Positions 1 to 56,325 of a DNA stretch of 56,325 nucleotides are shown in pieces. The DNA comes from a virus, in IMG/VR virus record IMGVR_UViG_3300031524_001649, positions 1-56,325 of that record. The stretch is one strand, 5' to 3'. The stretch's first letter is position 1. Every line of letters starts with the position of its first letter. The notes beneath the pieces are model-generated. The model was given only the letters and a program-made list of their open reading frames with translations, had not been told where the DNA came from and searched no databases. A program made the translations under genes and the position numbers.

Positions 1-345
1 CTAGCGACGGTGACGATCGAGCGTCGGCGGCCGTGGCAGGTCGGCCCCCTGTTTGCGTTCATACGCCTCCAGGGCTTCGGGGAGAATGCGGATCGCCTTG
101 CCGATCTTGTAGCACGGCAATTCGCCACTGCGGCAGAGGTTGTAGATGGTGTGGATGCCAGTCCCAAGCCGCTGGGCGGCGAACCGGACCGTCAGCCCCC
201 GGGGTGCCGGGGTCTCCGCAACCGGGGTGGGCATGGGCCGGTCACTCTGCAACAGGGCGTCGGCCAGCGTCAGGCTTGCCGCGGCCGTCTTGTCGCCGGT
301 CTCTTGCAGGTATGCGCCATAGAGTTGCAGCACGGTGTCGTTCAT
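1..345 (-). CDS. Excisionase-type helix-turn-helix DNA-binding protein
   Basis: This 114-residue protein has a MerR/excisionase-like winged HTH (HTH_17 style) at about residues 51-97. Visible hallmarks are LTVRFAAQRLG, then HTIYNLCRSGELPCYKIGKAIR, the usual pattern of helix, turn, recognition helix and a basic wing. The first 50 residues are a helical segment and a Pro-rich linker. The family binds DNA as excisionase, small repressor or terminase small subunit. No integrase is visible, so the exact role is open. It is the last gene of the leftward transcript in this window; the stop codon is the first triplet of the window. Confidence 0.75.
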   Translation of the reverse strand: MNDTVLQLYGAYLQETGDKTAAASLTLADALLQSDRPMPTPVAETPAPRGLTVRFAAQRLGTGIHTIYNLCRSGELPCYKIGKAIRILPEALEAYERKQGADLPRPPTLDRHRR

Positions 346-453
346 AGCACAGTTGCACGGTCAGCGTTCGGACGGTCGCGTCCACTCATTCGGCAACGAC
401 TTCGTTTTCATGCAGGAGTGGCCGCTCTTCCGAGTTCTCGCACAGCGGCGAAA
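346..453. other. Intergenic gap upstream of the HTH gene
   Basis: This 108-bp stretch shows no recognisable promoter, terminator or copy of the repeated elements found elsewhere. A 16-codon ATG-to-TGA reading frame exists on the minus strand (about 364-414) but has no good ribosome binding site, so I do not call it. Confidence 0.4.
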
Positions 454-774
454 TCAGCCGTGCTTTTCATGGACCTCGTGGATGACGTTCTGAAGGAACC
501 GTCGCGCGGCCTTGAAGCGGAGGATCAGGGCACTTCCCAGGCATCCGCCCACCGCCATGCCGATGCCGGAGAGCGTCGAGGTTGCCAGATTGGTGAGCGT
601 CTGCGAGCGGTGCAGCACGGCGTAGGTCAACGCGGACACGGCGGCAGCCGTGACCACCACCAGGGCCAGCGCCCCCGTGGCATAGGCGACCAGAGTTTGC
701 AGGTTGGCTTTCATCGGTTCACGGGTGGTCATGCTAGGGAATCGGCCAAGAGCCTTGACGTGACTATCGTTCAC
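454..774 (-). CDS. Small membrane protein, function unknown
   Basis: One or two hydrophobic segments are visible (ATGALALVVVTAAAVSALTY, then a Gly-rich GIGMAVGGCLGSALIL stretch), followed by a short basic cytoplasmic tail. The GTG at 774 lies one base after the TGA of the preceding gene, so coupled translation is likely. ATG codons at 732 and 714 are alternative starts; none has a strong Shine-Dalgarno site. The arrangement resembles small phage membrane proteins (holin-like or superinfection proteins), but nothing in the sequence decides between them. Confidence 0.6.
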   Translation of the reverse strand: MNDSHVKALGRFPSMTTREPMKANLQTLVAYATGALALVVVTAAAVSALTYAVLHRSQTLTNLATSTLSGIGMAVGGCLGSALILRFKAARRFLQNVIHEVHEKHG

Positions 775-775
775 T

Positions 776-1111
776 TCACGCGGCGGCCGGAGTCTTCAAC
801 TTTCGCCAGACGCGCTGCTCCGTGCGGGCGGCGTAGAGCTTCTTCCACGTCCGCTCCAAAGCGGTGGCAGCCGCGGCCTCGGCTTTTTCGATGTCGGCAA
901 TGGCCGTGGTGACGGCTTCGACTGCCTCTACGCGGACGGAAACCTCCGCGAGGACCGCCTGCTTGTCGTCCGTGCTGGCCCACTTCTCTTCAATGGAGCC
1001 ACGTAGCGTGGCCACCAGCTCTTGCAGGCGACAGCGGGCCTCGGCCAGGGCGGCGGGCGGGTTCTTTTCCAAGTCGGCAACGATGCGATCAACGGCTTCG
1101 GTCATGGTCAT
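776..1111 (-). CDS. Helical (coiled-coil-like) hypothetical protein
   Basis: This 111-residue protein is rich in Ala, Glu and Arg and is predicted almost entirely helical, with heptad-like spacing from about residue 20 to 95. The ATG at 1111 has a GGAGAG Shine-Dalgarno site 7-8 bases upstream, typical of this phage. No family recognised. It lies between a DEDD exonuclease gene and a membrane protein gene, so it is probably an accessory early protein. Confidence 0.65.
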   Translation of the reverse strand: MTMTEAVDRIVADLEKNPPAALAEARCRLQELVATLRGSIEEKWASTDDKQAVLAEVSVRVEAVEAVTTAIADIEKAEAAAATALERTWKKLYAARTEQRVWRKLKTPAAA

Positions 1112-1138
1112 GGGGCACTCTCCAAAGGGTGACAGGTT

Positions 1139-1843
1139 TCAAAAGGTCCGCAAACGCTTGACGCCAATACGTACCAGTCGCACGACCGCCAGGGCGTCTT
1201 CCAGGGCGGCGTGGGCCACTTGCGGGTTCAGCCCGGCCCGCTCGTAGCAGGTTTTGCTGTCGGGCAGTTTCGCATCACTCGCCAACCAAAAGAGCAATGC
1301 TGGGTCCAAGGTGCGGTGGGACAGTTTCACCACCTGCTCGAATCTCGGCAGCCGTTTCAGGAATTGCCGATCGAAGCTGGCGAAGTTCTTGCCGGCCGGG
1401 GTCAAGGCGGTTTGTCCGTCCCAACCGCAACCCTTCAACCAGGCGGCAAAGTCGTCGGCCACTTGGTCCGGGTCCAGGAAGAACGGCTCCCGCTCGCCGG
1501 AGAGGTGCTTCAATAGGTCGGCGTTGAGGGCCAAGGCGTAGGCGTTGCCGCGATACTCCTTGTGGACCACCAGCCGGCGATAGCTCGGCAACTGGTCGAT
1601 GGGCTTCGTCCAGTCGTCCCACACGGCTCCGAATTCGAGCATCTGGCAGCTTTCGGGATCGAGCCCCGTGGTCTCAATGTCGATCGAGATGTAAGGCATC
1701 TTCGGCGGGTTGACCGGCAGCGCCGGCTCGGAGGCCGCCTGCCGATAGTGGCCGCTCCAGCCACAGCCCGAGCACTGGCCTACTTCGGGGTTGCTGGTCG
1801 GCTTCAACAACTCTTCGCAGTTCGGACAGAGTTTCTTGGTCAT
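1139..1843 (-). CDS. DEDDh 3'-5' exonuclease with N-terminal zinc ribbon
   Basis: RNase T/DnaQ-type exonuclease of 234 residues. The N-terminus is a zinc ribbon (CPNC at residues 6-9, CSGC at about 24-27). The nuclease follows: motif I SIDIETTG (Asp and Glu ligands), motif II SFDRQFL, and motif III HAALEDA with the DEDDh histidine and last aspartate. These enzymes trim 3' ends with two metal ions; in phages they serve in proofreading, repair or RNA turnover. The start codon overlaps the stop of the upstream zinc-ribbon gene (ATGA), and that neighbour carries a similar ribbon, so the two may share a nucleic-acid-binding module. A second DEDD exonuclease is at 35750-36361. Confidence 0.88.
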   Translation of the reverse strand: MTKKLCPNCEELLKPTSNPEVGQCSGCGWSGHYRQAASEPALPVNPPKMPYISIDIETTGLDPESCQMLEFGAVWDDWTKPIDQLPSYRRLVVHKEYRGNAYALALNADLLKHLSGEREPFFLDPDQVADDFAAWLKGCGWDGQTALTPAGKNFASFDRQFLKRLPRFEQVVKLSHRTLDPALLFWLASDAKLPDSKTCYERAGLNPQVAHAALEDALAVVRLVRIGVKRLRTF

Positions 1844-2214
1844 GGCTGGTCTTCCGTCGTAATGCGGGGCGTCTGCCCAGTGAGGTACAGGTTCACGAGG
1901 GCTTGGGTGGCGTTGCGAGTTTCTCTCTGAATCCTCTGTAAGCTGGCTTGCATGGAGTTGTTTTCGGCCGCCATGTTGCGGGCTTTCACGCAGTATTGCT
2001 CGGCCTGGAGTTCGTCACGGCAGATTTTGCGGTACAACGCCAACGTCTGAATCAGGGCTTGCGCGGCACGGACTTGCCACGTGTCCGGCGGCGTCTGGGC
2101 AGTTTCCGTGTTGTCGCCGAACCACCCGCAGGCATCGCAGTAGCGGCAATCATCGCCGCTGGTGTCCACAGGTGTTCCGCAACGCGGGCAGAATTCAGCC
2201 GTAGGATCAGCCAT
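1840..2214 (-). CDS. Zinc-ribbon protein with helical C-terminus
   Basis: I choose the ATG at 2214 (MADPTAEF). The 124-residue product begins with a four-cysteine ribbon (CPRC, then CRYC/CDACGW) closely similar to the ribbon at the start of the adjacent exonuclease. The remaining ~80 residues are helical and polar. Its stop overlaps the exonuclease start (ATGA), so the proteins are probably made together and may work together. Function otherwise unknown. Confidence 0.7.
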   Translation of the reverse strand: MADPTAEFCPRCGTPVDTSGDDCRYCDACGWFGDNTETAQTPPDTWQVRAAQALIQTLALYRKICRDELQAEQYCVKARNMAAENNSMQASLQRIQRETRNATQALVNLYLTGQTPRITTEDQP

Positions 2215-2506
2215 GCCGTGGGTTCTTTCCTTCCTCGGGATCGCGCTGGATGCCCTTGAAGGTGAGGTTGAATTCGCGAATGGCGCGTTGCAATTCCGCA
2301 TCGCCGTACCGCTTCTTGATCTGATTCAGGACTGCCTGGGTCTTCTTGCCGCCGATGCCGCGGGCCTGGGCCTTGAGCGATTCGCGCAGTTTGGCCAGTT
2401 CGGTCTTGCCGCGGTCGTTCTGATTGCCGACCAGCATGTTTTGCTTGCGGGCCTGGGCGTCCACGGCCTTTGTCAGCGGCAGTTGTCGTGCTCGGGCCTT
2501 TGCCAT
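2207..2506 (-). CDS. Small basic hypothetical protein, paralogue of the upstream gene
   Basis: This 99-residue, Lys/Arg-rich protein starts MAKARARQLP. It shares the block TELAKLRESLKAQA with TEIAALRESLKAQA of the neighbouring 2518-2838 product, so the two are tandem paralogues. AAGGAG lies 8 bases before the ATG. The basic charge suggests nucleic acid binding, but no known fold is recognisable. It overlaps the next gene by 8 bases. Confidence 0.7.
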   Translation of the reverse strand: MAKARARQLPLTKAVDAQARKQNMLVGNQNDRGKTELAKLRESLKAQARGIGGKKTQAVLNQIKKRYGDAELQRAIREFNLTFKGIQRDPEEGKNPRHG

Positions 2507-2517
2507 TGCCGGGCTCC

Positions 2518-2838
2518 TTACAGTCGGGGATTTTTCTGGAGGCCATCCGCGATCTTCTCGGGGATCACGTCCATTCCCCGGTAGGTCGGGTTAATCAGCC
2601 GCAGGGCGGTCGGCGGTATCTTGTCCTTGCCCTTGGCAGCCGTCTTCTTCAGCGCGCCGGCGATCTTGGCCTTGCTCTGTGGGGTTTTGGCCTGGGCCTG
2701 GGCCTTGAGCGATTCCCGCAGGGCGGCTATTTCGGTCTTGCTGCGGCGGGCGGCCAGGGCCTTGCGGCGGCCACCGAGGGTGGTCGCTTCCTCCATGCTC
2801 ACTTTGTTGCCAGTTTGTTTGGCACGCGGTTTCGCCAT
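2518..2838 (-). CDS. Small basic hypothetical protein, paralogue of the downstream gene
   Basis: This 106-residue protein is strongly basic and begins MAKPRAKQTG. Its helical block TEIAALRESLKAQA matches the 2207-2506 product. Lys-rich segments (KTAAKGKDK) follow. AGGAG is 7 bases upstream of the ATG. It sits in a run of three basic proteins (2207-3555), which together look like DNA- or RNA-coating factors; this is inference from composition and position only. Confidence 0.7.
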   Translation of the reverse strand: MAKPRAKQTGNKVSMEEATTLGGRRKALAARRSKTEIAALRESLKAQAQAKTPQSKAKIAGALKKTAAKGKDKIPPTALRLINPTYRGMDVIPEKIADGLQKNPRL

Positions 2839-2847
2839 GTCATACTC

Positions 2848-3555
2848 CTAGTTCTTGGAGGCTGTGGATTTGCTCTTTCGTGAGCCGCTGGAGTGCTTCC
2901 TTGCGGCAGCGGACGAGCCGGTTGTAGTCCGCTTTCTCTTGCCGGTACGCTTGGAGGAGTTTCCGGTACGTTTGCCGGCACGCTTTTCGGGTCCCTTTGC
3001 CGCTGCCCGCACAGGCGGGACAGCCGTCTCCGTGGCAGTCAAGGCAAGGGTGGGGATTGCCAAAGGAACATCCGCAGGCGAGGCAGAAATGGGCAAAGTC
3101 CCGGTAACGTCACCGGGGCTGCTGCATGACTCGTCGTCCTCCTCGTGGTACTTCAAGGGGCGGTTGTCCATTAAAATGGCATACAGCCGGCGGTCGATGT
3201 TCTTTCTCGTCCACAAGGGCAAGCCATTGGGCAGCTTGCCGCCGAATAGTTCTCGCAAGGCCCGGATGCCCGTGGCTTCACACACTTTTGCCCAGAGCCG
3301 TTGGTGTTTCTCGCACTCCTCTTGCGCGGTTGCGAAGGTTTTGAACAACCGCCGTTTCGGATTCACGAAGTCCCACATCTGCCGCGGTACACCGTCGGTG
3401 GCTGGGACCAAGACTCGTACCGTCGCCTGAAAGCGTGGCGACACCGGAATGCCGTAGACTTCCCTGCGCCAGACGATGCGATACTGTTCTGGCGAGAACC
3501 AGAATTTCTCCATCGTGGCCCGCGAACCGCGCTTACGCTTGCGTTGGAACTCCAC
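2848..3555 (-). CDS. Hypothetical protein with histone-like Ser/Lys/Arg tail
   Basis: This 235-residue protein has two parts. Residues 1-130 form a globular domain rich in aromatic and basic residues (MEKFWFSPEQYRI, then MWDFVNPKRRLFKTF) that I do not recognise. From about residue 180 to the end comes a low-complexity tail of Lys, Arg, Ser, Thr and Gly with repeats such as KRTGKRKR, like the tails of bacterial H1-like or HU-like proteins. A DNA-condensing role is a guess. The start is GTG at 3555 with GAGG upstream; ATG at 3513 is an alternative. Confidence 0.7.
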   Translation of the reverse strand: MEFQRKRKRGSRATMEKFWFSPEQYRIVWRREVYGIPVSPRFQATVRVLVPATDGVPRQMWDFVNPKRRLFKTFATAQEECEKHQRLWAKVCEATGIRALRELFGGKLPNGLPLWTRKNIDRRLYAILMDNRPLKYHEEDDESCSSPGDVTGTLPISASPADVPLAIPTLALTATETAVPPVRAAAKGPEKRAGKRTGNSSKRTGKRKRTTTGSSAAARKHSSGSRKSKSTASKN

Positions 3556-3564
3556 TTACCCACC

Positions 3565-4017
3565 TCAGCCTTGGTTGGCGGCCATCTTGAGTCCCGGCGT
3601 CATGCGCTTGACCGGCTCCACGCTGAGTTGCCGGCTGATCTGCTTGAGGGCTTGGACGTACTTGCCTTGGACCTCCAGCGTGCGGTAGTGAGCCTGCCGT
3701 TCGGGGTTCGATAAGTTGGCCTCGTCTACCGCCTGGTTGCGCCGAAAGGCGCGGAACAGCTTGAAGCGGGCCAAGTCGCCGTGGCGAGCGTTGTACACGG
3801 CCGCCTCAGAGTCGGTGAGCACTCGCAACCCGCTCCCTTCGGTCTTGATTGTTGCGGGCCGGCCCAGGCACCGTAGCCCGTGTTCGATTTCCTGCCGGAG
3901 CTGCATCAGGGCGAACTGGTACTCGCGGGTGCCCTCCATTTCGCCGGTGATTTCCTCAATCTCGGTGGGCGAGAGGTAATCGCCCTTCTGCAAATGCTGC
4001 ACGTCGATGATCTTCAT
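3565..4017 (-). CDS. Hypothetical phage protein downstream of the hairpin array
   Basis: I place the start at the ATG at 4017 (MKIIDVQHLQ), with GAGGAG 4 bases upstream. The 150-residue product is soluble and mixed charge, with helical segments such as REYQFALMQLRQEIEHGL. The first hairpin of the 4040-4633 repeat array ends only about 20 bases upstream of the ribosome binding site, so the array would lie in its 5' leader if transcription enters from the upstream gene. No family recognised. Confidence 0.68.
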   Translation of the reverse strand: MKIIDVQHLQKGDYLSPTEIEEITGEMEGTREYQFALMQLRQEIEHGLRCLGRPATIKTEGSGLRVLTDSEAAVYNARHGDLARFKLFRAFRRNQAVDEANLSNPERQAHYRTLEVQGKYVQALKQISRQLSVEPVKRMTPGLKMAANQG

Positions 4018-4039
4018 AGTTCTCCTCGCATTGGAAGGG

Positions 4040-4089
4040 GGTTCATTCAAGGAAGCCCTCGCTTGCGAGAAGGCTTCGTGGAAGGAACC
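4040..4089 (-). repeat. Hairpin unit 1 of the array
   Basis: Outer arms GGTTC and GAACC, middle TTC/GAA segment, and inner stem TCGC-TT-GCGA. This copy uses TCGC/GCGA where copies 2, 3 and 5 use CTCT/AGAG-type stems, a compensatory change. It lies about 20 bases upstream of the ribosome binding site of the 3565-4017 gene. Confidence 0.8.
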
Positions 4090-4132
4090 TTACCACGCCC
4101 TACCATGCCGCACCCGACCGGACCTTACCGTG

Positions 4133-4182
4133 GATTCATTCCAGGAAGCCCTCTCGTGAAAGAGAGCTTCGTGGAAGGAACC
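4133..4182 (-). repeat. Hairpin unit 2 of the array
   Basis: Same architecture as unit 1, with inner stem GCCCTCTC versus GAGAGC and loop GTGAAA. The last CC starts the pentamer phase of the next spacer. Confidence 0.8.
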
Positions 4183-4250
4183 ATGCCCAGCCATACCTTA
4201 GCCCGCCCCGCTCAGTCCAGCCTCGCCACGCCTTACCGAAACACGCCGTA

Positions 4251-4302
4251 GATTCATTCAAGGAAGCCCTCTCGTTGAAAAGAGGGCTTTGTGGAAGGAA
4301 CC
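4251..4302 (-). repeat. Hairpin unit 3 of the array
   Basis: The inner stem GCCCTCT / AGAGGGC is perfect, with an enlarged loop CGTTGAAA. The unit is 52 bases, two longer than the others, with the extra bases in the loop. Confidence 0.8.
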
Positions 4303-4353
4303 TGACCGTACCAGACCCCACCTTGCCGCGCCGTACCCGGCCCCACCACAGAA

Positions 4354-4403
4354 GATTCATTCGAGGAAGACCTCGCTTACGAGAGGGCTTCGTCGAAGGA
4401 ACC
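4354..4403 (-). repeat. Hairpin unit 4 of the array
   Basis: The inner stem uses CCTCG-CTTA-CGAGAGG, the same stem type as unit 1. Outer arms and flanking GGAA blocks are conserved, although the distal arm has GTCGAAGG rather than GTGGAAGG. Confidence 0.78.
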
Positions 4404-4494
4404 GTGCCTTGCCTCACCAAGCCCAACCCCGTCCCGCCAAACCGCACCATACCGGACTCGGTTTCACCCGGCCCCGCCACACCATGCCCTAAAA

Positions 4495-4544
4495 GGTTCA
4501 TTCCAGGAAACCCTCTCGTGAAAGAGGGCTTCGTGGAAAGAACC
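4495..4544 (-). repeat. Hairpin unit 5 of the array
   Basis: The inner stem CCCTCT / AGAGGG is perfect with loop CGTGAA. Outer arms GGTTC and GAACC pair fully, with TTCCA/TGGAA between them. It is the best-paired complete unit. Confidence 0.8.
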
Positions 4545-4611
4545 ACGCCTCGCTTCGCCGCGCCACACCTGGCCCCGCCACACCTCATCTCGCCCCGCCA
4601 TGCCTAGTTCC

Positions 4612-4633
4612 GGCCCTCTCGCAAGAGAGGGCC
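4612..4633 (-). terminator. Perfect 9-bp hairpin just after the upstream gene
   Basis: GGCCCTCTC-GCAA-GAGAGGGCC is a perfect stem with a four-base loop, 17 bases past the stop of the 4651-5226 gene. It resembles the inner core of the array hairpins. There is no T-run after it on the minus strand, so it could be an attenuator or mRNA end-protector rather than a classical intrinsic terminator. Confidence 0.5.
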
Positions 4634-4650
4634 AGAGCCGAGTTTCTCCA

Positions 4651-5226
4651 TCAGGCTGCCGCCACAATCTCGAAGCGGCCGAAGCGCGGCCGTCCATCCA
4701 ACAGGCCCGCCATGCGCCCGGCGGTGTCCACGAAGTCGATCACTTCCTTGGCGTCGAACACCTCCTCCAGGTAGTGGACGGTGAACTTGCACTCCCAATT
4801 CTTGAACATCGGCCGTGTCCGCATCACGCGGCTCTGTCCCACGACCACCCCGGCCACGTAGCGGAACCGCTCGTCTTCCCACAGGGTCTCGGGCGTCTTG
4901 GGACCGTCGTAGATCACCGGGAAATTGCCATCCACGATGATGGCGCTCTTGGCGTCCTTTCCCTTCTTCGTTTTCTTGGCCCCGGCGACGATGGTGCCTT
5001 CAATGACTTCGCCCGGAAGCACAGCCCGCCCCTGGTCGTCCGCGTACAGGCCGCCGAGGAACTCCAGGCGGGCCAGTTCGGCATGGTCTTCGTCGGTCTT
5101 CTTCCGCTTGCTGGTGACGGCCTTCATCGCCTTGGCAAACTTGTTCATGGGGTTGGCAAGTTGGCCGTTGTGCATCAGCAACGGGGCGACACCGCGAATG
5201 TGGAAGTCGATGGTCTTGTAGCTCAT
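4651..5226 (-). CDS. Conserved phage protein with faint RAMP/Cas7-like pattern
   Basis: I choose the ATG at 5226 (MSYKTIDF), which has GAGG 9 bases upstream, giving 191 residues. The N-terminus HIRGVAPLLMHNGQLANP and the C-terminal GLLDGRPRFGRFEI recall proteins that use a ferredoxin-like RAMP fold with a Gly-rich loop near the C-terminus. The centre has YADDQGRAVLPGEVIEGTI and RTRPMFKNWE. I believe related proteins occur in many phages as hypothetical proteins, but cannot confirm it here. There is no CRISPR array or other Cas gene nearby, so a nucleic-acid-binding role is speculation. Confidence 0.7.
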   Translation of the reverse strand: MSYKTIDFHIRGVAPLLMHNGQLANPMNKFAKAMKAVTSKRKKTDEDHAELARLEFLGGLYADDQGRAVLPGEVIEGTIVAGAKKTKKGKDAKSAIIVDGNFPVIYDGPKTPETLWEDERFRYVAGVVVGQSRVMRTRPMFKNWECKFTVHYLEEVFDAKEVIDFVDTAGRMAGLLDGRPRFGRFEIVAAA

Positions 5227-5304
5227 TTGGGAACCTCGTTTTTTTGAAACAGGGTACTTGAAAGTTTCGTTGTTCAAGGAGACCTTACCCCAACCAATCT
5301 TGTG

Positions 5305-5511
5305 TTATCCTTGACGCCCGATGCCCTTTCCGCGGCCAGCACGCGGGTGAAGCGGCGAGTAGTGGTCATGGTAGGCTGGCGGTTGGAGGAGCATGCGGTA
5401 GGCCCGCTTCTTGCCACACTTCGGACACTTGAAAGGACCCTTGGCGCTACGATCCTGCCACGCCTCGAAGTAGGAATCGCAGGCCCGGCAATGCACGTCG
5501 TACAGCGTCAT
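5305..5511 (-). CDS. FmdB-like zinc-ribbon protein
   Basis: This 68-residue protein has CRAC at residues 8-11 and CPKC at about 29-32, in the setting MTLYDVHCRACDSYFE. That matches the small FmdB-type regulatory zinc ribbon (start, Tyr, two CxxC pairs about 20 residues apart). The C-terminus is basic. Its start overlaps the stop of the gene upstream (ATGA at 5508-5511), so they are co-translated. The target is unknown. Confidence 0.75.
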   Translation of the reverse strand: MTLYDVHCRACDSYFEAWQDRSAKGPFKCPKCGKKRAYRMLLQPPAYHDHYSPLHPRAGRGKGIGRQG

Positions 5512-5750
5512 GCGGGCACCTCCAAGGACTCGTAGCGCTTGACCTTCGGCGGAAACTTGTGCTTGACCTGCTTGGAAAGTTCCGCCAGGATGCAGTTGAA
5601 AGCGGCCATGTAGTTGGCGACGTGGTGCAGTCGGGTGAGCAGTTCCTTGCTCGGCCGCACGTGGTCGAAGACCAGGGCCTTCATCTCGGGCCAGAACGCC
5701 GGGTGGATGTCGTGTTGCTCAAGGATCAGTTCGAGTTGCTCACTGGTCAT
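5508..5750 (-). CDS. Small helical hypothetical protein
   Basis: The ATG at 5750 (MTSEQLEL) has GGGAGA 7 bases upstream and gives 80 residues, predicted helical. It is the first gene after one of the three conserved promoter-like elements (5788-5828), so it and the FmdB-like gene probably start a transcription unit. No family recognised. Confidence 0.7.
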   Translation of the reverse strand: MTSEQLELILEQHDIHPAFWPEMKALVFDHVRPSKELLTRLHHVANYMAAFNCILAELSKQVKHKFPPKVKRYESLEVPA

Positions 5751-5787
5751 GGTTGCGTCTCCCGTGTGTCGTAGTAGTGGCCTCCAT

Positions 5788-5828
5788 TTGGTACAACAAC
5801 GTCCGTGCGACCAGTCAGGGTGAAATTC
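5788..5828 (-). promoter_or_regulatory. Conserved promoter-like element, copy C
   Basis: Read on the minus strand: GAATTTCACCCTGAC, 13 variable bases, then GTTGTTGTACCAA. The same two blocks with the same 13-base gap occur at 16728-16769 and 28861-28901. If CCTGAC acts as -35 and TGTACC as -10, they are 18 bases apart. The upstream half overlaps the last codons and TGA of the 5815-6066 gene. Confidence 0.7.
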
Positions 5829-6066
5829 TGTCGCCAATCAAGCCTTTCAGCGTTCGGTAAAGCAAGTCCCACGCTAAAAGCCGCTTGCGCGGAAAATCTG
5901 TCACCATGCCGTGTCTCCAGGGGCGGCCGGCGGCGTCACGCAGGTCGGCGAAGTAGTTGCCGCGAGTCTGGCTTCCCGTGCCGAGGTTCGTGATGGTTCC
6001 GGTGGCAAGAGTCCGTTTCCGGGCCTCGCAGCCGCCGGGCCAGAGTTCGATCCGAATCACCAGCAT
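5815..6066 (-). CDS. Conserved hypothetical phage protein
   Basis: This 83-residue protein starts MLVIRIELWPGG and continues with LATGTITNLGTGS and NYFADL, a pattern of short beta strands. I think related small proteins occur in other phages and bacteria; no function is assigned. Its ATG is 2 bases downstream of the methyltransferase stop at 6069, with a G-rich stretch as ribosome binding site. Its 3' end is embedded in promoter-like element C. Confidence 0.7.
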   Translation of the reverse strand: MLVIRIELWPGGCEARKRTLATGTITNLGTGSQTRGNYFADLRDAAGRPWRHGMVTDFPRKRLLAWDLLYRTLKGLIGDRISP

Positions 6067-6068
6067 CG

Positions 6069-7343
6069 TCAGGATGACCCCCACACCGCGCGATGGGGGT
6101 AGTCGAGCGGCGAGAGGCCGTTTTCGGCGGCGATGCGCTGGCAATAGTCCCGGTCCAGTTCGATCAGCGTGCAAGGCAGATTGATGCGTTTACACACACG
6201 CAACGTCGTGCCCGTGCCGCCGAAGGGGTCCAAGACCTTGCCGCCCGGTGGCGTAGTCAGCTTGACACACCGCTCGACCAGCCCTTCGTTGAGTTGCGTC
6301 GGGTGCCAGGTGCGGCGCTGCTTGCTGTTGCCCGTGACCCGTGGAAAACTGAACACGTCGCTCAGACTGAGTTTTCCGGTGGCGTGCTGCCACGTCTTCC
6401 CTTCACGAATGCTGCGGATTACCGTGTCGCTCACGCCATATTGCGAGGCCAACTCGACATTTGAGCCGGTGGATTGATAGATGCGGACGGCATCTTCATT
6501 GCTCAGTTTTGCCAGTCCGTTCTGCTCCCCCTGGGGATGCTGTCCGCGGCCTTTGGCTTCCTTGTCGTTGTTATTGTCAGCATCGGAGCCGATAAACAGG
6601 TGGGCTGGATTGCAGCAGCCCGGATTGTCACAGCTATGCAGTACCAATTGGCCTACTGGGTCAGTGCCGTGTGTCAAACGCCACATAAGGCGTGTTGCCA
6701 CGTACAGCTTCTCGCCGATTCGGAAGCGGCCGTAGCCTTCGCGTTTACCGGCCAGCCACTCCCAGCATTCCGTCGCTCCGCGGCGGCCGATTTTGGCCAG
6801 GAACCGTTCAACATCCTCGGGGCTCCAAGGCGGCAGCGGAAGTGTGTTCCGGTCGTAACAATCACCCGAAGCCACGTCGCCGGGGACGCGCCCGCGGGGA
6901 TCGGCCCGCTTGTCGCCGTTCTCTTGCCGCCAACTCGGTACGCGGACCGCATCCGGGTAGAGTGGGGCGTGGCACCAGCGGAGCCGCAAGAGCGGCCGGT
7001 GATTGTTCCCCAGGTCATGGTGGTTGTGCTGCCCAAAGGTGAACGTTTGGACGCACGGCTTGGCCTCCAATTCTCCGGCCCGGAGCCCGACGATCTCGGT
7101 GACAATCCGGCCGACCTCGAAGGTCCATTTCGAGTTGTAGCTGAACCAGACCGTGCGGGCCTTGAGCACGAAGGCTTGGAGCCAGCGGCGCAGCATCGCT
7201 ATGTACTCACCCTCGTTCAGCCGATCCCGGTAGCTGTCGTAGCCCAAGCCGATGTTGTCAGGCGGGTCCCCGAACAGGGTATCCACGGGCGCAAGGGTTT
7301 CGAGCACGTCCAGGCAGTCGCCGTTATAGAGGTGATACTTCAC
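6069..7343 (-). CDS. DNA methyltransferase with in-frame HNH endonuclease insertion
   Basis: The start is GTG at 7343, overlapping the TGA of the upstream gene. The 424-residue frame is a beta-class N4/N6 methyltransferase: motif IV FGDPPDNIG at residues 24-32 and, after the insertion, WHPTQL then the AdoMet motif LDPFGGTGTT near the end. Residues 158-330 are not methyltransferase but an HNH homing endonuclease domain (WEWLAGKREGYGRF, HSCDNPGCCNPAHL, then a DNA-binding region LASQYGVSDTVIRSI). The junctions read GDV-ASGD and SDV-FSFPRV, with an 8-bp repeat GCGACGTG at both ends. No stop or frameshift interrupts the frame, so one fused protein is expected unless something removes the insert. 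It is unclear whether methylation survives. Confidence 0.85.
   Translation of the reverse strand: MKYHLYNGDCLDVLETLAPVDTLFGDPPDNIGLGYDSYRDRLNEGEYIAMLRRWLQAFVLKARTVWFSYNSKWTFEVGRIVTEIVGLRAGELEAKPCVQTFTFGQHNHHDLGNNHRPLLRLRWCHAPLYPDAVRVPSWRQENGDKRADPRGRVPGDVASGDCYDRNTLPLPPWSPEDVERFLAKIGRRGATECWEWLAGKREGYGRFRIGEKLYVATRLMWRLTHGTDPVGQLVLHSCDNPGCCNPAHLFIGSDADNNNDKEAKGRGQHPQGEQNGLAKLSNEDAVRIYQSTGSNVELASQYGVSDTVIRSIREGKTWQHATGKLSLSDVFSFPRVTGNSKQRRTWHPTQLNEGLVERCVKLTTPPGGKVLDPFGGTGTTLRVCKRINLPCTLIELDRDYCQRIAAENGLSPLDYPHRAVWGSS
6354..6872 (-). mobile_element. HNH homing endonuclease insertion inside the methyltransferase
   Basis: 519 bases, exactly 173 codons, all open. It encodes an HNH_3-like nuclease: CWEWL, then CDNPGCCNPAHLF-GS with conserved Cys/His/Asn, followed by a NUMOD-like or HTH-like DNA-binding segment. 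GCGACGTG occurs at both boundaries, consistent with a target duplication or a recombination junction. It lacks intein ends (no N-terminal Cys/Ser splice site, no C-terminal HN). It is too short and fully coding to carry a standard group I or II intron. Confidence 0.75.
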
Positions 7344-7588
7344 TTGTGGCTCCGTTTCACGGCCGCATAGGTGCCAACCCAGTTGCCCAGGCCGTAGGCG
7401 ATCACAGCGGGAATGCACCTTTCCACGATCAAGACCGTGGAAAAGAGCGTGCAGACGTAAAGCACGACGGCCAGGTTGGCAGCCAGAGCGGCGCACCGCC
7501 GTTGCACGGACTCGACGCACCAGGTCCACACGTAATCCAGCACTGTCCCGGCCACGAACGCGAGGAAGAAAATGCCGACATCGGTCAT
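7340..7588 (-). CDS. Small two-helix membrane protein
   Basis: An 82-residue protein with two transmembrane segments (IFFLAFVAGTVLDYVWTW near the start, LAANLAVVLYVCTLFSTVLIV in the middle). It overlaps both neighbours by a few bases (GTGA with the methyltransferase, ATGA upstream), so it is tightly coupled. I think similar small proteins occur in other phages. Function unknown. Confidence 0.7.
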   Translation of the reverse strand: MTDVGIFFLAFVAGTVLDYVWTWCVESVQRRCAALAANLAVVLYVCTLFSTVLIVERCIPAVIAYGLGNWVGTYAAVKRSHK

Positions 7589-7839
7589 TGTCCGGGCAAC
7601 TCCAATCGGGGCTTCGTTGGGGATGGGACGGCCTTCCGCAACCCAAGAGTAAGAACAGGGACCAAATCGGCGTCGCCGAAGACCTCGCCGCGCAAGGTGT
7701 ATTCCAGCGTGATCGAGGCGTCTTCCGTGCCGTGCTTGTTGATGGCTGCCTCCAGGGCACGGAAGATTTCGGCGAGACGGGCCGGTGTGAGCTGGGCCAG
7801 TTGCACGCGCTGAAGGAGCAGAGGAGGAATTGCAAACAT
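7585..7839 (-). CDS. Hypothetical protein
   Basis: The ATG at 7839 is preceded by AAGAGG with 5 bases spacing, better than the GTG at 7845. The 84-residue product has helical N-terminal LTPARLAEIFRALEAAINKH, then a strand and a basic Pro-rich end. No family recognised. It lies in a tight operon between a RecB/Cas4-like nuclease and a membrane protein. Confidence 0.65.
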   Translation of the reverse strand: MFAIPPLLLQRVQLAQLTPARLAEIFRALEAAINKHGTEDASITLEYTLRGEVFGDADLVPVLTLGLRKAVPSPTKPRLELPGQ

Positions 7840-7841
7840 AA

Positions 7842-8840
7842 TCACCTCTTGAACTGGGGTCGCGTTACCTCGTTGAACCAGTCGTCGTAGGCCCCGGCGG
7901 TCTTGCCCAGGCTCAGGGCCATGTCTTCCAGTACCTCGCGGCGGCTGGCGTTTTCATCGGGGGTCAAGTCGGCGAAGATGTTGCCGGAGGTGATGGCCTG
8001 CCAGCAACGGCCGACCCGATCCAAGAGCTTTTGTTGGTAGTCGGCCTTCACACGGGCGCGGTGGTTGGCGACCCGAAGCAAAGGAACGGGCTCGGCCGGC
8101 TTGCTGACGATCTCTTCGATCATGCCGACCACTTTCTCGTCACCGGGCTTCTCGCCCAGCAGCCAACCGTAGAGGCAAAGCTGGTCGGCGTACTCGTCGT
8201 TGCAGTGCTCCATGTAGCCGGCGTTGACTGTCAGGCCACGATGGTTGTATTCCAGGAAGTTGGTGTGCTGGGTATTGTGGCTCTTGCTCGGCTTGTCGCC
8301 CTGGTAGCCGTCCCGGCAGAGCATGTAGCCCTTCGACGGGCTGGCGGCATACTTCGAGCAGTAGCCCCGGACTTTCCAATCCAGGATGCAGTGGATCGGT
8401 CCCAGCCCGAAGTCGAGCACGAAGCGGCAGTCCGGCTTGCCGGTGAAGGGAGCACCCGCTATGACGCCATCGACCTTGAACTCGAAGCGTGGCGTCTCGA
8501 CGGATTGCCGGAGCAGGGACAGGAGTTCGTTGAAAGCACCCGTCAGCTTGTAGGCCCGAAAGACGTGCTTGCCGGCCTTGAGCGCGAAGTCCCGGTTGTG
8601 CGATTCGACCTGGCTCTCGAAGATTGCACCGAACTCGAACTTGGGCGATACGGCGGTGCCGTAGAGCGCGTAGTTGAGGGCCGTCTTCACGTAGGCGTCG
8701 AAGGCCGAACCCACGGCCATCGGTGGCTCTTGGGGCAGCCGTGGGGCCGCGTGTTCGGCCAGGTAGCGCAAGTAGAACTCCTCCGGGTTCTTTTCCCATA
8801 GGGTCATGGATGAATAGCTGAGGCGGCGTGGCGTCTTCAT
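7842..8840 (-). CDS. PD-(D/E)XK nuclease, RecB/Cas4-like
   Basis: The ATG at 8840 (MKTPRRLSYSS) gives 332 residues. The opening LSYSSMTLWEKNPEEFYLRYL is the SxSxLxxWxxCP-like entry helix of the PDDEXK_1 family. The metal site follows as GKPDCRFVLDFG then ILDWKVRG (Asp, then Asp-x-Lys). A late Tyr in EYADQLCLYGWLL matches the QxxxY-type motif IV. Such enzymes process DNA ends during phage recombination and replication, and some partner with recombinases. It is not evidence of CRISPR; no cas1 or cas2 is present. The upstream gene ends 3 bases before it. Confidence 0.85.
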   Translation of the reverse strand: MKTPRRLSYSSMTLWEKNPEEFYLRYLAEHAAPRLPQEPPMAVGSAFDAYVKTALNYALYGTAVSPKFEFGAIFESQVESHNRDFALKAGKHVFRAYKLTGAFNELLSLLRQSVETPRFEFKVDGVIAGAPFTGKPDCRFVLDFGLGPIHCILDWKVRGYCSKYAASPSKGYMLCRDGYQGDKPSKSHNTQHTNFLEYNHRGLTVNAGYMEHCNDEYADQLCLYGWLLGEKPGDEKVVGMIEEIVSKPAEPVPLLRVANHRARVKADYQQKLLDRVGRCWQAITSGNIFADLTPDENASRREVLEDMALSLGKTAGAYDDWFNEVTRPQFKR

Positions 8841-8842
8841 GG

Positions 8843-9247
8843 TTAGGTCCAAAGATTCCCGCGGATGTTTATGAGCTTGTGGAGCATCCGGCTGTCTTGT
8901 TCGTAGTCGTCGTATTCGGCGTCGTTCCTGCGCGACTGCCACCAGAAGTAAAGTTCCCGGATCGTGTTCCAGTCGGCTTCACGCTCTCGGGCCATTTCCT
9001 CGCCACAGTCGAGATACAGGAGATACACGTCGTCGTAGAAATGCCCCTTTTCCCGTTGCACGAAGTCTTCCAGGATTTGAAAGACGGCATAAAGCAGCAG
9101 GTAGTCGCGGTCACACCAGGTCGGCGGCAGGGCCCGACACACGACAACGTTGTAGCGGTGCCATAGCCGGCATCGCAGCCAGTAGCAGGCGTCGTGCAGG
9201 CGGAAATAAAGGTGGCGCAGCCGGCGAAAGAAGAGTCGCTTTTTCAT
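8843..9247 (-). CDS. Conserved phage hypothetical protein
   Basis: The ATG at 9247 (MKKRLFF) gives 134 residues with a basic N-terminus, then HRYNVVVCRALPPTW-DRDYLLLYAVFQILEDFV and an acidic, aromatic C-terminal half. The core pattern (LPPTWxDRDxxLLxxxFQILxDFVE) is one I associate with replication regions of unrelated phages, but no activity is known to me. It directly precedes the RecB/Cas4-like nuclease in the transcript. Confidence 0.72.
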   Translation of the reverse strand: MKKRLFFRRLRHLYFRLHDACYWLRCRLWHRYNVVVCRALPPTWCDRDYLLLYAVFQILEDFVQREKGHFYDDVYLLYLDCGEEMAREREADWNTIRELYFWWQSRRNDAEYDDYEQDSRMLHKLINIRGNLWT

Positions 9248-9251
9248 GGCG

Positions 9252-9515
9252 TTACCTGTGCGGGTGAGGCGGATTCGGTCGTGGGCCAGGGCGGGGCGGC
9301 TCCGGCCGCGGGCGGGACGGTTCCGGCCGCGGATGCGGTCGGCGGTCCGGGACGACGGGCACCACGATAGGGGCAGGCTCGGGTACGATGATCGGCACGG
9401 GCACGGGTACCACAATGCGTGGCCGCGGGCGCGGCACGGGCACGATGATCGGTCGGCATGGCTCCGGGTTGCAACCGGTCAGCGCGAAGAGTAGCAAGAC
9501 GGTAACGTATCGCAT
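9252..9515 (-). CDS. Proline-rich lipoprotein
   Basis: An 87-residue protein with a lipoprotein signal: MRYVTVLLLFALTGC, with Cys15 the likely lipidated residue. The mature part is almost wholly Pro, Arg and Val in PVPVP and PRPEP-like repeats, an extended rod. Short Pro-rich lipoproteins in phages include outer-membrane spanins (Rz1), but here no inner-membrane spanin or lysin is adjacent. A surface-exclusion or spanin role is therefore only a possibility. Confidence 0.7.
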   Translation of the reverse strand: MRYVTVLLLFALTGCNPEPCRPIIVPVPRPRPRIVVPVPVPIIVPEPAPIVVPVVPDRRPHPRPEPSRPRPEPPRPGPRPNPPHPHR

Positions 9516-9537
9516 GGCGAGGCACTCCTATCTGGGG

Positions 9538-9714
9538 TTACACAATGACCGGGTGGCCGAGAATCTTGGCAACCACCACTTGTTCGCGGATGCCGGTCGG
9601 CAAGGCGGCCAATGTCTTGATCTTGTTCAAGCAGCACCTCTTGGCCTTTTTGCCGCTGCCACACGGGCACTTGGCATTACGACGCGGCGTAGTCGGACGA
9701 CGAATTGGTTCCAT
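9538..9714 (-). CDS. SEC-C motif zinc protein
   Basis: This 58-residue protein (ATG at 9714, GGAGAG upstream) contains NAKCPCGSGKKAKRCC, a classic SEC-C zinc-binding motif (CxCxSGxKxKxCC) like that at the end of SecA. The rest is a short helical tail. SEC-C modules bind zinc and mediate contacts with proteins or ribosomes. In a phage this could be an adaptor that hijacks a host complex; that is inference. Confidence 0.8.
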   Translation of the reverse strand: MEPIRRPTTPRRNAKCPCGSGKKAKRCCLNKIKTLAALPTGIREQVVVAKILGHPVIV

Positions 9715-9730
9715 CAGGGCTCTCCGAGAA

Positions 9731-9958
9731 TTAGTGATGTCGTGGGCCATGCGGCATTGCCGGCGGCCCGGAGAAGACGGGTGTCGGATTCGAGCGGCTC
9801 CACCATCCCCAGTCCCAGCGCACTTCCAGCCGATGGTCGGTTTTTCGCGGTTCCAAGTGCGGACGACCGGCGACCAGAAGGCCGCCGATGGATAAGGCCG
9901 TGCTAATCACGAAAGCCGCGACCCGGAAAACGGCATCCGAGTTCTCGTTCTGTCCCAT
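9731..9958 (-). CDS. Small single-pass membrane protein
   Basis: A 75-residue protein with one hydrophobic helix (FRVAAFVISTALSIGGLLVA) and a polar tail rich in Trp, Arg, Pro and His. GGGAGA lies 2-3 bases before the ATG at 9958. It overlaps no neighbour but sits in a run of membrane and exported proteins (9252-10181). Function unknown. Confidence 0.6.
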   Translation of the reverse strand: MGQNENSDAVFRVAAFVISTALSIGGLLVAGRPHLEPRKTDHRLEVRWDWGWWSRSNPTPVFSGPPAMPHGPRHH

Positions 9959-9968
9959 GTTCTCCCTG

Positions 9969-10181
9969 TCACTGTTTGCCGAACGGAATCTGATGCCAGA
10001 CGCGCTCGTGGTAATAGAAGAGGATCAGCTTCACGATGAAGCACACGGCCGTAAATACGGCGCAACCACCGAGGTTGCCGAACATGGCGTAGGCCAGTCC
10101 AAAGCAGACAAGATTGCTGAAGGTCTCCCACGACAGCGCCTTGATGACCGACCGCCTGCGGGTGCTTGGATCAGGCTTCAT
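9969..10181 (-). CDS. DUF2061 membrane protein
   Basis: The ATG at 10181 gives 70 residues. The pattern RRRSVIKALSWETFSN, two hydrophobic helices and the C-terminal KLILFYYHERVWHQIPFG matches DUF2061 (RSxxKAxSWR ... YYxHERxW). Members are short inner-membrane proteins of unknown function found in bacteria, sometimes beside sulfate or capsule genes. Its presence in a phage operon is unusual. Confidence 0.82.
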   Translation of the reverse strand: MKPDPSTRRRSVIKALSWETFSNLVCFGLAYAMFGNLGGCAVFTAVCFIVKLILFYYHERVWHQIPFGKQ

Positions 10182-10725
10182 GGGGGTCCTCGCCGGTGAA
10201 GTCAAAGAAGTACCAACGGTTGAGCCGATCGATCACCGGATCGTGGGCGATGTGCCGCAGGTATTGGTAAATCTCGTCCCAGGTTGAAAAGATCAGTTGA
10301 TGCGGCAGCATGGCCAGCAGCCAAAGCGGCGTGTATTCCTTGCCGCCGACGAGATGCACGATGATCGGTTTCTTCTGGCGGTTGGCGTTGGCGATCTCCT
10401 CGTGCGTCCCGAAAGTGGGCACGTCGGGGTCCAAGTTCACGACCAAGAAGTCGCTGATGTCGGTCATGCGGAGATCGACGCAGCGAATCGTCTTCATAAT
10501 GTTGCGCACGGCGTCATAGTCGTGGGCACGTCGAGCCTGAATCAACTCCTGCTTGGTCTCCAGCGTTTCTCGACCGATGGCGGTTGGTTTGTCGGTCGGA
10601 TCGAGCCAGCGAACGCGCAGGTCCGCCAGCGCGAGTTGAATGGCTTGCCGCCACTCAATTCCGTTGGTGGCGTCCTTCTCCATCGCGCCGGCGAGATAAC
10701 AACGGTTGTTGGCCAATCGGTTCAT
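10171..10725 (-). CDS. Nucleoside 2-deoxyribosyltransferase-like protein
   Basis: The ATG at 10725 gives 184 residues with GGGAGC upstream. The start NNRCYLAGAMEKD, then RWLDPTDKP, DLRMTDISDFLVVNLDPDVPTFGTHEEIANANRQKKPIIVHL is the standard layout of the deoxyribosyltransferase fold: first strand LAG, a D-IxxSDxxVVN loop and GTxxEIxxA. The family exchanges bases between deoxynucleosides or hydrolyses nucleoside monophosphates. It follows the deoxyribose-phosphate aldolase gene with overlap, so both may act in deoxynucleoside salvage. Confidence 0.75.
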   Translation of the reverse strand: MNRLANNRCYLAGAMEKDATNGIEWRQAIQLALADLRVRWLDPTDKPTAIGRETLETKQELIQARRAHDYDAVRNIMKTIRCVDLRMTDISDFLVVNLDPDVPTFGTHEEIANANRQKKPIIVHLVGGKEYTPLWLLAMLPHQLIFSTWDEIYQYLRHIAHDPVIDRLNRWYFFDFTGEDPHEA

Positions 10726-11423
10726 GGCAGCAGCTCCCTGTAGCGAGAGGACCCGAGTCGCGTGCAACCCAGACCGAGGTACAGCGCCGCATCGGCATAG
10801 GTCTTGATGCCGCCGCTGGCCTTGACTTGGGCCGCGCCTTGCACCGCATCCAGCATCAGTTGCACGGTCCCAGGCGTCGCGCCACCAGGCCCGAAACCGG
10901 TCGAAGTTTTCACAAAGTCCACGCCGCAATCCACGCAGAGTCGACAGGCATCCACGATCTGGCCCGGCTGGTAGTAGCTAGTCTCCAGCACGGCTTTGAT
11001 GAGAGCCCTCTTGGTGCGCGCCAACTGGACGATGCGGCCGAGTTCCTGGACCACGACCACTTCGCGGCCTTCCAGGAAGCGGCCGAAGTTTATCACCACG
11101 TCCAGTTCCGCGGCCCCGTCTTCCATCGCTGCCCGGGCCTCGGCGAACTTGACATCGGGCGACATGTTCCCGTGTGGGAAGCCAATGACCGAGCACACCC
11201 GCGACGTGATTTGCCGCGCGACGGCGACGTTGTAGCTGGTCACACAGATGGAAGCGCAGCCCATGTCTTCGACCGCGCGGGCGGCGGCGGTCACGTCTTC
11301 CAGCCGAGCGTCCGGCCGCAAGACGGCCAGGTCTAGCGCGTGGATTATCTGGTCTCGACTGATGGCCGGCCATTCTCGGTCCAGCAGCTTCTCTGTGATG
11401 ATGTCAGGGGCGTCGGACGGCAT
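10722..11423 (-). CDS. deoC: Deoxyribose-phosphate aldolase
   Basis: A class I DERA of 233 residues, close to the usual length. Key residues are visible: ELDVVINFG with Asp108, LIKAVLETSY, VKTSTGFGPGGAT with Lys172 as the Schiff-base lysine, and VKASGGIKT with Lys201, the second lysine. It cleaves 2-deoxyribose 5-phosphate to glyceraldehyde 3-phosphate and acetaldehyde in the cytoplasm. Its stop overlaps the start of the deoxyribosyltransferase-like gene. In a phage it may direct degraded host deoxynucleosides to energy or shift nucleotide pools. Confidence 0.92.
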   Translation of the reverse strand: MPSDAPDIITEKLLDREWPAISRDQIIHALDLAVLRPDARLEDVTAAARAVEDMGCASICVTSYNVAVARQITSRVCSVIGFPHGNMSPDVKFAEARAAMEDGAAELDVVINFGRFLEGREVVVVQELGRIVQLARTKRALIKAVLETSYYQPGQIVDACRLCVDCGVDFVKTSTGFGPGGATPGTVQLMLDAVQGAAQVKASGGIKTYADAALYLGLGCTRLGSSRYRELLP

Positions 11424-11500
11424 CGGACAACTCCAGGATGTATCTCAACGTGGGCGCATCTTGCGAGACCGTTGCACGCAGTTGCGGAATGCAACGGCGT

Positions 11501-11689
11501 CTAGCCGCGGCCTGATCCGCGCCAATCGAGATCGAAGTTGAGGGGCGTGAGGTAACCGTTGGCTTCCATTTCTTCGCGCACCTCCAGGTAGCAGAGGTAA
11601 CAGTATTTCCAGCCCTTGCGCGCCGGCTGACCGCAACGGGCGCATGGGTGCGTTGCCGGCGGATGGGGCTTCGGTGCTGTGTCCATCAT
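11501..11689 (-). CDS. Small zinc-ribbon protein
   Basis: A 62-residue protein starting MMDTAPKP at 11689, overlapping the TGA of the radical SAM gene (ATGA). It contains CARC and CYLC pairs about 16 residues apart (CARCGQPARKGWKYCYLC), a compact zinc ribbon, and ends in an acidic/aromatic tail. It may bind the product or substrate of the radical SAM protein, but only the coupling supports this. Confidence 0.68.
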   Translation of the reverse strand: MMDTAPKPHPPATHPCARCGQPARKGWKYCYLCYLEVREEMEANGYLTPLNFDLDWRGSGRG

Positions 11690-12426
11690 TCGCTTCGCAT
11701 CCGCTTCATCGTTTGGAGGTAGTAGGTCTCGCAGTTGCGGCACGCCTTGCAGTAACTTGATTCGATGCTGCTGCACATGCTCACCAGCCGGTTGTCTTGG
11801 TGGCGAGACATGACCCACCGCATGAAGTCCTTGGTCGGGCACCAGTACGAGTTGATATGGCGGACCCGCCACTCGTAGCACTGGCCCTTGAAGGTCAAGT
11901 CTTCGGGCACGACCGGCTCGCGGTCGTAGTAGGCCATGAAGGTAATGACCGCGGGCACCTTGGCGGCGGTCCAGGCTGCCACCGCCTGATCGACGAGTCG
12001 CAGGTTCGTGGCCGACGTGCGGAGCCGGACGAACATGAGATTGGGGGCCGGCGAGTGCCAATCGTCGCCATGCCAGTTCGGCATGGCATAGCTGCTCTCT
12101 TGCTCTTCCTTCGGGTTGGCCGTCAGGACGACCGGGCCGGGAAAGTCGAATCGCGGGATCGACGTGTTGAAGAAATACCGCCGATACCGCGTCGCGGTCT
12201 CAATCACCAGGTCGCGGTGGTTGTTGCTGTCGTTGCCGCAATTCATCCGCACGATGTCGTCGCCGACTTCCTCGGGCGTCGGGACGTGTGGCCGGTCAAT
12301 GGGCATGTAATACGCCCCGGGCCGGTTGTAGAAGCACTGATTACAGTCGATTGGGCATGGTCCAATCTGTGGGATGCAGTCGAAGAGGGACGTTCCGTCT
12401 TGTTTCGGATTGCGCGTGGTCGCCAT
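11686..12426 (-). CDS. Phage radical SAM protein
   Basis: The ATG at 12426 (MATTRNPKQDG) gives 246 residues. SLFDCIPQIGPCPIDCNQCFYNR contains the CxxxCxxC cluster motif (CPIDCNQC) that binds a 4Fe-4S cluster for S-adenosylmethionine cleavage. The C-terminus has more cysteines (SSYCKACRNCETYY), likely an auxiliary cluster or zinc site. The enzyme is shorter than most radical SAM proteins. The substrate is unknown; modification of DNA or nucleotides is possible given the neighbouring methyltransferases. A second, BioB-like radical SAM gene is at 38145-39206. Confidence 0.8.
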   Translation of the reverse strand: MATTRNPKQDGTSLFDCIPQIGPCPIDCNQCFYNRPGAYYMPIDRPHVPTPEEVGDDIVRMNCGNDSNNHRDLVIETATRYRRYFFNTSIPRFDFPGPVVLTANPKEEQESSYAMPNWHGDDWHSPAPNLMFVRLRTSATNLRLVDQAVAAWTAAKVPAVITFMAYYDREPVVPEDLTFKGQCYEWRVRHINSYWCPTKDFMRWVMSRHQDNRLVSMCSSIESSYCKACRNCETYYLQTMKRMRSE

Positions 12427-12445
12427 GTATACGGCCTCGTTGTGT

Positions 12446-12514
12446 GAAGGAGGGTGCCACCGTCGATCAACGCGCCCGGCACCGTGGGCCAATGCCAACC
12501 TGAAGGAGGAGCAG
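12446..12514 (-). promoter_or_regulatory. Two-copy leader element, copy 1
   Basis: On the minus strand: CTCCTCCTTCAGGTTGGC, then after about 17 bases GGGCGCGTTGATCGACGG followed by GGCACC. The same blocks recur at 15269-15327. It lies between the stop of the Dam-like gene and the radical SAM start, so it is a candidate promoter or leader. Confidence 0.5.
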
Positions 12515-12549
12515 GTCTGGTTGATTAGGGGCTCTGACGGCGTACCCAC

Positions 12550-13374
12550 TCAGAAGTTGGTGAAGAGAACTTCGATCTTGTTGCTGCACTCGCCCCGGCG
12601 CTCGCAGGCCCCGCGGCGGGGCGTGTCGCGCTCGATGCGATTCCAGTCGGCGAAGAAGCTGTCGGCGGCCGGCGACTCGGAAACCACCACCCTTGCGCTG
12701 GCTGCCTTCAGCAGCCCGACCATCGCCGGGTAGTCGATCCGGTAGCGATATTCCTTCTCATGCCCGACATACGGTGGGTCCACATAGATCAAGGTGTCCG
12801 GGCCAGTCTTGTAGACCCGCTCGATGGCCGCCAGTCCATCCTCGTGCAACAGTTCGACATCGCGGACACGATTGGCGGCCGGAAGCACCCGCAGGAACCA
12901 GTCGGCCCAGACAGAGGGCGACGGCTTGTGCGCGGCGGCGCACTTGTCGAGCGACCAGGTTGACGAGTTGCCGTTGCCGCAGTAGAACTGCGCGCCCTGG
13001 GCCATCAGCAACACCGCCTCCTCTATGTCACCCGGCGGCGGTAAATTGCGCCAATTGGCGGCCGTGTAGGGCGTGGCCCAAAGCAGGGCGGCCAATTGTT
13101 CGGGCTGTGACTTGATCGCCCGCCACATGCCCATGATGCGGTCGTCCAGATCGTTGATGATCTCGATGAACGCCTTTCGTTTGGCCAACAACACGGCGGC
13201 CGAGGCGCAGCACGGCTCCATGTAGACCCGGTGCTCTGGAAAGTGGGAGACAACCCACTTCGCGATGGTTGCCTTGCCGCCGTATTGGCGATAGGTAATC
13301 TTGGGTGTCGCCGTGCTCACAGTGTTTGCTCGAAGGTTGAGATAGTGACGGGCTGACCTAGGAAACACGCTCAT
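12550..13374 (-). CDS. DNA adenine methyltransferase, D12 class
   Basis: A 274-residue Dam-type enzyme. The N-terminal AdoMet site reads YRQYGGKATIAKWVVSHFPEH...YMEPCCASAAVLL, a variant of the usual FxGxK and PFxGSG motifs. Catalytic motif IV is LIYVDPPYVG. The C-terminal part VVVSESPAADSFFADWNRIE fits target recognition. It transfers a methyl group to adenine N6. An upstream ATG at 13374 has a weak ribosome site; GTG at 13320 is an alternative. The first of a block of three adjacent methyltransferase genes. Confidence 0.88.
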   Translation of the reverse strand: MSVFPRSARHYLNLRANTVSTATPKITYRQYGGKATIAKWVVSHFPEHRVYMEPCCASAAVLLAKRKAFIEIINDLDDRIMGMWRAIKSQPEQLAALLWATPYTAANWRNLPPPGDIEEAVLLMAQGAQFYCGNGNSSTWSLDKCAAAHKPSPSVWADWFLRVLPAANRVRDVELLHEDGLAAIERVYKTGPDTLIYVDPPYVGHEKEYRYRIDYPAMVGLLKAASARVVVSESPAADSFFADWNRIERDTPRRGACERRGECSNKIEVLFTNF

Positions 13375-13386
13375 TGTGGGTGTTCT

Positions 13387-13932
13387 CTATCGCCGCCTCT
13401 GGATCGCCGTGCAGTACGCGCCGTTCAGCGAGCTGTTCTGCAACAGTCGGGCGTTCTCCTCGCCGTAGGCCAGAAGCACGGATGGACCACCGGAGTTGCC
13501 CTTGGCCCTGGTTCCGTCGGGTCGATAGAAGTACAGTCGCCCCTCCAGAAACAAAGCGCCGACAACCTTGCCCCAGACATGCTCGAAGAACATCGCCGTC
13601 TCCGTCCGCGCGAAGACCAAGGCGATTCCGTTGCCGTGCCGGCTCAGGTGATCCAACCACAGACCGGTCTGTTGACCATAGGGCGGATTGAGCCAGATGC
13701 GGCCGAACCACCGCAGTTGCAGACCATCTTGCGGCGGGGCGTAGTGGTGCTTGGCCGTCATCCACGGCTGGCCTGGAGCGGCACAAGGGTCGAGGTCGAA
13801 GGACCCCAGTGTGTCGATTATTTCCGGCGGCGTCAGCCAGCAGTCGGTTTGTCCTTGCACGGCCCGGGTATGGCTTCCGATACCTGTCTTCGCTCCATGC
13901 CTCGCCCGTGCGAGCTTGACAGGTTCAGTCAT
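13387..13932 (-). CDS. Phage N6-adenine methyltransferase (Dam-like)
   Basis: A 181-residue member of the phage DNA N6-adenine methyltransferase family: DCWLTPPEIIDTLGSFDLDPCAAPGQPW near the start (TP-x-E and FDxDPCA motifs) and GRIWLNPPYGQ as motif IV (NPPY). These short enzymes methylate GATC or related sites to protect phage DNA. The gene overlaps the next methyltransferase by 8 bases and precedes the D12 gene by 12. Confidence 0.88.
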   Translation of the reverse strand: MTEPVKLARARHGAKTGIGSHTRAVQGQTDCWLTPPEIIDTLGSFDLDPCAAPGQPWMTAKHHYAPPQDGLQLRWFGRIWLNPPYGQQTGLWLDHLSRHGNGIALVFARTETAMFFEHVWGKVVGALFLEGRLYFYRPDGTRAKGNSGGPSVLLAYGEENARLLQNSSLNGAYCTAIQRRR

Positions 13933-15247
13933 AGGTATCCGCCTGAAAGGTCGTGTGAACGCCGATTTCGATCCGCTGCCGAGCCGTCTCGAAGCTTTCG
14001 GGTTCGAGTTCTATCCCGACGAACCGATTGCCGGTCAGCAGTGCGGCGATGCCCGTCGAGCCCGACCCCATGAACGGATCGAGGACCAGCCCGCCGCCGG
14101 GTGGCGTGACGAGGCGGCATAGATATTCCATGAGTGCGCGAGGTTTGACGGTGGGGTGGTTGTTCTCGACCTGGCCTTCACACGTGCGGTCTCGCTTCGT
14201 GGCCTTGGCGCAGTAAAAGAAGCGTGAGGCACCGCCTGAATCGCCATGTTGGTTGTGCGGCCCGGAATGCCCGCGAAGGAAACTGGTCACGTTCTCACCG
14301 GGATACGGGGCGATAAGCCGTTTCATCGCGCCGCTTTTCGTGATGCCGCTTTGCTCGTCGAGCAACCTGCCCGCTTCCTCGTCCAATAGCAGATTGGCTG
14401 GCCAACGTCCCTTGGCATCACCGCCGCGTGGGCCGGGCGTCGCAGCGAAATTGGTCGAACCGCGGTCGGAGTAACGCTTGTTGGCCGTTGTCTCGCCGTC
14501 GCGCAGCCCGCCCTCACCGGTACCGATTCGCGAGCCGTCGATGTTCAGGCCCGCGACGCCATGGCGCTGCGCGTTCTCGGCGAATGTGCCATCGAGTGGC
14601 TTCATTGCCAGGATAATGGGTTCCCATGCCGGTTTCAGAGACGAGCCCCAGCCGTCCCAACGCCTGGCGATTTCGGTGGCCGGCGCCGTGTCGAGGATCT
14701 CCACGTTGCCGGTCTTGCCGTGCCGCTGGCGATTTTGGAAACTGTCGCCGCGGATGTCGGGTTGCTGGCGGCGGCCGACGCTTTCCCGGGTCGCCCCGGC
14801 CAGCTTGTCGAGGGCCTTCGACATATCGTGCGACTTGGGGAAGCCGGAACCGTAGAGCCACATCAGGCAATCGCGGATCTCGAAACCGGCATCTTCGATA
14901 GCACAAGTCAGACGGTGAAAAGTCCGCGTGCCACCAAACGCCAGGAGCATCGCCCCCGGCTTCAGCATTCGGAGCACCTCGGTCCAAAAGTCGGACTGAA
15001 AGGCCGTGTCGCCGCCGTCCCAGGTCTTGCCCATGAAACCCCGCGAGCCGATCCGCATGCGGCCAAAGGGTGTTTCCGGATCGTTGTTTCGCGGGCTTCC
15101 CTTTCGGCTCGCCTGCGTAAGGTGATAGGGCGGGTCGCAGACACATGCCGTGAACTGCCCAGCCTCTAGTGAAGGGAGCACCTCGCGGGAGTCCCCTTGG
15201 TAAATCGTGGCCTGGTCGAACGTGATGGACATGTGTTTGTCACTCAT
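13925..15247 (-). CDS. DNA modification methyltransferase (N4-C or N6-A)
   Basis: The ATG at 15247 (MSDKHMS) gives 440 residues. Motif IV is CVCDPPYHL, and the C-terminal motif I is LVLDPFMGSGSTGIAAL, the beta-class order. Between are AFGGTRTFHRLTCAIEDAGFEIRD, WLYGSGFPK and NHPTVKPRALMEYL, typical of phage modification methylases. It is a paralogue of the 28935-30011 product, with the same central blocks. The ~60-residue region between the catalytic halves differs, probably giving different specificity. Confidence 0.9.
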   Translation of the reverse strand: MSDKHMSITFDQATIYQGDSREVLPSLEAGQFTACVCDPPYHLTQASRKGSPRNNDPETPFGRMRIGSRGFMGKTWDGGDTAFQSDFWTEVLRMLKPGAMLLAFGGTRTFHRLTCAIEDAGFEIRDCLMWLYGSGFPKSHDMSKALDKLAGATRESVGRRQQPDIRGDSFQNRQRHGKTGNVEILDTAPATEIARRWDGWGSSLKPAWEPIILAMKPLDGTFAENAQRHGVAGLNIDGSRIGTGEGGLRDGETTANKRYSDRGSTNFAATPGPRGGDAKGRWPANLLLDEEAGRLLDEQSGITKSGAMKRLIAPYPGENVTSFLRGHSGPHNQHGDSGGASRFFYCAKATKRDRTCEGQVENNHPTVKPRALMEYLCRLVTPPGGGLVLDPFMGSGSTGIAALLTGNRFVGIELEPESFETARQRIEIGVHTTFQADTYD

Positions 15248-15268
15248 GGAATCAACCAAAGGAGAAGT

Positions 15269-15327
15269 CGAAGAATGGTGCCAACCGTCGATCAACACGC
15301 CCCAGCCAACCCGAATGAGGAGAAGTT
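15269..15327 (-). promoter_or_regulatory. Two-copy leader element, copy 2
   Basis: On the minus strand: CTTCTCCTCATTCGGGTTGGC, a short gap, then GGGCGTGTTGATCGACGGTTGGCACC, matching copy 1 at 12446-12514. The rest of the 15248-15390 gap shows no other feature. It lies between the ligase stop and the methyltransferase start. Confidence 0.5.
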
Positions 15328-15390
15328 GGCTCCCGGCCGCTTCGCACGGCGGCCCGCGTGCGGCTTATGGGCCTATTGGCGTAGTGGCGA

Positions 15391-16536
15391 TTACTCGGCG
15401 TCCCTCCGCCGCCAATACCTCGCCTCCTTGGGTATGCCGTCGTTCGTGAGTTCGCGGTACTTGAAGGTCACGGCTTGGCCCCGCTTGAAGTGCCGCCCCT
15501 GGAACCAGTCGGGCATGTCCACGCCGGGATTGGCCGATGCGAAGACTCCCATCTCGGCCGATGAGAACTCGCGCTCGGCGTCGGTCAGGCCGGAAAGTTC
15601 CAGCCGCTTGCCCGCGTACTCGGTAATAAGGGCACCGATGCGGCCGAGGTGCTTGCTCCCCTTCCTGGTCTCGCGGCCGGACGTGAAGCCGATGACGCGG
15701 GCCTCGGCATCTTTGAATGGTTTGTGCTTGAGGATGTTGCCGTGCCGTTTGGGCATCCAGGTCGCCAGCGGATTGCGGACCACCACACCCTCGCCACCAA
15801 GGTCCAAAACCCTTTGGAGAAAGGCTTCCACTTGGGCCGCGGCCTCTCGGGGAATGTCGAACAACTTCGTCTGCCGGTGCAGGTAACACTTCGACCCCGG
15901 GCCGTTATCCAGGTTGGCGTTGAGGAACTGCAACTCGTCCTCGAAGGTCGCGCCCTGCGGCATGTACTTGAAGTCGTCGCCAAGAGCCCGCTTCGGCACG
16001 GGCACGCCCTCATATCGCTCGGGTTTGGCATTGAGGCGATGGCGAATCCACTGCTCGCAGGCGATGAAGTCCATCGCCCGCACCATGTTGGCGTTCTTGA
16101 TCTCGCCGGTGCCAAAGACCGCTGACAGCGGCGGGCTGGAGTAGACCGCGTAGACGATCTTGTCCGTGAAGCGCGGGTCGGGCGTGTCGCCGCCGCAGAT
16201 CGACCGGCAAAGCTGGAAGTTCCCCCGCCCTGCCCACAATTCGCCGTCCAGTGGGCAGCAGGGCAACAGGTTCAGAAACGCATCGGGCGCGATGATGGGA
16301 TTGCCGTAGCGACTCCACAGGCCCGTGGCGACCGGTTTGATCTTGGCCTTCTTCTCGCCGGTCTTCGGGTCAATGATGCTGGCCCAGGGAATGGTGTCAG
16401 TCGGGAGCCCGCGGGTTAGGCCGCCGTCCCAGAAGCAGCGGGTGCCGTCGAGCTTCTCCGAAATGAACCACCCGGCCACATCATGCTTGGGCGGGTCGTA
16501 GTGCTCGGCCAGTTGCAGCAGTTCGCGTTTTGCCAT
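15391..16536 (-). CDS. ATP-dependent DNA ligase
   Basis: A 381-residue ligase. Motif I SEKLDGTRCFW places the adenylated lysine at Lys28; motif III is PLDGELWAG, motif IV GGEGVVVRNP and motif V ILKHKPFKDAEA. The C-terminal part is the OB-fold. It seals nicks during phage replication and repair. It begins directly after the stop of the small 16537-16713 gene (adjacent bases). It differs from compact T7-type ligases in length, with an insertion between motifs III and IV. Confidence 0.92.
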   Translation of the reverse strand: MAKRELLQLAEHYDPPKHDVAGWFISEKLDGTRCFWDGGLTRGLPTDTIPWASIIDPKTGEKKAKIKPVATGLWSRYGNPIIAPDAFLNLLPCCPLDGELWAGRGNFQLCRSICGGDTPDPRFTDKIVYAVYSSPPLSAVFGTGEIKNANMVRAMDFIACEQWIRHRLNAKPERYEGVPVPKRALGDDFKYMPQGATFEDELQFLNANLDNGPGSKCYLHRQTKLFDIPREAAAQVEAFLQRVLDLGGEGVVVRNPLATWMPKRHGNILKHKPFKDAEARVIGFTSGRETRKGSKHLGRIGALITEYAGKRLELSGLTDAEREFSSAEMGVFASANPGVDMPDWFQGRHFKRGQAVTFKYRELTNDGIPKEARYWRRRDAE

Positions 16537-16713
16537 CTATGCGGCCTTTGCCAATAGGGACTTGAGCAACATTTCCACGTCGGCCGTTCGTCGGGTGCAA
16601 ACCCGACGCTCCACCTGCATGGGCCGCGTGTAGATTTGCAGGCGTTCACCGCGCGAGGCGGTCCAGGCAGAGCGTTCGAGCCATTCGGCGGGAACAAACT
16701 CAGTGATGTGCAT
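16537..16713 (-). CDS. Small hypothetical protein
   Basis: The ATG at 16713 (MHITEF) has GGAGGG 7 bases upstream; 58 residues. It is the first gene after promoter-like element B (16728-16769), so a leader of only about 15-20 bases is implied. Composition is mixed with basic centre (ERRVCTRR). Co-transcribed with the ligase. No family recognised. Confidence 0.65.
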   Translation of the reverse strand: MHITEFVPAEWLERSAWTASRGERLQIYTRPMQVERRVCTRRTADVEMLLKSLLAKAA

Positions 16714-16727
16714 GACTTGGCCCTCCT

Positions 16728-16769
16728 TTTGTAACAACAACAAAATGGCCGCAAGTCAGGGTCGAATTC
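16728..16769 (-). promoter_or_regulatory. Conserved promoter-like element, copy B
   Basis: Minus strand: GGAATTCGACCCTGAC, 13 bases, GTTGTTGTTACAAAAGGAGG. The -10-like block runs almost into the ribosome binding site. It lies immediately after the phage sigma factor gene and before the ligase operon. Confidence 0.72.
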
Positions 16770-16777
16770 CGGCAAGA

Positions 16778-17407
16778 TTAGCAAGGTTTTTCAAGTGGCG
16801 TTGGATCGTTGCGGGTCCAATAGTCCAGGATGCGGGCCTTCACTTTGCGGAACATGAGATTCGCTGTGGCCCGCGAGACGCCGAGGCGTTGGCCGATCTC
16901 TTGGAAGGTGTAGCCTTTCTCGTGGAGCCGGAGGCATTGCCGTTCGATGTCCGACTGACAACAGGCATTCATCACGTCCCGTAAATCCACGACCGCGAAA
17001 TCAGAGCAGGCTTCCAGACTCTCTGAGAGCACGTTTGCGATGGCTGGGGCGGCGAGTGGGCATCCGTTGTGGCGAGCCAAAGCGCTGGATTGCCGCGGCA
17101 CCCGGATGGTGTGCTCAATGGGCAACAAATCCTGCATCTTGTTGTTAATGGCTCGTCCCAGCCAGCAATTCACTGCGCCCACGTGTACCTTGGGACTGAG
17201 CTTATTGACGGCCTGGACCAAGCCGACATTTCCGGCACTGACTAAATCGTCGCGGAGGTAAGCGATGCTCGGCATCCGACCAATCAAGGCATTGGCCTTC
17301 GTAACCACCAGGCCCAAGTTGTTGAGGATCATGGCCGTGCGGGCAGCGGCGTCACCGGCCACTACCGCCGGATACAATGCGTTGTTCTTCTCGATGGCTG
17401 ACACCAT
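16778..17407 (-). CDS. Phage RNA polymerase sigma factor (sigma-70 family)
   Basis: A 209-residue protein. Residues ~25-95 match sigma region 2 (NLGLVVTKANALIG, YLRDDLVSAGNVGLVQAVNKL, INNKMQDLL). The C-terminus matches region 4 (IERQCLRLHEKGYTFQEIGQRLGVSRATANLMFRKVKARI), the HTH that reads the -35 element. Region 3 is short. GGAGT lies 7-8 bases before the ATG. It is likely to redirect host RNA polymerase to phage promoters; the three-copy element, one of which lies right after this gene, is the obvious candidate target. That link is inference. Confidence 0.85.
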   Translation of the reverse strand: MVSAIEKNNALYPAVVAGDAAARTAMILNNLGLVVTKANALIGRMPSIAYLRDDLVSAGNVGLVQAVNKLSPKVHVGAVNCWLGRAINNKMQDLLPIEHTIRVPRQSSALARHNGCPLAAPAIANVLSESLEACSDFAVVDLRDVMNACCQSDIERQCLRLHEKGYTFQEIGQRLGVSRATANLMFRKVKARILDYWTRNDPTPLEKPC

Positions 17408-17409
17408 GC

Positions 17410-17895
17410 TCAGACTCCGATCCTGTCAATACGCCAAAGGTGCCGGGTGAAAAAGCCGCGCTGCTCGCACGCTTCGCGGGAGTAGTCGTACTCGTGACCG
17501 TCCGGGTCGAAGATGCGACCCTGCTGGTAGGCGACCGCATGGCCGCAATGGCGGCCGACGCCTTCGATCACGCCACGGCTCTGCTGAATGACCCGCGCGA
17601 AGCGGACCCAGTTGTCGTCGGGGTAGGCGATGATGTAGTCACTGCCATCCGGCGATGAGCGCAGGATGGGGCACAACTCGACCCGCGTGGCGGCGTGACC
17701 GTGGTTCAGGCAAAGATGGATCAACTCTTGCGGATGGAATCCGCGCCGACATGTCGGCTCAGGCAGATCAGGCCAGATGATTTGGCTGCCATCGTGTCCG
17801 ATCTCGCTGAAAATGGCAGAAGGCGGCAGGTCCAGGGCCATCGCAAAGGATGCTGGCAGGCACATCCAGCGCTCAGCCTTGCGTAACAGGCGCAT
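17410..17895 (-). CDS. Cysteine-peptidase-fold-like protein
   Basis: A 161-residue protein. The opening CLPASFAMAL looks like the Cys-containing helix of papain-like or C39-type folds, and the end has GRHCGHAVAYQQGRIFDPDG, with His and Asp in the order of a Cys-His-Asp triad. I see no transport or peptidoglycan-binding domain. It could be an active peptidase or a degenerate relative. Its stop lies 3 bases upstream of the sigma factor start, so the pair is coupled. Function in infection unknown. Confidence 0.6.
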   Translation of the reverse strand: MRLLRKAERWMCLPASFAMALDLPPSAIFSEIGHDGSQIIWPDLPEPTCRRGFHPQELIHLCLNHGHAATRVELCPILRSSPDGSDYIIAYPDDNWVRFARVIQQSRGVIEGVGRHCGHAVAYQQGRIFDPDGHEYDYSREACEQRGFFTRHLWRIDRIGV

Positions 17896-17940
17896 AGTCT
17901 CTCCGCGGTTGTCAGTGGATAACGGGGGCGCGCGAACAGA

Positions 17941-18348
17941 TCAGGCCGAGCGGCCTTCGCGCGTTAGCTCGTCGAGCATCGTGTCGATCTCAGCAAGCGT
18001 GGGAATCTTCCAGCTTGCCTTGGCATACGAGCGCCAGTTCGGCGCGGCAAACAGCTTGTCGTATTCCGCTTGCGTGGCGGCCGTGAGAATCCAGATGCCG
18101 ATGCCGTAGGCTTCCCACACCGGCCACTTTTGTTTCTGCGCCCTGGTGAAGCTGTATTTCTGCGGTTGCTTGCAGTCGATCCAGCGGGTGCCCCACTTTT
18201 TGTGAGCCGCGTACAGGTCGGGGAAACCGGTCTGGTAGAGGTTGCCGTGGGTGTGTTCGACGTTCCACCCGCGGGCCTCCAGGAAACGGATCACGTCCTT
18301 CTGGATGTGCCATTCCGGGCCGTGAACCGGTTTGCAGATTCGAGTCAT
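17941..18348 (-). CDS. VRR-NUC domain nuclease
   Basis: The ATG at 18348 (MTRICKPVHG) overlaps the polymerase TGA (ATGA). The 135-residue product contains the VRR-NUC core: WHIQKDVIRFLEARGWNVEHT, GFPDLYAAHKK, WIDCKQPQ (Asp ... Asp-x-Lys analogue) and RAQKQKWPVWEAYG. Phage VRR-NUC proteins act as structure-specific or Holliday-junction nucleases. The coupling to the polymerase suits a replication or recombination role. Confidence 0.85.
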   Translation of the reverse strand: MTRICKPVHGPEWHIQKDVIRFLEARGWNVEHTHGNLYQTGFPDLYAAHKKWGTRWIDCKQPQKYSFTRAQKQKWPVWEAYGIGIWILTAATQAEYDKLFAAPNWRSYAKASWKIPTLAEIDTMLDELTREGRSA

Positions 18349-20912
18349 CACATCATCTCCGGGGCTCGAATCTTCACCGGAGCCTCGCCGCCCTTCTTCT
18401 CGGCCCAGTTCTCCATCCCCTCGAACCAGGTCATGCCGATCAGCGGCACTTTCGAGCGGTAGGATTCCACGACTTCGCGGACGCAGGCCGTGATGTTGTG
18501 GACAATGGACGGGTTGGCCACGACCATCAGCTCGTCGTGGACGTTGAGCGGGGCCAACATCAGCGGGTGGACGCCCGCAGGCTGCAAGTCCCACAGCCTC
18601 CGCTGGACGGCCTTCGTGATTTCGGCACCGGGCGACTGGATCTCATGGTTCGCGGCGGCCCGCATGTTGGCCGCTTGCATTTGGAATGCGGAGCCGTAGA
18701 GGGCACTGGCCACGGCACCGCTGGCCGTCTGCACGCGGTCCCGGCGCACGACCTTCACCTTTACGTCCCGCCAATGGCTGGGCACGTTGCGGGCAAGAGT
18801 GAACAAGGCTTGGCAGATTTTGTTTTCCAGGGTGAAGTAGCGGCGGAAGCCGAGGAAGGTCTCGATGTACTCGGCGGGGCTGGCCCAAATCACCGCACTC
18901 CCGATGCCTGCGGGTTGCCGCATGGAGCAGAAGGCGTCGAAGGTCTTGTTGCGGGCCTTGCCGATGCCGGGGTAACGCTTCACGAAGTCGGCATAGGCCG
19001 CCTTGGCACGGGCCTCGGTCACGCCGAGCTTCTGCACCAGGGTGTTCCAATCGCCGCCATACACCAGGGCGAACACGCCGCGTTTGCCCTTGTCGTACCA
19101 GTCGTTATCAGTGCCGGAGGAATTGATGACCTCCGCGTAGCTCAGCCCGGAAAGGGCCATGCCGAACAGGGCGTGGAGCTTCTGCGGCGTCATGCCGGTC
19201 GTCTCGCACTCGCCGCAGGGCTTCTTGCTCTTCTTGTCGATGCCCGTGCCGCCACACTTCGGGCATGGCCCCTTGGTGGTCAAGTCTTTGCGCAGGGCCG
19301 GATCGTTATATACCGCGTCGGCGATCGTGACCTCGAAACTGTCGAAGTCGCCGCCGCACAAGATCATGCCGGGCCAGAAGAGCGGGAACATCTTGCGCAC
19401 GTCTTTGGCGTGCTTGATGCCTTGCGGGTTGAGGCCGTCCGCCCCGGCCATGCGGCTAGAGAGGGTGCCAATCACCACAAAGCTGGCGTGGAACCTGCCG
19501 GCCAGCAGCAGCTTTTCGTATAGCTCGATCTCCTTGGCGGCGATCTTCACGTCCAGGATGTGCCTGGAGCGGATGGCCGCCGGGTGCTTGCCCGGCTGGA
19601 CAATGCCCGTACCGCCGCAACGGGCGCAGCCGGGCGTCCCTTCACATCGCCCGCACGGCTCCGGGGCCACGATCTCCCAGTTGTTGATGGCCTCCAGGTT
19701 GCTTTTCTTCGTGCTCTCTTCGAGGACGATCGTCTCCGTGGGGTCCATCGCCGCGGTGATGTAGGCCCTCACCTCGCCCGGTTTGTTGATGTTGACCGGA
19801 CTATTGGCGACCACGGCCTGGGCCTTGGCGAGCAGTTCCGCCATGCCCGCCTCGTTGATCTCGAAGCCGTGCCAGCGGACGACGGGAACCATGCAGGCCA
19901 GCGTGGAATCGTTGTCGCCCGGCCTCGGGTAGCCGAAATGCTTATCGAGGGCGCGGGTGTAAACGATGTCGTCGTTGGCATACTCGCGGGCGTCCGGCCG
20001 GGTGGCCCAGTGCTCGACGTGTTTGGCGATCACCGCTGGCCAGGCATAGCCCAGCAGCTTGTCTTCCGGGCCGACGCCGCGCGTTTCGTCATCATGCTCG
20101 CTGTCCAGAAGGATGCCGGGATCGGTCAAGACCTCTTCCACGGCCACGTTGATCGTGGGGCGGCCCTTCTTGCGGCCCCAGACTTCCCAGTTCTGCTGTG
20201 GGCTGGAAACTGCCAGGGCTGTGGGGGCGTAGCCCAATTCGTAGGGCCGCCAACTCGCAGGCGGCTCTACGTCCTTGAAGTGGTACTTCGGTTTGAAACC
20301 CATCGCGTGCTCGGCGAGGAACTTCAGTCCGCCGGCCGCGTGAAACTTGAGAACGACATCCTTGAAGTCGGTGTCGATGTCGCCGTAGCGATCCTTGCGG
20401 TCGAAGACCTGCCACTTGGGCGCGTTCGGATCGGCTGAACGAGCGAAGTAGATATTGTCCAGTTGGACGCGGCCTTCCAATTCGGCAGCCAGCGCGTAGG
20501 CCAACGCAGAAGGCACGCGCTTGATGCGGATGTCTTCGCGGGCCATGAGGGACTGGTACGGCCCCTTGCGGGAGTGGAGCATCAGGTCCAGGGCGCAGGC
20601 TGGCTTGACGCATGGCCCGTCCTGCCCCTTTGGCTCCAGCAAGGCGATCTCGTCGATGTGCTCCGCTGGAATCCAGTCCGGGTCCGCAAGGCGGAAGACA
20701 GTAAAGGTCTTGGCAATATGGAACCAATCGAAGGACAGATTAAACCCCACGACCGTGTGCTCGGTCAGCCATTCGATCAGGCGCAGCGTCTCGCGGATCG
20801 GCCGCCGCCAGACCTCGTGAAGCCGGATCGGGCCGTCTTCCTCGGCGTACTGCAACAGCACCATCATGTTGTGCAGCCCGCACGTCTCGGTGTCGAGATA
20901 GACCTTGCTCAT
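18348..20912 (-). CDS. Family A DNA polymerase with two zinc-ribbon insertions
   Basis: The ATG at 20912 (MSKVYLDTET) gives 854 residues. The N-terminus is a DEDD 3'-5' exonuclease (DTE at residues 7-9, VVGFNLSFDW at about 54-63). Polymerase motifs: A GGDFDSFE (Asp522, Glu527), B KRGVFALVYGG (Lys610, Tyr618) and C NVHDELMVV (His792-Asp793-Glu794). Two four-cysteine ribbons are inserted: Cys420/423/429/432 before the palm, and Cys550/553/566/569 between motifs A and B; both have DnaJ-like CxxCxGTG loops. It is the main replicative polymerase. The zinc modules are not part of textbook PolA. The gene is followed by the VRR-NUC nuclease. Confidence 0.93.
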   Translation of the reverse strand: MSKVYLDTETCGLHNMMVLLQYAEEDGPIRLHEVWRRPIRETLRLIEWLTEHTVVGFNLSFDWFHIAKTFTVFRLADPDWIPAEHIDEIALLEPKGQDGPCVKPACALDLMLHSRKGPYQSLMAREDIRIKRVPSALAYALAAELEGRVQLDNIYFARSADPNAPKWQVFDRKDRYGDIDTDFKDVVLKFHAAGGLKFLAEHAMGFKPKYHFKDVEPPASWRPYELGYAPTALAVSSPQQNWEVWGRKKGRPTINVAVEEVLTDPGILLDSEHDDETRGVGPEDKLLGYAWPAVIAKHVEHWATRPDAREYANDDIVYTRALDKHFGYPRPGDNDSTLACMVPVVRWHGFEINEAGMAELLAKAQAVVANSPVNINKPGEVRAYITAAMDPTETIVLEESTKKSNLEAINNWEIVAPEPCGRCEGTPGCARCGGTGIVQPGKHPAAIRSRHILDVKIAAKEIELYEKLLLAGRFHASFVVIGTLSSRMAGADGLNPQGIKHAKDVRKMFPLFWPGMILCGGDFDSFEVTIADAVYNDPALRKDLTTKGPCPKCGGTGIDKKSKKPCGECETTGMTPQKLHALFGMALSGLSYAEVINSSGTDNDWYDKGKRGVFALVYGGDWNTLVQKLGVTEARAKAAYADFVKRYPGIGKARNKTFDAFCSMRQPAGIGSAVIWASPAEYIETFLGFRRYFTLENKICQALFTLARNVPSHWRDVKVKVVRRDRVQTASGAVASALYGSAFQMQAANMRAAANHEIQSPGAEITKAVQRRLWDLQPAGVHPLMLAPLNVHDELMVVANPSIVHNITACVREVVESYRSKVPLIGMTWFEGMENWAEKKGGEAPVKIRAPEMM

Positions 20913-21193
20913 GCGTCGTATTGCCCCAGGGATTGGAGCTTGGCGCGGGCAGCGGCGATTTCGGAGCCGGCGTTGAGAATGGCACCAGTGTCGCCGTCGT
21001 AGGTGGCCTCGCAGAACACCTCGTAGCCTAGGGCGTAGGACTTCCACGCATCGCGGGCGGTGGTTGCCTGGGCCGCCTCCAAGCCGAGTCGGCCGATTTC
21101 CGCCGCAAGGCGACGGATCTCGCGGTGCCGATACGACTCCATGATGAGCGCGGCGAGAGCACAGGCGAAGATTGCGAAGAGACAAACAGACAT
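20909..21193 (-). CDS. Membrane-anchored helical protein
   Basis: The ATG at 21193 (MSVCLFA) has GGAGAA 4 bases upstream. The 94-residue product starts with one transmembrane helix (SVCLFAIFACALAALIM), then a long polar, Ala/Arg-rich helix suggesting a coiled coil. Its stop overlaps the polymerase start. It resembles small phage anchor proteins; a replisome membrane tether is speculation. Confidence 0.65.
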   Translation of the reverse strand: MSVCLFAIFACALAALIMESYRHREIRRLAAEIGRLGLEAAQATTARDAWKSYALGYEVFCEATYDGDTGAILNAGSEIAAARAKLQSLGQYDA

Positions 21194-21235
21194 GGGATTC
21201 TCCAAAGGGTGTTTGGCCAGGGGAGTCCCGGACCA

Positions 21236-21577
21236 TCAAAACACGGCGTAATGCCAGTTCGCGCCCTCGACCTCTGCGGATGAGACAGGGGCCGACGTGT
21301 AGTAGCCGTTGCGGAAGCGGATCAGCATGAGAAGACCTTTGCCGATCCACCCTTCCACATCACGATCGGGCGGACAACGACCGCTAACGAACTGTCCCAC
21401 GGTGGGCGAGTGGAGTGGCGGATCGCTGGAGGTGATTTCCAGCAGGCCGGCATAGGGCAACACGACCTTCATCTCGTAGACGTGCTTCGCGGTCTCGACG
21501 AAGATGTAGGTGCCGGCCTTGAGCCGCCGCACGTCGATGCCGGGTTCCATTCGCAGTTTTTCCGCCAAGGTCGTCAT
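21236..21577 (-). CDS. Conserved hypothetical phage protein
   Basis: A 113-residue protein, beta-rich: LKAGTYIFVETAKHVYEM, LLEITSSDPP, VGQFVSG, LLMLIRFRNGYYTSAPVSS. The layout (GTYxxET ... ITSSDP ... VSSAxVEG-W) suggests a small beta-barrel. It is overlapped by the ParB-like gene upstream (ATGA). I have seen similar patterns in other phage proteins, with no known function. Confidence 0.68.
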   Translation of the reverse strand: MTTLAEKLRMEPGIDVRRLKAGTYIFVETAKHVYEMKVVLPYAGLLEITSSDPPLHSPTVGQFVSGRCPPDRDVEGWIGKGLLMLIRFRNGYYTSAPVSSAEVEGANWHYAVF

Positions 21578-22446
21578 AATGCCTCTCGCTCTGCCAACTC
21601 AAAGTTGCCGTCGCCCGTGAGAGCGGCTTCCTTAATATCACGCTCAATTTCTGCGTCACTGATGTACCCGGCGCACCAGGCCCCCATCCGCGGCCCCAGG
21701 CCGGTGATGCCGCGCCCCAGCATCTTGGCAACCATCCGATTGATCTCGCTTTTGGACTTGCGGTAGCCGAACTTGCGGCGGTACTTCGGGCTCAAGTGCC
21801 GCAGGGAGGCTGTCTTGCCATGTTCCTGTTTGGCTGCCACGATTTTGCGAGCGGCCTCGATCTGCTCGGCGGGGGTCTTCAAGGCAGTCAGCACCTTGAC
21901 GTTGCTGGCCGCCAGCAGGCCGGTGGCGGCGAGTTGCTGCACCTCTTCGGGGAGCGTCAGCAGGCGTTGGCGATCATGGACCCACTGAGTCGGCCGTTTG
22001 ATCTCCTTGGCGGCCACCCGCAAGGCCACCCCATTCGGGTAAAGCCGGCCGAGTGCCTGTGCCTCTTCCAGGATGTTCAGGTCTTTGCGTTCCAGGTTCT
22101 CGACGAAGTTCAGCATTCGGGCCTGATGGTCGCTCAACCCAGCGCGGATCATGGCTGGGATCATGGACCACTTCAGGAAGGTCTCGACGGCCTTGAAGCG
22201 GCGGTGCCCGGCGATCAGCCGGTAGTCGAAGCCCGCGGGTTTGTCCCCTACCATGTCCGCGATGGGCTGGACCACAACTGGGTAGTCCAGTCCCTTCAGT
22301 TCGACGCCGCCGCCCCGCAGTCGGATGCTTTCGGCCAAATCGGAGACCGATTGCAGTGTGAATTGGCCCCGGCAGTTGAAGTCGGCGTCGTAGTAGATGC
22401 GATCCAGTGGCAGCGGATAGGCGTCATACTGTTCCAAGCGTTGCAT
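21574..22446 (-). CDS. ParB/RepB-like DNA-binding protein
   Basis: The ATG at 22446 (MQRLEQYD) gives 290 residues. The N-terminal ParB domain shows FDYRLIAGHRRFKAVETFL and RMLNFVENLERKDLNILEEAQALGRL (box II and III motifs). A helix-turn-helix follows (VALRVAAKEIKRPTQWVHDRQRLLTLP). Phage ParB-like proteins act in partition, transcription control or as CTP-dependent clamps or nucleases. No ParA is visible. A second ParB-like gene is at 31487-32380. Confidence 0.82.
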   Translation of the reverse strand: MQRLEQYDAYPLPLDRIYYDADFNCRGQFTLQSVSDLAESIRLRGGGVELKGLDYPVVVQPIADMVGDKPAGFDYRLIAGHRRFKAVETFLKWSMIPAMIRAGLSDHQARMLNFVENLERKDLNILEEAQALGRLYPNGVALRVAAKEIKRPTQWVHDRQRLLTLPEEVQQLAATGLLAASNVKVLTALKTPAEQIEAARKIVAAKQEHGKTASLRHLSPKYRRKFGYRKSKSEINRMVAKMLGRGITGLGPRMGAWCAGYISDAEIERDIKEAALTGDGNFELAEREAL

Positions 22447-23215
22447 GGTACGAAATCGCCTTTTCGCCCAGCCACTCCCAGACCGAAGCCTGGCCGTTGT
22501 CGGTGATAGCGACGTAGGTGTCGTGTCGACGGGCCCAGCAACCGCTGTTGAAGTGGTAGTCGCCAATGTTGCCCGGTTCGTGTGTATGGCCGTAGACCAC
22601 AACGTCGCACTTTTTCTCGCAGCGGAACTTCTCCACGCCTGCGACCATCTCGGTCTGGCGGTTGTGTTGGAAGGTCAACGTCCGCCACAGCGTCAAGGCG
22701 TTTTCCAGGGTCCCGACAAACTCGTCGGCCACGGCATGGCCGTGATGAACGGGCCCTTTGTTGCGATCCTCCAACATGCCGCTGATGATGGCGGTGATTT
22801 CGCCCACGCCGGGGTTCAGGTCGCAACAGTAGGGGTCGGCCTCGTGCCCGTGGAGAAAGGCGAACCGCTGGCCGCCGATTTCTTCTTCAAATGGATGGCG
22901 GGACCGCTCGAAGAGCGGGTGGTCGATCATCAGCGGCGTACCCATCAGAGGAGCGAGGGCATTGTCATGGTTGCCAACGATCCATTCGGCCCCCAGTTCA
23001 TCGAGCCGATTCAGGAGCGGCAGGTAGGCGCTAATCGCCGCGCCCACCGGCACCTGCCACCAATCCAGCAGATCGCCGAGGATCAGCAGCCGGCCACGGG
23101 ACTGCTCCACGAACTTGAGGAAGTGGTAGAACCGCTCTTCGCGGCCGTTGTAGGCGAAGTTGTCGCGGGGACCGCGGTCGCAAAGGTGCAGGTCGCTAAT
23201 GCAGAAGGTTGGCAT
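22424..23215 (-). CDS. Metallophosphoesterase (calcineurin-like)
   Basis: 263 residues from the ATG at 23215. All five metal motifs are visible: CISDLHL, LLILGDLLDWW, WIVGNHDN, FLHGHEADP and VVYGHTHEPG. The arrangement resembles LpxH-like and related phosphohydrolases. The substrate could be nucleotides, DNA ends or a lipid precursor; nothing in the sequence decides. It overlaps the ParB-like gene by 23 bases. Confidence 0.85.
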   Translation of the reverse strand: MPTFCISDLHLCDRGPRDNFAYNGREERFYHFLKFVEQSRGRLLILGDLLDWWQVPVGAAISAYLPLLNRLDELGAEWIVGNHDNALAPLMGTPLMIDHPLFERSRHPFEEEIGGQRFAFLHGHEADPYCCDLNPGVGEITAIISGMLEDRNKGPVHHGHAVADEFVGTLENALTLWRTLTFQHNRQTEMVAGVEKFRCEKKCDVVVYGHTHEPGNIGDYHFNSGCWARRHDTYVAITDNGQASVWEWLGEKAISYHATLGTV

Positions 23216-23230
23216 AGGCACACTCGCAGG

Positions 23231-23356
23231 TCATGGGTCAATGTCCAGGTCGTCATCCCAATCGTCATCCTCCTCCTCGTCGTCGTCCCAATCGTCGTCC
23301 CATTCCTCGGGCTGCTCGTAAGGGGGTTGGTTCAAGAGATCGTCGTTGTTGCGCAT
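23231..23356 (-). CDS. 41-residue extremely acidic peptide
   Basis: ATG at 23356 with GGAGAG 4-5 bases upstream, TGA at 23231. The product starts MRNNDDLLNQPPYEQPEEW and is then nearly all Asp, Glu and Trp (WDDDWDDDEEEDDDWDDD). It fills the gap between two called genes and uses the same ribosome binding signal as its neighbours, so I regard it as real. The charge pattern suggests a DNA mimic or a metal/protein-binding peptide. Confidence 0.68.
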   Translation of the reverse strand: MRNNDDLLNQPPYEQPEEWDDDWDDDEEEDDDWDDDLDIDP

Positions 23357-23369
23357 GGGGCTCTCCGGG

Positions 23370-23624
23370 TTACTTGCACTTGGCGCGCAATTCGGCAATC
23401 ACCTCATCGAGCGTCTGGTATTGGCCTGCTGCAATGGCGGCCCGGCACTGGCGAGCCAGTTCGGCGTTGTACAGCACTACCACGTCATCCACGCTGTAGC
23501 AGCGGCCGAGCCACTGTCGCCAGACGCAGAAATGAAGCTGCCTGTCGCCGTCCCAATACCAAGTCCGATGGGTCAACGGCACAAGCTGCAACAAGTAATA
23601 GAGGACAGTGGCGAGAATCTTCAT
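23370..23624 (-). CDS. Small hypothetical protein
   Basis: 84 residues. The N-terminus is hydrophobic (KILATVLYYLLQLVPL), perhaps a membrane-association segment, followed by aromatic-rich TWYWDGDRQLHFCVW and a helical C-terminus (YQTLDEVIAELRAK). Lies in a cluster of short genes of unknown function. Confidence 0.6.
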   Translation of the reverse strand: MKILATVLYYLLQLVPLTHRTWYWDGDRQLHFCVWRQWLGRCYSVDDVVVLYNAELARQCRAAIAAGQYQTLDEVIAELRAKCK

Positions 23625-23645
23625 GGTTGAGGGATTCCTCGTTGG

Positions 23646-23861
23646 TTAAAGGCAATCGTTTCCCATGTAGCGGTCCATGAGTCGGTCCATGACCTGATAC
23701 AGCGTCAGGCCGTGGGCGTAAATCAACGTGTCTCTGTAGCCCAAGAGCAATTCGTAGCGGACGACCTCACCGGTTTGCATTCGGGCGTCGATGAAATGTT
23801 GGTCGGTGTTGACCAGGCGTTCCTGCCCGTCGCACCGGCCGCCTATGAAGAACGCTTTCAT
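23646..23861 (-). CDS. Small hypothetical protein
   Basis: The ATG at 23861 overlaps the preceding stop (ATGA) and gives 71 residues: MKAFFIGGRCDGQERLV then HFIDARMQTGEVVRYELLLGY. The opening GGRCDGQ and strand pattern resemble short beta-rich phage proteins. No known family. Confidence 0.6.
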   Translation of the reverse strand: MKAFFIGGRCDGQERLVNTDQHFIDARMQTGEVVRYELLLGYRDTLIYAHGLTLYQVMDRLMDRYMGNDCL

Positions 23862-24136
23862 GGTCGCCACCAGGGACCGTAATAAGGCGGCACGTAATAG
23901 GGTGGCCATCCCCACGCCTCGATCACGTGCATGTAGTCGGAACCGTTCTGGAAATACTGGTGGCGGTAGCCGCCCTCGTACACAGCCTCGCCCCAGGCGT
24001 AGGACGGGGCCGGGAGGCTGTATTGGTACACCCGCTCGCCATCGCGGTGCGTGTAGTAACTGGGCAGGAATATCCACTCCGCGTGTGCGGTCGTGCTGCC
24101 CAGCACAACCAAGGCCAACCAGAGAAGGGTTTTCAT
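23858..24136 (-). CDS. Secreted Tyr/Trp/Pro-rich protein
   Basis: The ATG at 24136 gives 92 residues with a signal peptide: MKTLLWLALVVLGSTTAHA, likely cleaved after Ala-His-Ala. The mature part is rich in Tyr, Trp and Pro (YEGGYRHQYF, PPYYVPPYYGPWW). It is exported to the periplasm or surface; possible superinfection or envelope role. Function unknown. Confidence 0.65.
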   Translation of the reverse strand: MKTLLWLALVVLGSTTAHAEWIFLPSYYTHRDGERVYQYSLPAPSYAWGEAVYEGGYRHQYFQNGSDYMHVIEAWGWPPYYVPPYYGPWWRP

Positions 24137-25446
24137 TGCAGCGGTCCAATCTCCCGGCCTCCGTCGATCAAGTAGCGTCGCGGGCCGTTCTTCTCGTTCT
24201 CGTGACGCAGCTTGACGTTCATCCGCCAGGTGATGCCATGCTTCGGGTTGACGCCGTGAATCCACTGAGCAGGTTCTCGATAGCCGGAGAGCGAGTTGTA
24301 GGCGAAGGCGTCGGTGCCCACCCACGAGCCGTTGACCAGCAGTTCGCCATCCACGTCGGACAAGGTGCTCGCGGCATGGTGGTGCCCCACGCAGAAATAG
24401 CGGCAGCGCTGTGCGCCGGCCGCAGCCCCCAACGCGATCAGGCCCTTCTGCCGGCGGACCATGCCGTACCAGGGGATGCCCAGATTGCTGCGGACATCAT
24501 CCCCGTGACTGACGTTGAACCCAACGCCGTTGATGTTGACGTTGGTGCTCCACGCATCGGGGATGGTGAAGTTGACGTTGCCCAACTCGCGGCAGTGCAG
24601 TCGTGCCACCTCGGCGACCAGGTAGTCCCAGTTGTCGTTCGCGCCGAGATAATCCTTCTTCGGCGTCCGCCGGCCGTGGTTGCCTGCCAGGTACAAGACG
24701 TGGATTTGCTCGAAGTGGGCCGCCAGATCGCGGTACATCAGGGCATGAAGCTGGCCGATGGCGAGGCAGTTCTTGAACTGGTTGCGGTAGTAGGACCGCT
24801 CACAGGCTTTGTGGATTTCGCCGCTGGTGTAGTCGCCGTAGGCCAGCACCCATAGCACTGGAAAACGAAACTTCGGTGCCAGGGTGTCTTGGGTCCATTC
24901 GACGACGCTATCCACGTAGCGCTCCGCCCGGGCGCAGGAGACCGGAAAGTTGTAGTCTTCGAGGCCGCCAACCTCCTCGGGCCGCACGACCTGATCGTGG
25001 TGGCCATCCGAAAGGTGTATCACGCAGTGCTCGACGATCTGGGCCTTGCGGCGGAAGTTCAAGGCGAAGGGGAGGGCCGCAAAGGGCTTGACCCGCTGCT
25101 CCATTTCGCCGACGACGGCCTTGAACAGGCCGGCAATCTTCGCCCCGGCCTTGACCTTGGCACGCTCGCGGTTGCGCTCCTCGGTGAGGTGGACGACTTC
25201 CGCTTCCAACTCCAAGACCCGCTTATCGGTCGGGTCGTAGCCCGGGATGTCCTTGTGCTGGCCGCCAGCCCGCTTAGGCGTCGGCCGTTCGCCGTTGGGC
25301 CAAGGCACATCCTTGTGGACCCGGCCTGTGGCGATGTCGGACACGAGCGAGCGACTGACGCCAAACTTCGCGGCGATGTCGGGCTGCTTGGTGCCCTCGG
25401 TGATGGCCGCCTTGATCCCAGCGACCTCTTGACTGGTTAGTCTCAT
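24133..25446 (-). CDS. HTH-metallophosphoesterase fusion protein
   Basis: 437 residues. The N-terminus is an HTH (IAAKFGVSRSLVSDIATGRV, residues ~24-44), followed by a charged helical linker and a phosphoesterase domain: HLSDGHHD, AYGDYTSGE, YLAGNHGRR, NVSHGDDV, and CVGHHHAAST. These give the H/D/N metal ligands of the calcineurin-like fold. The HTH may target DNA, with the nuclease or phosphatase acting there. Such fusions occur in phages. AAGGAA precedes the ATG at 25446. Confidence 0.82.
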   Translation of the reverse strand: MRLTSQEVAGIKAAITEGTKQPDIAAKFGVSRSLVSDIATGRVHKDVPWPNGERPTPKRAGGQHKDIPGYDPTDKRVLELEAEVVHLTEERNRERAKVKAGAKIAGLFKAVVGEMEQRVKPFAALPFALNFRRKAQIVEHCVIHLSDGHHDQVVRPEEVGGLEDYNFPVSCARAERYVDSVVEWTQDTLAPKFRFPVLWVLAYGDYTSGEIHKACERSYYRNQFKNCLAIGQLHALMYRDLAAHFEQIHVLYLAGNHGRRTPKKDYLGANDNWDYLVAEVARLHCRELGNVNFTIPDAWSTNVNINGVGFNVSHGDDVRSNLGIPWYGMVRRQKGLIALGAAAGAQRCRYFCVGHHHAASTLSDVDGELLVNGSWVGTDAFAYNSLSGYREPAQWIHGVNPKHGITWRMNVKLRHENEKNGPRRYLIDGGREIGPLQ

Positions 25447-25513
25447 GGTGTTTCCTTCGTCAAGCGGCCGGGTGACGGCAGGGTATCGCCACCCGGCTCA
25501 GGTGCGGTCCGAA

Positions 25514-26443
25514 TCAACGTCCCACCCAGAGCCGCTTCGCCCAGCCAAGAGCCGCGTCGAAATCCAACGACGGTTTGAAGGCGGCGGGAAGGGGCTCACC
25601 CCGGAAGGAACCGCTCGGCGATCCGCCGTCTTCCACGGGCATGGCCTCGATCTCAGCCAGCGTGGGCAGCTTCGCCTGGGGGTCGATGGCCCACTCGATC
25701 TTGGCGGCCTTGGCAAAGGCGTGGATGCGCCGCACGGGGACGATGAAGTTGAAGCCTTGCAGCTTCATCACGCCCTGGGTCAACATGCCCACGTATTGGC
25801 CGTTGGCCTTGAGGAACATGCCGCCGCCAGACGAGCCCGGGAAGGCCACGGCGGTCACCTGGTCGAAGACCTTGACGTTGGCCCCCTTCATTTCCAGGGT
25901 CCGGCCGACCTGGCTCAAGACGCCCTCGGTGTAGCTGTTGGCACCGAACTGACCGAGCAAGCTGCCGCAGTGGCTCAATTCCACGCTGATGGCTGGAATG
26001 TAATTCATGCCCGTTTTGAACTTGGCCGAGACCGCCAGCGGGTAGGCGTTCGTGCGGCGGACCATCAGCAGGGCCAGGTCTTCGCCGAAATCGGGGTCCG
26101 AAAACTTGATGACCTTGGCGTCGAGCTTCGTTTCCCCGACCCGCCGCCCGTTTTGCTGGAATTCCTGGACGATCTGCGCGTCCCGAAATTCGATCACGGT
26201 GCGGGTGCCCCCGTCCGCGGTGATGACTTGGCGGACGACGCGGAGGTTGTCAACGACGTGGCCCGCGGTCCAGATGAAGGAAACCGTGTCGTCGCCGATC
26301 TTACGGGTGACGATGGTGCCGGAGCCTTGGGCATCGCCGGCCTTGATGGTGACACTGATCTGCTGCAAATCATCGGGCACGCCGGCAACGGCCATGCCGG
26401 TGAGGGAGAGGGCAAGGGCAAGAGCCAAGACAAGGTACTTCAT
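25514..26443 (-). CDS. Exported trypsin-like serine protease
   Basis: The ATG at 26443 gives 309 residues with signal peptide MKYLVLALALALSLTGMAVA. The catalytic triad is visible: His62 in WTAGHVV, Asp122 in FGEDLALL, Ser205 in FPGSSGGG. This fits the S1/HtrA protease fold without a PDZ domain. It would act in the periplasm or at the surface. A secreted protease is uncommon in tailed-phage early regions. A host-shutdown, receptor-remodelling or envelope role is possible. Confidence 0.82.
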   Translation of the reverse strand: MKYLVLALALALSLTGMAVAGVPDDLQQISVTIKAGDAQGSGTIVTRKIGDDTVSFIWTAGHVVDNLRVVRQVITADGGTRTVIEFRDAQIVQEFQQNGRRVGETKLDAKVIKFSDPDFGEDLALLMVRRTNAYPLAVSAKFKTGMNYIPAISVELSHCGSLLGQFGANSYTEGVLSQVGRTLEMKGANVKVFDQVTAVAFPGSSGGGMFLKANGQYVGMLTQGVMKLQGFNFIVPVRRIHAFAKAAKIEWAIDPQAKLPTLAEIEAMPVEDGGSPSGSFRGEPLPAAFKPSLDFDAALGWAKRLWVGR

Positions 26444-26490
26444 TGCTGTAACTCCAGAGGTGAAAAGAATCGAGATCAGATGCAACAGGC

Positions 26491-26835
26491 TCAGATGTCA
26501 CATGGGAAGTCCTCCGTGTCAGGGTCGCCGATGATTTCGACTTCAATTTGACGTTCAGACTCCGGCTTCAGGCGGGCAACCAATCGCTTGCGAAGCTTCT
26601 CGACAAGTGAAACCGAGTCGTTGGGCCACCAGTCCACCAAGGCTTCAATGGTCACAACTCGACCCGCCGAATTCGGCTCGGTAAGCACGAATGCGATGTC
26701 CCACAGCGCACCCCTGCCAGCAACGGCCTCGTGAACCGCGGCACGAAGACGCTTGCCCCAACTGCGACGGAAGCCGGGCGTGCTGTCGTCCCAGCGGCCG
26801 GAATACACCAGAATGCGGCATCGAATGCACCTCAC
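26491..26835 (-). CDS. Hypothetical protein
   Basis: I place the start at GTG 26835, overlapping the helicase TGA (GTGA), which gives 114 residues starting VRCIRCRILVYSGRW. It has a beta/alpha pattern: DIAFVLTEPNSAGRVVTIEALVDWW, then helical VSLVEKLRKRLVARL. It may resemble RusA-type Holliday-junction resolvases in size and C-terminal shape, but catalytic residues are not clear. Low certainty on function. Confidence 0.6.
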   Translation of the reverse strand: MRCIRCRILVYSGRWDDSTPGFRRSWGKRLRAAVHEAVAGRGALWDIAFVLTEPNSAGRVVTIEALVDWWPNDSVSLVEKLRKRLVARLKPESERQIEVEIIGDPDTEDFPCDI

Positions 26836-28787
26836 CGCACGGCCTCCACGACTTCGAGGGTTCCTCCTTCGCCTTCGCTTTCCCACTGGACGCCGGCCAT
26901 CAACTCGCCCATCGTCATTAGCTCCAGCTTCCGGTTCTCGCGGATCACGTCCAAAACCCGCTCGTCGCTGGGAAGGTGGATCAGATCGACGATCAGACAG
27001 CCCTTGTTCAGGTCCATGCCGATGCGGTGGATGCGGTCTTCCGATTGGATGCGGTACTCAGGCTTCCACGAGTTGGACCAGTAAACCGCGGTCCGGGCCT
27101 CCACGAGCGTCAGGCTCATGCCGCCCGACTCGGGGTTCGCCGCGAAAACAACCCGCGGATGATCGAGGTTGGCCCAGTAGTCCAGAGGCTCTTCCTTGAC
27201 CTCTTCGCCATCGTGCGTGAGCACTTGGAATGCGCCTTGATCGCACCGCACGACGTTCCACTTTTCCTTGAGGCAGAGGTTGACAACTCGGTCCACCGAG
27301 CCGGTGAAACCGGCAAATGCTACCAGGCGGCCGGTTTCTTCGTTCTCGTCCAAGAGCATCCGCAGCGCCGCGTCCTTGGGACAGGGAATCTCGCGGGCGG
27401 TGCGGACCATCTTCGGCACCTGGCGGTCGCCGCCGCACACCGGGCAGGGCACGGTCTGCTCGACCAACCGGGCCACGACCTCTTTAGGCAGCAGACCGAT
27501 GCCGGGATAGCGATTCTCTGGCTCCTGCGGGTCGATCCACTCTCGCACCGTGCCGCCGGTGCAGTGCGTGCAGCGGGTCATACCGTCCTGCACTTCGCGG
27601 TACTGGAAGCCGTCGCTCAGCTCGCGGAGCAACGTCATGGCGGTGACGGCATTCGGGGCCGATTGCACGATGGCCTCGGCGACGCGCAACAGGCTCGCGG
27701 TTGGCTTACAGGTGATCTTGCGGTAGCGCTTGTCGGGCAGGTCGAGGCAGTCCTTCTTGTGCTTGATCGTCACCAGACCCTTGAGCCGCTTATTAAGGTA
27801 GGCGACCTCATTGATGCTGGGCACGAACTCGTGATAGCCCTCCGCGCACTCGTCATGTGACTCGTCGCCCCGTGTCTCGCCACACTCGGCACACTTCCGT
27901 TGGTCGTCCTTCCAGCCGATGCGCTTCTTGAACGCTCCCTCGTCCATCTGCTTGAGGACCATGAAGGCCAGCCGCTCTTCCATCGCCTTCTGACTGCCCT
28001 CCCGCAGGAAGCCGGGCCAGGCGATCTCGCACTGGCTCCACCAGTCCACCGGCGACTTCGGCGACGGCGTGCCGGACATTTCGATCACGAAGCCATGCTC
28101 CAGGCCGTACTTCTCGCGAATCATGTCCGCAAGCGACTGGCAGGCGCGAGAGCGTTGCGAGCCAGCGTTCTTACAACGGCTCGACTCGTCGCAAATGAGC
28201 CCGGCAGGGATCGGTTGACCCGGTTTCCAGTGCTCCACCCAGGTCTTCAACCCCTCGTAGGTGAAGAACTCGATGTTGAACTTCTCGAAGGGGAAGTGCC
28301 ATTTGCGGAACTCCCGCTTGATGTTCGGCAGACTGGTCTTCGGGCCGACCCAGAACCACCAGTCCACGCCTGACCGCTCAATGACTTCTTGCGCGGAGAG
28401 GGTCTTGCCCGTGCCCATCTCCGCCGCGAAGATGTGATAGTGGTACGTCAGTCCGGCGTCGGTCAAGTCCTTCTGATGGTCCTTCAGCGGCCGGGCGTAT
28501 TCGTGACGCACCAACGGCCGATCGAACCAGGCATACGCCTTCTCTCCCATGAGGAAGGAAAGCTGAAAACGGTTGCGCTGGCAGTCCTCCACGGACCACA
28601 TCTTCTGCGGATTGGGGTCGTCGTAGCCGTGCCACCGCGAGCCCTGCATCGCCTTGATTTCATCCTTCAACGAGTACGGCGATTTGACGAAGAAGATGCG
28701 GCCGTCCTTGTACTCCAAGGTGGCCGAGACCAGGATCGGCGTCCCGGAAGAAGTCTTCGTGCGTAGTTTGGTTTGGACGACCGACAT
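26832..28787 (-). CDS. SNF2-type superfamily 2 DNA helicase
   Basis: 651 residues from the ATG at 28787 (MSVVQTK). Motif I is FAAEMGTGKTLSAQ, motif II ICDESSRCKN, motif III MSGTPSPKSP, and the C-terminal motifs VVFAANPESGGMSLTLVEA and SEDRIHRIGM. The internal region holds likely zinc ribbons (CAECGETRG; CTHCTGG, CPVCGG). It would translocate on or remodel DNA in replication or recombination. It follows promoter-like element A and a 12-residue leader frame. Confidence 0.88.
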   Translation of the reverse strand: MSVVQTKLRTKTSSGTPILVSATLEYKDGRIFFVKSPYSLKDEIKAMQGSRWHGYDDPNPQKMWSVEDCQRNRFQLSFLMGEKAYAWFDRPLVRHEYARPLKDHQKDLTDAGLTYHYHIFAAEMGTGKTLSAQEVIERSGVDWWFWVGPKTSLPNIKREFRKWHFPFEKFNIEFFTYEGLKTWVEHWKPGQPIPAGLICDESSRCKNAGSQRSRACQSLADMIREKYGLEHGFVIEMSGTPSPKSPVDWWSQCEIAWPGFLREGSQKAMEERLAFMVLKQMDEGAFKKRIGWKDDQRKCAECGETRGDESHDECAEGYHEFVPSINEVAYLNKRLKGLVTIKHKKDCLDLPDKRYRKITCKPTASLLRVAEAIVQSAPNAVTAMTLLRELSDGFQYREVQDGMTRCTHCTGGTVREWIDPQEPENRYPGIGLLPKEVVARLVEQTVPCPVCGGDRQVPKMVRTAREIPCPKDAALRMLLDENEETGRLVAFAGFTGSVDRVVNLCLKEKWNVVRCDQGAFQVLTHDGEEVKEEPLDYWANLDHPRVVFAANPESGGMSLTLVEARTAVYWSNSWKPEYRIQSEDRIHRIGMDLNKGCLIVDLIHLPSDERVLDVIRENRKLELMTMGELMAGVQWESEGEGGTLEVVEAVR

Positions 28788-28811
28788 CAAATCTCGCTTC
28801 CTCGATCAGGC

Positions 28812-28850
28812 TTACGCTGGCTCGTTTACGCACACTTCCTGCTCGGACAT
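28812..28850 (-). CDS. 12-residue leader peptide, putative
   Basis: ATG at 28850 with GGGGAG 2-3 bases upstream, TAA at 28812; product MSEQEVCVNEPA. It lies between promoter-like element A and the helicase start, 24 bases upstream of that start. It may be a translational leader or coincidental. It is too short to judge by composition. Confidence 0.35.
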   Translation of the reverse strand: MSEQEVCVNEPA

Positions 28851-28860
28851 TGCTCCCCAC

Positions 28861-28901
28861 TTGTTACAACAACGAAACAGGGCCCCGTCAGGGTGAAATT
28901 C
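28861..28901 (-). promoter_or_regulatory. Conserved promoter-like element, copy A
   Basis: Minus strand: GGAATTTCACCCTGAC, 13 bases, GTTGTTGTAACAAG. CCCTGAC and GTTGTTG are identical to the other two copies and spaced alike. It lies between the methyltransferase stop (28935) and the helicase. Confidence 0.72.
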
Positions 28902-28934
28902 CGCCCGGAATTTGCCACATGGTTAAAATCGCTG

Positions 28935-30011
28935 CTACATTGAAGCCAGACGGGCGGCGGCAATTTCGCAGTGCCGCTCTTCCGACTCGATGCCGATGCA
29001 AGCACGGCCGAGCGTCTTGGCCGCCAGCAGGGTCGAGCCGCTGCCGGCGAACGGGTCCAGGACCAATCCGCCAGTGGGCGTGGACAAGAGGGTCAGGAGG
29101 TACCGCATCAGCTTTAAGGGCTTGACGGTGGGGTGGTCGTTCTTTGGCCCCCGGACCGGATTGCGTTCCTTCGTGGCAGCCTTGGCGACATAGAAGAACC
29201 GACTCGCGCCGCCCGTTCGCTCGTCCAGCACACGCGCCGCCTCTTCGTCCAAGAGCAGGTTGGCCGGCCAACGCCCGGACGCCAAGTCGCCTGCGGGCGA
29301 CCGTTTAGCGATTTTCCAGCCGGCGTCCGTGATGGAGTCTGAGGGCGTGCGGATTGTGCTGGCCGTGCCGATCCTGCTGGCTTTGACGTTTATTCCGGCC
29401 ACGCCCCAGGTCTCAGCGTTGTGGGCCAGCGTGCCATCCAGCCGCTTCATTGCGAGGATGATGGGCTCCCAGGCTGGCTTGAGCGCATTGGCCCAACCGG
29501 TCCATTGCTTCGCCAATTCCGTGGCCGGAGCCGTGACGGCGCACTCCGCGGCCGGATTGTGCAAGTCGCCATAGACCTCGTTCGTGCGGCCATTGTCCGC
29601 CAACGAATAGCCGGGCCGGCCCAGCTTGGTGCCGACGACCTCGCGCCGGGCTCCCTTCGCTTTGTCGATCAGCACGCCGATGTCCGGGGCCTTGGGAAAG
29701 CCCTGACCATAGAGCCACATCAGGCAGTCACGAATCGCCCATCCGGCATCTTCGATCGCGCAGGCAAGCCGGTGGCACGTTCGCGTGCCGCCGAAGGCCA
29801 GCATCAATGCGCCCGGCTTGCAGACCCGCTGAATGGCTTTCCAATACGGGACGCCGGGAACACCGTGGTCCCATTCATGTCCCATGAAGCCGAGGCCGTA
29901 GGGAGGATCGGTACAAACGAAGTCTACGGAGGCTTCCGGCAGCGTCGGTAGCACCTCGCGGTTGTCGCCGCAGTAGAGCGTGATGTTGTCTTTCTCGTAG
30001 TAAGGCTTCAT
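28935..30011 (-). CDS. DNA modification methyltransferase (N4-C or N6-A)
   Basis: The ATG at 30011 (MKPYYEKDN) gives 358 residues. Motif IV is VCTDPPYGLG; motif I LVLDPFAGSGSTLLAA is at the C-terminus (beta class). It shares LAFGGTRTCHRLACAIEDAGWAIRD, WLYGQGFPKAPD, and NDHPTVKPLKLMRYL with the 13925-15247 product, so the two are paralogues. It overlaps the upstream gene by 4 bases (ATGA). It is likely to modify phage DNA against host restriction. Confidence 0.9.
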   Translation of the reverse strand: MKPYYEKDNITLYCGDNREVLPTLPEASVDFVCTDPPYGLGFMGHEWDHGVPGVPYWKAIQRVCKPGALMLAFGGTRTCHRLACAIEDAGWAIRDCLMWLYGQGFPKAPDIGVLIDKAKGARREVVGTKLGRPGYSLADNGRTNEVYGDLHNPAAECAVTAPATELAKQWTGWANALKPAWEPIILAMKRLDGTLAHNAETWGVAGINVKASRIGTASTIRTPSDSITDAGWKIAKRSPAGDLASGRWPANLLLDEEAARVLDERTGGASRFFYVAKAATKERNPVRGPKNDHPTVKPLKLMRYLLTLLSTPTGGLVLDPFAGSGSTLLAAKTLGRACIGIESEERHCEIAAARLASM

Positions 30012-30532
30012 CGTTGCGGCTTGTATTCCAGGAGGAGCGTGCGGTCGGGTGCCTCGCGGGCGCGGTAGTCGCTCCACACGTTCAGGCCCGCGCCGCAGAA
30101 AAGGCCGTAGACCTTGTTGAAGCCGGCGCGTACGGGCGGCTCGGCGTTCGTTACGGACCCTGCCGCCACGGCGTCGCGCCACTGGGCCAAGGTTCCCGTC
30201 ACCACGGCCGCCGTGACGCCGCGAACCGTGGTCTCGGCCGTGACGAAGGGCATCCCGGCGCAGCGTTCCAGAATGTCGAGCACGTCTCGCTCGTCGGCGA
30301 CGACAAACACGCTGAACGACACATGCGACAAGAGGTTTGGCGCGAGGCCCACCGGGGCCTTCTGGTCGCAAATCGCAGCCAGGCAGCTCAGGAACTTTTC
30401 CGGCTCGGACAGCTCGCGCGACGAAGCATCGGCCGCACGCGCCGGGGAATAGCCTAGCACGTGCAGGCACGCGCCCAGGAAGGCGCGAAAGTTGACGGCC
30501 GGCGTGGTGATGAGCAACACTTCGGGATTCAT
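30008..30532 (-). CDS. Hypothetical protein
   Basis: The ATG at 30532 (MNPEVLLITT) gives 174 residues, predicted alpha/beta: VNFRAFLGACLHVLGYSP, FSVFVVADERDVLDILE, VTAAVVTGTLAQWRDAV, NKVYGLFCGAGLNVWSDYR. The last two recall small hypothetical phage proteins. The ribosome site is weak. It overlaps the methyltransferase start by 4 bases. The region 30533-30640 upstream has no convincing gene. Confidence 0.6.
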   Translation of the reverse strand: MNPEVLLITTPAVNFRAFLGACLHVLGYSPARAADASSRELSEPEKFLSCLAAICDQKAPVGLAPNLLSHVSFSVFVVADERDVLDILERCAGMPFVTAETTVRGVTAAVVTGTLAQWRDAVAAGSVTNAEPPVRAGFNKVYGLFCGAGLNVWSDYRAREAPDRTLLLEYKPQR

Positions 30533-30634
30533 CGCGGAGCCAGGGGAAGTGTCCACGCGAGCGGCGGAACTGCTCCCGCCATTCACGCAGACCGGTGATG
30601 CCCGCCCACGAACAGTGCAGCGGGTGTGTTCTCC

Positions 30635-30686
30635 AAGAAACCCCGCCGGGGCCCCGGGCCACAGTACCGGGGCATGTCCGGCGGGG
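30635..30686 (-). terminator. Strong hairpin terminator downstream of the 30699-31436 gene
   Basis: Two nested perfect stems: outer CCCCGCCGG/CCGGCGGGG (9 bp), inner GCCCCGG/CCGGGGC (7 bp), loop of 9 bases. On the minus strand it is followed by TTTCTT (30635-30640). It comes 12 bases after the stop of the upstream gene, so it is a good intrinsic terminator or attenuator. Confidence 0.65.
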
Positions 30687-30698
30687 AGCAAATGACAC

Positions 30699-31436
30699 CT
30701 AGCGGGCACGGTCGTCGTCAGCGACGGCGGCACGTTGGACCCCGTTGTCCTTAACAGTCAAGAAGGTCACAATCTTCTTGTTGACCCGATCCTGCTTGGG
30801 GAAATTCGTGAACGCCGTGCTGCACTTCATCACCACGGGAACGTGCCACGAGTAGGTGCCCTTCTCCACCAGCCGGCTTGTCAGTGTGAGCGGCAGCGGG
30901 CCGTGCGGCACTAGTTCGCTCACGTCGTCGCCGTTGGCCGCCTTGGTGTCGATGTCGGCTTGCGTCAGCGGGAGGTAGGGGTAGATTTTCTTCGCTTCCT
31001 GGCGGCTCGACTTGTTGCCGCAGAAGAATTCCAGGAACAGGCCGCGCGAACGCTCGAAGACGAGGAACGACGGGCCAAACATGCAGTGGCTTTCCTTTTC
31101 GCACGATTGGGCCTTGATCCGCTCGAACTCGGCGTTCCTGGGGTCATAGTTGACGATGATCGCCTCGCTGTCGGTCATGTCGATGGCCTTCGGCCGGCGA
31201 GCCAAGGGAACGATGTCGATTGTGTCGCCCAGGTCGTCCACCTCCTCGCCGGTGGGAATGCCATAGTTGCCAGGGCCGACCAGCCGCTTGTTGACCGCCT
31301 TACCCTTGGTATAGAGTTGCAGCCGGCCGAGGTAGTCGGCGCTTTTGGCGAGATCGGCGAACTGCTCGTCGCTGCCGATCTGTGTGGAGGGAAGTTGGTC
31401 AAGGTTCACGGGGACCATGTTGGTGTTGTCGGACAT
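30699..31436 (-). CDS. Hypothetical phage protein near the replication switch
   Basis: The ATG at 31436 (MSDNTNMVPV) has GAGG 8 bases upstream; 245 residues. The middle contains IIVNYDPRNAEFERIKAQ, SCEKESHCMFGPSFLVFERSRGLFLEFF and a Lys-rich KKIYPYLPLTQ. The layout recalls phage single-strand annealing or replication accessory proteins, but I see no diagnostic motif. It is the second gene of the leftward early operon, right after the ParB-like gene. Confidence 0.65.
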   Translation of the reverse strand: MSDNTNMVPVNLDQLPSTQIGSDEQFADLAKSADYLGRLQLYTKGKAVNKRLVGPGNYGIPTGEEVDDLGDTIDIVPLARRPKAIDMTDSEAIIVNYDPRNAEFERIKAQSCEKESHCMFGPSFLVFERSRGLFLEFFCGNKSSRQEAKKIYPYLPLTQADIDTKAANGDDVSELVPHGPLPLTLTSRLVEKGTYSWHVPVVMKCSTAFTNFPKQDRVNKKIVTFLTVKDNGVQRAAVADDDRAR

Positions 31437-31486
31437 TGATAGCGCCTCAATATGGATGCAAGCCAATGGAGAAAAGAGAGACGTGA

Positions 31487-32380
31487 CTAGGGTTGCTTGT
31501 CGAGTGCCTCCTTTGCGCGTTTGCGCGATCGGTTCATCACGGCTTGACGCTGAACCTCAAGGCTCTCCCGGTCCAGGTGCAGCACCCACGCAAGCGCCGC
31601 CCGCCAGGCGTCAGTCAGGGTTTTGCAGCGCTCGGCCACCAAGACCAGGGCGGCGCAAGTCGGTTTCTCCAACTCCGCGACCACTTGCTTCAATGGGTGC
31701 ATGTACGCCACCGGCTTGAAGTCTTCTGTGAAGAAGGCGTCCAGCTTCCCTTGCCGCACAGCCTCTTGGAATCGCTTCAAGAAGGCTTGGGCCGTCGCGC
31801 GGAACTCCGCAACCGGCATGGTGCGCGCGGCGTCGAAGAACTCGGCCTGGTGCTTGTAGGGAATGCGGGCCAACTCGTAGGCGCACCCCAGTGGCATCTC
31901 GCCGCGGTCCACGGCGGTCTGGAAGTCCTTCCGCAAACACAACAGGCCCAACGTTTCGCCAATCCACTTGGGACCCTTGTGGAGAATGCTGCTGCTAATC
32001 TCCGCCAAGGTCGCCTGCGGTCGGGCGTCCATGATCTTCTTGATCTGGCGAGCGTATTCCATCGGCGTCGTCTCAGGACGCAGGGCGTTCGCCTGAATCT
32101 GGATCGCCAGCAAATCATCGTCCGTCAAATCCTTCACGAGACAGGGCACGGGTGATCGGCGCACCTCGCGGCAGCAGGTCACGCGATAGAGCCCATCCAC
32201 CACATCGTATTTGTCCGGGACGCGAGCGGATGGACGCACCAGGATTGGATTGAGAAGACCGCGATCCGCGATCGAATCGCGCAGTTCCATGTAGGCGACC
32301 GACCCGTGCTGCACCAGGCGGAGCACCACGGGCGGGTCAACAAGCTGATCGATCGGAATCCACTTCAATTCGTCGGCCAT
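31487..32380 (-). CDS. ParB-like protein at the divergent control region
   Basis: The ATG at 32380 (MADELKWIPI) gives 297 residues. ParB N-terminal motifs: YMELRDSIADRGLLNPILVRP, YDVVDGLYRVTCCREV (the GxxR-type motif with Tyr-Arg), PCLVKDLTDDDLLAIQIQAN. A helical C-terminal half follows. The start codon lies at the edge of a perfect 21-bp inverted repeat (32379-32459), suggesting the protein may bind there and control its own transcription and that of the divergent primase gene. A weak AGG precedes the ATG. Confidence 0.8.
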   Translation of the reverse strand: MADELKWIPIDQLVDPPVVLRLVQHGSVAYMELRDSIADRGLLNPILVRPSARVPDKYDVVDGLYRVTCCREVRRSPVPCLVKDLTDDDLLAIQIQANALRPETTPMEYARQIKKIMDARPQATLAEISSSILHKGPKWIGETLGLLCLRKDFQTAVDRGEMPLGCAYELARIPYKHQAEFFDAARTMPVAEFRATAQAFLKRFQEAVRQGKLDAFFTEDFKPVAYMHPLKQVVAELEKPTCAALVLVAERCKTLTDAWRAALAWVLHLDRESLEVQRQAVMNRSRKRAKEALDKQP

Positions 32381-32459
32381 ACCTAACCAAACGCCAAAAC
32401 CCGGAGGATTTCTAACGCCGCCTGAGAAAGTCTTGGGTTTTTGGCGTTTGGTTAGGTAT
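32379..32459. promoter_or_regulatory. Perfect 21-bp inverted repeat in the divergent region
   Basis: Arms 32379-32399 and 32439-32459 are exact reverse complements (core CCTAACCAAACGCCAAAA), separated by 39 bases. It lies between the leftward early operon and the rightward primase gene, and the left arm includes the start of the ParB-like gene. It may be an operator, a parS-like site or an origin element. A TCGCGA-CAA-TCGCGA repeat follows at 32459-32473. Confidence 0.7.
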
Positions 32460-32526
32460 CGCGACAATCGCGAGGAAGCACTGCATTCGCGCGTTTACAC
32501 GCTGCCCCCGAGGACGTGGAGTCGTT

Positions 32527-35199
32527 ATGCCGACTGTCAGCGAAGCTCTCTACAAGTTCCTCCACGCCCGGAAGACGCCTGCGAACGCGGATCTCATTGA
32601 TCGCTGGGGCATCAACATGGAGACGCAGGTCAACGTGGCGGTCAGCGACGGGGAACCTGTGGCCGGGAAGCGATCCACGTTCGCCAAGGGAGCCGATACG
32701 TGGCACTCCATCCGTGTTCCCCGCGACGCCAACTCGGAGCCGCATTGGGACGACTACGAACTGCGATACTCATTCACGGAGCACGCCGAAGGCATCGGCA
32801 TGACCGGCTGGGACTGGCAGAACCGGCGGTCTCGGTCGGTGGCCTTTGATTTCGACGCTTTGACCGGCCACGCCAAAGGCGTGGGTGTCACCGACGAAGC
32901 CCTGGAGCAGGTCAAGCAGAAGGCGATGCAGCTTCCTTACGTGGAGGTACGACGGAGCACCGGCGGCAGCGGGCTACACCTCCGCACCTACTTTGACGCG
33001 GCCGGCATTCCCACGGAGAACCACACGGCCCATGCCGCCTTGGCCCGCTGCATCCTGGGCATGATGTCCAGCGAGTGCAACTTCGACTTTGCCAGCCAAA
33101 TCGACGCCCTCGGCGGCGTGATGTGGGTTTGGCACCGGAAGATGACTGCCGAGAACCACGGCCTGGAGATCGTCAAGCCAGCCACCAAGGTGCTCACGGC
33201 GGCCGACCTGCCGGCCAACTGGCGAGATCATATTGATGTCGTGACACACAAACGGAGCAAAGTGCGGATCAACGAGGTCCAAGACGACGACTTGGACCCT
33301 TTCGAGGCCCTGGCCTCGGCACAAAAGATAATTCCCCTGGACGACGCACACAAGGCCCAGATCGAGGCCCTCCAGCGCTCCCATTACACCACCCTCTGGA
33401 TCGCCGACCACCACCTGCTGCAAACGCACACCTGCGCCCTCAAAGAGCTAATGGAGGGGCGGGAGGGCAAGGAGTTGAAGCTGGTCGGCATGTTCGACAC
33501 CAACTCGCAGGGCCGGAACCCGGGCAACCCCAACTGTTTCCTTTTCGCCCTGCCCAACGGTGCGTGGCGCGTCTACCGCTTCTCGCCCGGCATTGCGGAG
33601 GCCGAGACGTGGGAGCAAGACGGCAAGACCTGGACCACCTGCTATTTCAATCGCCGGCCGGAGCTGGCCGTGGCAGCCAAAGTCTATGGTGGCATCGAAG
33701 ACCCAGAAAAAAGGGAATACGTCTTCAAATCCCCTGACGACGCCTTGAAGGCCGCCAAGGTCTTGGGCCAACCGGATACAAGCCTGGACCCGATGTTCGA
33801 GGGGCGCAGGACCACGCTCAAGCCCCACAAGGATGGCCGCTTGGTCGTGGAAATCGAGCGCGTCAAAGGCGACGCCGACCAACCCGAACCCAAGGGCTGG
33901 CTCGCAAAGAAGACGAAGTGGGTCCGCGTCTTCGAGACAGTGCTCACCAAGCAGTCGGACGAGGAAACGGAGGCGATGCAGTACGATCACACGCTTCGGG
34001 CCCTCAAGACACCGGCCCAGCAGTTTCTCGGATGGCGCACGAAGGACAAGAGCGGTAAATGGGTCGGCAACCCGGCCGCCAACGTCAAGATGTTGTTGCA
34101 AAACCTCGGCAACCCAAAAGACAAAGCGGAGTGCATCATGGGTGGCGCAATCGACCAGAATTGGGAACTAGTCAGTCTGCCTTTCCGCGACGAATACCCC
34201 GGCGGCCGACAATGGAACCGTGATGCCGCGCAATTCCGCGTCCCGCCCGCAGCCCTGGAGCCGGACGAAGCTCCGCACCATCCCTACTGGGATTTGGTCT
34301 TTAACCACATCGGCATCGAATTGACGCCGGCGCTCCGCGGTCTGCCCTGGGCCGAGAAGTCCAACATCACAACCGGGGCCGACTACCTGCGGGCGTGGGT
34401 GGCATGTGCTTTCCGTGACCCGTTCGAGCCAACCCCCTATTTGTTCCTCTGGGGCAACGAGAACAGTGGTAAGAGCATCTTCCACGAGTCGTTGGAACTG
34501 CTGGTGACCAAGGGCGTTGTCAAGGCCGACAAGGTGCTTACCAGCCACAACGAATTCAACGGGGAGTTGGCCGGGGCCATCATCTGCGTGGTGGAAGAGA
34601 AGAACGTCGCTACGACCCCCGGCGCGCACGCCCGCATCAAAGAGTATGTGACCGCACGCACGTTGTCCATCCGTGAGATGCGGACCAACACCTACCAAAT
34701 ACCCAACACCACCCATTGGATTCAGTGCGCCAACTCTCAGCGGGACTGCCCCGTAATCCCCGGCGATACGCGGATCACGGTCATTGAAGTCTGCGACCTC
34801 TTGCCCGAGCAGGAAGTCCCCAAGCTGACCTTGTTGGCGAAGCTCAAGGAGGAGGCTCCGCACTTCATGTACACGCTGATGAACCTGCAACTGCCGCCGG
34901 TCATTGGGCGAATGCGGCTGCCGGTGGTCCGCACGCCGAGCAAGGCCCGCACAGAAGAACTCAACAAGAGCCCCTTGCAGCAATTCCTGGAAGACTGCTG
35001 CATCGTCAAGGAAGGAGCACGCCTCCGCTTCGGCGAGTTCTACGACGCCTTCGAGAAGACGGTGGACGCGGGCGAAAAGCACGAGTGGTCGAGAACCAAG
35101 GTGGCCCGGCTGCTGCCCAACCGCCACCAAATCTACAAGACCCACGGCCAAAAATGGGTTCCCAACGTGGCCTTCAAGGCATCGGAGGCCGACCAATGA
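32527..35199 (+). CDS. AEP primase / SF3 helicase fusion
   Basis: 890 residues. The N-terminus is an archaeo-eukaryotic-type primase: SVAFDFDAL at residues ~105-112 (metal aspartates) and VRRSTGGSGLHLRTYF at ~141-156 (sGGxGxH motif). The C-terminal helicase has Walker A LWGNENSGKSIF at ~643-654, Walker B AIICVVEEKN, and motif C HWIQCANS, the SF3/D5 arrangement. It would prime and unwind DNA at the phage origin. It is the first gene of the rightward operon, with GAGG and GGAG before the ATG. Confidence 0.9.
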   Translation: MPTVSEALYKFLHARKTPANADLIDRWGINMETQVNVAVSDGEPVAGKRSTFAKGADTWHSIRVPRDANSEPHWDDYELRYSFTEHAEGIGMTGWDWQNRRSRSVAFDFDALTGHAKGVGVTDEALEQVKQKAMQLPYVEVRRSTGGSGLHLRTYFDAAGIPTENHTAHAALARCILGMMSSECNFDFASQIDALGGVMWVWHRKMTAENHGLEIVKPATKVLTAADLPANWRDHIDVVTHKRSKVRINEVQDDDLDPFEALASAQKIIPLDDAHKAQIEALQRSHYTTLWIADHHLLQTHTCALKELMEGREGKELKLVGMFDTNSQGRNPGNPNCFLFALPNGAWRVYRFSPGIAEAETWEQDGKTWTTCYFNRRPELAVAAKVYGGIEDPEKREYVFKSPDDALKAAKVLGQPDTSLDPMFEGRRTTLKPHKDGRLVVEIERVKGDADQPEPKGWLAKKTKWVRVFETVLTKQSDEETEAMQYDHTLRALKTPAQQFLGWRTKDKSGKWVGNPAANVKMLLQNLGNPKDKAECIMGGAIDQNWELVSLPFRDEYPGGRQWNRDAAQFRVPPAALEPDEAPHHPYWDLVFNHIGIELTPALRGLPWAEKSNITTGADYLRAWVACAFRDPFEPTPYLFLWGNENSGKSIFHESLELLVTKGVVKADKVLTSHNEFNGELAGAIICVVEEKNVATTPGAHARIKEYVTARTLSIREMRTNTYQIPNTTHWIQCANSQRDCPVIPGDTRITVIEVCDLLPEQEVPKLTLLAKLKEEAPHFMYTLMNLQLPPVIGRMRLPVVRTPSKARTEELNKSPLQQFLEDCCIVKEGARLRFGEFYDAFEKTVDAGEKHEWSRTKVARLLPNRHQIYKTHGQKWVPNVAFKASEADQ

Positions 35200-35681
35200 C
35201 GGCGATTACCTCGAAGTTGCACCCGGAGACGAAGAACATGAGTAAGTACGGCATGACCGACAGCGGGAAACGACAATCTTTTGGCGAAGGAATGGCGGTC
35301 CGCGACACGGCCGACGACAAGCCGCGGCCCGACCTGATCTCCCCTTTCGCCGAAGAGCGCCAGGGCCACTGGCTCCGCATGGGAGCCGCCAAGTATGCCG
35401 AGCGCAACTGGGAGAACGGGATGCCGTTCTCGCGCTGCGTAGCCTCGCTCAAGCGGCATGTGATGAAGTACCAGCAAGGCAAGCGCGACGAGGACCATCT
35501 GGCCGCGATCATGTTCAACGCGATGGCCCTGATCCACTACGAGGAAATGATCGAGCGCGGCCGGCTGCCGGCCAAATTGAACGACATGCCGGACTACGGT
35601 CCGGTCGCCAGGGCCGCTTTGAGGGGCGCTGGCAAGCGGGCAAGGACGACCCGCAAGACTCAGAAGCCTCGGAAGCAGTAA
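35196..35681 (+). CDS. MazG-like dNTP pyrophosphohydrolase, DUF5664-type
   Basis: The ATG at 35196 overlaps the primase stop and has GGAGG 7 bases upstream; ATG at 35238 also has GGAG. The 161-residue form contains KPRPDLISPFAEERQGHWLRMGAAKYAERNWENG and SLKRHVMKYQQGKRDEDHLAAIMFNAMALIHYEE. This matches the all-alpha family annotated as dATP/dGTP diphosphohydrolase N-terminal (DUF5664), related to MazG. It may alter dNTP pools during phage replication. No PurZ or DatZ is seen, so I do not infer a modified-base (Z) genome. Confidence 0.75.
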   Translation: MTAITSKLHPETKNMSKYGMTDSGKRQSFGEGMAVRDTADDKPRPDLISPFAEERQGHWLRMGAAKYAERNWENGMPFSRCVASLKRHVMKYQQGKRDEDHLAAIMFNAMALIHYEEMIERGRLPAKLNDMPDYGPVARAALRGAGKRARTTRKTQKPRKQ

Positions 35682-35694
35682 CCTTTCATCCCGG

Positions 35695-35724
35695 CTCCGG
35701 CCCTGCGACAGCGCAGGGCCGGAG
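35695..35724 (+). terminator. Perfect 13-bp hairpin between genes
   Basis: CTCCGGCCCTGCG-ACAG-CGCAGGGCCGGAG, a perfect 13-bp stem with a four-base loop. No T-run follows, so it may be an attenuator or an mRNA stabiliser between the pyrophosphohydrolase and exonuclease genes rather than a full terminator. Confidence 0.5.
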
Positions 35725-35749
35725 GCAAACCGACCGAGCGAACCGAACC

Positions 35750-36361
35750 ATGCAAACCTATCCTGGCCTTTTGCACTTGAACGGGAACCTGCTGGTTTCC
35801 GTGGACTTGGAGACGACCGGCCGGCAACCGGACCACCACGAGATCATCCAAATCGCCTGTGTGCCGCTGGGACCCGACTTGAAGCCTGCCCAGGGGCTCA
35901 TGCCCTTCTATACCGAGATCAAGCCGGATTTCCCCGAACGGGCCGAAAAGCAGGCCATGTGGAAGCACAACATCCCGTTGGAGCAGTTGCTCCTCCACGC
36001 CCCGAGCCAGGACAAGGTGCGCGACCTGTTCGTGGAATGGTTCGAGCGGCTCGACCTCCCATTTAAGAAGAGCCTGGTGCCGATGGCCCACAACTGGGCC
36101 TTTGAAGCCAGCTTCCTGAAGGCGTGGATGGGCGTCCAACTCTTCGAGGAACTCTGGTACAGCCACGCCCGCGACGGGATGCTGCTGGCCATTGCCATCA
36201 ACGACAAGGCGGCCTTTCGCGGCGAGGCGCTCCCCTTCAACAAGGTTGGGCTGGGGTCGCTGTGCAACAAGTTCAACATCGTCAACGCCAACGCCCACGA
36301 CGCCTTGGCTGACGCCCTGGCCGAGGCGGAAGTCTATCGGGCGCTCTTGCAACTGTATTGA
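35750..36361 (+). CDS. DEDDh 3'-5' exonuclease (DnaQ-like)
   Basis: 203 residues. Motif I LVSVDLETTGRQPDHHEIIQIA, motif II MAHNWAFEASFLKAW, motif III NANAHDALADALAEAEVYRALL, with the DEDDh histidine before the last Asp. It is longer than the 1139-1843 protein at the C-terminal end and lacks a zinc ribbon. In a phage it may proofread for the polymerase or process RNA/DNA ends. Confidence 0.88.
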   Translation: MQTYPGLLHLNGNLLVSVDLETTGRQPDHHEIIQIACVPLGPDLKPAQGLMPFYTEIKPDFPERAEKQAMWKHNIPLEQLLLHAPSQDKVRDLFVEWFERLDLPFKKSLVPMAHNWAFEASFLKAWMGVQLFEELWYSHARDGMLLAIAINDKAAFRGEALPFNKVGLGSLCNKFNIVNANAHDALADALAEAEVYRALLQLY

Positions 36362-36371
36362 GAGGTGGATT

Positions 36372-37007
36372 ATGGATCAGGTTTGGACGCGGGATGACTG
36401 GAACCAGCTCATCCGCGATGTCAACCAGGTGTTGCAAAACCCGCCGGCCAGTACAAGCTGTAGCCCCATCGACCCGCTCGACGAGGTGGACGAGGGCCAC
36501 GTCTGGACCAAAAGCGACATCCGCACCATGCAGGACAAGCTCAAGCAGACCTGCGCGGACATCAGCTTCGACGACATTCCGGACAAGTGGCTCCAGTCGA
36601 TCATCGACGACATTAAGGCCGCTAAGGACAAGGCGTGGTGCCACTGCAATCCAAGCGGGGGCGGGGGTGGCGGTGGTGGCAGCGGCCTTCCGCCTTCCGC
36701 CTCCGGCCACTGGGTCATCGTGCTCTGCGATTGCGAATCGGGGAGCATTCGGATGTCCGACGATCAAGGCAATTGCATCCCGTTTTGTGAAGGCTGCGTC
36801 GGTCCCTTTGGCTACAACATCAACGTCCTCGGGTCCTTCTCCAATGGTGGTGTCGTTCAACAGGTGTGCGCCTCCTACAACGCGAATGAGTACGACTCTT
36901 GCACCCACGCGCCGCTGTCGCCGTACCGCATCCTCTCCCAGGAAACGTGGACGGCGATGGTGACGGGACAAAAGGGCCCCTGGATCGGTTCTTGCTCCTG
37001 CGGCTAG
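36372..37007 (+). CDS. Cys-rich hypothetical protein with Gly linker
   Basis: 211 residues. The N-terminal half is acidic and helical (LNQLIRDV-like, FDDIPDKWLQSIIDDIKAAKD). A stretch CHCNPSGGGGGGGGSG marks a flexible linker. The second half has many cysteines (VLCDCESGS, IPFCEGCVG, WIGSCSCG) and beta-like patterns. It may be a small structural or fibre-associated protein, but no fold is recognised. Confidence 0.7.
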   Translation: MDQVWTRDDWNQLIRDVNQVLQNPPASTSCSPIDPLDEVDEGHVWTKSDIRTMQDKLKQTCADISFDDIPDKWLQSIIDDIKAAKDKAWCHCNPSGGGGGGGGSGLPPSASGHWVIVLCDCESGSIRMSDDQGNCIPFCEGCVGPFGYNINVLGSFSNGGVVQQVCASYNANEYDSCTHAPLSPYRILSQETWTAMVTGQKGPWIGSCSCG

Positions 37008-37015
37008 AGGAAACC

Positions 37016-37576
37016 ATGTCACTGCCCCCATGCGTCATGCGCGATGCGAAGCCGTTCCCGGACGGCAGCACCCAGCACTATTGCCGGCATCCACAGTACC
37101 CCTATCGCCTGCGGCTGCTGGCGCTCCACCCCGACCATTGCCAGACCTGCCCCCTGCGGCAGGAGACAGGATCGCCCCCGCCACCGCCGCCCGCGCCGCC
37201 CAAAACACCCGATCCGGCCGCCTACACGCCGGGCCGACCGCGGCCGGACCTCCAGGCTATCGAACTAACGCTGCCACCCTACCAAGAGAACCGAGACCGG
37301 CAAGTTTGCTTCGAGCCAGACGGCAGCATCGTCTACGAGAAAGGGGAGGGAGAATGGGAACCGCCCCGCCCCATCAACGGCTACATCCGCGACGCGAGCA
37401 ACGCTTGGCGATTCTCGCCACTGTGGCTCCCCTGCTCGCTACGGCACGCTTCGGCCGTGCGGCTGGTCAACTGCGGTTGTGTGGAAATCATCATGCGATG
37501 TAACAACCCTGCCTGCAAGCTGTTTGCGGATCGGGTGAACTACGCTGCCTGCCAGACCTGCCCGCACCGGAGTTGA
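37016..37576 (+). CDS. Cys-rich protein with CQTC motifs
   Basis: 186 residues from the ATG at 37016 (GAGG 4-5 bases upstream). Contains HCQTCPLR near residue 44 and ACQTCPHR at the C-terminus, plus CGCVEII and CNNPACKLF. A Pro-rich linker (PPPPPPAPPK) separates the two halves. The C-terminal Cys block resembles that of the next gene (CCNPASGK ... HCQQCLVRR). Zinc binding is likely; function unknown. Confidence 0.7.
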   Translation: MSLPPCVMRDAKPFPDGSTQHYCRHPQYPYRLRLLALHPDHCQTCPLRQETGSPPPPPPAPPKTPDPAAYTPGRPRPDLQAIELTLPPYQENRDRQVCFEPDGSIVYEKGEGEWEPPRPINGYIRDASNAWRFSPLWLPCSLRHASAVRLVNCGCVEIIMRCNNPACKLFADRVNYAACQTCPHRS

Positions 37577-37579
37577 ATC

Positions 37580-38011
37580 ATGCCGTGTGAAAATTGCCCG
37601 GAAACCAGCCCATCGCCGAGACGTGCCCAGATTGCCTTGGTGATTTACACCGGCGGGCCGTCGCACGCTCAATTCGTGGCCCTGGGCGCAGCCATCCCGC
37701 CGCTGGACACAAACGTTCGGCTGCAATATGGTTGGCCCACGGTGCGGCCGGACGGCTGCCTGGAGTATCGTGGCGGCCAAAAGCCGCCCGTGCCAGAAGG
37801 CTACGCGGCCACCATCGACCCGCACGTTCTAAAGCCCGTGTGGCCGTCCTGCGCCCGCCGGATGCTCAAAGTCCAGATGCAGATGGACACCGGACTCTTA
37901 CAGATCGACGGCGTATGCTGCAATCCGGCCTCGGGCAAGACCGGCCGCGACCTCTTGACGCTGGCGCACTGCCAGCAATGCCTGGTCCGCAGAGTAATTC
38001 GCGAGGCGTAA
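37580..38011 (+). CDS. Cys-rich protein, paralogue of the upstream gene's C-terminal half
   Basis: 143 residues. Starts MPCENCPETSPSP and ends GVCCNPASGKTGRDLLTLAHCQQCLVRRV, which aligns with the end of the 37016-37576 product (CNNP-x13-CQTC). The central part is WPTVRPDGCLEY and PVWPSCARRMLKVQ. It lies 3 bases after the upstream stop. Probably a zinc-binding protein. Confidence 0.7.
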   Translation: MPCENCPETSPSPRRAQIALVIYTGGPSHAQFVALGAAIPPLDTNVRLQYGWPTVRPDGCLEYRGGQKPPVPEGYAATIDPHVLKPVWPSCARRMLKVQMQMDTGLLQIDGVCCNPASGKTGRDLLTLAHCQQCLVRRVIREA

Positions 38012-38043
38012 AACTGCGTGTGGGCCATCCCTGCCCTGAGTGA

Positions 38044-38184
38044 TACCCGGCGACCAAATTTGACCATACCAAATTACATATCCCGCTCGCAGATGACAAC
38101 GCACTGTCCGAGGAATACGGCGAAGCACTTGCGGACGACATTTATCAATCGCCTCCCGAACACCCCGCGGCCACGTCAATGTAA
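38044..38184 (+). pseudogene. Possible 3' remnant of a displaced gene
   Basis: From just after a TGA (38041-38043), an open frame of 46 codons with no start reads ATKFDHTKLHIPLADDNALS, then EEYGEALADDIYQSPPEHPA, ending at TAA 38182-38184. The composition looks coding, and there is no start codon. It overlaps the 3' end of the radical SAM gene. It could mark the left junction of the cargo island; alternatively it is a chance frame. Confidence 0.3.
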
Positions 38185-39206
38185 CTGAGATCGAGCGGGA
38201 CGGTCGAGTCGTCGCCGCGCCTCAGCGCCGTGAACCCCGCCTCGTACATCATCTCCCGGCAGTCGTCCATGTCGATACCACGATTCCTGGAGGTGTCGGC
38301 CTCGGTGTCCCTAGGATTTGCACCCGTCTCGGCGTAGACCACATTAGCCCCCGCAGTCAAGCCGAGCAGGTTTGGCTCGTGGACGGCAATGTTTTGCGTC
38401 TCCGAGCAGCACAGCGTGGCAAGGCTGACCACAGCCACGATTTGGGCGAGGCGAAGCTCGGTGATTTGGCCCCGGCTGCTCAGCGGCATTCCCGGCACGA
38501 ACACACGCCGCATCGCGGCGTGCTGGAAGCACCCGTACTCGATTCCCAGGAACATCTGTTCTACCAGTTCCTCGGCCGTGTGCTCCGGACCGATGGGTTC
38601 GCAGCAGTAATAGAAGTCGAGTCCCGCGTCCCGGATCGTGCGGAAGGTCTTTTTCCGCTCTTCGGGTGCAAGCTGCGTGTCTGTGCCTTCCCGGAGGCGG
38701 CAGACGTGATACGCCCCGTGGACGCCTGCTTGTCGAAGCTCCTTCGCTTGCACAGTGTCGAAGTCCCCAATGTTCACCACGATCTGGGTCTGCGGCGGAA
38801 TGGACCTGCGTGCTGCTCGGATTACTTCGAGCAGGTGATCCAAGGCGAAGTCGTGCATGGTCATCAAGAACAAGGCATACAGATCGCCTTCTCGGGCGAA
38901 CGCCTTCGCTCGCGCGAGGATTTCTTCGAGTGGCATCCGACTGCTCGGAAACTGGGTGTGGCCCTTCCCGAAGACGCAGAAGCCGCAATTGCCGGGGCAT
39001 GGGGCAGTCTCGATGCCGATCTGTCCCAGGAGCATCGCTTGATTGCCGAATCGCCTCCGGGAAGCTTCATCGGCGACCGCCATGAGGAATCGCGTCTCCA
39101 AGGATCGCTCCGGGAACCCCAGGAGATACACGCAATCCTCCTTGGTTGGTCCATGTCCATCCAAAGCCGACGAGAGAATCCGCGAGAGTCGTTGCGGTAT
39201 TTGCAT
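38145..39206 (-). CDS. BioB-like radical SAM protein
   Basis: 353 residues. Radical SAM motif APCPGNCGFCVFG (CxxxCxxC) following LLGQIGIET, as in biotin-synthase-like enzymes. Late motifs NVVYAETGANPRDTEADTSRNRG and DDCREMMYEAGFTALRRGD are typical of BioB/HmdB/PylB-type proteins. Conserved HEPNLLGLTAG suggests a shared barrel. The substrate is not identifiable. It is bacterial in character rather than phage-typical, and with the PadR regulator and barrel protein it appears to form a cargo island. GGGGAG is upstream of the ATG. Confidence 0.85.
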   Translation of the reverse strand: MQIPQRLSRILSSALDGHGPTKEDCVYLLGFPERSLETRFLMAVADEASRRRFGNQAMLLGQIGIETAPCPGNCGFCVFGKGHTQFPSSRMPLEEILARAKAFAREGDLYALFLMTMHDFALDHLLEVIRAARRSIPPQTQIVVNIGDFDTVQAKELRQAGVHGAYHVCRLREGTDTQLAPEERKKTFRTIRDAGLDFYYCCEPIGPEHTAEELVEQMFLGIEYGCFQHAAMRRVFVPGMPLSSRGQITELRLAQIVAVVSLATLCCSETQNIAVHEPNLLGLTAGANVVYAETGANPRDTEADTSRNRGIDMDDCREMMYEAGFTALRRGDDSTVPLDLSYIDVAAGCSGGD

Positions 39207-39348
39207 CAGTGAATCTCCCCAAGTCTTCCAAGCAGACCGGACGACGTTTCAAACCACTGCCAAATGCAGCCCACAAAGCCGTGTAGCGGTGCCCCACCGC
39301 AGGCGGCAGAGTTTGCCGGGCATGCGCCGTAAACGCAAGAGTTTATAT

Positions 39349-39374
39349 GACATGCTCCGATATTGGAATATGTC
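39349..39374. promoter_or_regulatory. Dyad operator candidate upstream of the barrel-protein gene
   Basis: The 207-bp divergent gap holds GACAT (39349-39353) and ATGTC (39370-39374), and within it the exact dyad ATATTGGAATAT (39360-39371). The nearby PadR-family regulator is a candidate reader. The rest of 39207-39453 shows no other clear feature. Confidence 0.45.
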
Positions 39375-39453
39375 GTCTAATGTGCGCGGCGAGGGTTACG
39401 AATTCCGCCACCGGCGGCGGTGCGAAGCATTCCCACCGATCAGGGGGATAAGA

Positions 39454-40851
39454 ATGCGTGTTCGCGTGGCTGTCGCGACGTATTGGGTTGCCATTTTCAT
39501 CGTGGCGGCACCCGGCTTCGCACAAACGCCGGAGCCATCGCCGCTCTCCCGGGCGTTGTGGCTATCCGAAAGAGACGGCATCACGCAGCCGGCTGCGTCC
39601 GATCCCCCGCCTGTGGATTTGAATGCGGAGCAACCATCGCCGACACACGAAGGGCCGACCGGGGGGAATCCGCCACCATCGTCCGCAATGTCTCCCCCTC
39701 CAAGCCAAGACGAAGCCAACGGCGCATGGCTTAATACGCCCCTACTGAAAGACAGCTTCCTGGAAGATTGGGGACAAGCCGTTGCGAAATGGAAATCCCA
39801 GTGGCCGCTATCCGTGAGCGGCGGGGCCTACAACTGGTGGCACGTCAACAACGGTGGGCCCTTGGCGAGCGGATACGGCGTCCCGTCGATGCCCGGCACC
39901 CACTCCTATTACTTGTTCGTCGATAACGAAGAGCCTGTTGAATGGGGTGACATCACCAAGATCGGCGCGCACGTCCAGGCGCGATTCCGCGACAGCGGCG
40001 TACCATTGCGGCCGTTCTACGTCAACGATGATTTCTGGCTCTGGGAAGCATACGGCTTCCTCGATACGCCGCTCGGACGCCTCAAGATGGGTTCCGTTTA
40101 CCGACAGTTCGGTCTGTTCTGGGACGATTCTTGGTGGGGCAACGTGCAGTACATGGACGGCCTGAAGCTTCGCAGCGATTACGGAGTCTCGTTGGAGGAC
40201 ACACCTGACTTCAAAGACGACTTCAAGATTGATCGCTACTTTCAGTTCTTTTTCGCCCAGAGTCGTGTTAGCGGCGCAATCCTCGGTGCCGATTCCGACA
40301 GCTTCGCCGGTTCAGAAGCACGGAATACCTTCATCGCGCGTGTGGTTCCTACGTGGAAACTGGGCGAGAAAGAAACCTTCGCAGCGGGCCTCTCGGCGAC
40401 CGTGGGCGAAATCGACAATCAGCCAACGCTGATCGAGTACGGAACAAATCAGGTCTTTGCCAGTCCGGGGGATCAGACCGTTTCCGGTTGGGCGGTCGAT
40501 GGCACATGGACCAAGGGTCCATGGAAGCTTTTCGCGGAAGTCTCCCAACTCTACGGCACGCTCACTCCCAGTCACTACATTTCTGGTGGCCCGAGCAACC
40601 GCTATACGGACGGGCTGGCGGGGATCACCTACACGCGAGGCCCCCTGACCTATCGTTGCGTCTACTCCTTTGGCGTCTACGACAATCCTTATGGACGCCA
40701 GGGGATGCTCGTTCCGGGAATCACGGCTAAGATCACCAGCAACGTCACACTCTGGTTGGAGTACACCTATTGGGACTCGCAAGCCGGTTCCTCGTCACCA
40801 TGCTCAGTGCTGGAAAACGGCTATCAGTTGGTTCTGGACTGGCATTTCTGA
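39454..40851 (+). CDS. Outer-membrane beta-barrel (porin-like) protein
   Basis: The ATG at 39454 has AGGGGG 6 bases upstream; 465 residues. A signal peptide (MRVRVAVATYWVAIFIVAAPGFA) precedes a Pro-rich stretch of ~70 residues. The remainder alternates amphipathic strands with aromatic girdles (SVYRQFGLFWDDSWWGNVQY, RYFQFFFAQSRVSGA, VTLWLEYTYWDS) and ends in DWHF, the terminal Phe typical of BAM substrates. It would sit in the outer membrane as a channel. Specificity is unknown. A 15-base gap to the next hairpins does not occur; the PadR gene follows after 152 bases. Confidence 0.8.
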   Translation: MRVRVAVATYWVAIFIVAAPGFAQTPEPSPLSRALWLSERDGITQPAASDPPPVDLNAEQPSPTHEGPTGGNPPPSSAMSPPPSQDEANGAWLNTPLLKDSFLEDWGQAVAKWKSQWPLSVSGGAYNWWHVNNGGPLASGYGVPSMPGTHSYYLFVDNEEPVEWGDITKIGAHVQARFRDSGVPLRPFYVNDDFWLWEAYGFLDTPLGRLKMGSVYRQFGLFWDDSWWGNVQYMDGLKLRSDYGVSLEDTPDFKDDFKIDRYFQFFFAQSRVSGAILGADSDSFAGSEARNTFIARVVPTWKLGEKETFAAGLSATVGEIDNQPTLIEYGTNQVFASPGDQTVSGWAVDGTWTKGPWKLFAEVSQLYGTLTPSHYISGGPSNRYTDGLAGITYTRGPLTYRCVYSFGVYDNPYGRQGMLVPGITAKITSNVTLWLEYTYWDSQAGSSSPCSVLENGYQLVLDWHF

Positions 40852-41003
40852 CGGAACCGCCAAAGCAAAACAGCACTCTCGATCAGCGACGACCAAGGAT
40901 GATCGCGCGGCCTGACGGCAATGACGCTTGACGCATTGCTTTGTTTCGGCGATGCTCAGGCTAATCAAGATATAGGATCAACGCCAATAATGGAGTCATC
41001 CGT

Positions 41004-41429
41004 ATGCCCGACTTTCCTGATTGCCCCTGTTCGGGTGGTACGCTGGATAAGTTGATTCAACCCGCCATACTGGCCGTGCTTTCTGAAGGGCCATCGCACG
41101 GCTATCGAATTGCCGAGAGCATTGGCGAGATGCCCAACTTTGTCGGGGAAAAGCCCGACGTGTCGGGAATCTACCGATTCCTCAAGAACATGGAATCCAA
41201 AGGGCTGGTAATCTCTATCTGGGATGCGCCAGGAAAAGGTCACGCCAAGCGGCTGTACGAAATCACCACGTCCGGTGAGGCGTGTTTGACCCGGTGGATT
41301 GAGACCTTGGATAGATACCTCACAACCATCAATGCGTTGCTCACATCGGCCCGGACAGCGGTGTCTCGCATGTCCCGAGAGAAGACTGGTAGTACAAAAC
41401 GGGGCAGACGGCCTGCCACTACCGCCTAG
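41004..41429 (+). CDS. PadR-family transcriptional regulator
   Basis: 141 residues. Winged HTH of PadR type: QPAILAVLSEGPSHGYRIAESIGE, SGIYRFLKNMESKGLVISIW, AKRLYEITTSGEACLTRWIETL. The N-terminus CPCSGGTLDKLI adds two cysteines not seen in all PadR proteins, possibly a metal or redox sensor. It probably represses the neighbouring barrel-protein and/or radical SAM genes. Confidence 0.88.
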   Translation: MPDFPDCPCSGGTLDKLIQPAILAVLSEGPSHGYRIAESIGEMPNFVGEKPDVSGIYRFLKNMESKGLVISIWDAPGKGHAKRLYEITTSGEACLTRWIETLDRYLTTINALLTSARTAVSRMSREKTGSTKRGRRPATTA

Positions 41430-41486
41430 CCAAGGCGACCACGCAGACCACGGCGGATTCAATCGCAACCTCCGAACATAAAAGAC

Positions 41487-41525
41487 AAAAGGGCATCCAG
41501 GCTTCGTGTGCCTGAATGCCCTTTT
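41487..41525. terminator. Bidirectional intrinsic terminator
   Basis: AAAAGGGCAT and ATGCCCTTTT form an exact 10-bp outer stem; an internal CAGGC/GCCTG continues it, with a single C/A mismatch and a 7-base loop. A- and T-tracts are symmetrical, so it can stop PadR transcripts from the left and tail-operon transcripts from the right. It marks the boundary of the cargo island. Confidence 0.85.
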
Positions 41526-41548
41526 CGCACTTCTGATTGCTTCCGTGC

Positions 41549-41731
41549 CTACGGGATCGGAACCGGGCAGTCGGGGTCGGGCCCCAGGGCTGCCACGCGC
41601 TCGTTGCGAATGGCCTCGGCCGCCGCCCGCGCCTGTTGAACGTCCTTGTGGACATCCTCGGGGTCGCGGCCTTGGGCCGGAATCAGAGCCATGTCGCTAT
41701 GGGTTGGCTTGGGAGCGCCGATGGTTTGCAT
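41549..41731 (-). CDS. Small protein, tandem paralogue family copy 1
   Basis: 60 residues: MQTIGAPKPTHSDMALIPAQGRDPEDV, then helical Ala/Arg-rich. The block PKPTHSDMALIPAQGRDP is identical in the next gene upstream in the transcript (41735-41905), and the opening MQTIGxPK is shared with 41905-42093. Last gene before the terminator. Unknown function; possibly tail-associated. Confidence 0.68.
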   Translation of the reverse strand: MQTIGAPKPTHSDMALIPAQGRDPEDVHKDVQQARAAAEAIRNERVAALGPDPDCPVPIP

Positions 41732-41734
41732 AGG

Positions 41735-41905
41735 CTACTCCTCCTGGTCATAGACCCACTGCGGGCCAGCGGCCGGACTGACCGCCCGGCGGGCTTCCCG
41801 CGCGTCTTGGACATCCTGATCCACGGCCTGGGGGTCGCGCCCCTGGGCCGGGATCAGGGCCATGTCGCTGTGGGTGGGTTTGGGGTCGCTGCAAATGTCC
41901 TTCAT
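41735..41905 (-). CDS. Small protein, tandem paralogue family copy 2
   Basis: 56 residues from the ATG at 41905 (TAATG overlap with the upstream stop), with GGAAGA upstream. Contains SDPKPTHSDMALIPAQGRDP as in the neighbour. Short, charged C-terminal helix. Confidence 0.66.
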   Translation of the reverse strand: MKDICSDPKPTHSDMALIPAQGRDPQAVDQDVQDAREARRAVSPAAGPQWVYDQEE

Positions 41906-42093
41906 TACAGGTTCTTCCACTCGCCGTCGTACTTGGCGGCCTTGTTGACCTCGGGGGCCTTCACGTCGCCGGACTCCTGCATCGCCTCGCTGAAGTCCGA
42001 CTGGCGATCCGAGTGGTCGCCGGTGCTGCCTTCCGCCTGCACGAGAATGTTGTCAAGCGAGCCGTTGTCTTTGGGGGGACCGATGGTCTGCAT
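41905..42093 (-). CDS. Small protein, tandem paralogue family copy 3
   Basis: 62 residues: MQTIGPPKDNGSLDNILVQ, acidic polar remainder (GDHSDRQSDFSEAMQESGD). Shares only the N-terminal MQTIGxPK with copy 1, so it is the more diverged member. Start and stop overlap neighbours. Confidence 0.62.
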   Translation of the reverse strand: MQTIGPPKDNGSLDNILVQAEGSTGDHSDRQSDFSEAMQESGDVKAPEVNKAAKYDGEWKNL

Positions 42094-42134
42094 CGTACTG
42101 TACCTCATGGTTGTGAAAACTTCAAACACGAACG

Positions 42135-42320
42135 CTACTTCTTGCCCTTGCGGTGCTGGGCAAACTCCCGCAGACGCCGCGCCAACGCGACCTGCCGGTT
42201 GGTCGTCGGGTCCTTGTGCTTCTCCCGCATGAACTGCGAGAGACTCTCGCCCGCCGCCTTGGCCTTGGCGGTCAGGGCTCCAGGGTGCTTGATGGCACCC
42301 TGAATCCACTTGTCGGCCAT
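42135..42320 (-). CDS. Small basic protein
   Basis: 61 residues, Lys/Arg-rich and helical (MADKWIQGAIKHPGALTAKA, REFAQHRKGKK). AAAGGAG lies about 5 bases before the ATG. Immediately follows the hub gene in the transcript. Many phage and plasmid proteins begin with this pattern (ADKWIxxAIKHPGAL), but no function is established. Confidence 0.7.
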   Translation of the reverse strand: MADKWIQGAIKHPGALTAKAKAAGESLSQFMREKHKDPTTNRQVALARRLREFAQHRKGKK

Positions 42321-42343
42321 CTGTCGTTGCTCCTTTCTGGGGA

Positions 42344-45300
42344 TTAACCACCACTTCCGCCACTACCACTGCCACTGTCGTCTTGCAAGAACGCCGTCCC
42401 TGCGCCGAGCACGTCGTTGTCTTCGTCGTACTCGTAATCGAACTGCGCGCCGTCCGGGCAATCGTCCGTTATGATCTTGGCGTTGCCGTCGAGCATCAGT
42501 TCGTTCTGCTGGACCTTCAGCACGTGCTTCAGCAGCAAATTGGCGTTGGCCCCGCTGCTGTCACTATCGTCACCGCTGCCCCCAGTCGAATCCTGAACCT
42601 GGGCCTTGCCGGCGTCGATCTGCAAGCCCCCGTTTGCCCCCAGTGCGAAGACCTGACGCAAGGTGCCATAGTTCCGTGTGCCTCCCTTGGAATCCGTCAC
42701 CTTCGTCTGCGTCAGGTCGATCACCACCGGCGTGGCGGGGTCCGGGTAGATCACCATCGGGTCCGCGGGAGGCGTTACGTAGGGCGGGATCACCACCAGC
42801 CGGGCGTTGGCCGCTTGGCTCGTCGCTTGTCCCGTGCTGAACGAACTCGCGGGGAGAAGCGGCTGTGCGGAAAAGCCCTCGTCGCCAGGCGTCCGGTCGC
42901 CCCAGTCGCTTTGGCCACGGAAAACGATGTTGGGACCGCCCACGAATATGCTGCCCGTCAGCGTGATCCCATCGGTGTTGCCCACCGGGAGCGCCCCCGT
43001 GGCCCGCAGTCCGATGCCGCCCCCGCCCGCGTTGCCCGCGGCAATGTCCGCTTGCGACGGATACGTTACAGTCGGCGACAAGGCCGCCGGCCAATAGTAC
43101 GGGTCTGCCGCCAACGCGCCCGCCTTCACCGGGGTCGCGCATTCGATGTCGATGCAGTTGTTCGCGGAGTCATACTCCGCCCGCTCGACGATCACGCTGA
43201 CCGGGCCAGAGGCGACGTAGCCCAGTGCGTTGAAGTTCACGCAATCGAGCGCCTCCAGGTTCAGATGGTTGAGATAGGTGCGGAACTTGAGCCTCTTCCA
43301 GGTGTTCGACAACCGGTTCAGCCAAAAGGTCGCCATCTTCAGGATGATGTCCGGCTGGTTGAAGATGTACCACTCGTAGTCCTTCTCCAACAGACCGTAG
43401 TGAGCGACGTTGTGCCGCAGGATCATGTACTGCGGCAAGGCTTCCTGGCCCGCCGCATACTGCTCCGCGCCAGGCACATACGTCATGTACCACTTGACGT
43501 TCATCTTCGTCACCACATCTTCCATGCGGGTGAACTCGACCTCCATGCCTTGTTCGGCGTCAATGTCGCTGACCGTAATCGTGTCCACCGGCGTCGGCGC
43601 TTCCGCCAGGTACTTCAGGTAGACCACATTGTCTTCCAGCCAGAACGCGCACCGCGACTGAAAGGCAATCTCCTTCAAGACCTCCACGACGTTCTTCCGC
43701 TGCAAGAGTGGGAAGTTCGCCGGAAACGGGGCCAGCTTCGTGCGGACATAGTTGAAGCTGGTCGCGTCGTAGGTCAGGGTCGTGTAGTTGTCGATGATGT
43801 ACTCCAGAATATCGACAATGTTCGGCCCGACCGTGGACTGGAAGGTGACGTACAGGTCGTCCGACCAACCCTGGATCAAGTCGCCGTTGGCGTCCTGATA
43901 GGCCACGGTGCTCAAGAGCTGCGGCAGGACGATCTCGACGGCGGTTATGCTGCCGTAGTTGACCGTCTGGACCGTGTACATATCGGGGGTCAACACCACC
44001 AATTGTCGTGCGCCGTTGTAGGTGCGATACGCTTTGACAGCCAGCACGGTGCCCGGCGTAATCGACGCGATGTAGGTGACCCCCGTATACAACTTGACCG
44101 TCGTGCCCGCGTCCGCCCAGAACTGCTTGAGAATGTAGGGGGTGGCAGGCGTCGGCACGCTCGGCGTGGTGATCGTGATCGCATCGTAAATGGCGATGCA
44201 AGGGTTGCCGAAATCGCCACAGAACGAGTCGCAGGGAACGGGGGCTTCGTAGTGGACGTGGCTCGACGATCCGACCGGCTGGCAGGCAGGAAGGTCGCGG
44301 TTCAAGCTGTAGTCGAGCCACTCGTTGTACCAGGCGTTTTCAATGGCAAGCGTCGCCGTGGGATCGTTGCTGGACTCGATGTAGAACCATTCCCCCTCGA
44401 AGTGGCCCGTGAAGAGCGCGCCCTTGATGTCCAGAGTGACGGTCTGGTTCTGGGGGAAATCCTCGCCGCCGAGAATCTGCACGGGGTTGGCACCGGAGCC
44501 CAGCAGCAGTTGATGGGCGCGGTCGTACTGCTGGACGCGCTTCTCCTGCGCACAGGCCGCCGCCCGCACCATGCCCGCCTCCTGCTGGCCGATCTGCGCA
44601 TAGATTGCATTGGCCTGATTCAGGTATTTCTGCGACGTGGCGGCATCGGCCAAATCCCAACAGAAAGACACGCTGAGCAGAAAGCCCGCATGAATGGTCT
44701 CCTGGGCAAGCTGCGCCAGACTCTTGGGGTCATAGGCCGGCTGGGCACCATTGAGGGCCGTATTCGTGCCGTACTCGGTGACGATCCCGACCCCTTGCAA
44801 TAGCGTGCCCTCCACGGCGGCCCCCAGTGACAGCGCCGGGTAGTCGTACACCAAACCGAAGACCTGCGGCCACGCCTTGCCCACCAGGTCAGCCGGGATG
44901 TAGGGGAAATTGCCCTCCTCGGCCGAGAAGCCGCACTCCAAGTCCTCGATCTGCGAGAGGACCGTGATCTTGACGGTGCGGTCCCGCTCGCTCCAACTCA
45001 CCGGACTGTTTATCAACCCCACGAAGGTCACGAACCGGTCGCTCCAGGCAAGACCAGTGAACCACTGGTAGAGGCGGACCGTGCGCTTGGTGATGTCGTA
45101 AGAATCGAAGAGGGCCTTGATCGAGCCGTCCGTGTCGTCCAGCGTGGCCTCGATCTGTTTGGACGAGTTGTTCCAGGTCGTCACGTCAATCGCGTCGTCC
45201 AGGTTGCCGATCTGGATGATCGCCCCGGGGATCACGGTGCCATCGGGAAGCGTGATGGTGCGATCCGCGTACTGCTTGGGCTGCACCCCGTCGCGCCAGT

Positions 45301-45379
45301 CCACTTCCACGATCATAATCGGCTCGTTGCCGAGCCGCTGGGCCAGCGTGGCAAGGCCGTTTGCAGAGATGTTACGCAT
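42344..45379 (-). CDS. Tail hub / baseplate-like protein
   Basis: 1011 residues from the ATG at 45379 (MRNISANG). The N-terminal region (MIVEVDWRDGVQPKQYADRT, VIPGAIIQIGNLDDAI, ITKRTVRLYQWFTGL) has strand-rich phage tail-protein features, the middle has helical and strand segments, and the C-terminus is Gly/Ser-rich (GSGSGGSGG), likely a flexible end. Position after tape measure and fibre genes suits a distal tail or baseplate hub. I cannot assign a Pfam family by eye. Confidence 0.65.
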   Translation of the reverse strand: MRNISANGLATLAQRLGNEPIMIVEVDWRDGVQPKQYADRTITLPDGTVIPGAIIQIGNLDDAIDVTTWNNSSKQIEATLDDTDGSIKALFDSYDITKRTVRLYQWFTGLAWSDRFVTFVGLINSPVSWSERDRTVKITVLSQIEDLECGFSAEEGNFPYIPADLVGKAWPQVFGLVYDYPALSLGAAVEGTLLQGVGIVTEYGTNTALNGAQPAYDPKSLAQLAQETIHAGFLLSVSFCWDLADAATSQKYLNQANAIYAQIGQQEAGMVRAAACAQEKRVQQYDRAHQLLLGSGANPVQILGGEDFPQNQTVTLDIKGALFTGHFEGEWFYIESSNDPTATLAIENAWYNEWLDYSLNRDLPACQPVGSSSHVHYEAPVPCDSFCGDFGNPCIAIYDAITITTPSVPTPATPYILKQFWADAGTTVKLYTGVTYIASITPGTVLAVKAYRTYNGARQLVVLTPDMYTVQTVNYGSITAVEIVLPQLLSTVAYQDANGDLIQGWSDDLYVTFQSTVGPNIVDILEYIIDNYTTLTYDATSFNYVRTKLAPFPANFPLLQRKNVVEVLKEIAFQSRCAFWLEDNVVYLKYLAEAPTPVDTITVSDIDAEQGMEVEFTRMEDVVTKMNVKWYMTYVPGAEQYAAGQEALPQYMILRHNVAHYGLLEKDYEWYIFNQPDIILKMATFWLNRLSNTWKRLKFRTYLNHLNLEALDCVNFNALGYVASGPVSVIVERAEYDSANNCIDIECATPVKAGALAADPYYWPAALSPTVTYPSQADIAAGNAGGGGIGLRATGALPVGNTDGITLTGSIFVGGPNIVFRGQSDWGDRTPGDEGFSAQPLLPASSFSTGQATSQAANARLVVIPPYVTPPADPMVIYPDPATPVVIDLTQTKVTDSKGGTRNYGTLRQVFALGANGGLQIDAGKAQVQDSTGGSGDDSDSSGANANLLLKHVLKVQQNELMLDGNAKIITDDCPDGAQFDYEYDEDNDVLGAGTAFLQDDSGSGSGGSGG

Positions 45380-45776
45380 ATTGCTGGACTCCCTCAAACT
45401 CGATTTCGATGGCCTGTAGCTCGCCGCGAGGCATGGGGGCAATCGCCGGCTGGGCCGCGTCGGGCGTATCAAACTCGAACGGGTTGTTGGTGAAGTTCCC
45501 CGCCCACACCCGGCCGTTGTGATCGGTGGCCTGCACCTTGGCGGCAAAGTAGGCGAAGATAAAGGCCCGCAGCTCCAGGGCTTTGTTCCGCGAGAGCCAG
45601 AAGGTCCACTTCAACTTCCGCCGTCCACCGCGGCGCTTCACATAGGTATAGCGCGTCCCGTCCATCGCCAGTTTGCGGCTCACGGTGTCCAGGATTGCTT
45701 CAGAATCGCTGAACTGCGGACTCGGCAAAAGCGTCGTGGTCTGGAGCGCCGGATAGGGGGCGGAGAACTGAAGCAT
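45372..45776 (-). CDS. Small tail protein
   Basis: 134 residues: MLQFSAPYPALQTTTLLPSP, SRKLAMDGTRYTYVKRRGG, LKWTFWLSRNKALELRAF, NNPFEFDTPD. This looks like small minor tail proteins that build the distal tail. It overlaps the hub gene by 8 bases. Function inferred from position. Confidence 0.65.
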   Translation of the reverse strand: MLQFSAPYPALQTTTLLPSPQFSDSEAILDTVSRKLAMDGTRYTYVKRRGGRRKLKWTFWLSRNKALELRAFIFAYFAAKVQATDHNGRVWAGNFTNNPFEFDTPDAAQPAIAPMPRGELQAIEIEFEGVQQYA

Positions 45777-45784
45777 CGCTGCAC

Positions 45785-47416
45785 CTACGTCACTAACTCG
45801 CCTTCAAACTCGAAACTCGCCGTGTACATGCCCCGCCCGTCCTGGGTCATGGGCTCCGAGGTGTTGGTAATCACGCCCGTCCACAGGCGTAGTTCCCAGT
45901 CCACGTAGCCGATTTCCAGGCCCAAATGCGTGGTCATAAAGTCCAACAGCCCGCGGGCCTCGGTCTCGTTCAAGCCGCTGAAGGTCAGCACTTGGGTCTG
46001 GACCTTGGGCCACAGCGGGTCGGCGAAAACGATCAACGTGCCGCCGCGGGTCTCCCGGCTGACGCGGTTGAATTGCAGCCGGTCCTTGTTGCCTAGTTCC
46101 GGTGAACGTAAGGTAACCCAATCGCTGTAGGGCGGTGCGGCTGGATAGACCAGCGTGCCCGCAGCCACGCCGGCTACCGGCGAATAGACCAGTGTCGCGG
46201 GCGGCGGCGTGGGCCAACCGGACGAAGGCGTCCCGATAAACGGGTGGTACCGCCACTCCCAATCCCGGCGGACCACGATGAAGGCGACGGCCTCTTCCAG
46301 CGACAAAGGCGACGAGGCCGACACGTTCCGAACACCGGTGACCTGAGCCACGTCACCCAACGTCAGGGCATCTCGTAGCGCCTTGACCGCCACAGCGGAC
46401 GCCGCATCGGCCAGCAACAGCGCGCTGGCCGCCGCAGGCACCTGATTCCGAGCCGCCGCAGACGTGAACACCAGGGTGTCGGAGGCCGCGGCGGGAATCG
46501 CCGCCGCGCGAATCACGATCCCTACGGCCTGCTCGCCGAACGACAACAATTGGCCCGCCGTGCGCGCCTGGCCAGGCACCAGGGCGGCCGAGGCCGTGTC
46601 CTGGAGCCCGACGACATAGGCGATTGCTCCGGCCGCCGGATCGTAGCTATAACGGGTCTGCGATAACAGGTCGCCGGCCGAGGCGTAGATCGGTCCGATG
46701 CAGGTGGCCTGATCTTGGAGCGTCGCCAGGATGTCGAGACACGACACCGACGGCTTATGCACCACATGCGCAGTGATCGCCGCTTGGTCGGCAAGCGCCA
46801 ACTGCGACTGGACTGTCACATTATGGATCGTGGCCCTGACATAGCCCGGGGCCAAATCGGTCAGGCTCAGTGCGTCAGTACGCCGGCACGCCAGGACGAT
46901 GTTCCGGCTGGCCGTGTCGGCGAGCGCCAAGGTGTCAACGAGGTGCTTGGTCTTCTCGACCGTGGCCGTGTCCGCAAGCGACAACGCAATAAACGACACC
47001 TGGCACAGGTTGACGGTCCCCGACTGCCCCAGGCTGAGGCTGTCGGCTGCGCTGCAAAGTTTCGGCCTGGTCCTTGAGCCAACCGACGCATCCTGCACGT
47101 TGAGGCTGTCAATGGCCCGATTGCGCTTGGTGCCATTGCACAGGTTGCTGTCGGCAAGATTCAAGGCGTCCTGAATCTTGCAGGGGATCGGCGTCAAATG
47201 GGCCGTGTCCGTGAACGTCAGCGCGTCGGCTGCGGCAACATTATGGATGCCGCTCGGGGGAGCCGTATTGGAGATCAGGTACTCGACGTACTGTCGGCTG
47301 ACCCGGGCCTTGCCGCTTCCCGTGGCCAGCACCTCGGCGACCTGCCGCGTGACCCGCACCTTCCCGGCACCCTGGACGAGCGCCTCTGCGTATTGTCGAG
47401 TGGCGCGGAGCGTCAT
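45785..47416 (-). CDS. Tail protein with repeated DALxLxD motifs
   Basis: 543 residues from the ATG at 47416. It starts with near-identical ~17-residue repeats (TRQYAEALVQGAGKVRV, TRQVAEVLATGSGKARV, SRQYVEYL). Then about a dozen repeats of D-x-L-x-L-x-D (DALTFTD, DALNLAD, DTLALAD, DALSLTD) spaced ~25-30 residues, and a C-terminal domain typical of tail-tip proteins (DWEWRYHPFIGTPSSGWP). The repeats suggest an elongated tail fibre or tip structure. Its neighbours are tail genes. Confidence 0.7.
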   Translation of the reverse strand: MTLRATRQYAEALVQGAGKVRVTRQVAEVLATGSGKARVSRQYVEYLISNTAPPSGIHNVAAADALTFTDTAHLTPIPCKIQDALNLADSNLCNGTKRNRAIDSLNVQDASVGSRTRPKLCSAADSLSLGQSGTVNLCQVSFIALSLADTATVEKTKHLVDTLALADTASRNIVLACRRTDALSLTDLAPGYVRATIHNVTVQSQLALADQAAITAHVVHKPSVSCLDILATLQDQATCIGPIYASAGDLLSQTRYSYDPAAGAIAYVVGLQDTASAALVPGQARTAGQLLSFGEQAVGIVIRAAAIPAAASDTLVFTSAAARNQVPAAASALLLADAASAVAVKALRDALTLGDVAQVTGVRNVSASSPLSLEEAVAFIVVRRDWEWRYHPFIGTPSSGWPTPPPATLVYSPVAGVAAGTLVYPAAPPYSDWVTLRSPELGNKDRLQFNRVSRETRGGTLIVFADPLWPKVQTQVLTFSGLNETEARGLLDFMTTHLGLEIGYVDWELRLWTGVITNTSEPMTQDGRGMYTASFEFEGELVT

Positions 47417-47417
47417 G

Positions 47418-48443
47418 TCAGCCCACCTCCACTCCAAACTGGACGGCGTTGATCGCCGCGGCCGACCACGCGCTGCCGGTATTGGGGTCTGTCTCGCTGA
47501 TCCGCGTCGCGGTCACATAATTCGTCAACACGATCGCCTGGGCCGCGCCCGCACTCTCGGTTCCCCCAGACTTGATCTGCGTCTTTACGTTAAAGGTATT
47601 GAGGTCCGTGTCGCGGCAATCGGTGTTGATCTGGACGCCCACGATCGCGCCCACCGTGGGCAGCGACCCGTAGTGCCAAAGCTCTTCCTGACCCGTCGTC
47701 ACGCTTTCCAGGTAGGTGGCGTCGTCGTTGGCCGGATTCTCATTGACCATCGTATAATGGTCCCCGGAGCCGCTGGGCGTCCATTGGGACTGGTCGCCAG
47801 CCGCATTGGGGAAGATCGCCAAGACTTTCACGTTGCCGAGGAAGTCGTTGTTGGCGGACCCGCTGCCATCGCAGACGTAGAAATCGTCGAAGAAGGGGAC
47901 GTAACCAAAGGCGATCGCCAGCTTGACGATGTTATGGTAGTTGTCCGAGCCCGCCTTGGTGTTCCCCGTGTAGCTGAACACGACCTGGCTACTGCTCCGC
48001 ACCACAATGGAGCCGGCCGCAGCGTCACAGACAACCTTCAATTCGAGGTACGCCCAGAAGCCCAGCCGCACCTGTGCCCCCGAGGTGGTGCCGAGGTGGG
48101 TGCTGCCCAAGTACACGTCCAGTTCCGTGCTCCCGGGCGTGTAGGTAAGGTTGACGCCCAGGGTCGAGTTATCCATGAAGCCAATCACCGGCCCGGGGGC
48201 AGTGTACGGCTGAAAGCCGATGCCCGCGATCAACGTATTGCTGGTGGTAAGTGCCGGGGTGTGAATTTCCCAGGAACCGGAGGTCGGTTGAATGCCCCAG
48301 CCGCCCGTGCGGCCTAGCACTAGCTGGCAAGAACTGGCGGCGTTGGAGTAAGCGTAGCGGCGCGCCAGACAGTCGCTCGGCAACACGCTGTTGAGGTTAC
48401 CGGTGCCATAGCCCTCGAACCCGTCGATCCATAATAGCGCCAT
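47418..48443 (-). CDS. Tail fibre-like protein, paralogue 1
   Basis: 341 residues from the ATG at 48443. Opens MALLWIDGFEGYGT. Contains VGVQINTDCRDTDLNTFNVKTQIKSG and TETDPNTGSAW, seen in nearly the same place in the next product. The fold looks all-beta (lectin/jelly-roll-like). Probably a receptor-binding or fibre subunit. Confidence 0.7.
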   Translation of the reverse strand: MALLWIDGFEGYGTGNLNSVLPSDCLARRYAYSNAASSCQLVLGRTGGWGIQPTSGSWEIHTPALTTSNTLIAGIGFQPYTAPGPVIGFMDNSTLGVNLTYTPGSTELDVYLGSTHLGTTSGAQVRLGFWAYLELKVVCDAAAGSIVVRSSSQVVFSYTGNTKAGSDNYHNIVKLAIAFGYVPFFDDFYVCDGSGSANNDFLGNVKVLAIFPNAAGDQSQWTPSGSGDHYTMVNENPANDDATYLESVTTGQEELWHYGSLPTVGAIVGVQINTDCRDTDLNTFNVKTQIKSGGTESAGAAQAIVLTNYVTATRISETDPNTGSAWSAAAINAVQFGVEVG

Positions 48444-48529
48444 GATCGCACCTTTTTTGGAGCCGCTGCCAAAACTGTCCCGCTGCCAGCCCAGTGACCG
48501 TGGGAAACCAAGGTTGTGTTCGATCTCCT

Positions 48530-49561
48530 TTAGGCCAGTTGCACGCCGAATTGGGCCTCGGCCAGCGCCGTGGGCGTCCAAGGGGAGCCCGTGTTGGGAT
48601 CAGTTTGGCAGACCCGCGACTGCGTTAAATACGCCATACTACCGATCACCTGCGGTGTGCCGGCACTGGTGGCCGTGCCCGATTTAATCAACGTCTTGAG
48701 GCAGAAGTTCTCGGCGTCCGTCTCGCGGCAGTCCGTATTGACCTGAATCCCCAGCACTGAGGGGCAAGACACCGGGTCTTGATAATTCCAGAGTTCCTCC
48801 GCACCCGACTGGTCGGTCTCGACGTAGCTGGCGTCGCTGTCCAGGGGATTTTCATCGACGTATCCATAGTGGGCACCGCCACCGCTGCCGGTCCATCCAG
48901 CCGCGTCTCCGGCGGCGTTGGGCAGCAGGAGGCCCACCTGCACGTCGCCGAGGAAGTTGTTGTTCACAGTGTCGCTATTGTCGCAGACGTACCAGTCGTC
49001 ATACGTCGGTATCCAGCCACCGGCTGCCGCCAGCGCGACGACATTATGGTAGTTGTCGGGACCGGCCTTGGTATTGACACCGGTAAGTGAGAGCTTCGTT
49101 ACGCCACCGACCCGGACCTCGACCGTGCCGGCCGTGGCATGACACTTGACCTTCACCTCGACGTAGGACCATGTGCCTTGCGCCAAGCCGGCCCCGCTGG
49201 TCGTTCCCAGCAGGGTGTAGTTGTATCCGCAGTAAACCTGTATTTCGCCACTACCGTTGTAGTTGAACGATACGCCCAGGGTCGGGCCATCATAGAGCAA
49301 GAGGATCGGGCCGCCGTTGTAATACGGATTGATTCCCAGTCCGCAAATGAGGGTGTCAGCGGCCGTCAACGGTGCGGTACGGATGGTGAAGGTACCGCTG
49401 TCGCCCCGCATGGCGTAGCCGCCCAGGCGGCCGGCACAAATGATGTTCCACTGCGGCACGACGCTGTATGGATACTTGCCGGCCAAGTAAGTTGTGGGCG
49501 TTGACTGACTACCAAGACTAGTGCCCAGGGCCTCAAAGCCTTCAATCCAGAGTAGCGCCAT
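48530..49561 (-). CDS. Tail fibre-like protein, paralogue 2
   Basis: 343 residues from the ATG at 49561: MALLWIEGFEALGT, GIQVNTDCRETDAENFCLKTLIKSGT, CQTDPNTGSPWTPTALAEAQFGV. It aligns along most of its length with the 47418-48443 product, but they differ strongly in the middle, as expected for host-range determinants. Two tandem paralogues suggest duplicated receptor-binding proteins. Confidence 0.72.
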   Translation of the reverse strand: MALLWIEGFEALGTSLGSQSTPTTYLAGKYPYSVVPQWNIICAGRLGGYAMRGDSGTFTIRTAPLTAADTLICGLGINPYYNGGPILLLYDGPTLGVSFNYNGSGEIQVYCGYNYTLLGTTSGAGLAQGTWSYVEVKVKCHATAGTVEVRVGGVTKLSLTGVNTKAGPDNYHNVVALAAAGGWIPTYDDWYVCDNSDTVNNNFLGDVQVGLLLPNAAGDAAGWTGSGGGAHYGYVDENPLDSDASYVETDQSGAEELWNYQDPVSCPSVLGIQVNTDCRETDAENFCLKTLIKSGTATSAGTPQVIGSMAYLTQSRVCQTDPNTGSPWTPTALAEAQFGVQLA

Positions 49562-49635
49562 GGCACGCCTCACACAAGAACGGGGCCGGGCCAGCCACAA
49601 GACGCCGGCCCAGCCCACGAGGGAGAACACCCAAA

Positions 49636-50211
49636 TTACGCGCTGACGGTGTAGGTGACCTTCAACTGGTCGCCGTTGGCCACGGTCACGGTGCCGCTGG
49701 CGAACTGGGCCTCGGCCCACAGCGTCCCGCCACCGCTGTGATCGTTCTTCGTGCTGGGGGCCGAGCCGCCGCCGACCAGGAACAGGCCGTAGACGCTTCC
49801 CGAGCCATTGATGTCGAAGACCGCGGGGCTGGCGTTGGTGACAGATTGGGCGGTGGACGTGCCGTTTCCCCACCCCAGCCGCGTGGTCTCGGTGAAGGCC
49901 ACGAACTCGTTCCAGCCGTTGGTGCCGCCGATCTGGGCATACGTGTCGCCCGCCGCCAGGGTCGGCGTCCCCGAGCCGTCAATCAGCCCGATGAACCACG
50001 CCGTAATGGGCGTGGCGGAGTTGAACATCACGTTGAAGAGCTTGTTCTTCCCCTCGTTGACGACGGAGTTGGGGAACTCGTACTGGCCGATCTTCTGGCC
50101 GTTGCGGAAGTGCTCGACCACGAACCGGCCGCGGGGCTGAAGATGCTCTTCGCTAGCGCGGGCACGGACCATCGAGCAGCCCGCCGACTGCTGAACTCTC
50201 ATGTTGTCCAT
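49636..50211 (-). CDS. Structural protein, tail- or head-associated
   Basis: The ATG at 50211 (MDNMRVQQ) has AGAGGA 5-6 bases upstream; 191 residues. Contains GRFVVEHFRNGQKIGQYEFPNSVVNEGK, ATPITAWFIGLIDGSGTPTLAAGDTY, then a beta-rich Gly/Ser/Thr-rich end. The WFIGLIDGxGxxxLAAxDT pattern recurs in phage structural proteins. Located between tape measure and fibre genes. Confidence 0.66.
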   Translation of the reverse strand: MDNMRVQQSAGCSMVRARASEEHLQPRGRFVVEHFRNGQKIGQYEFPNSVVNEGKNKLFNVMFNSATPITAWFIGLIDGSGTPTLAAGDTYAQIGGTNGWNEFVAFTETTRLGWGNGTSTAQSVTNASPAVFDINGSGSVYGLFLVGGGSAPSTKNDHSGGGTLWAEAQFASGTVTVANGDQLKVTYTVSA

Positions 50212-50283
50212 TGGATTTCCTCTCAAGAAATGAAGCGGGCCGCTGGAAGCGGCCCACGAATAGCTCAGCCGGCTTGCACGGCG

Positions 50284-53200
50284 TTACAGGATCGAAGTGC
50301 CGCGGCGCAACTCGCGCCGCAGTTCGTTGGCGATGGACCGGGCTGTCTGCCGGCCGGTCCCGCCCCCCTGGACTGTCACGTTGATGTCGCCGACGTTGGT
50401 GACGTGGCCGCCCTGGCTGTGGTAGGACGGCTTCACTCCGGCGTTCATCGCCGTAAGCTGGCTGGAAAAACGGCGGGTCGTCGCCGCGCTCATCACCATC
50501 TCCCCCGGCGAGAGCATCGCCGGGATTACGTCCGTACCCTGCGGGCGTCCGCCGCCCGCTAGGAAGACCGTGCCTCCGTGCGCCGCCGTCAGTTTGCCGC
50601 CGCCCATGCCGGGCGGCTGCACGCTGGCCGCGGCTGCGGCCAGGTTACTCATGGCGTCAACGGACGCTTGGATCGTCGCCAGGAACGACTGCATCGCGCT
50701 GTTGCCCGCGCCAATCGCGGTAGTCGTCTGCGAGAACTTGTCGGTCACGTCCTGGACTTGCCGACCGGTATTGGGCACTGCCTGCTCCAGGCGGTTCATG
50801 CCCTGGGTGGATTGCTGGATTTGCTGATCCAGGTTGGGGAACTTCGATTGAATCCCCCGCACCCGCTCGGCGTAGTCGAACATCTCCTTGAGCGTTTTGA
50901 GGTTGGCTTCCGTGCTACCCATGTTTAGGTCCAGCGACCAGGGCATGTTCTTCTTCAGGTCTTGGACCTTCTTCATCAGTTCTTCCATGCCTTTGGCGTC
51001 GATCTGGAAGGGGTGCGACCGCATCTGCGAAATCGTCTCGTTGATCTCGCGGAATCTCTTGGCCGCCACGTCCAGGTCAGCCTTGCCCGTGGTCCCGAAC
51101 ACGCCGGCGAGCATGTTTGCGCCGATCTTGAGCGCCTGGAACACGCCAACGGCGTCGTCCTTCTGGACTGCCATGTTGCCGGCGATCTGCCGCTGGCGGC
51201 TCTCGATCTGCGCCAAGGCGTCGTGCTGGTCGTCGTAGGCTTGCTTGACTTCCTTGCTTAGGGTGCGCTGTCGAGACAACGACTGCTCGGCTGTATGGAA
51301 CTGCTCCTCCATCGACTTGCCGGCCAGTTTGGACGGGTCGCCGACGAAGACATCCAGGTTGATCTTGCCCAGGCCGGTGGTAATCCGCTGGTTCAACTCC
51401 GCGAGTTTTCCGGGGGCCACGAACAGGTCGCGGATCTCGGCCTTGGTGACCGCCCCCTCCATCGTCTCCCGCATCTTGCGTTTCATGGCGTCGAAGTTGA
51501 GCCAGTCGGAGACCTCCCACTTCTTGCCCGCGAACATCAGGTTTTGGAATTCCCGCAAGTCCTGTTTGGTCTTGGCGATGGCCTTCTCGCGGTCCTCACC
51601 GGCGAGGGGCTGTCCCTTCTTGTCAAACAGGTCCATTTGCTTGGCCACGTCCTTGGCCAGTTCCCGCATCCGAGTGACGCGCCGTTCCTCGTCGGCCGCG
51701 GCCTTGGCCGCCGCCTGGGCCTGCGATTGCCGATTGGCCTGCAAGGTCTTCTGCGCGTCCAGTTGGCTGCGCAGCACCCACTCGATCGCCCGTTCGGCAT
51801 CCTCCTCGCCGAGCGCATCCTTCCGCCGTTGGGCAAGCGACATCGACTCCTGCGCAAACGCCTCAGCCCGCTTGTAGATGCTCTGCGCCACGTCGGTGTC
51901 TTGGGGCGTCTTGGCCTTGGACATCTGCTCTTGGGCCTGGTGCGCCAATTGAAGGGCGCGATTGGCGTAGTCTGCCTGCTGGTCCCAGCCGCCCTTTCCA
52001 TGCGTCTCGTTGAAGCGAAACTGCGTATCGGCCAAGGTGCCGGAGATTTCCTTGCTCCGCTTCACGGAATCCGTGACGGCCCGCTCGGCTTCCTGAGCCA
52101 GGTTCCGCAGGACGTGGACTTCCTTCTCCGCCTCTTCCACGATCTTGTTCATCGTGGCGTGCGAATCGTCCGTCAGCCGCTTGTTGTCCCCTTTGGTGTC
52201 GTCCACCATTTGGAAATAGGCTTTGCGCTGCGCGGCCAGGGCTTGGTTCGCCCGCTGGACGATGGCCTGGTTCGCGCGGTCCTCTTCCTCGATCCGCTGC
52301 TGGGCGGCAGCCCGGACCATTTCCAACCGCTCGTTCTCCGCGTTGCGGAAATCCTCTTCGACCTGACGGATGCTCTGGATGATCCGGGTGTTGGCGAAAT
52401 CGAAAGCGGCGTAAGCCGTCAGCCCCACCAGTAGGCCATTGACGGCAAGCCCCAAGGGACCGAGCCCCAGGGTGACCAGCCGGGCGCTCATCGCCATCGC
52501 GCCCATTGCCACGGCGAAGCCTCCAAAGGCGGTCACGGCCGCGCCCAAAACGGGCACCAGTGCCTTGATGACCGCGCCGAGGGCATCCGCGCCGCCAACA
52601 AAGCCCAGGAATTGATTGACCGCCTGGACGATCGCGGCCCCCAGGTCCGTTGTCAGGAAGGTCTTCAGCTTGTTCATCTCGGTGAGCGTCTTCTGCGCGT
52701 CGCTGTCGATGAACAGCTTGTACTTTTCGTTGAACGCCGCCACCGTCATTTCGTGGAGGTGTTCCAGGGAGTCGGCCGTCCGCTTGCCGTCCTCGTCCGT
52801 CTCGCGCAGGGCACCGCTGATCGCCCGAACGTTGGGGATCAACTTGGCGAAGGCCGCCATGTTCTCGTCCGTGCTTTCGCGGAGCGTGAGCAGCGCGCCC
52901 TCCAGGCCCAGGGCGGCGATCATTTGCGGGCCGGACTCGAAGCCCAGGCTCCGCAGTTCCTTCGACAAGTCCTGGGAGGGCTTTATCAACGCCATCATGG
53001 CGGATCGGAGCGCCGTGGCGGCCTCGGCCGGCTTCACGCCAGAAATGGTCAGCGTGACCATCATGGCGTTCAGCTCGTCCAGCCCCACGCCCAATTCGCT
53101 CGACACGGCCGTCACGCGACCGAGCACCGAGGCCAATTCCTCGCCCCGCACGCGGCCGACCTGGATCGTCCCAAAAAACTTCGCCGCCACTTCCTCCGCC

Positions 53201-53970
53201 TGGCTGGAACTCATGCGGTAGGAATTGAGCGTCCCGGCGACCAAGTTCACCGCCGCGCCGGCGTCCATCACGGCCACCTTGGAGAGCTTGAAGGCCGCCG
53301 TGAGCACTTCGGCCTGTTGTGCAGTAGAGGTGAACTGGTTGGAGATCGCCTGGTACTGGGCCTCCGCGACCTGGGCCAGCGGGATGTTGAACTGCCGGGA
53401 CAACTCGGCCAAGTGCTGCGAGATCGAATCGAGGCTCGTGCCCACGCCCGGCGCAACGGACTGGATCTCCGCCACGCGGGTCATAAATTGCAGATTGGAG
53501 TCGAATGCCTCGTGCATCGCGTCGCGCATGGCACTGAGCGCGCGGACGATGGCCTGGGTCATTACGACGCGGCTTAACGTCTCCCACGAGACGACGAAAT
53601 GGGCCGCCGCCTTGTCGGCATCCTCGATCGGTGTCTTGTCGATCTGCGGTGTGACCTTCGGCACTTGCGTCGGCGTGACCGCCGGGACCGGTTGGCCGGG
53701 CGTTTGTCCTGGGGTGGCCGGACCGGCGGCCGGCTGGGCGCTAAAGGCCGAGGCCAGCTTCGCCATCGCGGCGGCGGCCGAGGTGGCATTGGACGCAATA
53801 TCCTTGAGGATTTGCACCGTCTCGGCGGCCTTGGCGTTCCACGTCGCCATTGCGTCGCCCACGGAGCCCAAACGGGCCTCGAAGCTGCCCAAGGCGCTGT
53901 CCATCTTCGCCAGCGCATCGAGTGCGGCGGAGGCGTCGAAGCCCAGACTTTGGACAATTTCATCCGCCAT
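50284..53970 (-). CDS. Tail tape measure protein
   Basis: 1228 residues, the longest gene in the window, in the right place between assembly chaperones and tail-tip genes. The N-terminus is helical, followed by TP901-type sequence (DSISQHLAELSRQFNIPLAQVAEAQYQAISN, AAVNLVAGTLNSYRMSSSQAEEVAAKFF). The centre has hydrophobic helices (LVPVLGAAVTAFGGFAVAMGAM). A helical polar C-terminal half follows. Its length sets tail length, so a non-contractile tail is implied (no sheath gene seen). Confidence 0.9.
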   Translation of the reverse strand: MADEIVQSLGFDASAALDALAKMDSALGSFEARLGSVGDAMATWNAKAAETVQILKDIASNATSAAAAMAKLASAFSAQPAAGPATPGQTPGQPVPAVTPTQVPKVTPQIDKTPIEDADKAAAHFVVSWETLSRVVMTQAIVRALSAMRDAMHEAFDSNLQFMTRVAEIQSVAPGVGTSLDSISQHLAELSRQFNIPLAQVAEAQYQAISNQFTSTAQQAEVLTAAFKLSKVAVMDAGAAVNLVAGTLNSYRMSSSQAEEVAAKFFGTIQVGRVRGEELASVLGRVTAVSSELGVGLDELNAMMVTLTISGVKPAEAATALRSAMMALIKPSQDLSKELRSLGFESGPQMIAALGLEGALLTLRESTDENMAAFAKLIPNVRAISGALRETDEDGKRTADSLEHLHEMTVAAFNEKYKLFIDSDAQKTLTEMNKLKTFLTTDLGAAIVQAVNQFLGFVGGADALGAVIKALVPVLGAAVTAFGGFAVAMGAMAMSARLVTLGLGPLGLAVNGLLVGLTAYAAFDFANTRIIQSIRQVEEDFRNAENERLEMVRAAAQQRIEEEDRANQAIVQRANQALAAQRKAYFQMVDDTKGDNKRLTDDSHATMNKIVEEAEKEVHVLRNLAQEAERAVTDSVKRSKEISGTLADTQFRFNETHGKGGWDQQADYANRALQLAHQAQEQMSKAKTPQDTDVAQSIYKRAEAFAQESMSLAQRRKDALGEEDAERAIEWVLRSQLDAQKTLQANRQSQAQAAAKAAADEERRVTRMRELAKDVAKQMDLFDKKGQPLAGEDREKAIAKTKQDLREFQNLMFAGKKWEVSDWLNFDAMKRKMRETMEGAVTKAEIRDLFVAPGKLAELNQRITTGLGKINLDVFVGDPSKLAGKSMEEQFHTAEQSLSRQRTLSKEVKQAYDDQHDALAQIESRQRQIAGNMAVQKDDAVGVFQALKIGANMLAGVFGTTGKADLDVAAKRFREINETISQMRSHPFQIDAKGMEELMKKVQDLKKNMPWSLDLNMGSTEANLKTLKEMFDYAERVRGIQSKFPNLDQQIQQSTQGMNRLEQAVPNTGRQVQDVTDKFSQTTTAIGAGNSAMQSFLATIQASVDAMSNLAAAAASVQPPGMGGGKLTAAHGGTVFLAGGGRPQGTDVIPAMLSPGEMVMSAATTRRFSSQLTAMNAGVKPSYHSQGGHVTNVGDINVTVQGGGTGRQTARSIANELRRELRRGTSIL

Positions 53971-53973
53971 TGG

Positions 53974-54462
53974 CTACACCTTGATCTTCGTACACTTCAG
54001 GCACGTAAAGGGATCGGGTAGGCGCAGGTTCTCCGCGAACTTTCGGAACGCCGCCTCCCCCTTCTTCTGAAAGTCGTAGGGGCCGGGTTTCTTGAGGTGG
54101 AAGCCCCATTGCGTGGCGTCTGCGACCTCGTTGATGCACAACCAAGGCAGCGTGGTTGAGTAATTGAAAACGTAGCGCCCCTTCATCGCGTCGGTTTCCA
54201 GAGAACCGCTGCTCTCCGCTGTCCCGCGACCGACGCGGCTGGGGGCCACCGGCGAAATCGGGATGTTGTACTCGATGTTGCGGGCGAGCGCCAGGAAGGT
54301 GGCCCGCGACGCGCCGCTCCACACCGGCACCTCGGCGATCACCGTCGCTTCCAACCACTCGACGATCGCCTGGGCAAGGGTTTCCCGCAGATGCTTGTCG
54401 AGCACCCGGCGGTACTTGTCCAAGTCGATGCGGGGTGCGCGAAGGGTGCCGGTGAACTTCAT
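53974..54462 (-). CDS. HK97 gp10-like minor tail / tail completion protein
   Basis: 162 residues. N-terminal AIVEWLEATVIAEVPVWSGASRATFLALARNI and central SLETDAMKGRYVFNYSTTLPWLCIN match the pattern of gp10-type proteins (helix, VPVxTGxxR, ...). The C-terminus has CLKCTKIKV. Found next to GT and the tape measure gene, as expected for a tail-completion protein. Confidence 0.7.
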   Translation of the reverse strand: MKFTGTLRAPRIDLDKYRRVLDKHLRETLAQAIVEWLEATVIAEVPVWSGASRATFLALARNIEYNIPISPVAPSRVGRGTAESSGSLETDAMKGRYVFNYSTTLPWLCINEVADATQWGFHLKKPGPYDFQKKGEAAFRKFAENLRLPDPFTCLKCTKIKV

Positions 54463-54478
54463 GGCCAGAAACCTCCGC

Positions 54479-54718
54479 TCATTCGACCGCGCCGGGCATC
54501 CTTGCCCCCAGCAGGCGAGCCTCCCGCTCGGACTCGTCGTAAGCCCGCGTCTGGTCGAAGGCCACGATCAGGGCTTGCGTCTGGACGCCGCAATCATCCC
54601 ACGCGGGCTTGACGCCCGGCGGCAGGATGCCTAGGCGCTCGCAGGCGCACCAGACGGAGTATTCGGCGGTGCGATGGGGAGGCCAGAGGATGCGACTTTC
54701 GCTGCCTCCCCAGCAAGA
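54479..54718 (-). CDS. T-type extension of the tail assembly chaperone (frameshifted)
   Basis: This open frame continues the upstream 54631-55155 gene after a -1 frameshift near 54718-54724. It has no nearby start codon of its own. The reading is SCWGGSESRILWPPHRTAEYS, VWCACERLGILPPGVKPAWD, ending ARLLGARMPGAVE (79 residues). This fits the classic phage G/GT arrangement. If slip occurs at the site, the fusion is 225 residues (146 of G plus 79). Confidence 0.75.
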   Translation of the reverse strand, partial: SCWGGSESRILWPPHRTAEYSVWCACERLGILPPGVKPAWDDCGVQTQALIVAFDQTRAYDESEREARLLGARMPGAVE

Positions 54719-55155
54719 AAAACCTCGCGGGCCTTCTTGAGCTTGGCCTCGTCGAGGCAATTGGCCTCCAAGACCAGGTTCATCACTCGCTGGCACTCGA
54801 TGTCGCTGAGGCCGCCGCCGCGGAGGTCCGTGGACCAGTTCTTCCACGTGCTGGGATCGGCCAGGTTGACCGTATCCCACTCGACGTTGCTGGGCTCCAG
54901 CGACTTGGCGATCATGTAGCCCAGCCGCTTCTGGCCCCATTCGGACATGACTTGCTGGTAGGTCGGGTCGTCGGCCAGCGGCACCCAGCCATCGCGGGTC
55001 ATCTTGCCCGGCGGCACCGGACGCGGGCAGAGGGCCTCGAACTCCTCCATGCTCGGCACGGGCCGGGCGCGGATCACAATCTCCTGGTCGCCGCGAGGCA
55101 GGACCAAGAACACTTCGGTGGGCAGGCTACTCGGGTCGATGCCGCCAATCTTCAT
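54631..55155 (-). CDS. Tail assembly chaperone G
   Basis: 174 residues from the ATG at 55155 (MKIGGIDPSSLPTEVFLVLPRG). The layout (short beta N-terminus, Pro-rich VPPG linker, helical C-terminus) suits phage tail assembly chaperones upstream of tape measure. Ends ASA at TAG. The G-GTT-TTT site lies 29 codons before its stop. See the separate frameshift-site entry. Confidence 0.78.
   Translation of the reverse strand: MKIGGIDPSSLPTEVFLVLPRGDQEIVIRARPVPSMEEFEALCPRPVPPGKMTRDGWVPLADDPTYQQVMSEWGQKRLGYMIAKSLEPSNVEWDTVNLADPSTWKNWSTDLRGGGLSDIECQRVMNLVLEANCLDEAKLKKAREVFLAGEAAKVASSGLPIAPPNTPSGAPASA
54717..54724 (-). other. Candidate -1 ribosomal frameshift site
   Basis: The minus-strand bases at 54724-54717 are GGTTTTTC; in the G frame they read G-GTT-TTT-C. 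A one-base slip back on the T-run moves ribosomes into the extension frame, which begins TCT at 54718. The frame relation (stops at 54631 versus 54479) is exactly -1. No canonical GGGAAAG heptamer is in phase, so this site is the best candidate but is not proven. Confidence 0.5.
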
Positions 55156-55193
55156 AGGTTTTCTCCCTCGATAGATGCGAAAGACAAGATCGG

Positions 55194-55226
55194 CAGCGCC
55201 GGCGCTCGGATGCCGGCGCTGCCGGC
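55194..55226 (-). terminator. Hairpin between major tail protein and chaperone
   Basis: CAGCGCCGGC-GCTCGGAT-GCCGGCGCTG is an exact 10-bp stem (55194-55221) with an eight-base loop. No clear T-run follows on the minus strand. Possible attenuator adjusting chaperone levels relative to the abundant tail tube protein. Confidence 0.5.
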
Positions 55227-55278
55227 TAGTCGGGTGGCTAGCAAAACCGGCCATTTCAGAAAGAGGGCCGGGGAGTCG

Positions 55279-56325
55279 TTACACGTTGTCGCAGTCCGTG
55301 CCGCGGTAGACGGTGGGCTCCTTGGCCATGCACTTGCCGGTGAGCACGATGGTTGCCGCGTTATAGTTCATCTCGCGGGTCTCGGCCCGGAACATGGGGA
55401 ACACGCTCGTCTCCCGATTGACCGGGGCGCAGGGCGGGTCATACTCCACCAGCACGTCGATGCAGTACGGCTCGCACTGGTCGGGCGAGGAACTGACCCA
55501 CTCGACGGCGCTGTTGTGGCCCTTCAAGGCGTCCATCGGGCACACGGCCTCGCTGGTGCCGCTGGTGATGTGCTCGTACACGGCGTCGAGCTTCACGTCC
55601 ATCGGCACGTCCTTCGGCTCGCGCACCGTGTCCAACAGTCCGCGGTCCAAGAGGTAGGTGTAGTCCCGATGCTCGGTGTACGTCAGGTTCCCTTCGCCGA
55701 TCTTGACGTTGATCTGCTGCGGCTTGAACGTGATGGCTGCACTGGCGGCATAGGTGCCCGCGCCCAAGGCAGGCGAGATGGTGATGCTGGTGGTGCCCCC
55801 GCCACCGCTCGGCGCAGTGCCCGCCACTGTCTCCGCGATGGCGACGTAGGCGTCGGTGCCGATCAAGTTCGAGGTGTCCGCCGTCAGGAGGGCCTGCGGT
55901 GCGTTAGCCAACGTGCCTTGGAACACCACCGTCCAGGAGCCGAGCGTTCCCGTCACGGCGACGTTCGACATCGCGCCCACCAGCGGTGCCAACGCCGCCG
56001 CGACCGTCGGCGCGTCAGCGTCGTAGGCAATCTCCGTGGTCTGCGAACCATTCCACAACAGCTTGAGTGTGCCACCGGTGGCGTTGGTCACTGCCACCGT
56101 CTGCGTCTCGTTAGCTCCGCCGGTGCCCGTGCCTTGCACGCGGGCGGTGACCGTGTGGTCCACCGGAGTCGTCTCGCCCGCGATGCGGAGCCGAGCGCCC
56201 ACGGGAACGGTTCCCGAGTTGAGGCTGTTGAGCGCCACCGACGTAAGGGTGAGGCTAGTCGCCCCGGCAACCGGCGCGGTCACGGGACCAACGGCGGTCC
56301 CCTTCAGGCCATCCTGGAAACGGAT
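55279..56325 (-). CDS. Major tail protein, partial (5' end beyond window)
   Basis: The frame is open to the right edge: IRFQDGLKGTAVGPVTAPVAG is in frame before the first GTG at 56283, so the real start lies outside. 348 residues are visible, ending TDCDNV. The N-terminal region carries an Ig-like or beta-sandwich insertion (Thr/Gly-rich), then ITFKPQQINVKIGEGNLTYTEHRDYTYLLDRG and a beta-rich core, as in tube proteins of siphophage. It sits directly upstream of the G/GT genes. The intergenic 55156-55278 shows a short repeat CCGGCGCTCGGATGCCGGCG hairpin but no clear promoter. Confidence 0.72.
   Translation of the reverse strand: MRFQDGLKGTAVGPVTAPVAGATSLTLTSVALNSLNSGTVPVGARLRIAGETTPVDHTVTARVQGTGTGGANETQTVAVTNATGGTLKLLWNGSQTTEIAYDADAPTVAAALAPLVGAMSNVAVTGTLGSWTVVFQGTLANAPQALLTADTSNLIGTDAYVAIAETVAGTAPSGGGGTTSITISPALGAGTYAASAAITFKPQQINVKIGEGNLTYTEHRDYTYLLDRGLLDTVREPKDVPMDVKLDAVYEHITSGTSEAVCPMDALKGHNSAVEWVSSSPDQCEPYCIDVLVEYDPPCAPVNRETSVFPMFRAETREMNYNAATIVLTGKCMAKEPTVYRGTDCDNV

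Follow-up and report, generated by a model that had tools for sequence, protein, structure and literature searches.

The closest described counterpart of the element analysed here is VIPR (Viral Interference Programmable Repeat), a phage-borne system of RNA-guided DNA recognition related to CRISPR and described in a 2026 preprint (PMC13142463). According to that preprint, the VIPR guide RNAs (vrRNAs) are made of alternating GGY/NN repeats followed by a structured 3' tail and guide the protein Vipr to DNA; the NN dinucleotides pair with double-stranded DNA, with one base skipped per repeat, and transcription is repressed. The preprint gives tract lengths of 9-16 YNNGG repeats, describes the natural targets as mostly satellites and prophages, and mentions "a related consensus" in place of GGY in some VIPR types.

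The stretch of DNA that we analysed (hereafter the window) is the 56,325-nucleotide IMG/VR record IMGVR_UViG_3300031524_001649, a virus record that carries phage genes for a DNA polymerase, a primase, a helicase and tail proteins; a search with the DNA polymerase gave no phage match. Two tandem paralogues of PHROG 2448 (function unknown), probably tail-region proteins, are found at 47418-49873, and three DNA methyltransferase-like genes occur at 6069-7835, 13925-15298 and 28935-30698, one of them fused to an HNH endonuclease-like domain.

The array of hairpins and pentamers at 4040-4633 is almost certainly the vrRNA guide array of a VIPR system, with vipr and an accessory gene flanking it on either side (Table 1). 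Protein homology, a RAMP fold, strand and gene order, the GGY/NN grammar, structured tails and vap homology were all obtained here. Two genes on the minus strand flank the array, vipr upstream and a vap-like gene downstream; YNNGG tracts beside vipr, a structured 3' tail on each tract and a vap gene occur together at one locus.

The product of the upstream gene matched the solved SUSP1 Vipr (PDB 36pp chain D) with a phmmer E-value of 2.2e-36, a profile of 40 homologues matched PDB 36pp at 3e-47, and the protein is 40% identical to its homologue in phage dune. Its AlphaFold model (pLDDT 97.2), used as a Foldseek query, had as its best solved matches the Csm3/Cas7 RAMP subunits of type III CRISPR (E=6e-6), and the 36pp match together with this fold match identifies a RAMP homologue with an RRM core. 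A preliminary description, made from the letters of the DNA alone, had proposed repeated protein/RNA contacts for the array, in keeping with this identification, and was right in sensing a real, structured RNA array linked to a protein. The protein falls in phrog_4652, listed as function unknown, and searches of Pfam, NCBIfam and PADLOC returned nothing convincing for either vipr or vap.

Read on the minus strand (4633-4040), the array holds 64 pentamers in five tracts of 9, 14, 10, 18 and 13 repeats, and 55 of the 64 are perfect YNNGG. The strict 5-base phase of CC on the opposite strand, as first described, is real: in all five spacers it exceeded every one of 2000 dinucleotide-preserving shuffles, and the best 50-bp windows for CC phase across the whole 56-kb record fall nearly all inside the array. 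The three bases between were said to vary freely, but one of them is always a pyrimidine (Y, C or T, in 64/64 repeats) and the variable part is NN only. The GG is altered in nine repeats, all within tracts 2, 4 and 5 and mostly by G to A changes. Information content across YNNGG is 1.00, 0.19, 0.02, 1.66 and 1.43 bits (64 repeats).

Each of the five tracts has a hairpin on its 3' side on the minus strand. The extent of the array and its composition of five hairpins of about 50 nt plus a sixth, short one had been given correctly: the long hairpins, which have a mean column identity of 83%, fold with z-scores of -4.2 to -7.5 against shuffles, and the short one with -5.2. The latter lies between vipr and the first tract, and its role may possibly be that of a 5' boundary or processing element. 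The inner stems, said to differ between units and still to pair, do pair (in 94% of cells over the five aligned copies), but covariation was not demonstrated in these copies, with one pair changed on both sides and 316 of 500 shuffles doing as well. An Rfam search of the array gave no family and no hammerhead, either at the gathering threshold or at E<=10, and a VIPR array interspersed with hammerhead ribozymes was rejected on the lack of any such match between the tracts (E<=10). The hairpin-sequence pattern had three matches over IMG/VR, of which the two inspected were unrelated, and blastn against phages gave weak partial matches only. YNNGG tracts with structured tails are the architecture of VIPR vrRNAs, and as judged from sequence they favour the proposal of a minus-strand non-coding RNA under selection other than for coding. 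The statement that no described element is built in this way, fair for a reader without tools, is superseded, since VIPR vrRNAs share the architecture (PMC13142463).

Table 1. Features of the predicted VIPR locus (window coordinates)
Feature	Positions	Strand	Remarks
vap-like accessory gene, 150 aa	3565..4017	-	directly after the array
Tail 1 hairpin	4040..4089	-	z -4.9
Guide tract 1, 9 repeats, all perfect	4088..4132	-	
Tail 2 hairpin	4133..4182	-	z -5.5
Guide tract 2, 14 repeats, 10 perfect	4181..4250	-	
Tail 3 hairpin	4251..4302	-	z -4.3
Guide tract 3, 10 repeats, all perfect	4301..4350	-	
Tail 4 hairpin	4354..4403	-	z -4.2
Guide tract 4, 18 repeats, 15 perfect	4402..4491	-	
Tail 5, 3' hairpin of vrRNA 5	4495..4544	-	last GG of tract 5 shared; 4493-4544 folds at -32.1 kcal/mol, z -7.5
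Guide tract 5, 13 repeats	4543..4607	-	NN = TA AT GG GA GA GT GG CA GT GC GA GA GT
Short perfect hairpin, same core as tails	4609..4636	-	fold -23.5 kcal/mol, z -5.2
vipr, 191 aa, RAMP-fold RNA-binding protein (predicted)	4651..5226	-	homology and AlphaFold model

Homologues of the product of the gene after the array also come after vipr in six loci (L125, L022, L055, L032, L051 and L018). When its profile was aligned by hhalign with that of the SUSP1-type vap family, built from the genes that come after vipr in phage dune and in proteobacterial prophages, the match had a probability of 96% and E=4e-9, and the gene is therefore taken as vap1-like; by this profile match it is distantly related to the accessory gene found after vipr in SUSP1-like phages. 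A fold search with the vap-like protein gave no significant match.

For the working of the locus we carry over, by analogy with the preprint's other VIPR members, the RNA-protein complex, the 1-nt skip code and repression, and we infer the expression, processing and targets of this phage's vrRNAs. A minus-strand transcript would take in vipr, the array and vap, in that order, and would yield five vrRNAs, each with 9-18 YNNGG repeats and then a hairpin tail. Vipr would coat the tract, presumably with about one subunit per pentamer, and hold the GGY triplets, while the exposed NN dinucleotides would pair with double-stranded DNA and pass over one target base between one dinucleotide and the next. 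Once bound, the complex would repress transcription of its targets, which are most likely to be genes carried by competing phages, satellites or prophages; the vap protein would assist. Some guides may be weak, given the nine repeats with altered GG.

Certain observations count against assignment to VIPR. The GG is broken in nine of the 64 repeats; tract 4, with 18 repeats, exceeds the reported range; no sigma-70-like promoter was found for the locus, and no target was found for any of the window's five guides. Exact patterns of 9 or 10 repeats for guides 1-4 with a 1-nt skip had no match in IMG/VR, such exact-match scans being strict; an 8-repeat pattern for guide 5 with the same skip had more than 120 matches, whose extension was chance-like. 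A scan of 381 tracts against 2.4 Mb of DNA gave no clear excess for any skip, and genomes of the Aminicenantes phylum, picked through one Vipr neighbour, yielded a single site with three mismatches, which was not taken as a target.

The array might regulate the phage's own genome or its host and not competitors. Repression, the activity described in the preprint, would suit such a role, but none of the skip rules gave a self-target above chance in the window, and related clades target satellites and prophages according to the same text (PMC13142463); we consider this unlikely. Slightly less probable still is that the locus is decaying or inactive and that the guides of tracts 2, 4 and 5 are without function, for which the altered GG pairs, mostly G to A, and the missing targets could be cited. 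Tracts 1 and 3 are perfect, however, the Y is intact throughout the array, both vipr and vap keep open, conserved reading frames, every tail folds, and interrupted tracts are present at other VIPR loci too.

A guide from a Pseudomonas relative had plausible targets under the 1-nt skip rule alone. Tract 3 of L253, a Pseudomonas juntendi locus, has 12 repeats and specifies 24 bases; read with a 1-nt skip, it had eight sites with three or fewer mismatches in 199 Pseudomonas genomes. Four of the eight had at most two mismatches of 24, all of them within a single gene family and with the skipped base falling on the wobble position. In the same genomes a 2-nt skip and the reversed controls each gave 0 sites, and the contiguous (0-nt skip) pattern gave two copies of one site with three mismatches. 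The number of sites expected by chance is estimated at about 0.5 at three mismatches and 0.02 at two, assuming equal base frequencies, and codon bias would raise it; the four best sites are homologous and therefore not independent. This result agrees with the 1-nt skip code and the Pseudomonas targets of the preprint. The vrRNA at 3690-3760 of L253, read with a 1-nt skip, points to a small conserved gene with the motif SDIARHLEQIRIFSGNF..RHRHLGASHGVVGSR in several Pseudomonas genomes (L267, L268, L271 and L272 at 1501).

The guide-array reading is further supported by the company that such pentamers keep. The pattern (CCNNN)x10, which holds no protein information, retrieved at least 120 contigs when scanned over IMG/VR, so that relatives of the array, one of the expectations of the preliminary description, do exist elsewhere. 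Among the matches listed, the flanking DNA encodes a Vipr homologue in 81 of 120 contigs; the other 39 include several that are low-complexity runs or are located at the end of a contig. At the vipr-bearing loci examined, 252 GG-runs share the strand of vipr and one lies opposite, 250 of the 252 are within 1.5 kb of vipr, and GG is followed by C or T in 91% of cases. Bacterial genomes, scanned independently, yielded 14 Vipr loci, the majority of them in Proteobacteria, and GGYNN tracts are present at most of the 14. One viral contig (L002, 3870-4000) carries a period-6 variable repeat (GGTTAC/GGTGAC/GGTTTC) after a gene, its likeness to the pentamer arrays being superficial.

An RNA or DNA element that forms G-quadruplexes or acts as a protein sponge, unrelated to guides, is very improbable: GG every five bases would allow the stacks that were first suggested, but G-quadruplexes need neither an invariant Y nor a free NN, and they do not account for the RAMP gene present in 81 of 120 contigs that the pattern by itself had retrieved. 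The other suggestions made at the time, a replication or packaging signal, a mobile repeat or a protein sponge, are each unsupported. A functionless satellite repeat produced by slippage, as some other scanned contigs with low-complexity runs might suggest, can practically be dismissed, given a near-random NN beside a fixed GGY, structured tails and a strand and gene linkage of 252:1.

Compared with the type II VIPR of Escherichia phage SUSP1/Felixounavirus (PMC13142463; PDB 36pp), the locus has a homologous Vipr, GGY/NN tracts, a structured 3' tail and a related downstream accessory family. It differs in the placing of the vrRNAs, all five of which are found between vipr and vap here, against one upstream of the genes and three behind them in SUSP1. 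Each of its tails is a long, simple hairpin, unrelated in sequence to the pseudoknotted tail of SUSP1, and its vap is only distantly like SUSP1-type vap1. With the Class 1 CRISPR RAMP complexes (Csm3/Cas7) it shares the RAMP fold and an array of guides that each carry a structured handle; unlike them, it lacks near-identical repeats with contiguous spacers, has a non-contiguous code, and encodes one small RAMP and one accessory gene. A CRISPR array was rejected on similar grounds: the tails do repeat, but the GGY grammar runs through the tracts between them, and the RAMP next to the array is Vipr.

In a tree built from 90 Viprs, the window's protein belongs to a 40-row starred set with SUSP1-like, Pseudomonas and mycobacteriophage proteins. 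It is not part of the starred SUSP1/Pseudomonas clade but sits in a branch beside it, near L022, L055, L125-L128 and L261; type II VIPR is the SUSP1/P. fulva clade. Its nearest neighbour is the Vipr of L261, a Candidatus Aminicenantes MAG in which 3599-4740 holds mixed GGY/GGA repeats (31% A) and one array on the opposite strand. L022 and L055, a starred sister pair beside the window's branch, resemble the window in Vipr (54% and 47% identical), in the order vipr-array-vap and in their vap family, and differ in having other tails and fewer vrRNAs. In two close relatives GGA/NN replaces GGY/NN, at L125 (5790-7420) and L126 (4060-5200), where 137 of 137 repeats have A, the tail is their own (CTCTTCTTTCCGCCGTCGCAGAAATGTGACGGCGGAACTTCCAA) and Vipr is about 50% identical to that of the window. 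This is a visible change of the fixed triplet; the preprint's mention of "a related consensus" for some types suggests that the change may already be known to its authors. Long RCCNN arrays of more than 100 pentamers, with few or no obvious hairpin tails, lie by vipr in L076 (7600-9000) and L025 (6300-6900), and may represent the preprint's staggered array type. We propose, tentatively and at somewhat less than even chance, that the window, L022, L055, L125-L128 and L261 make up a branch of VIPR next to the SUSP1 clade, with changes in tail shape and even in the fixed triplet; this would imply that the way Vipr recognises the third fixed base can evolve.

VIPR, described only recently, is an RNA-guided system whose code is non-contiguous and a proposed ancestor of the CRISPR RAMPs. 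The present locus, spotted from raw sequence alone, brings in a phage whose gene order and tail are different. Going from pentamer pattern first to protein second recovers VIPR independently of the structure search of the preprint, and PHROG family 4652 can now be named Vipr. If the proposed branch is real, evolvable recognition of the third base could give orthogonal VIPR pairs.
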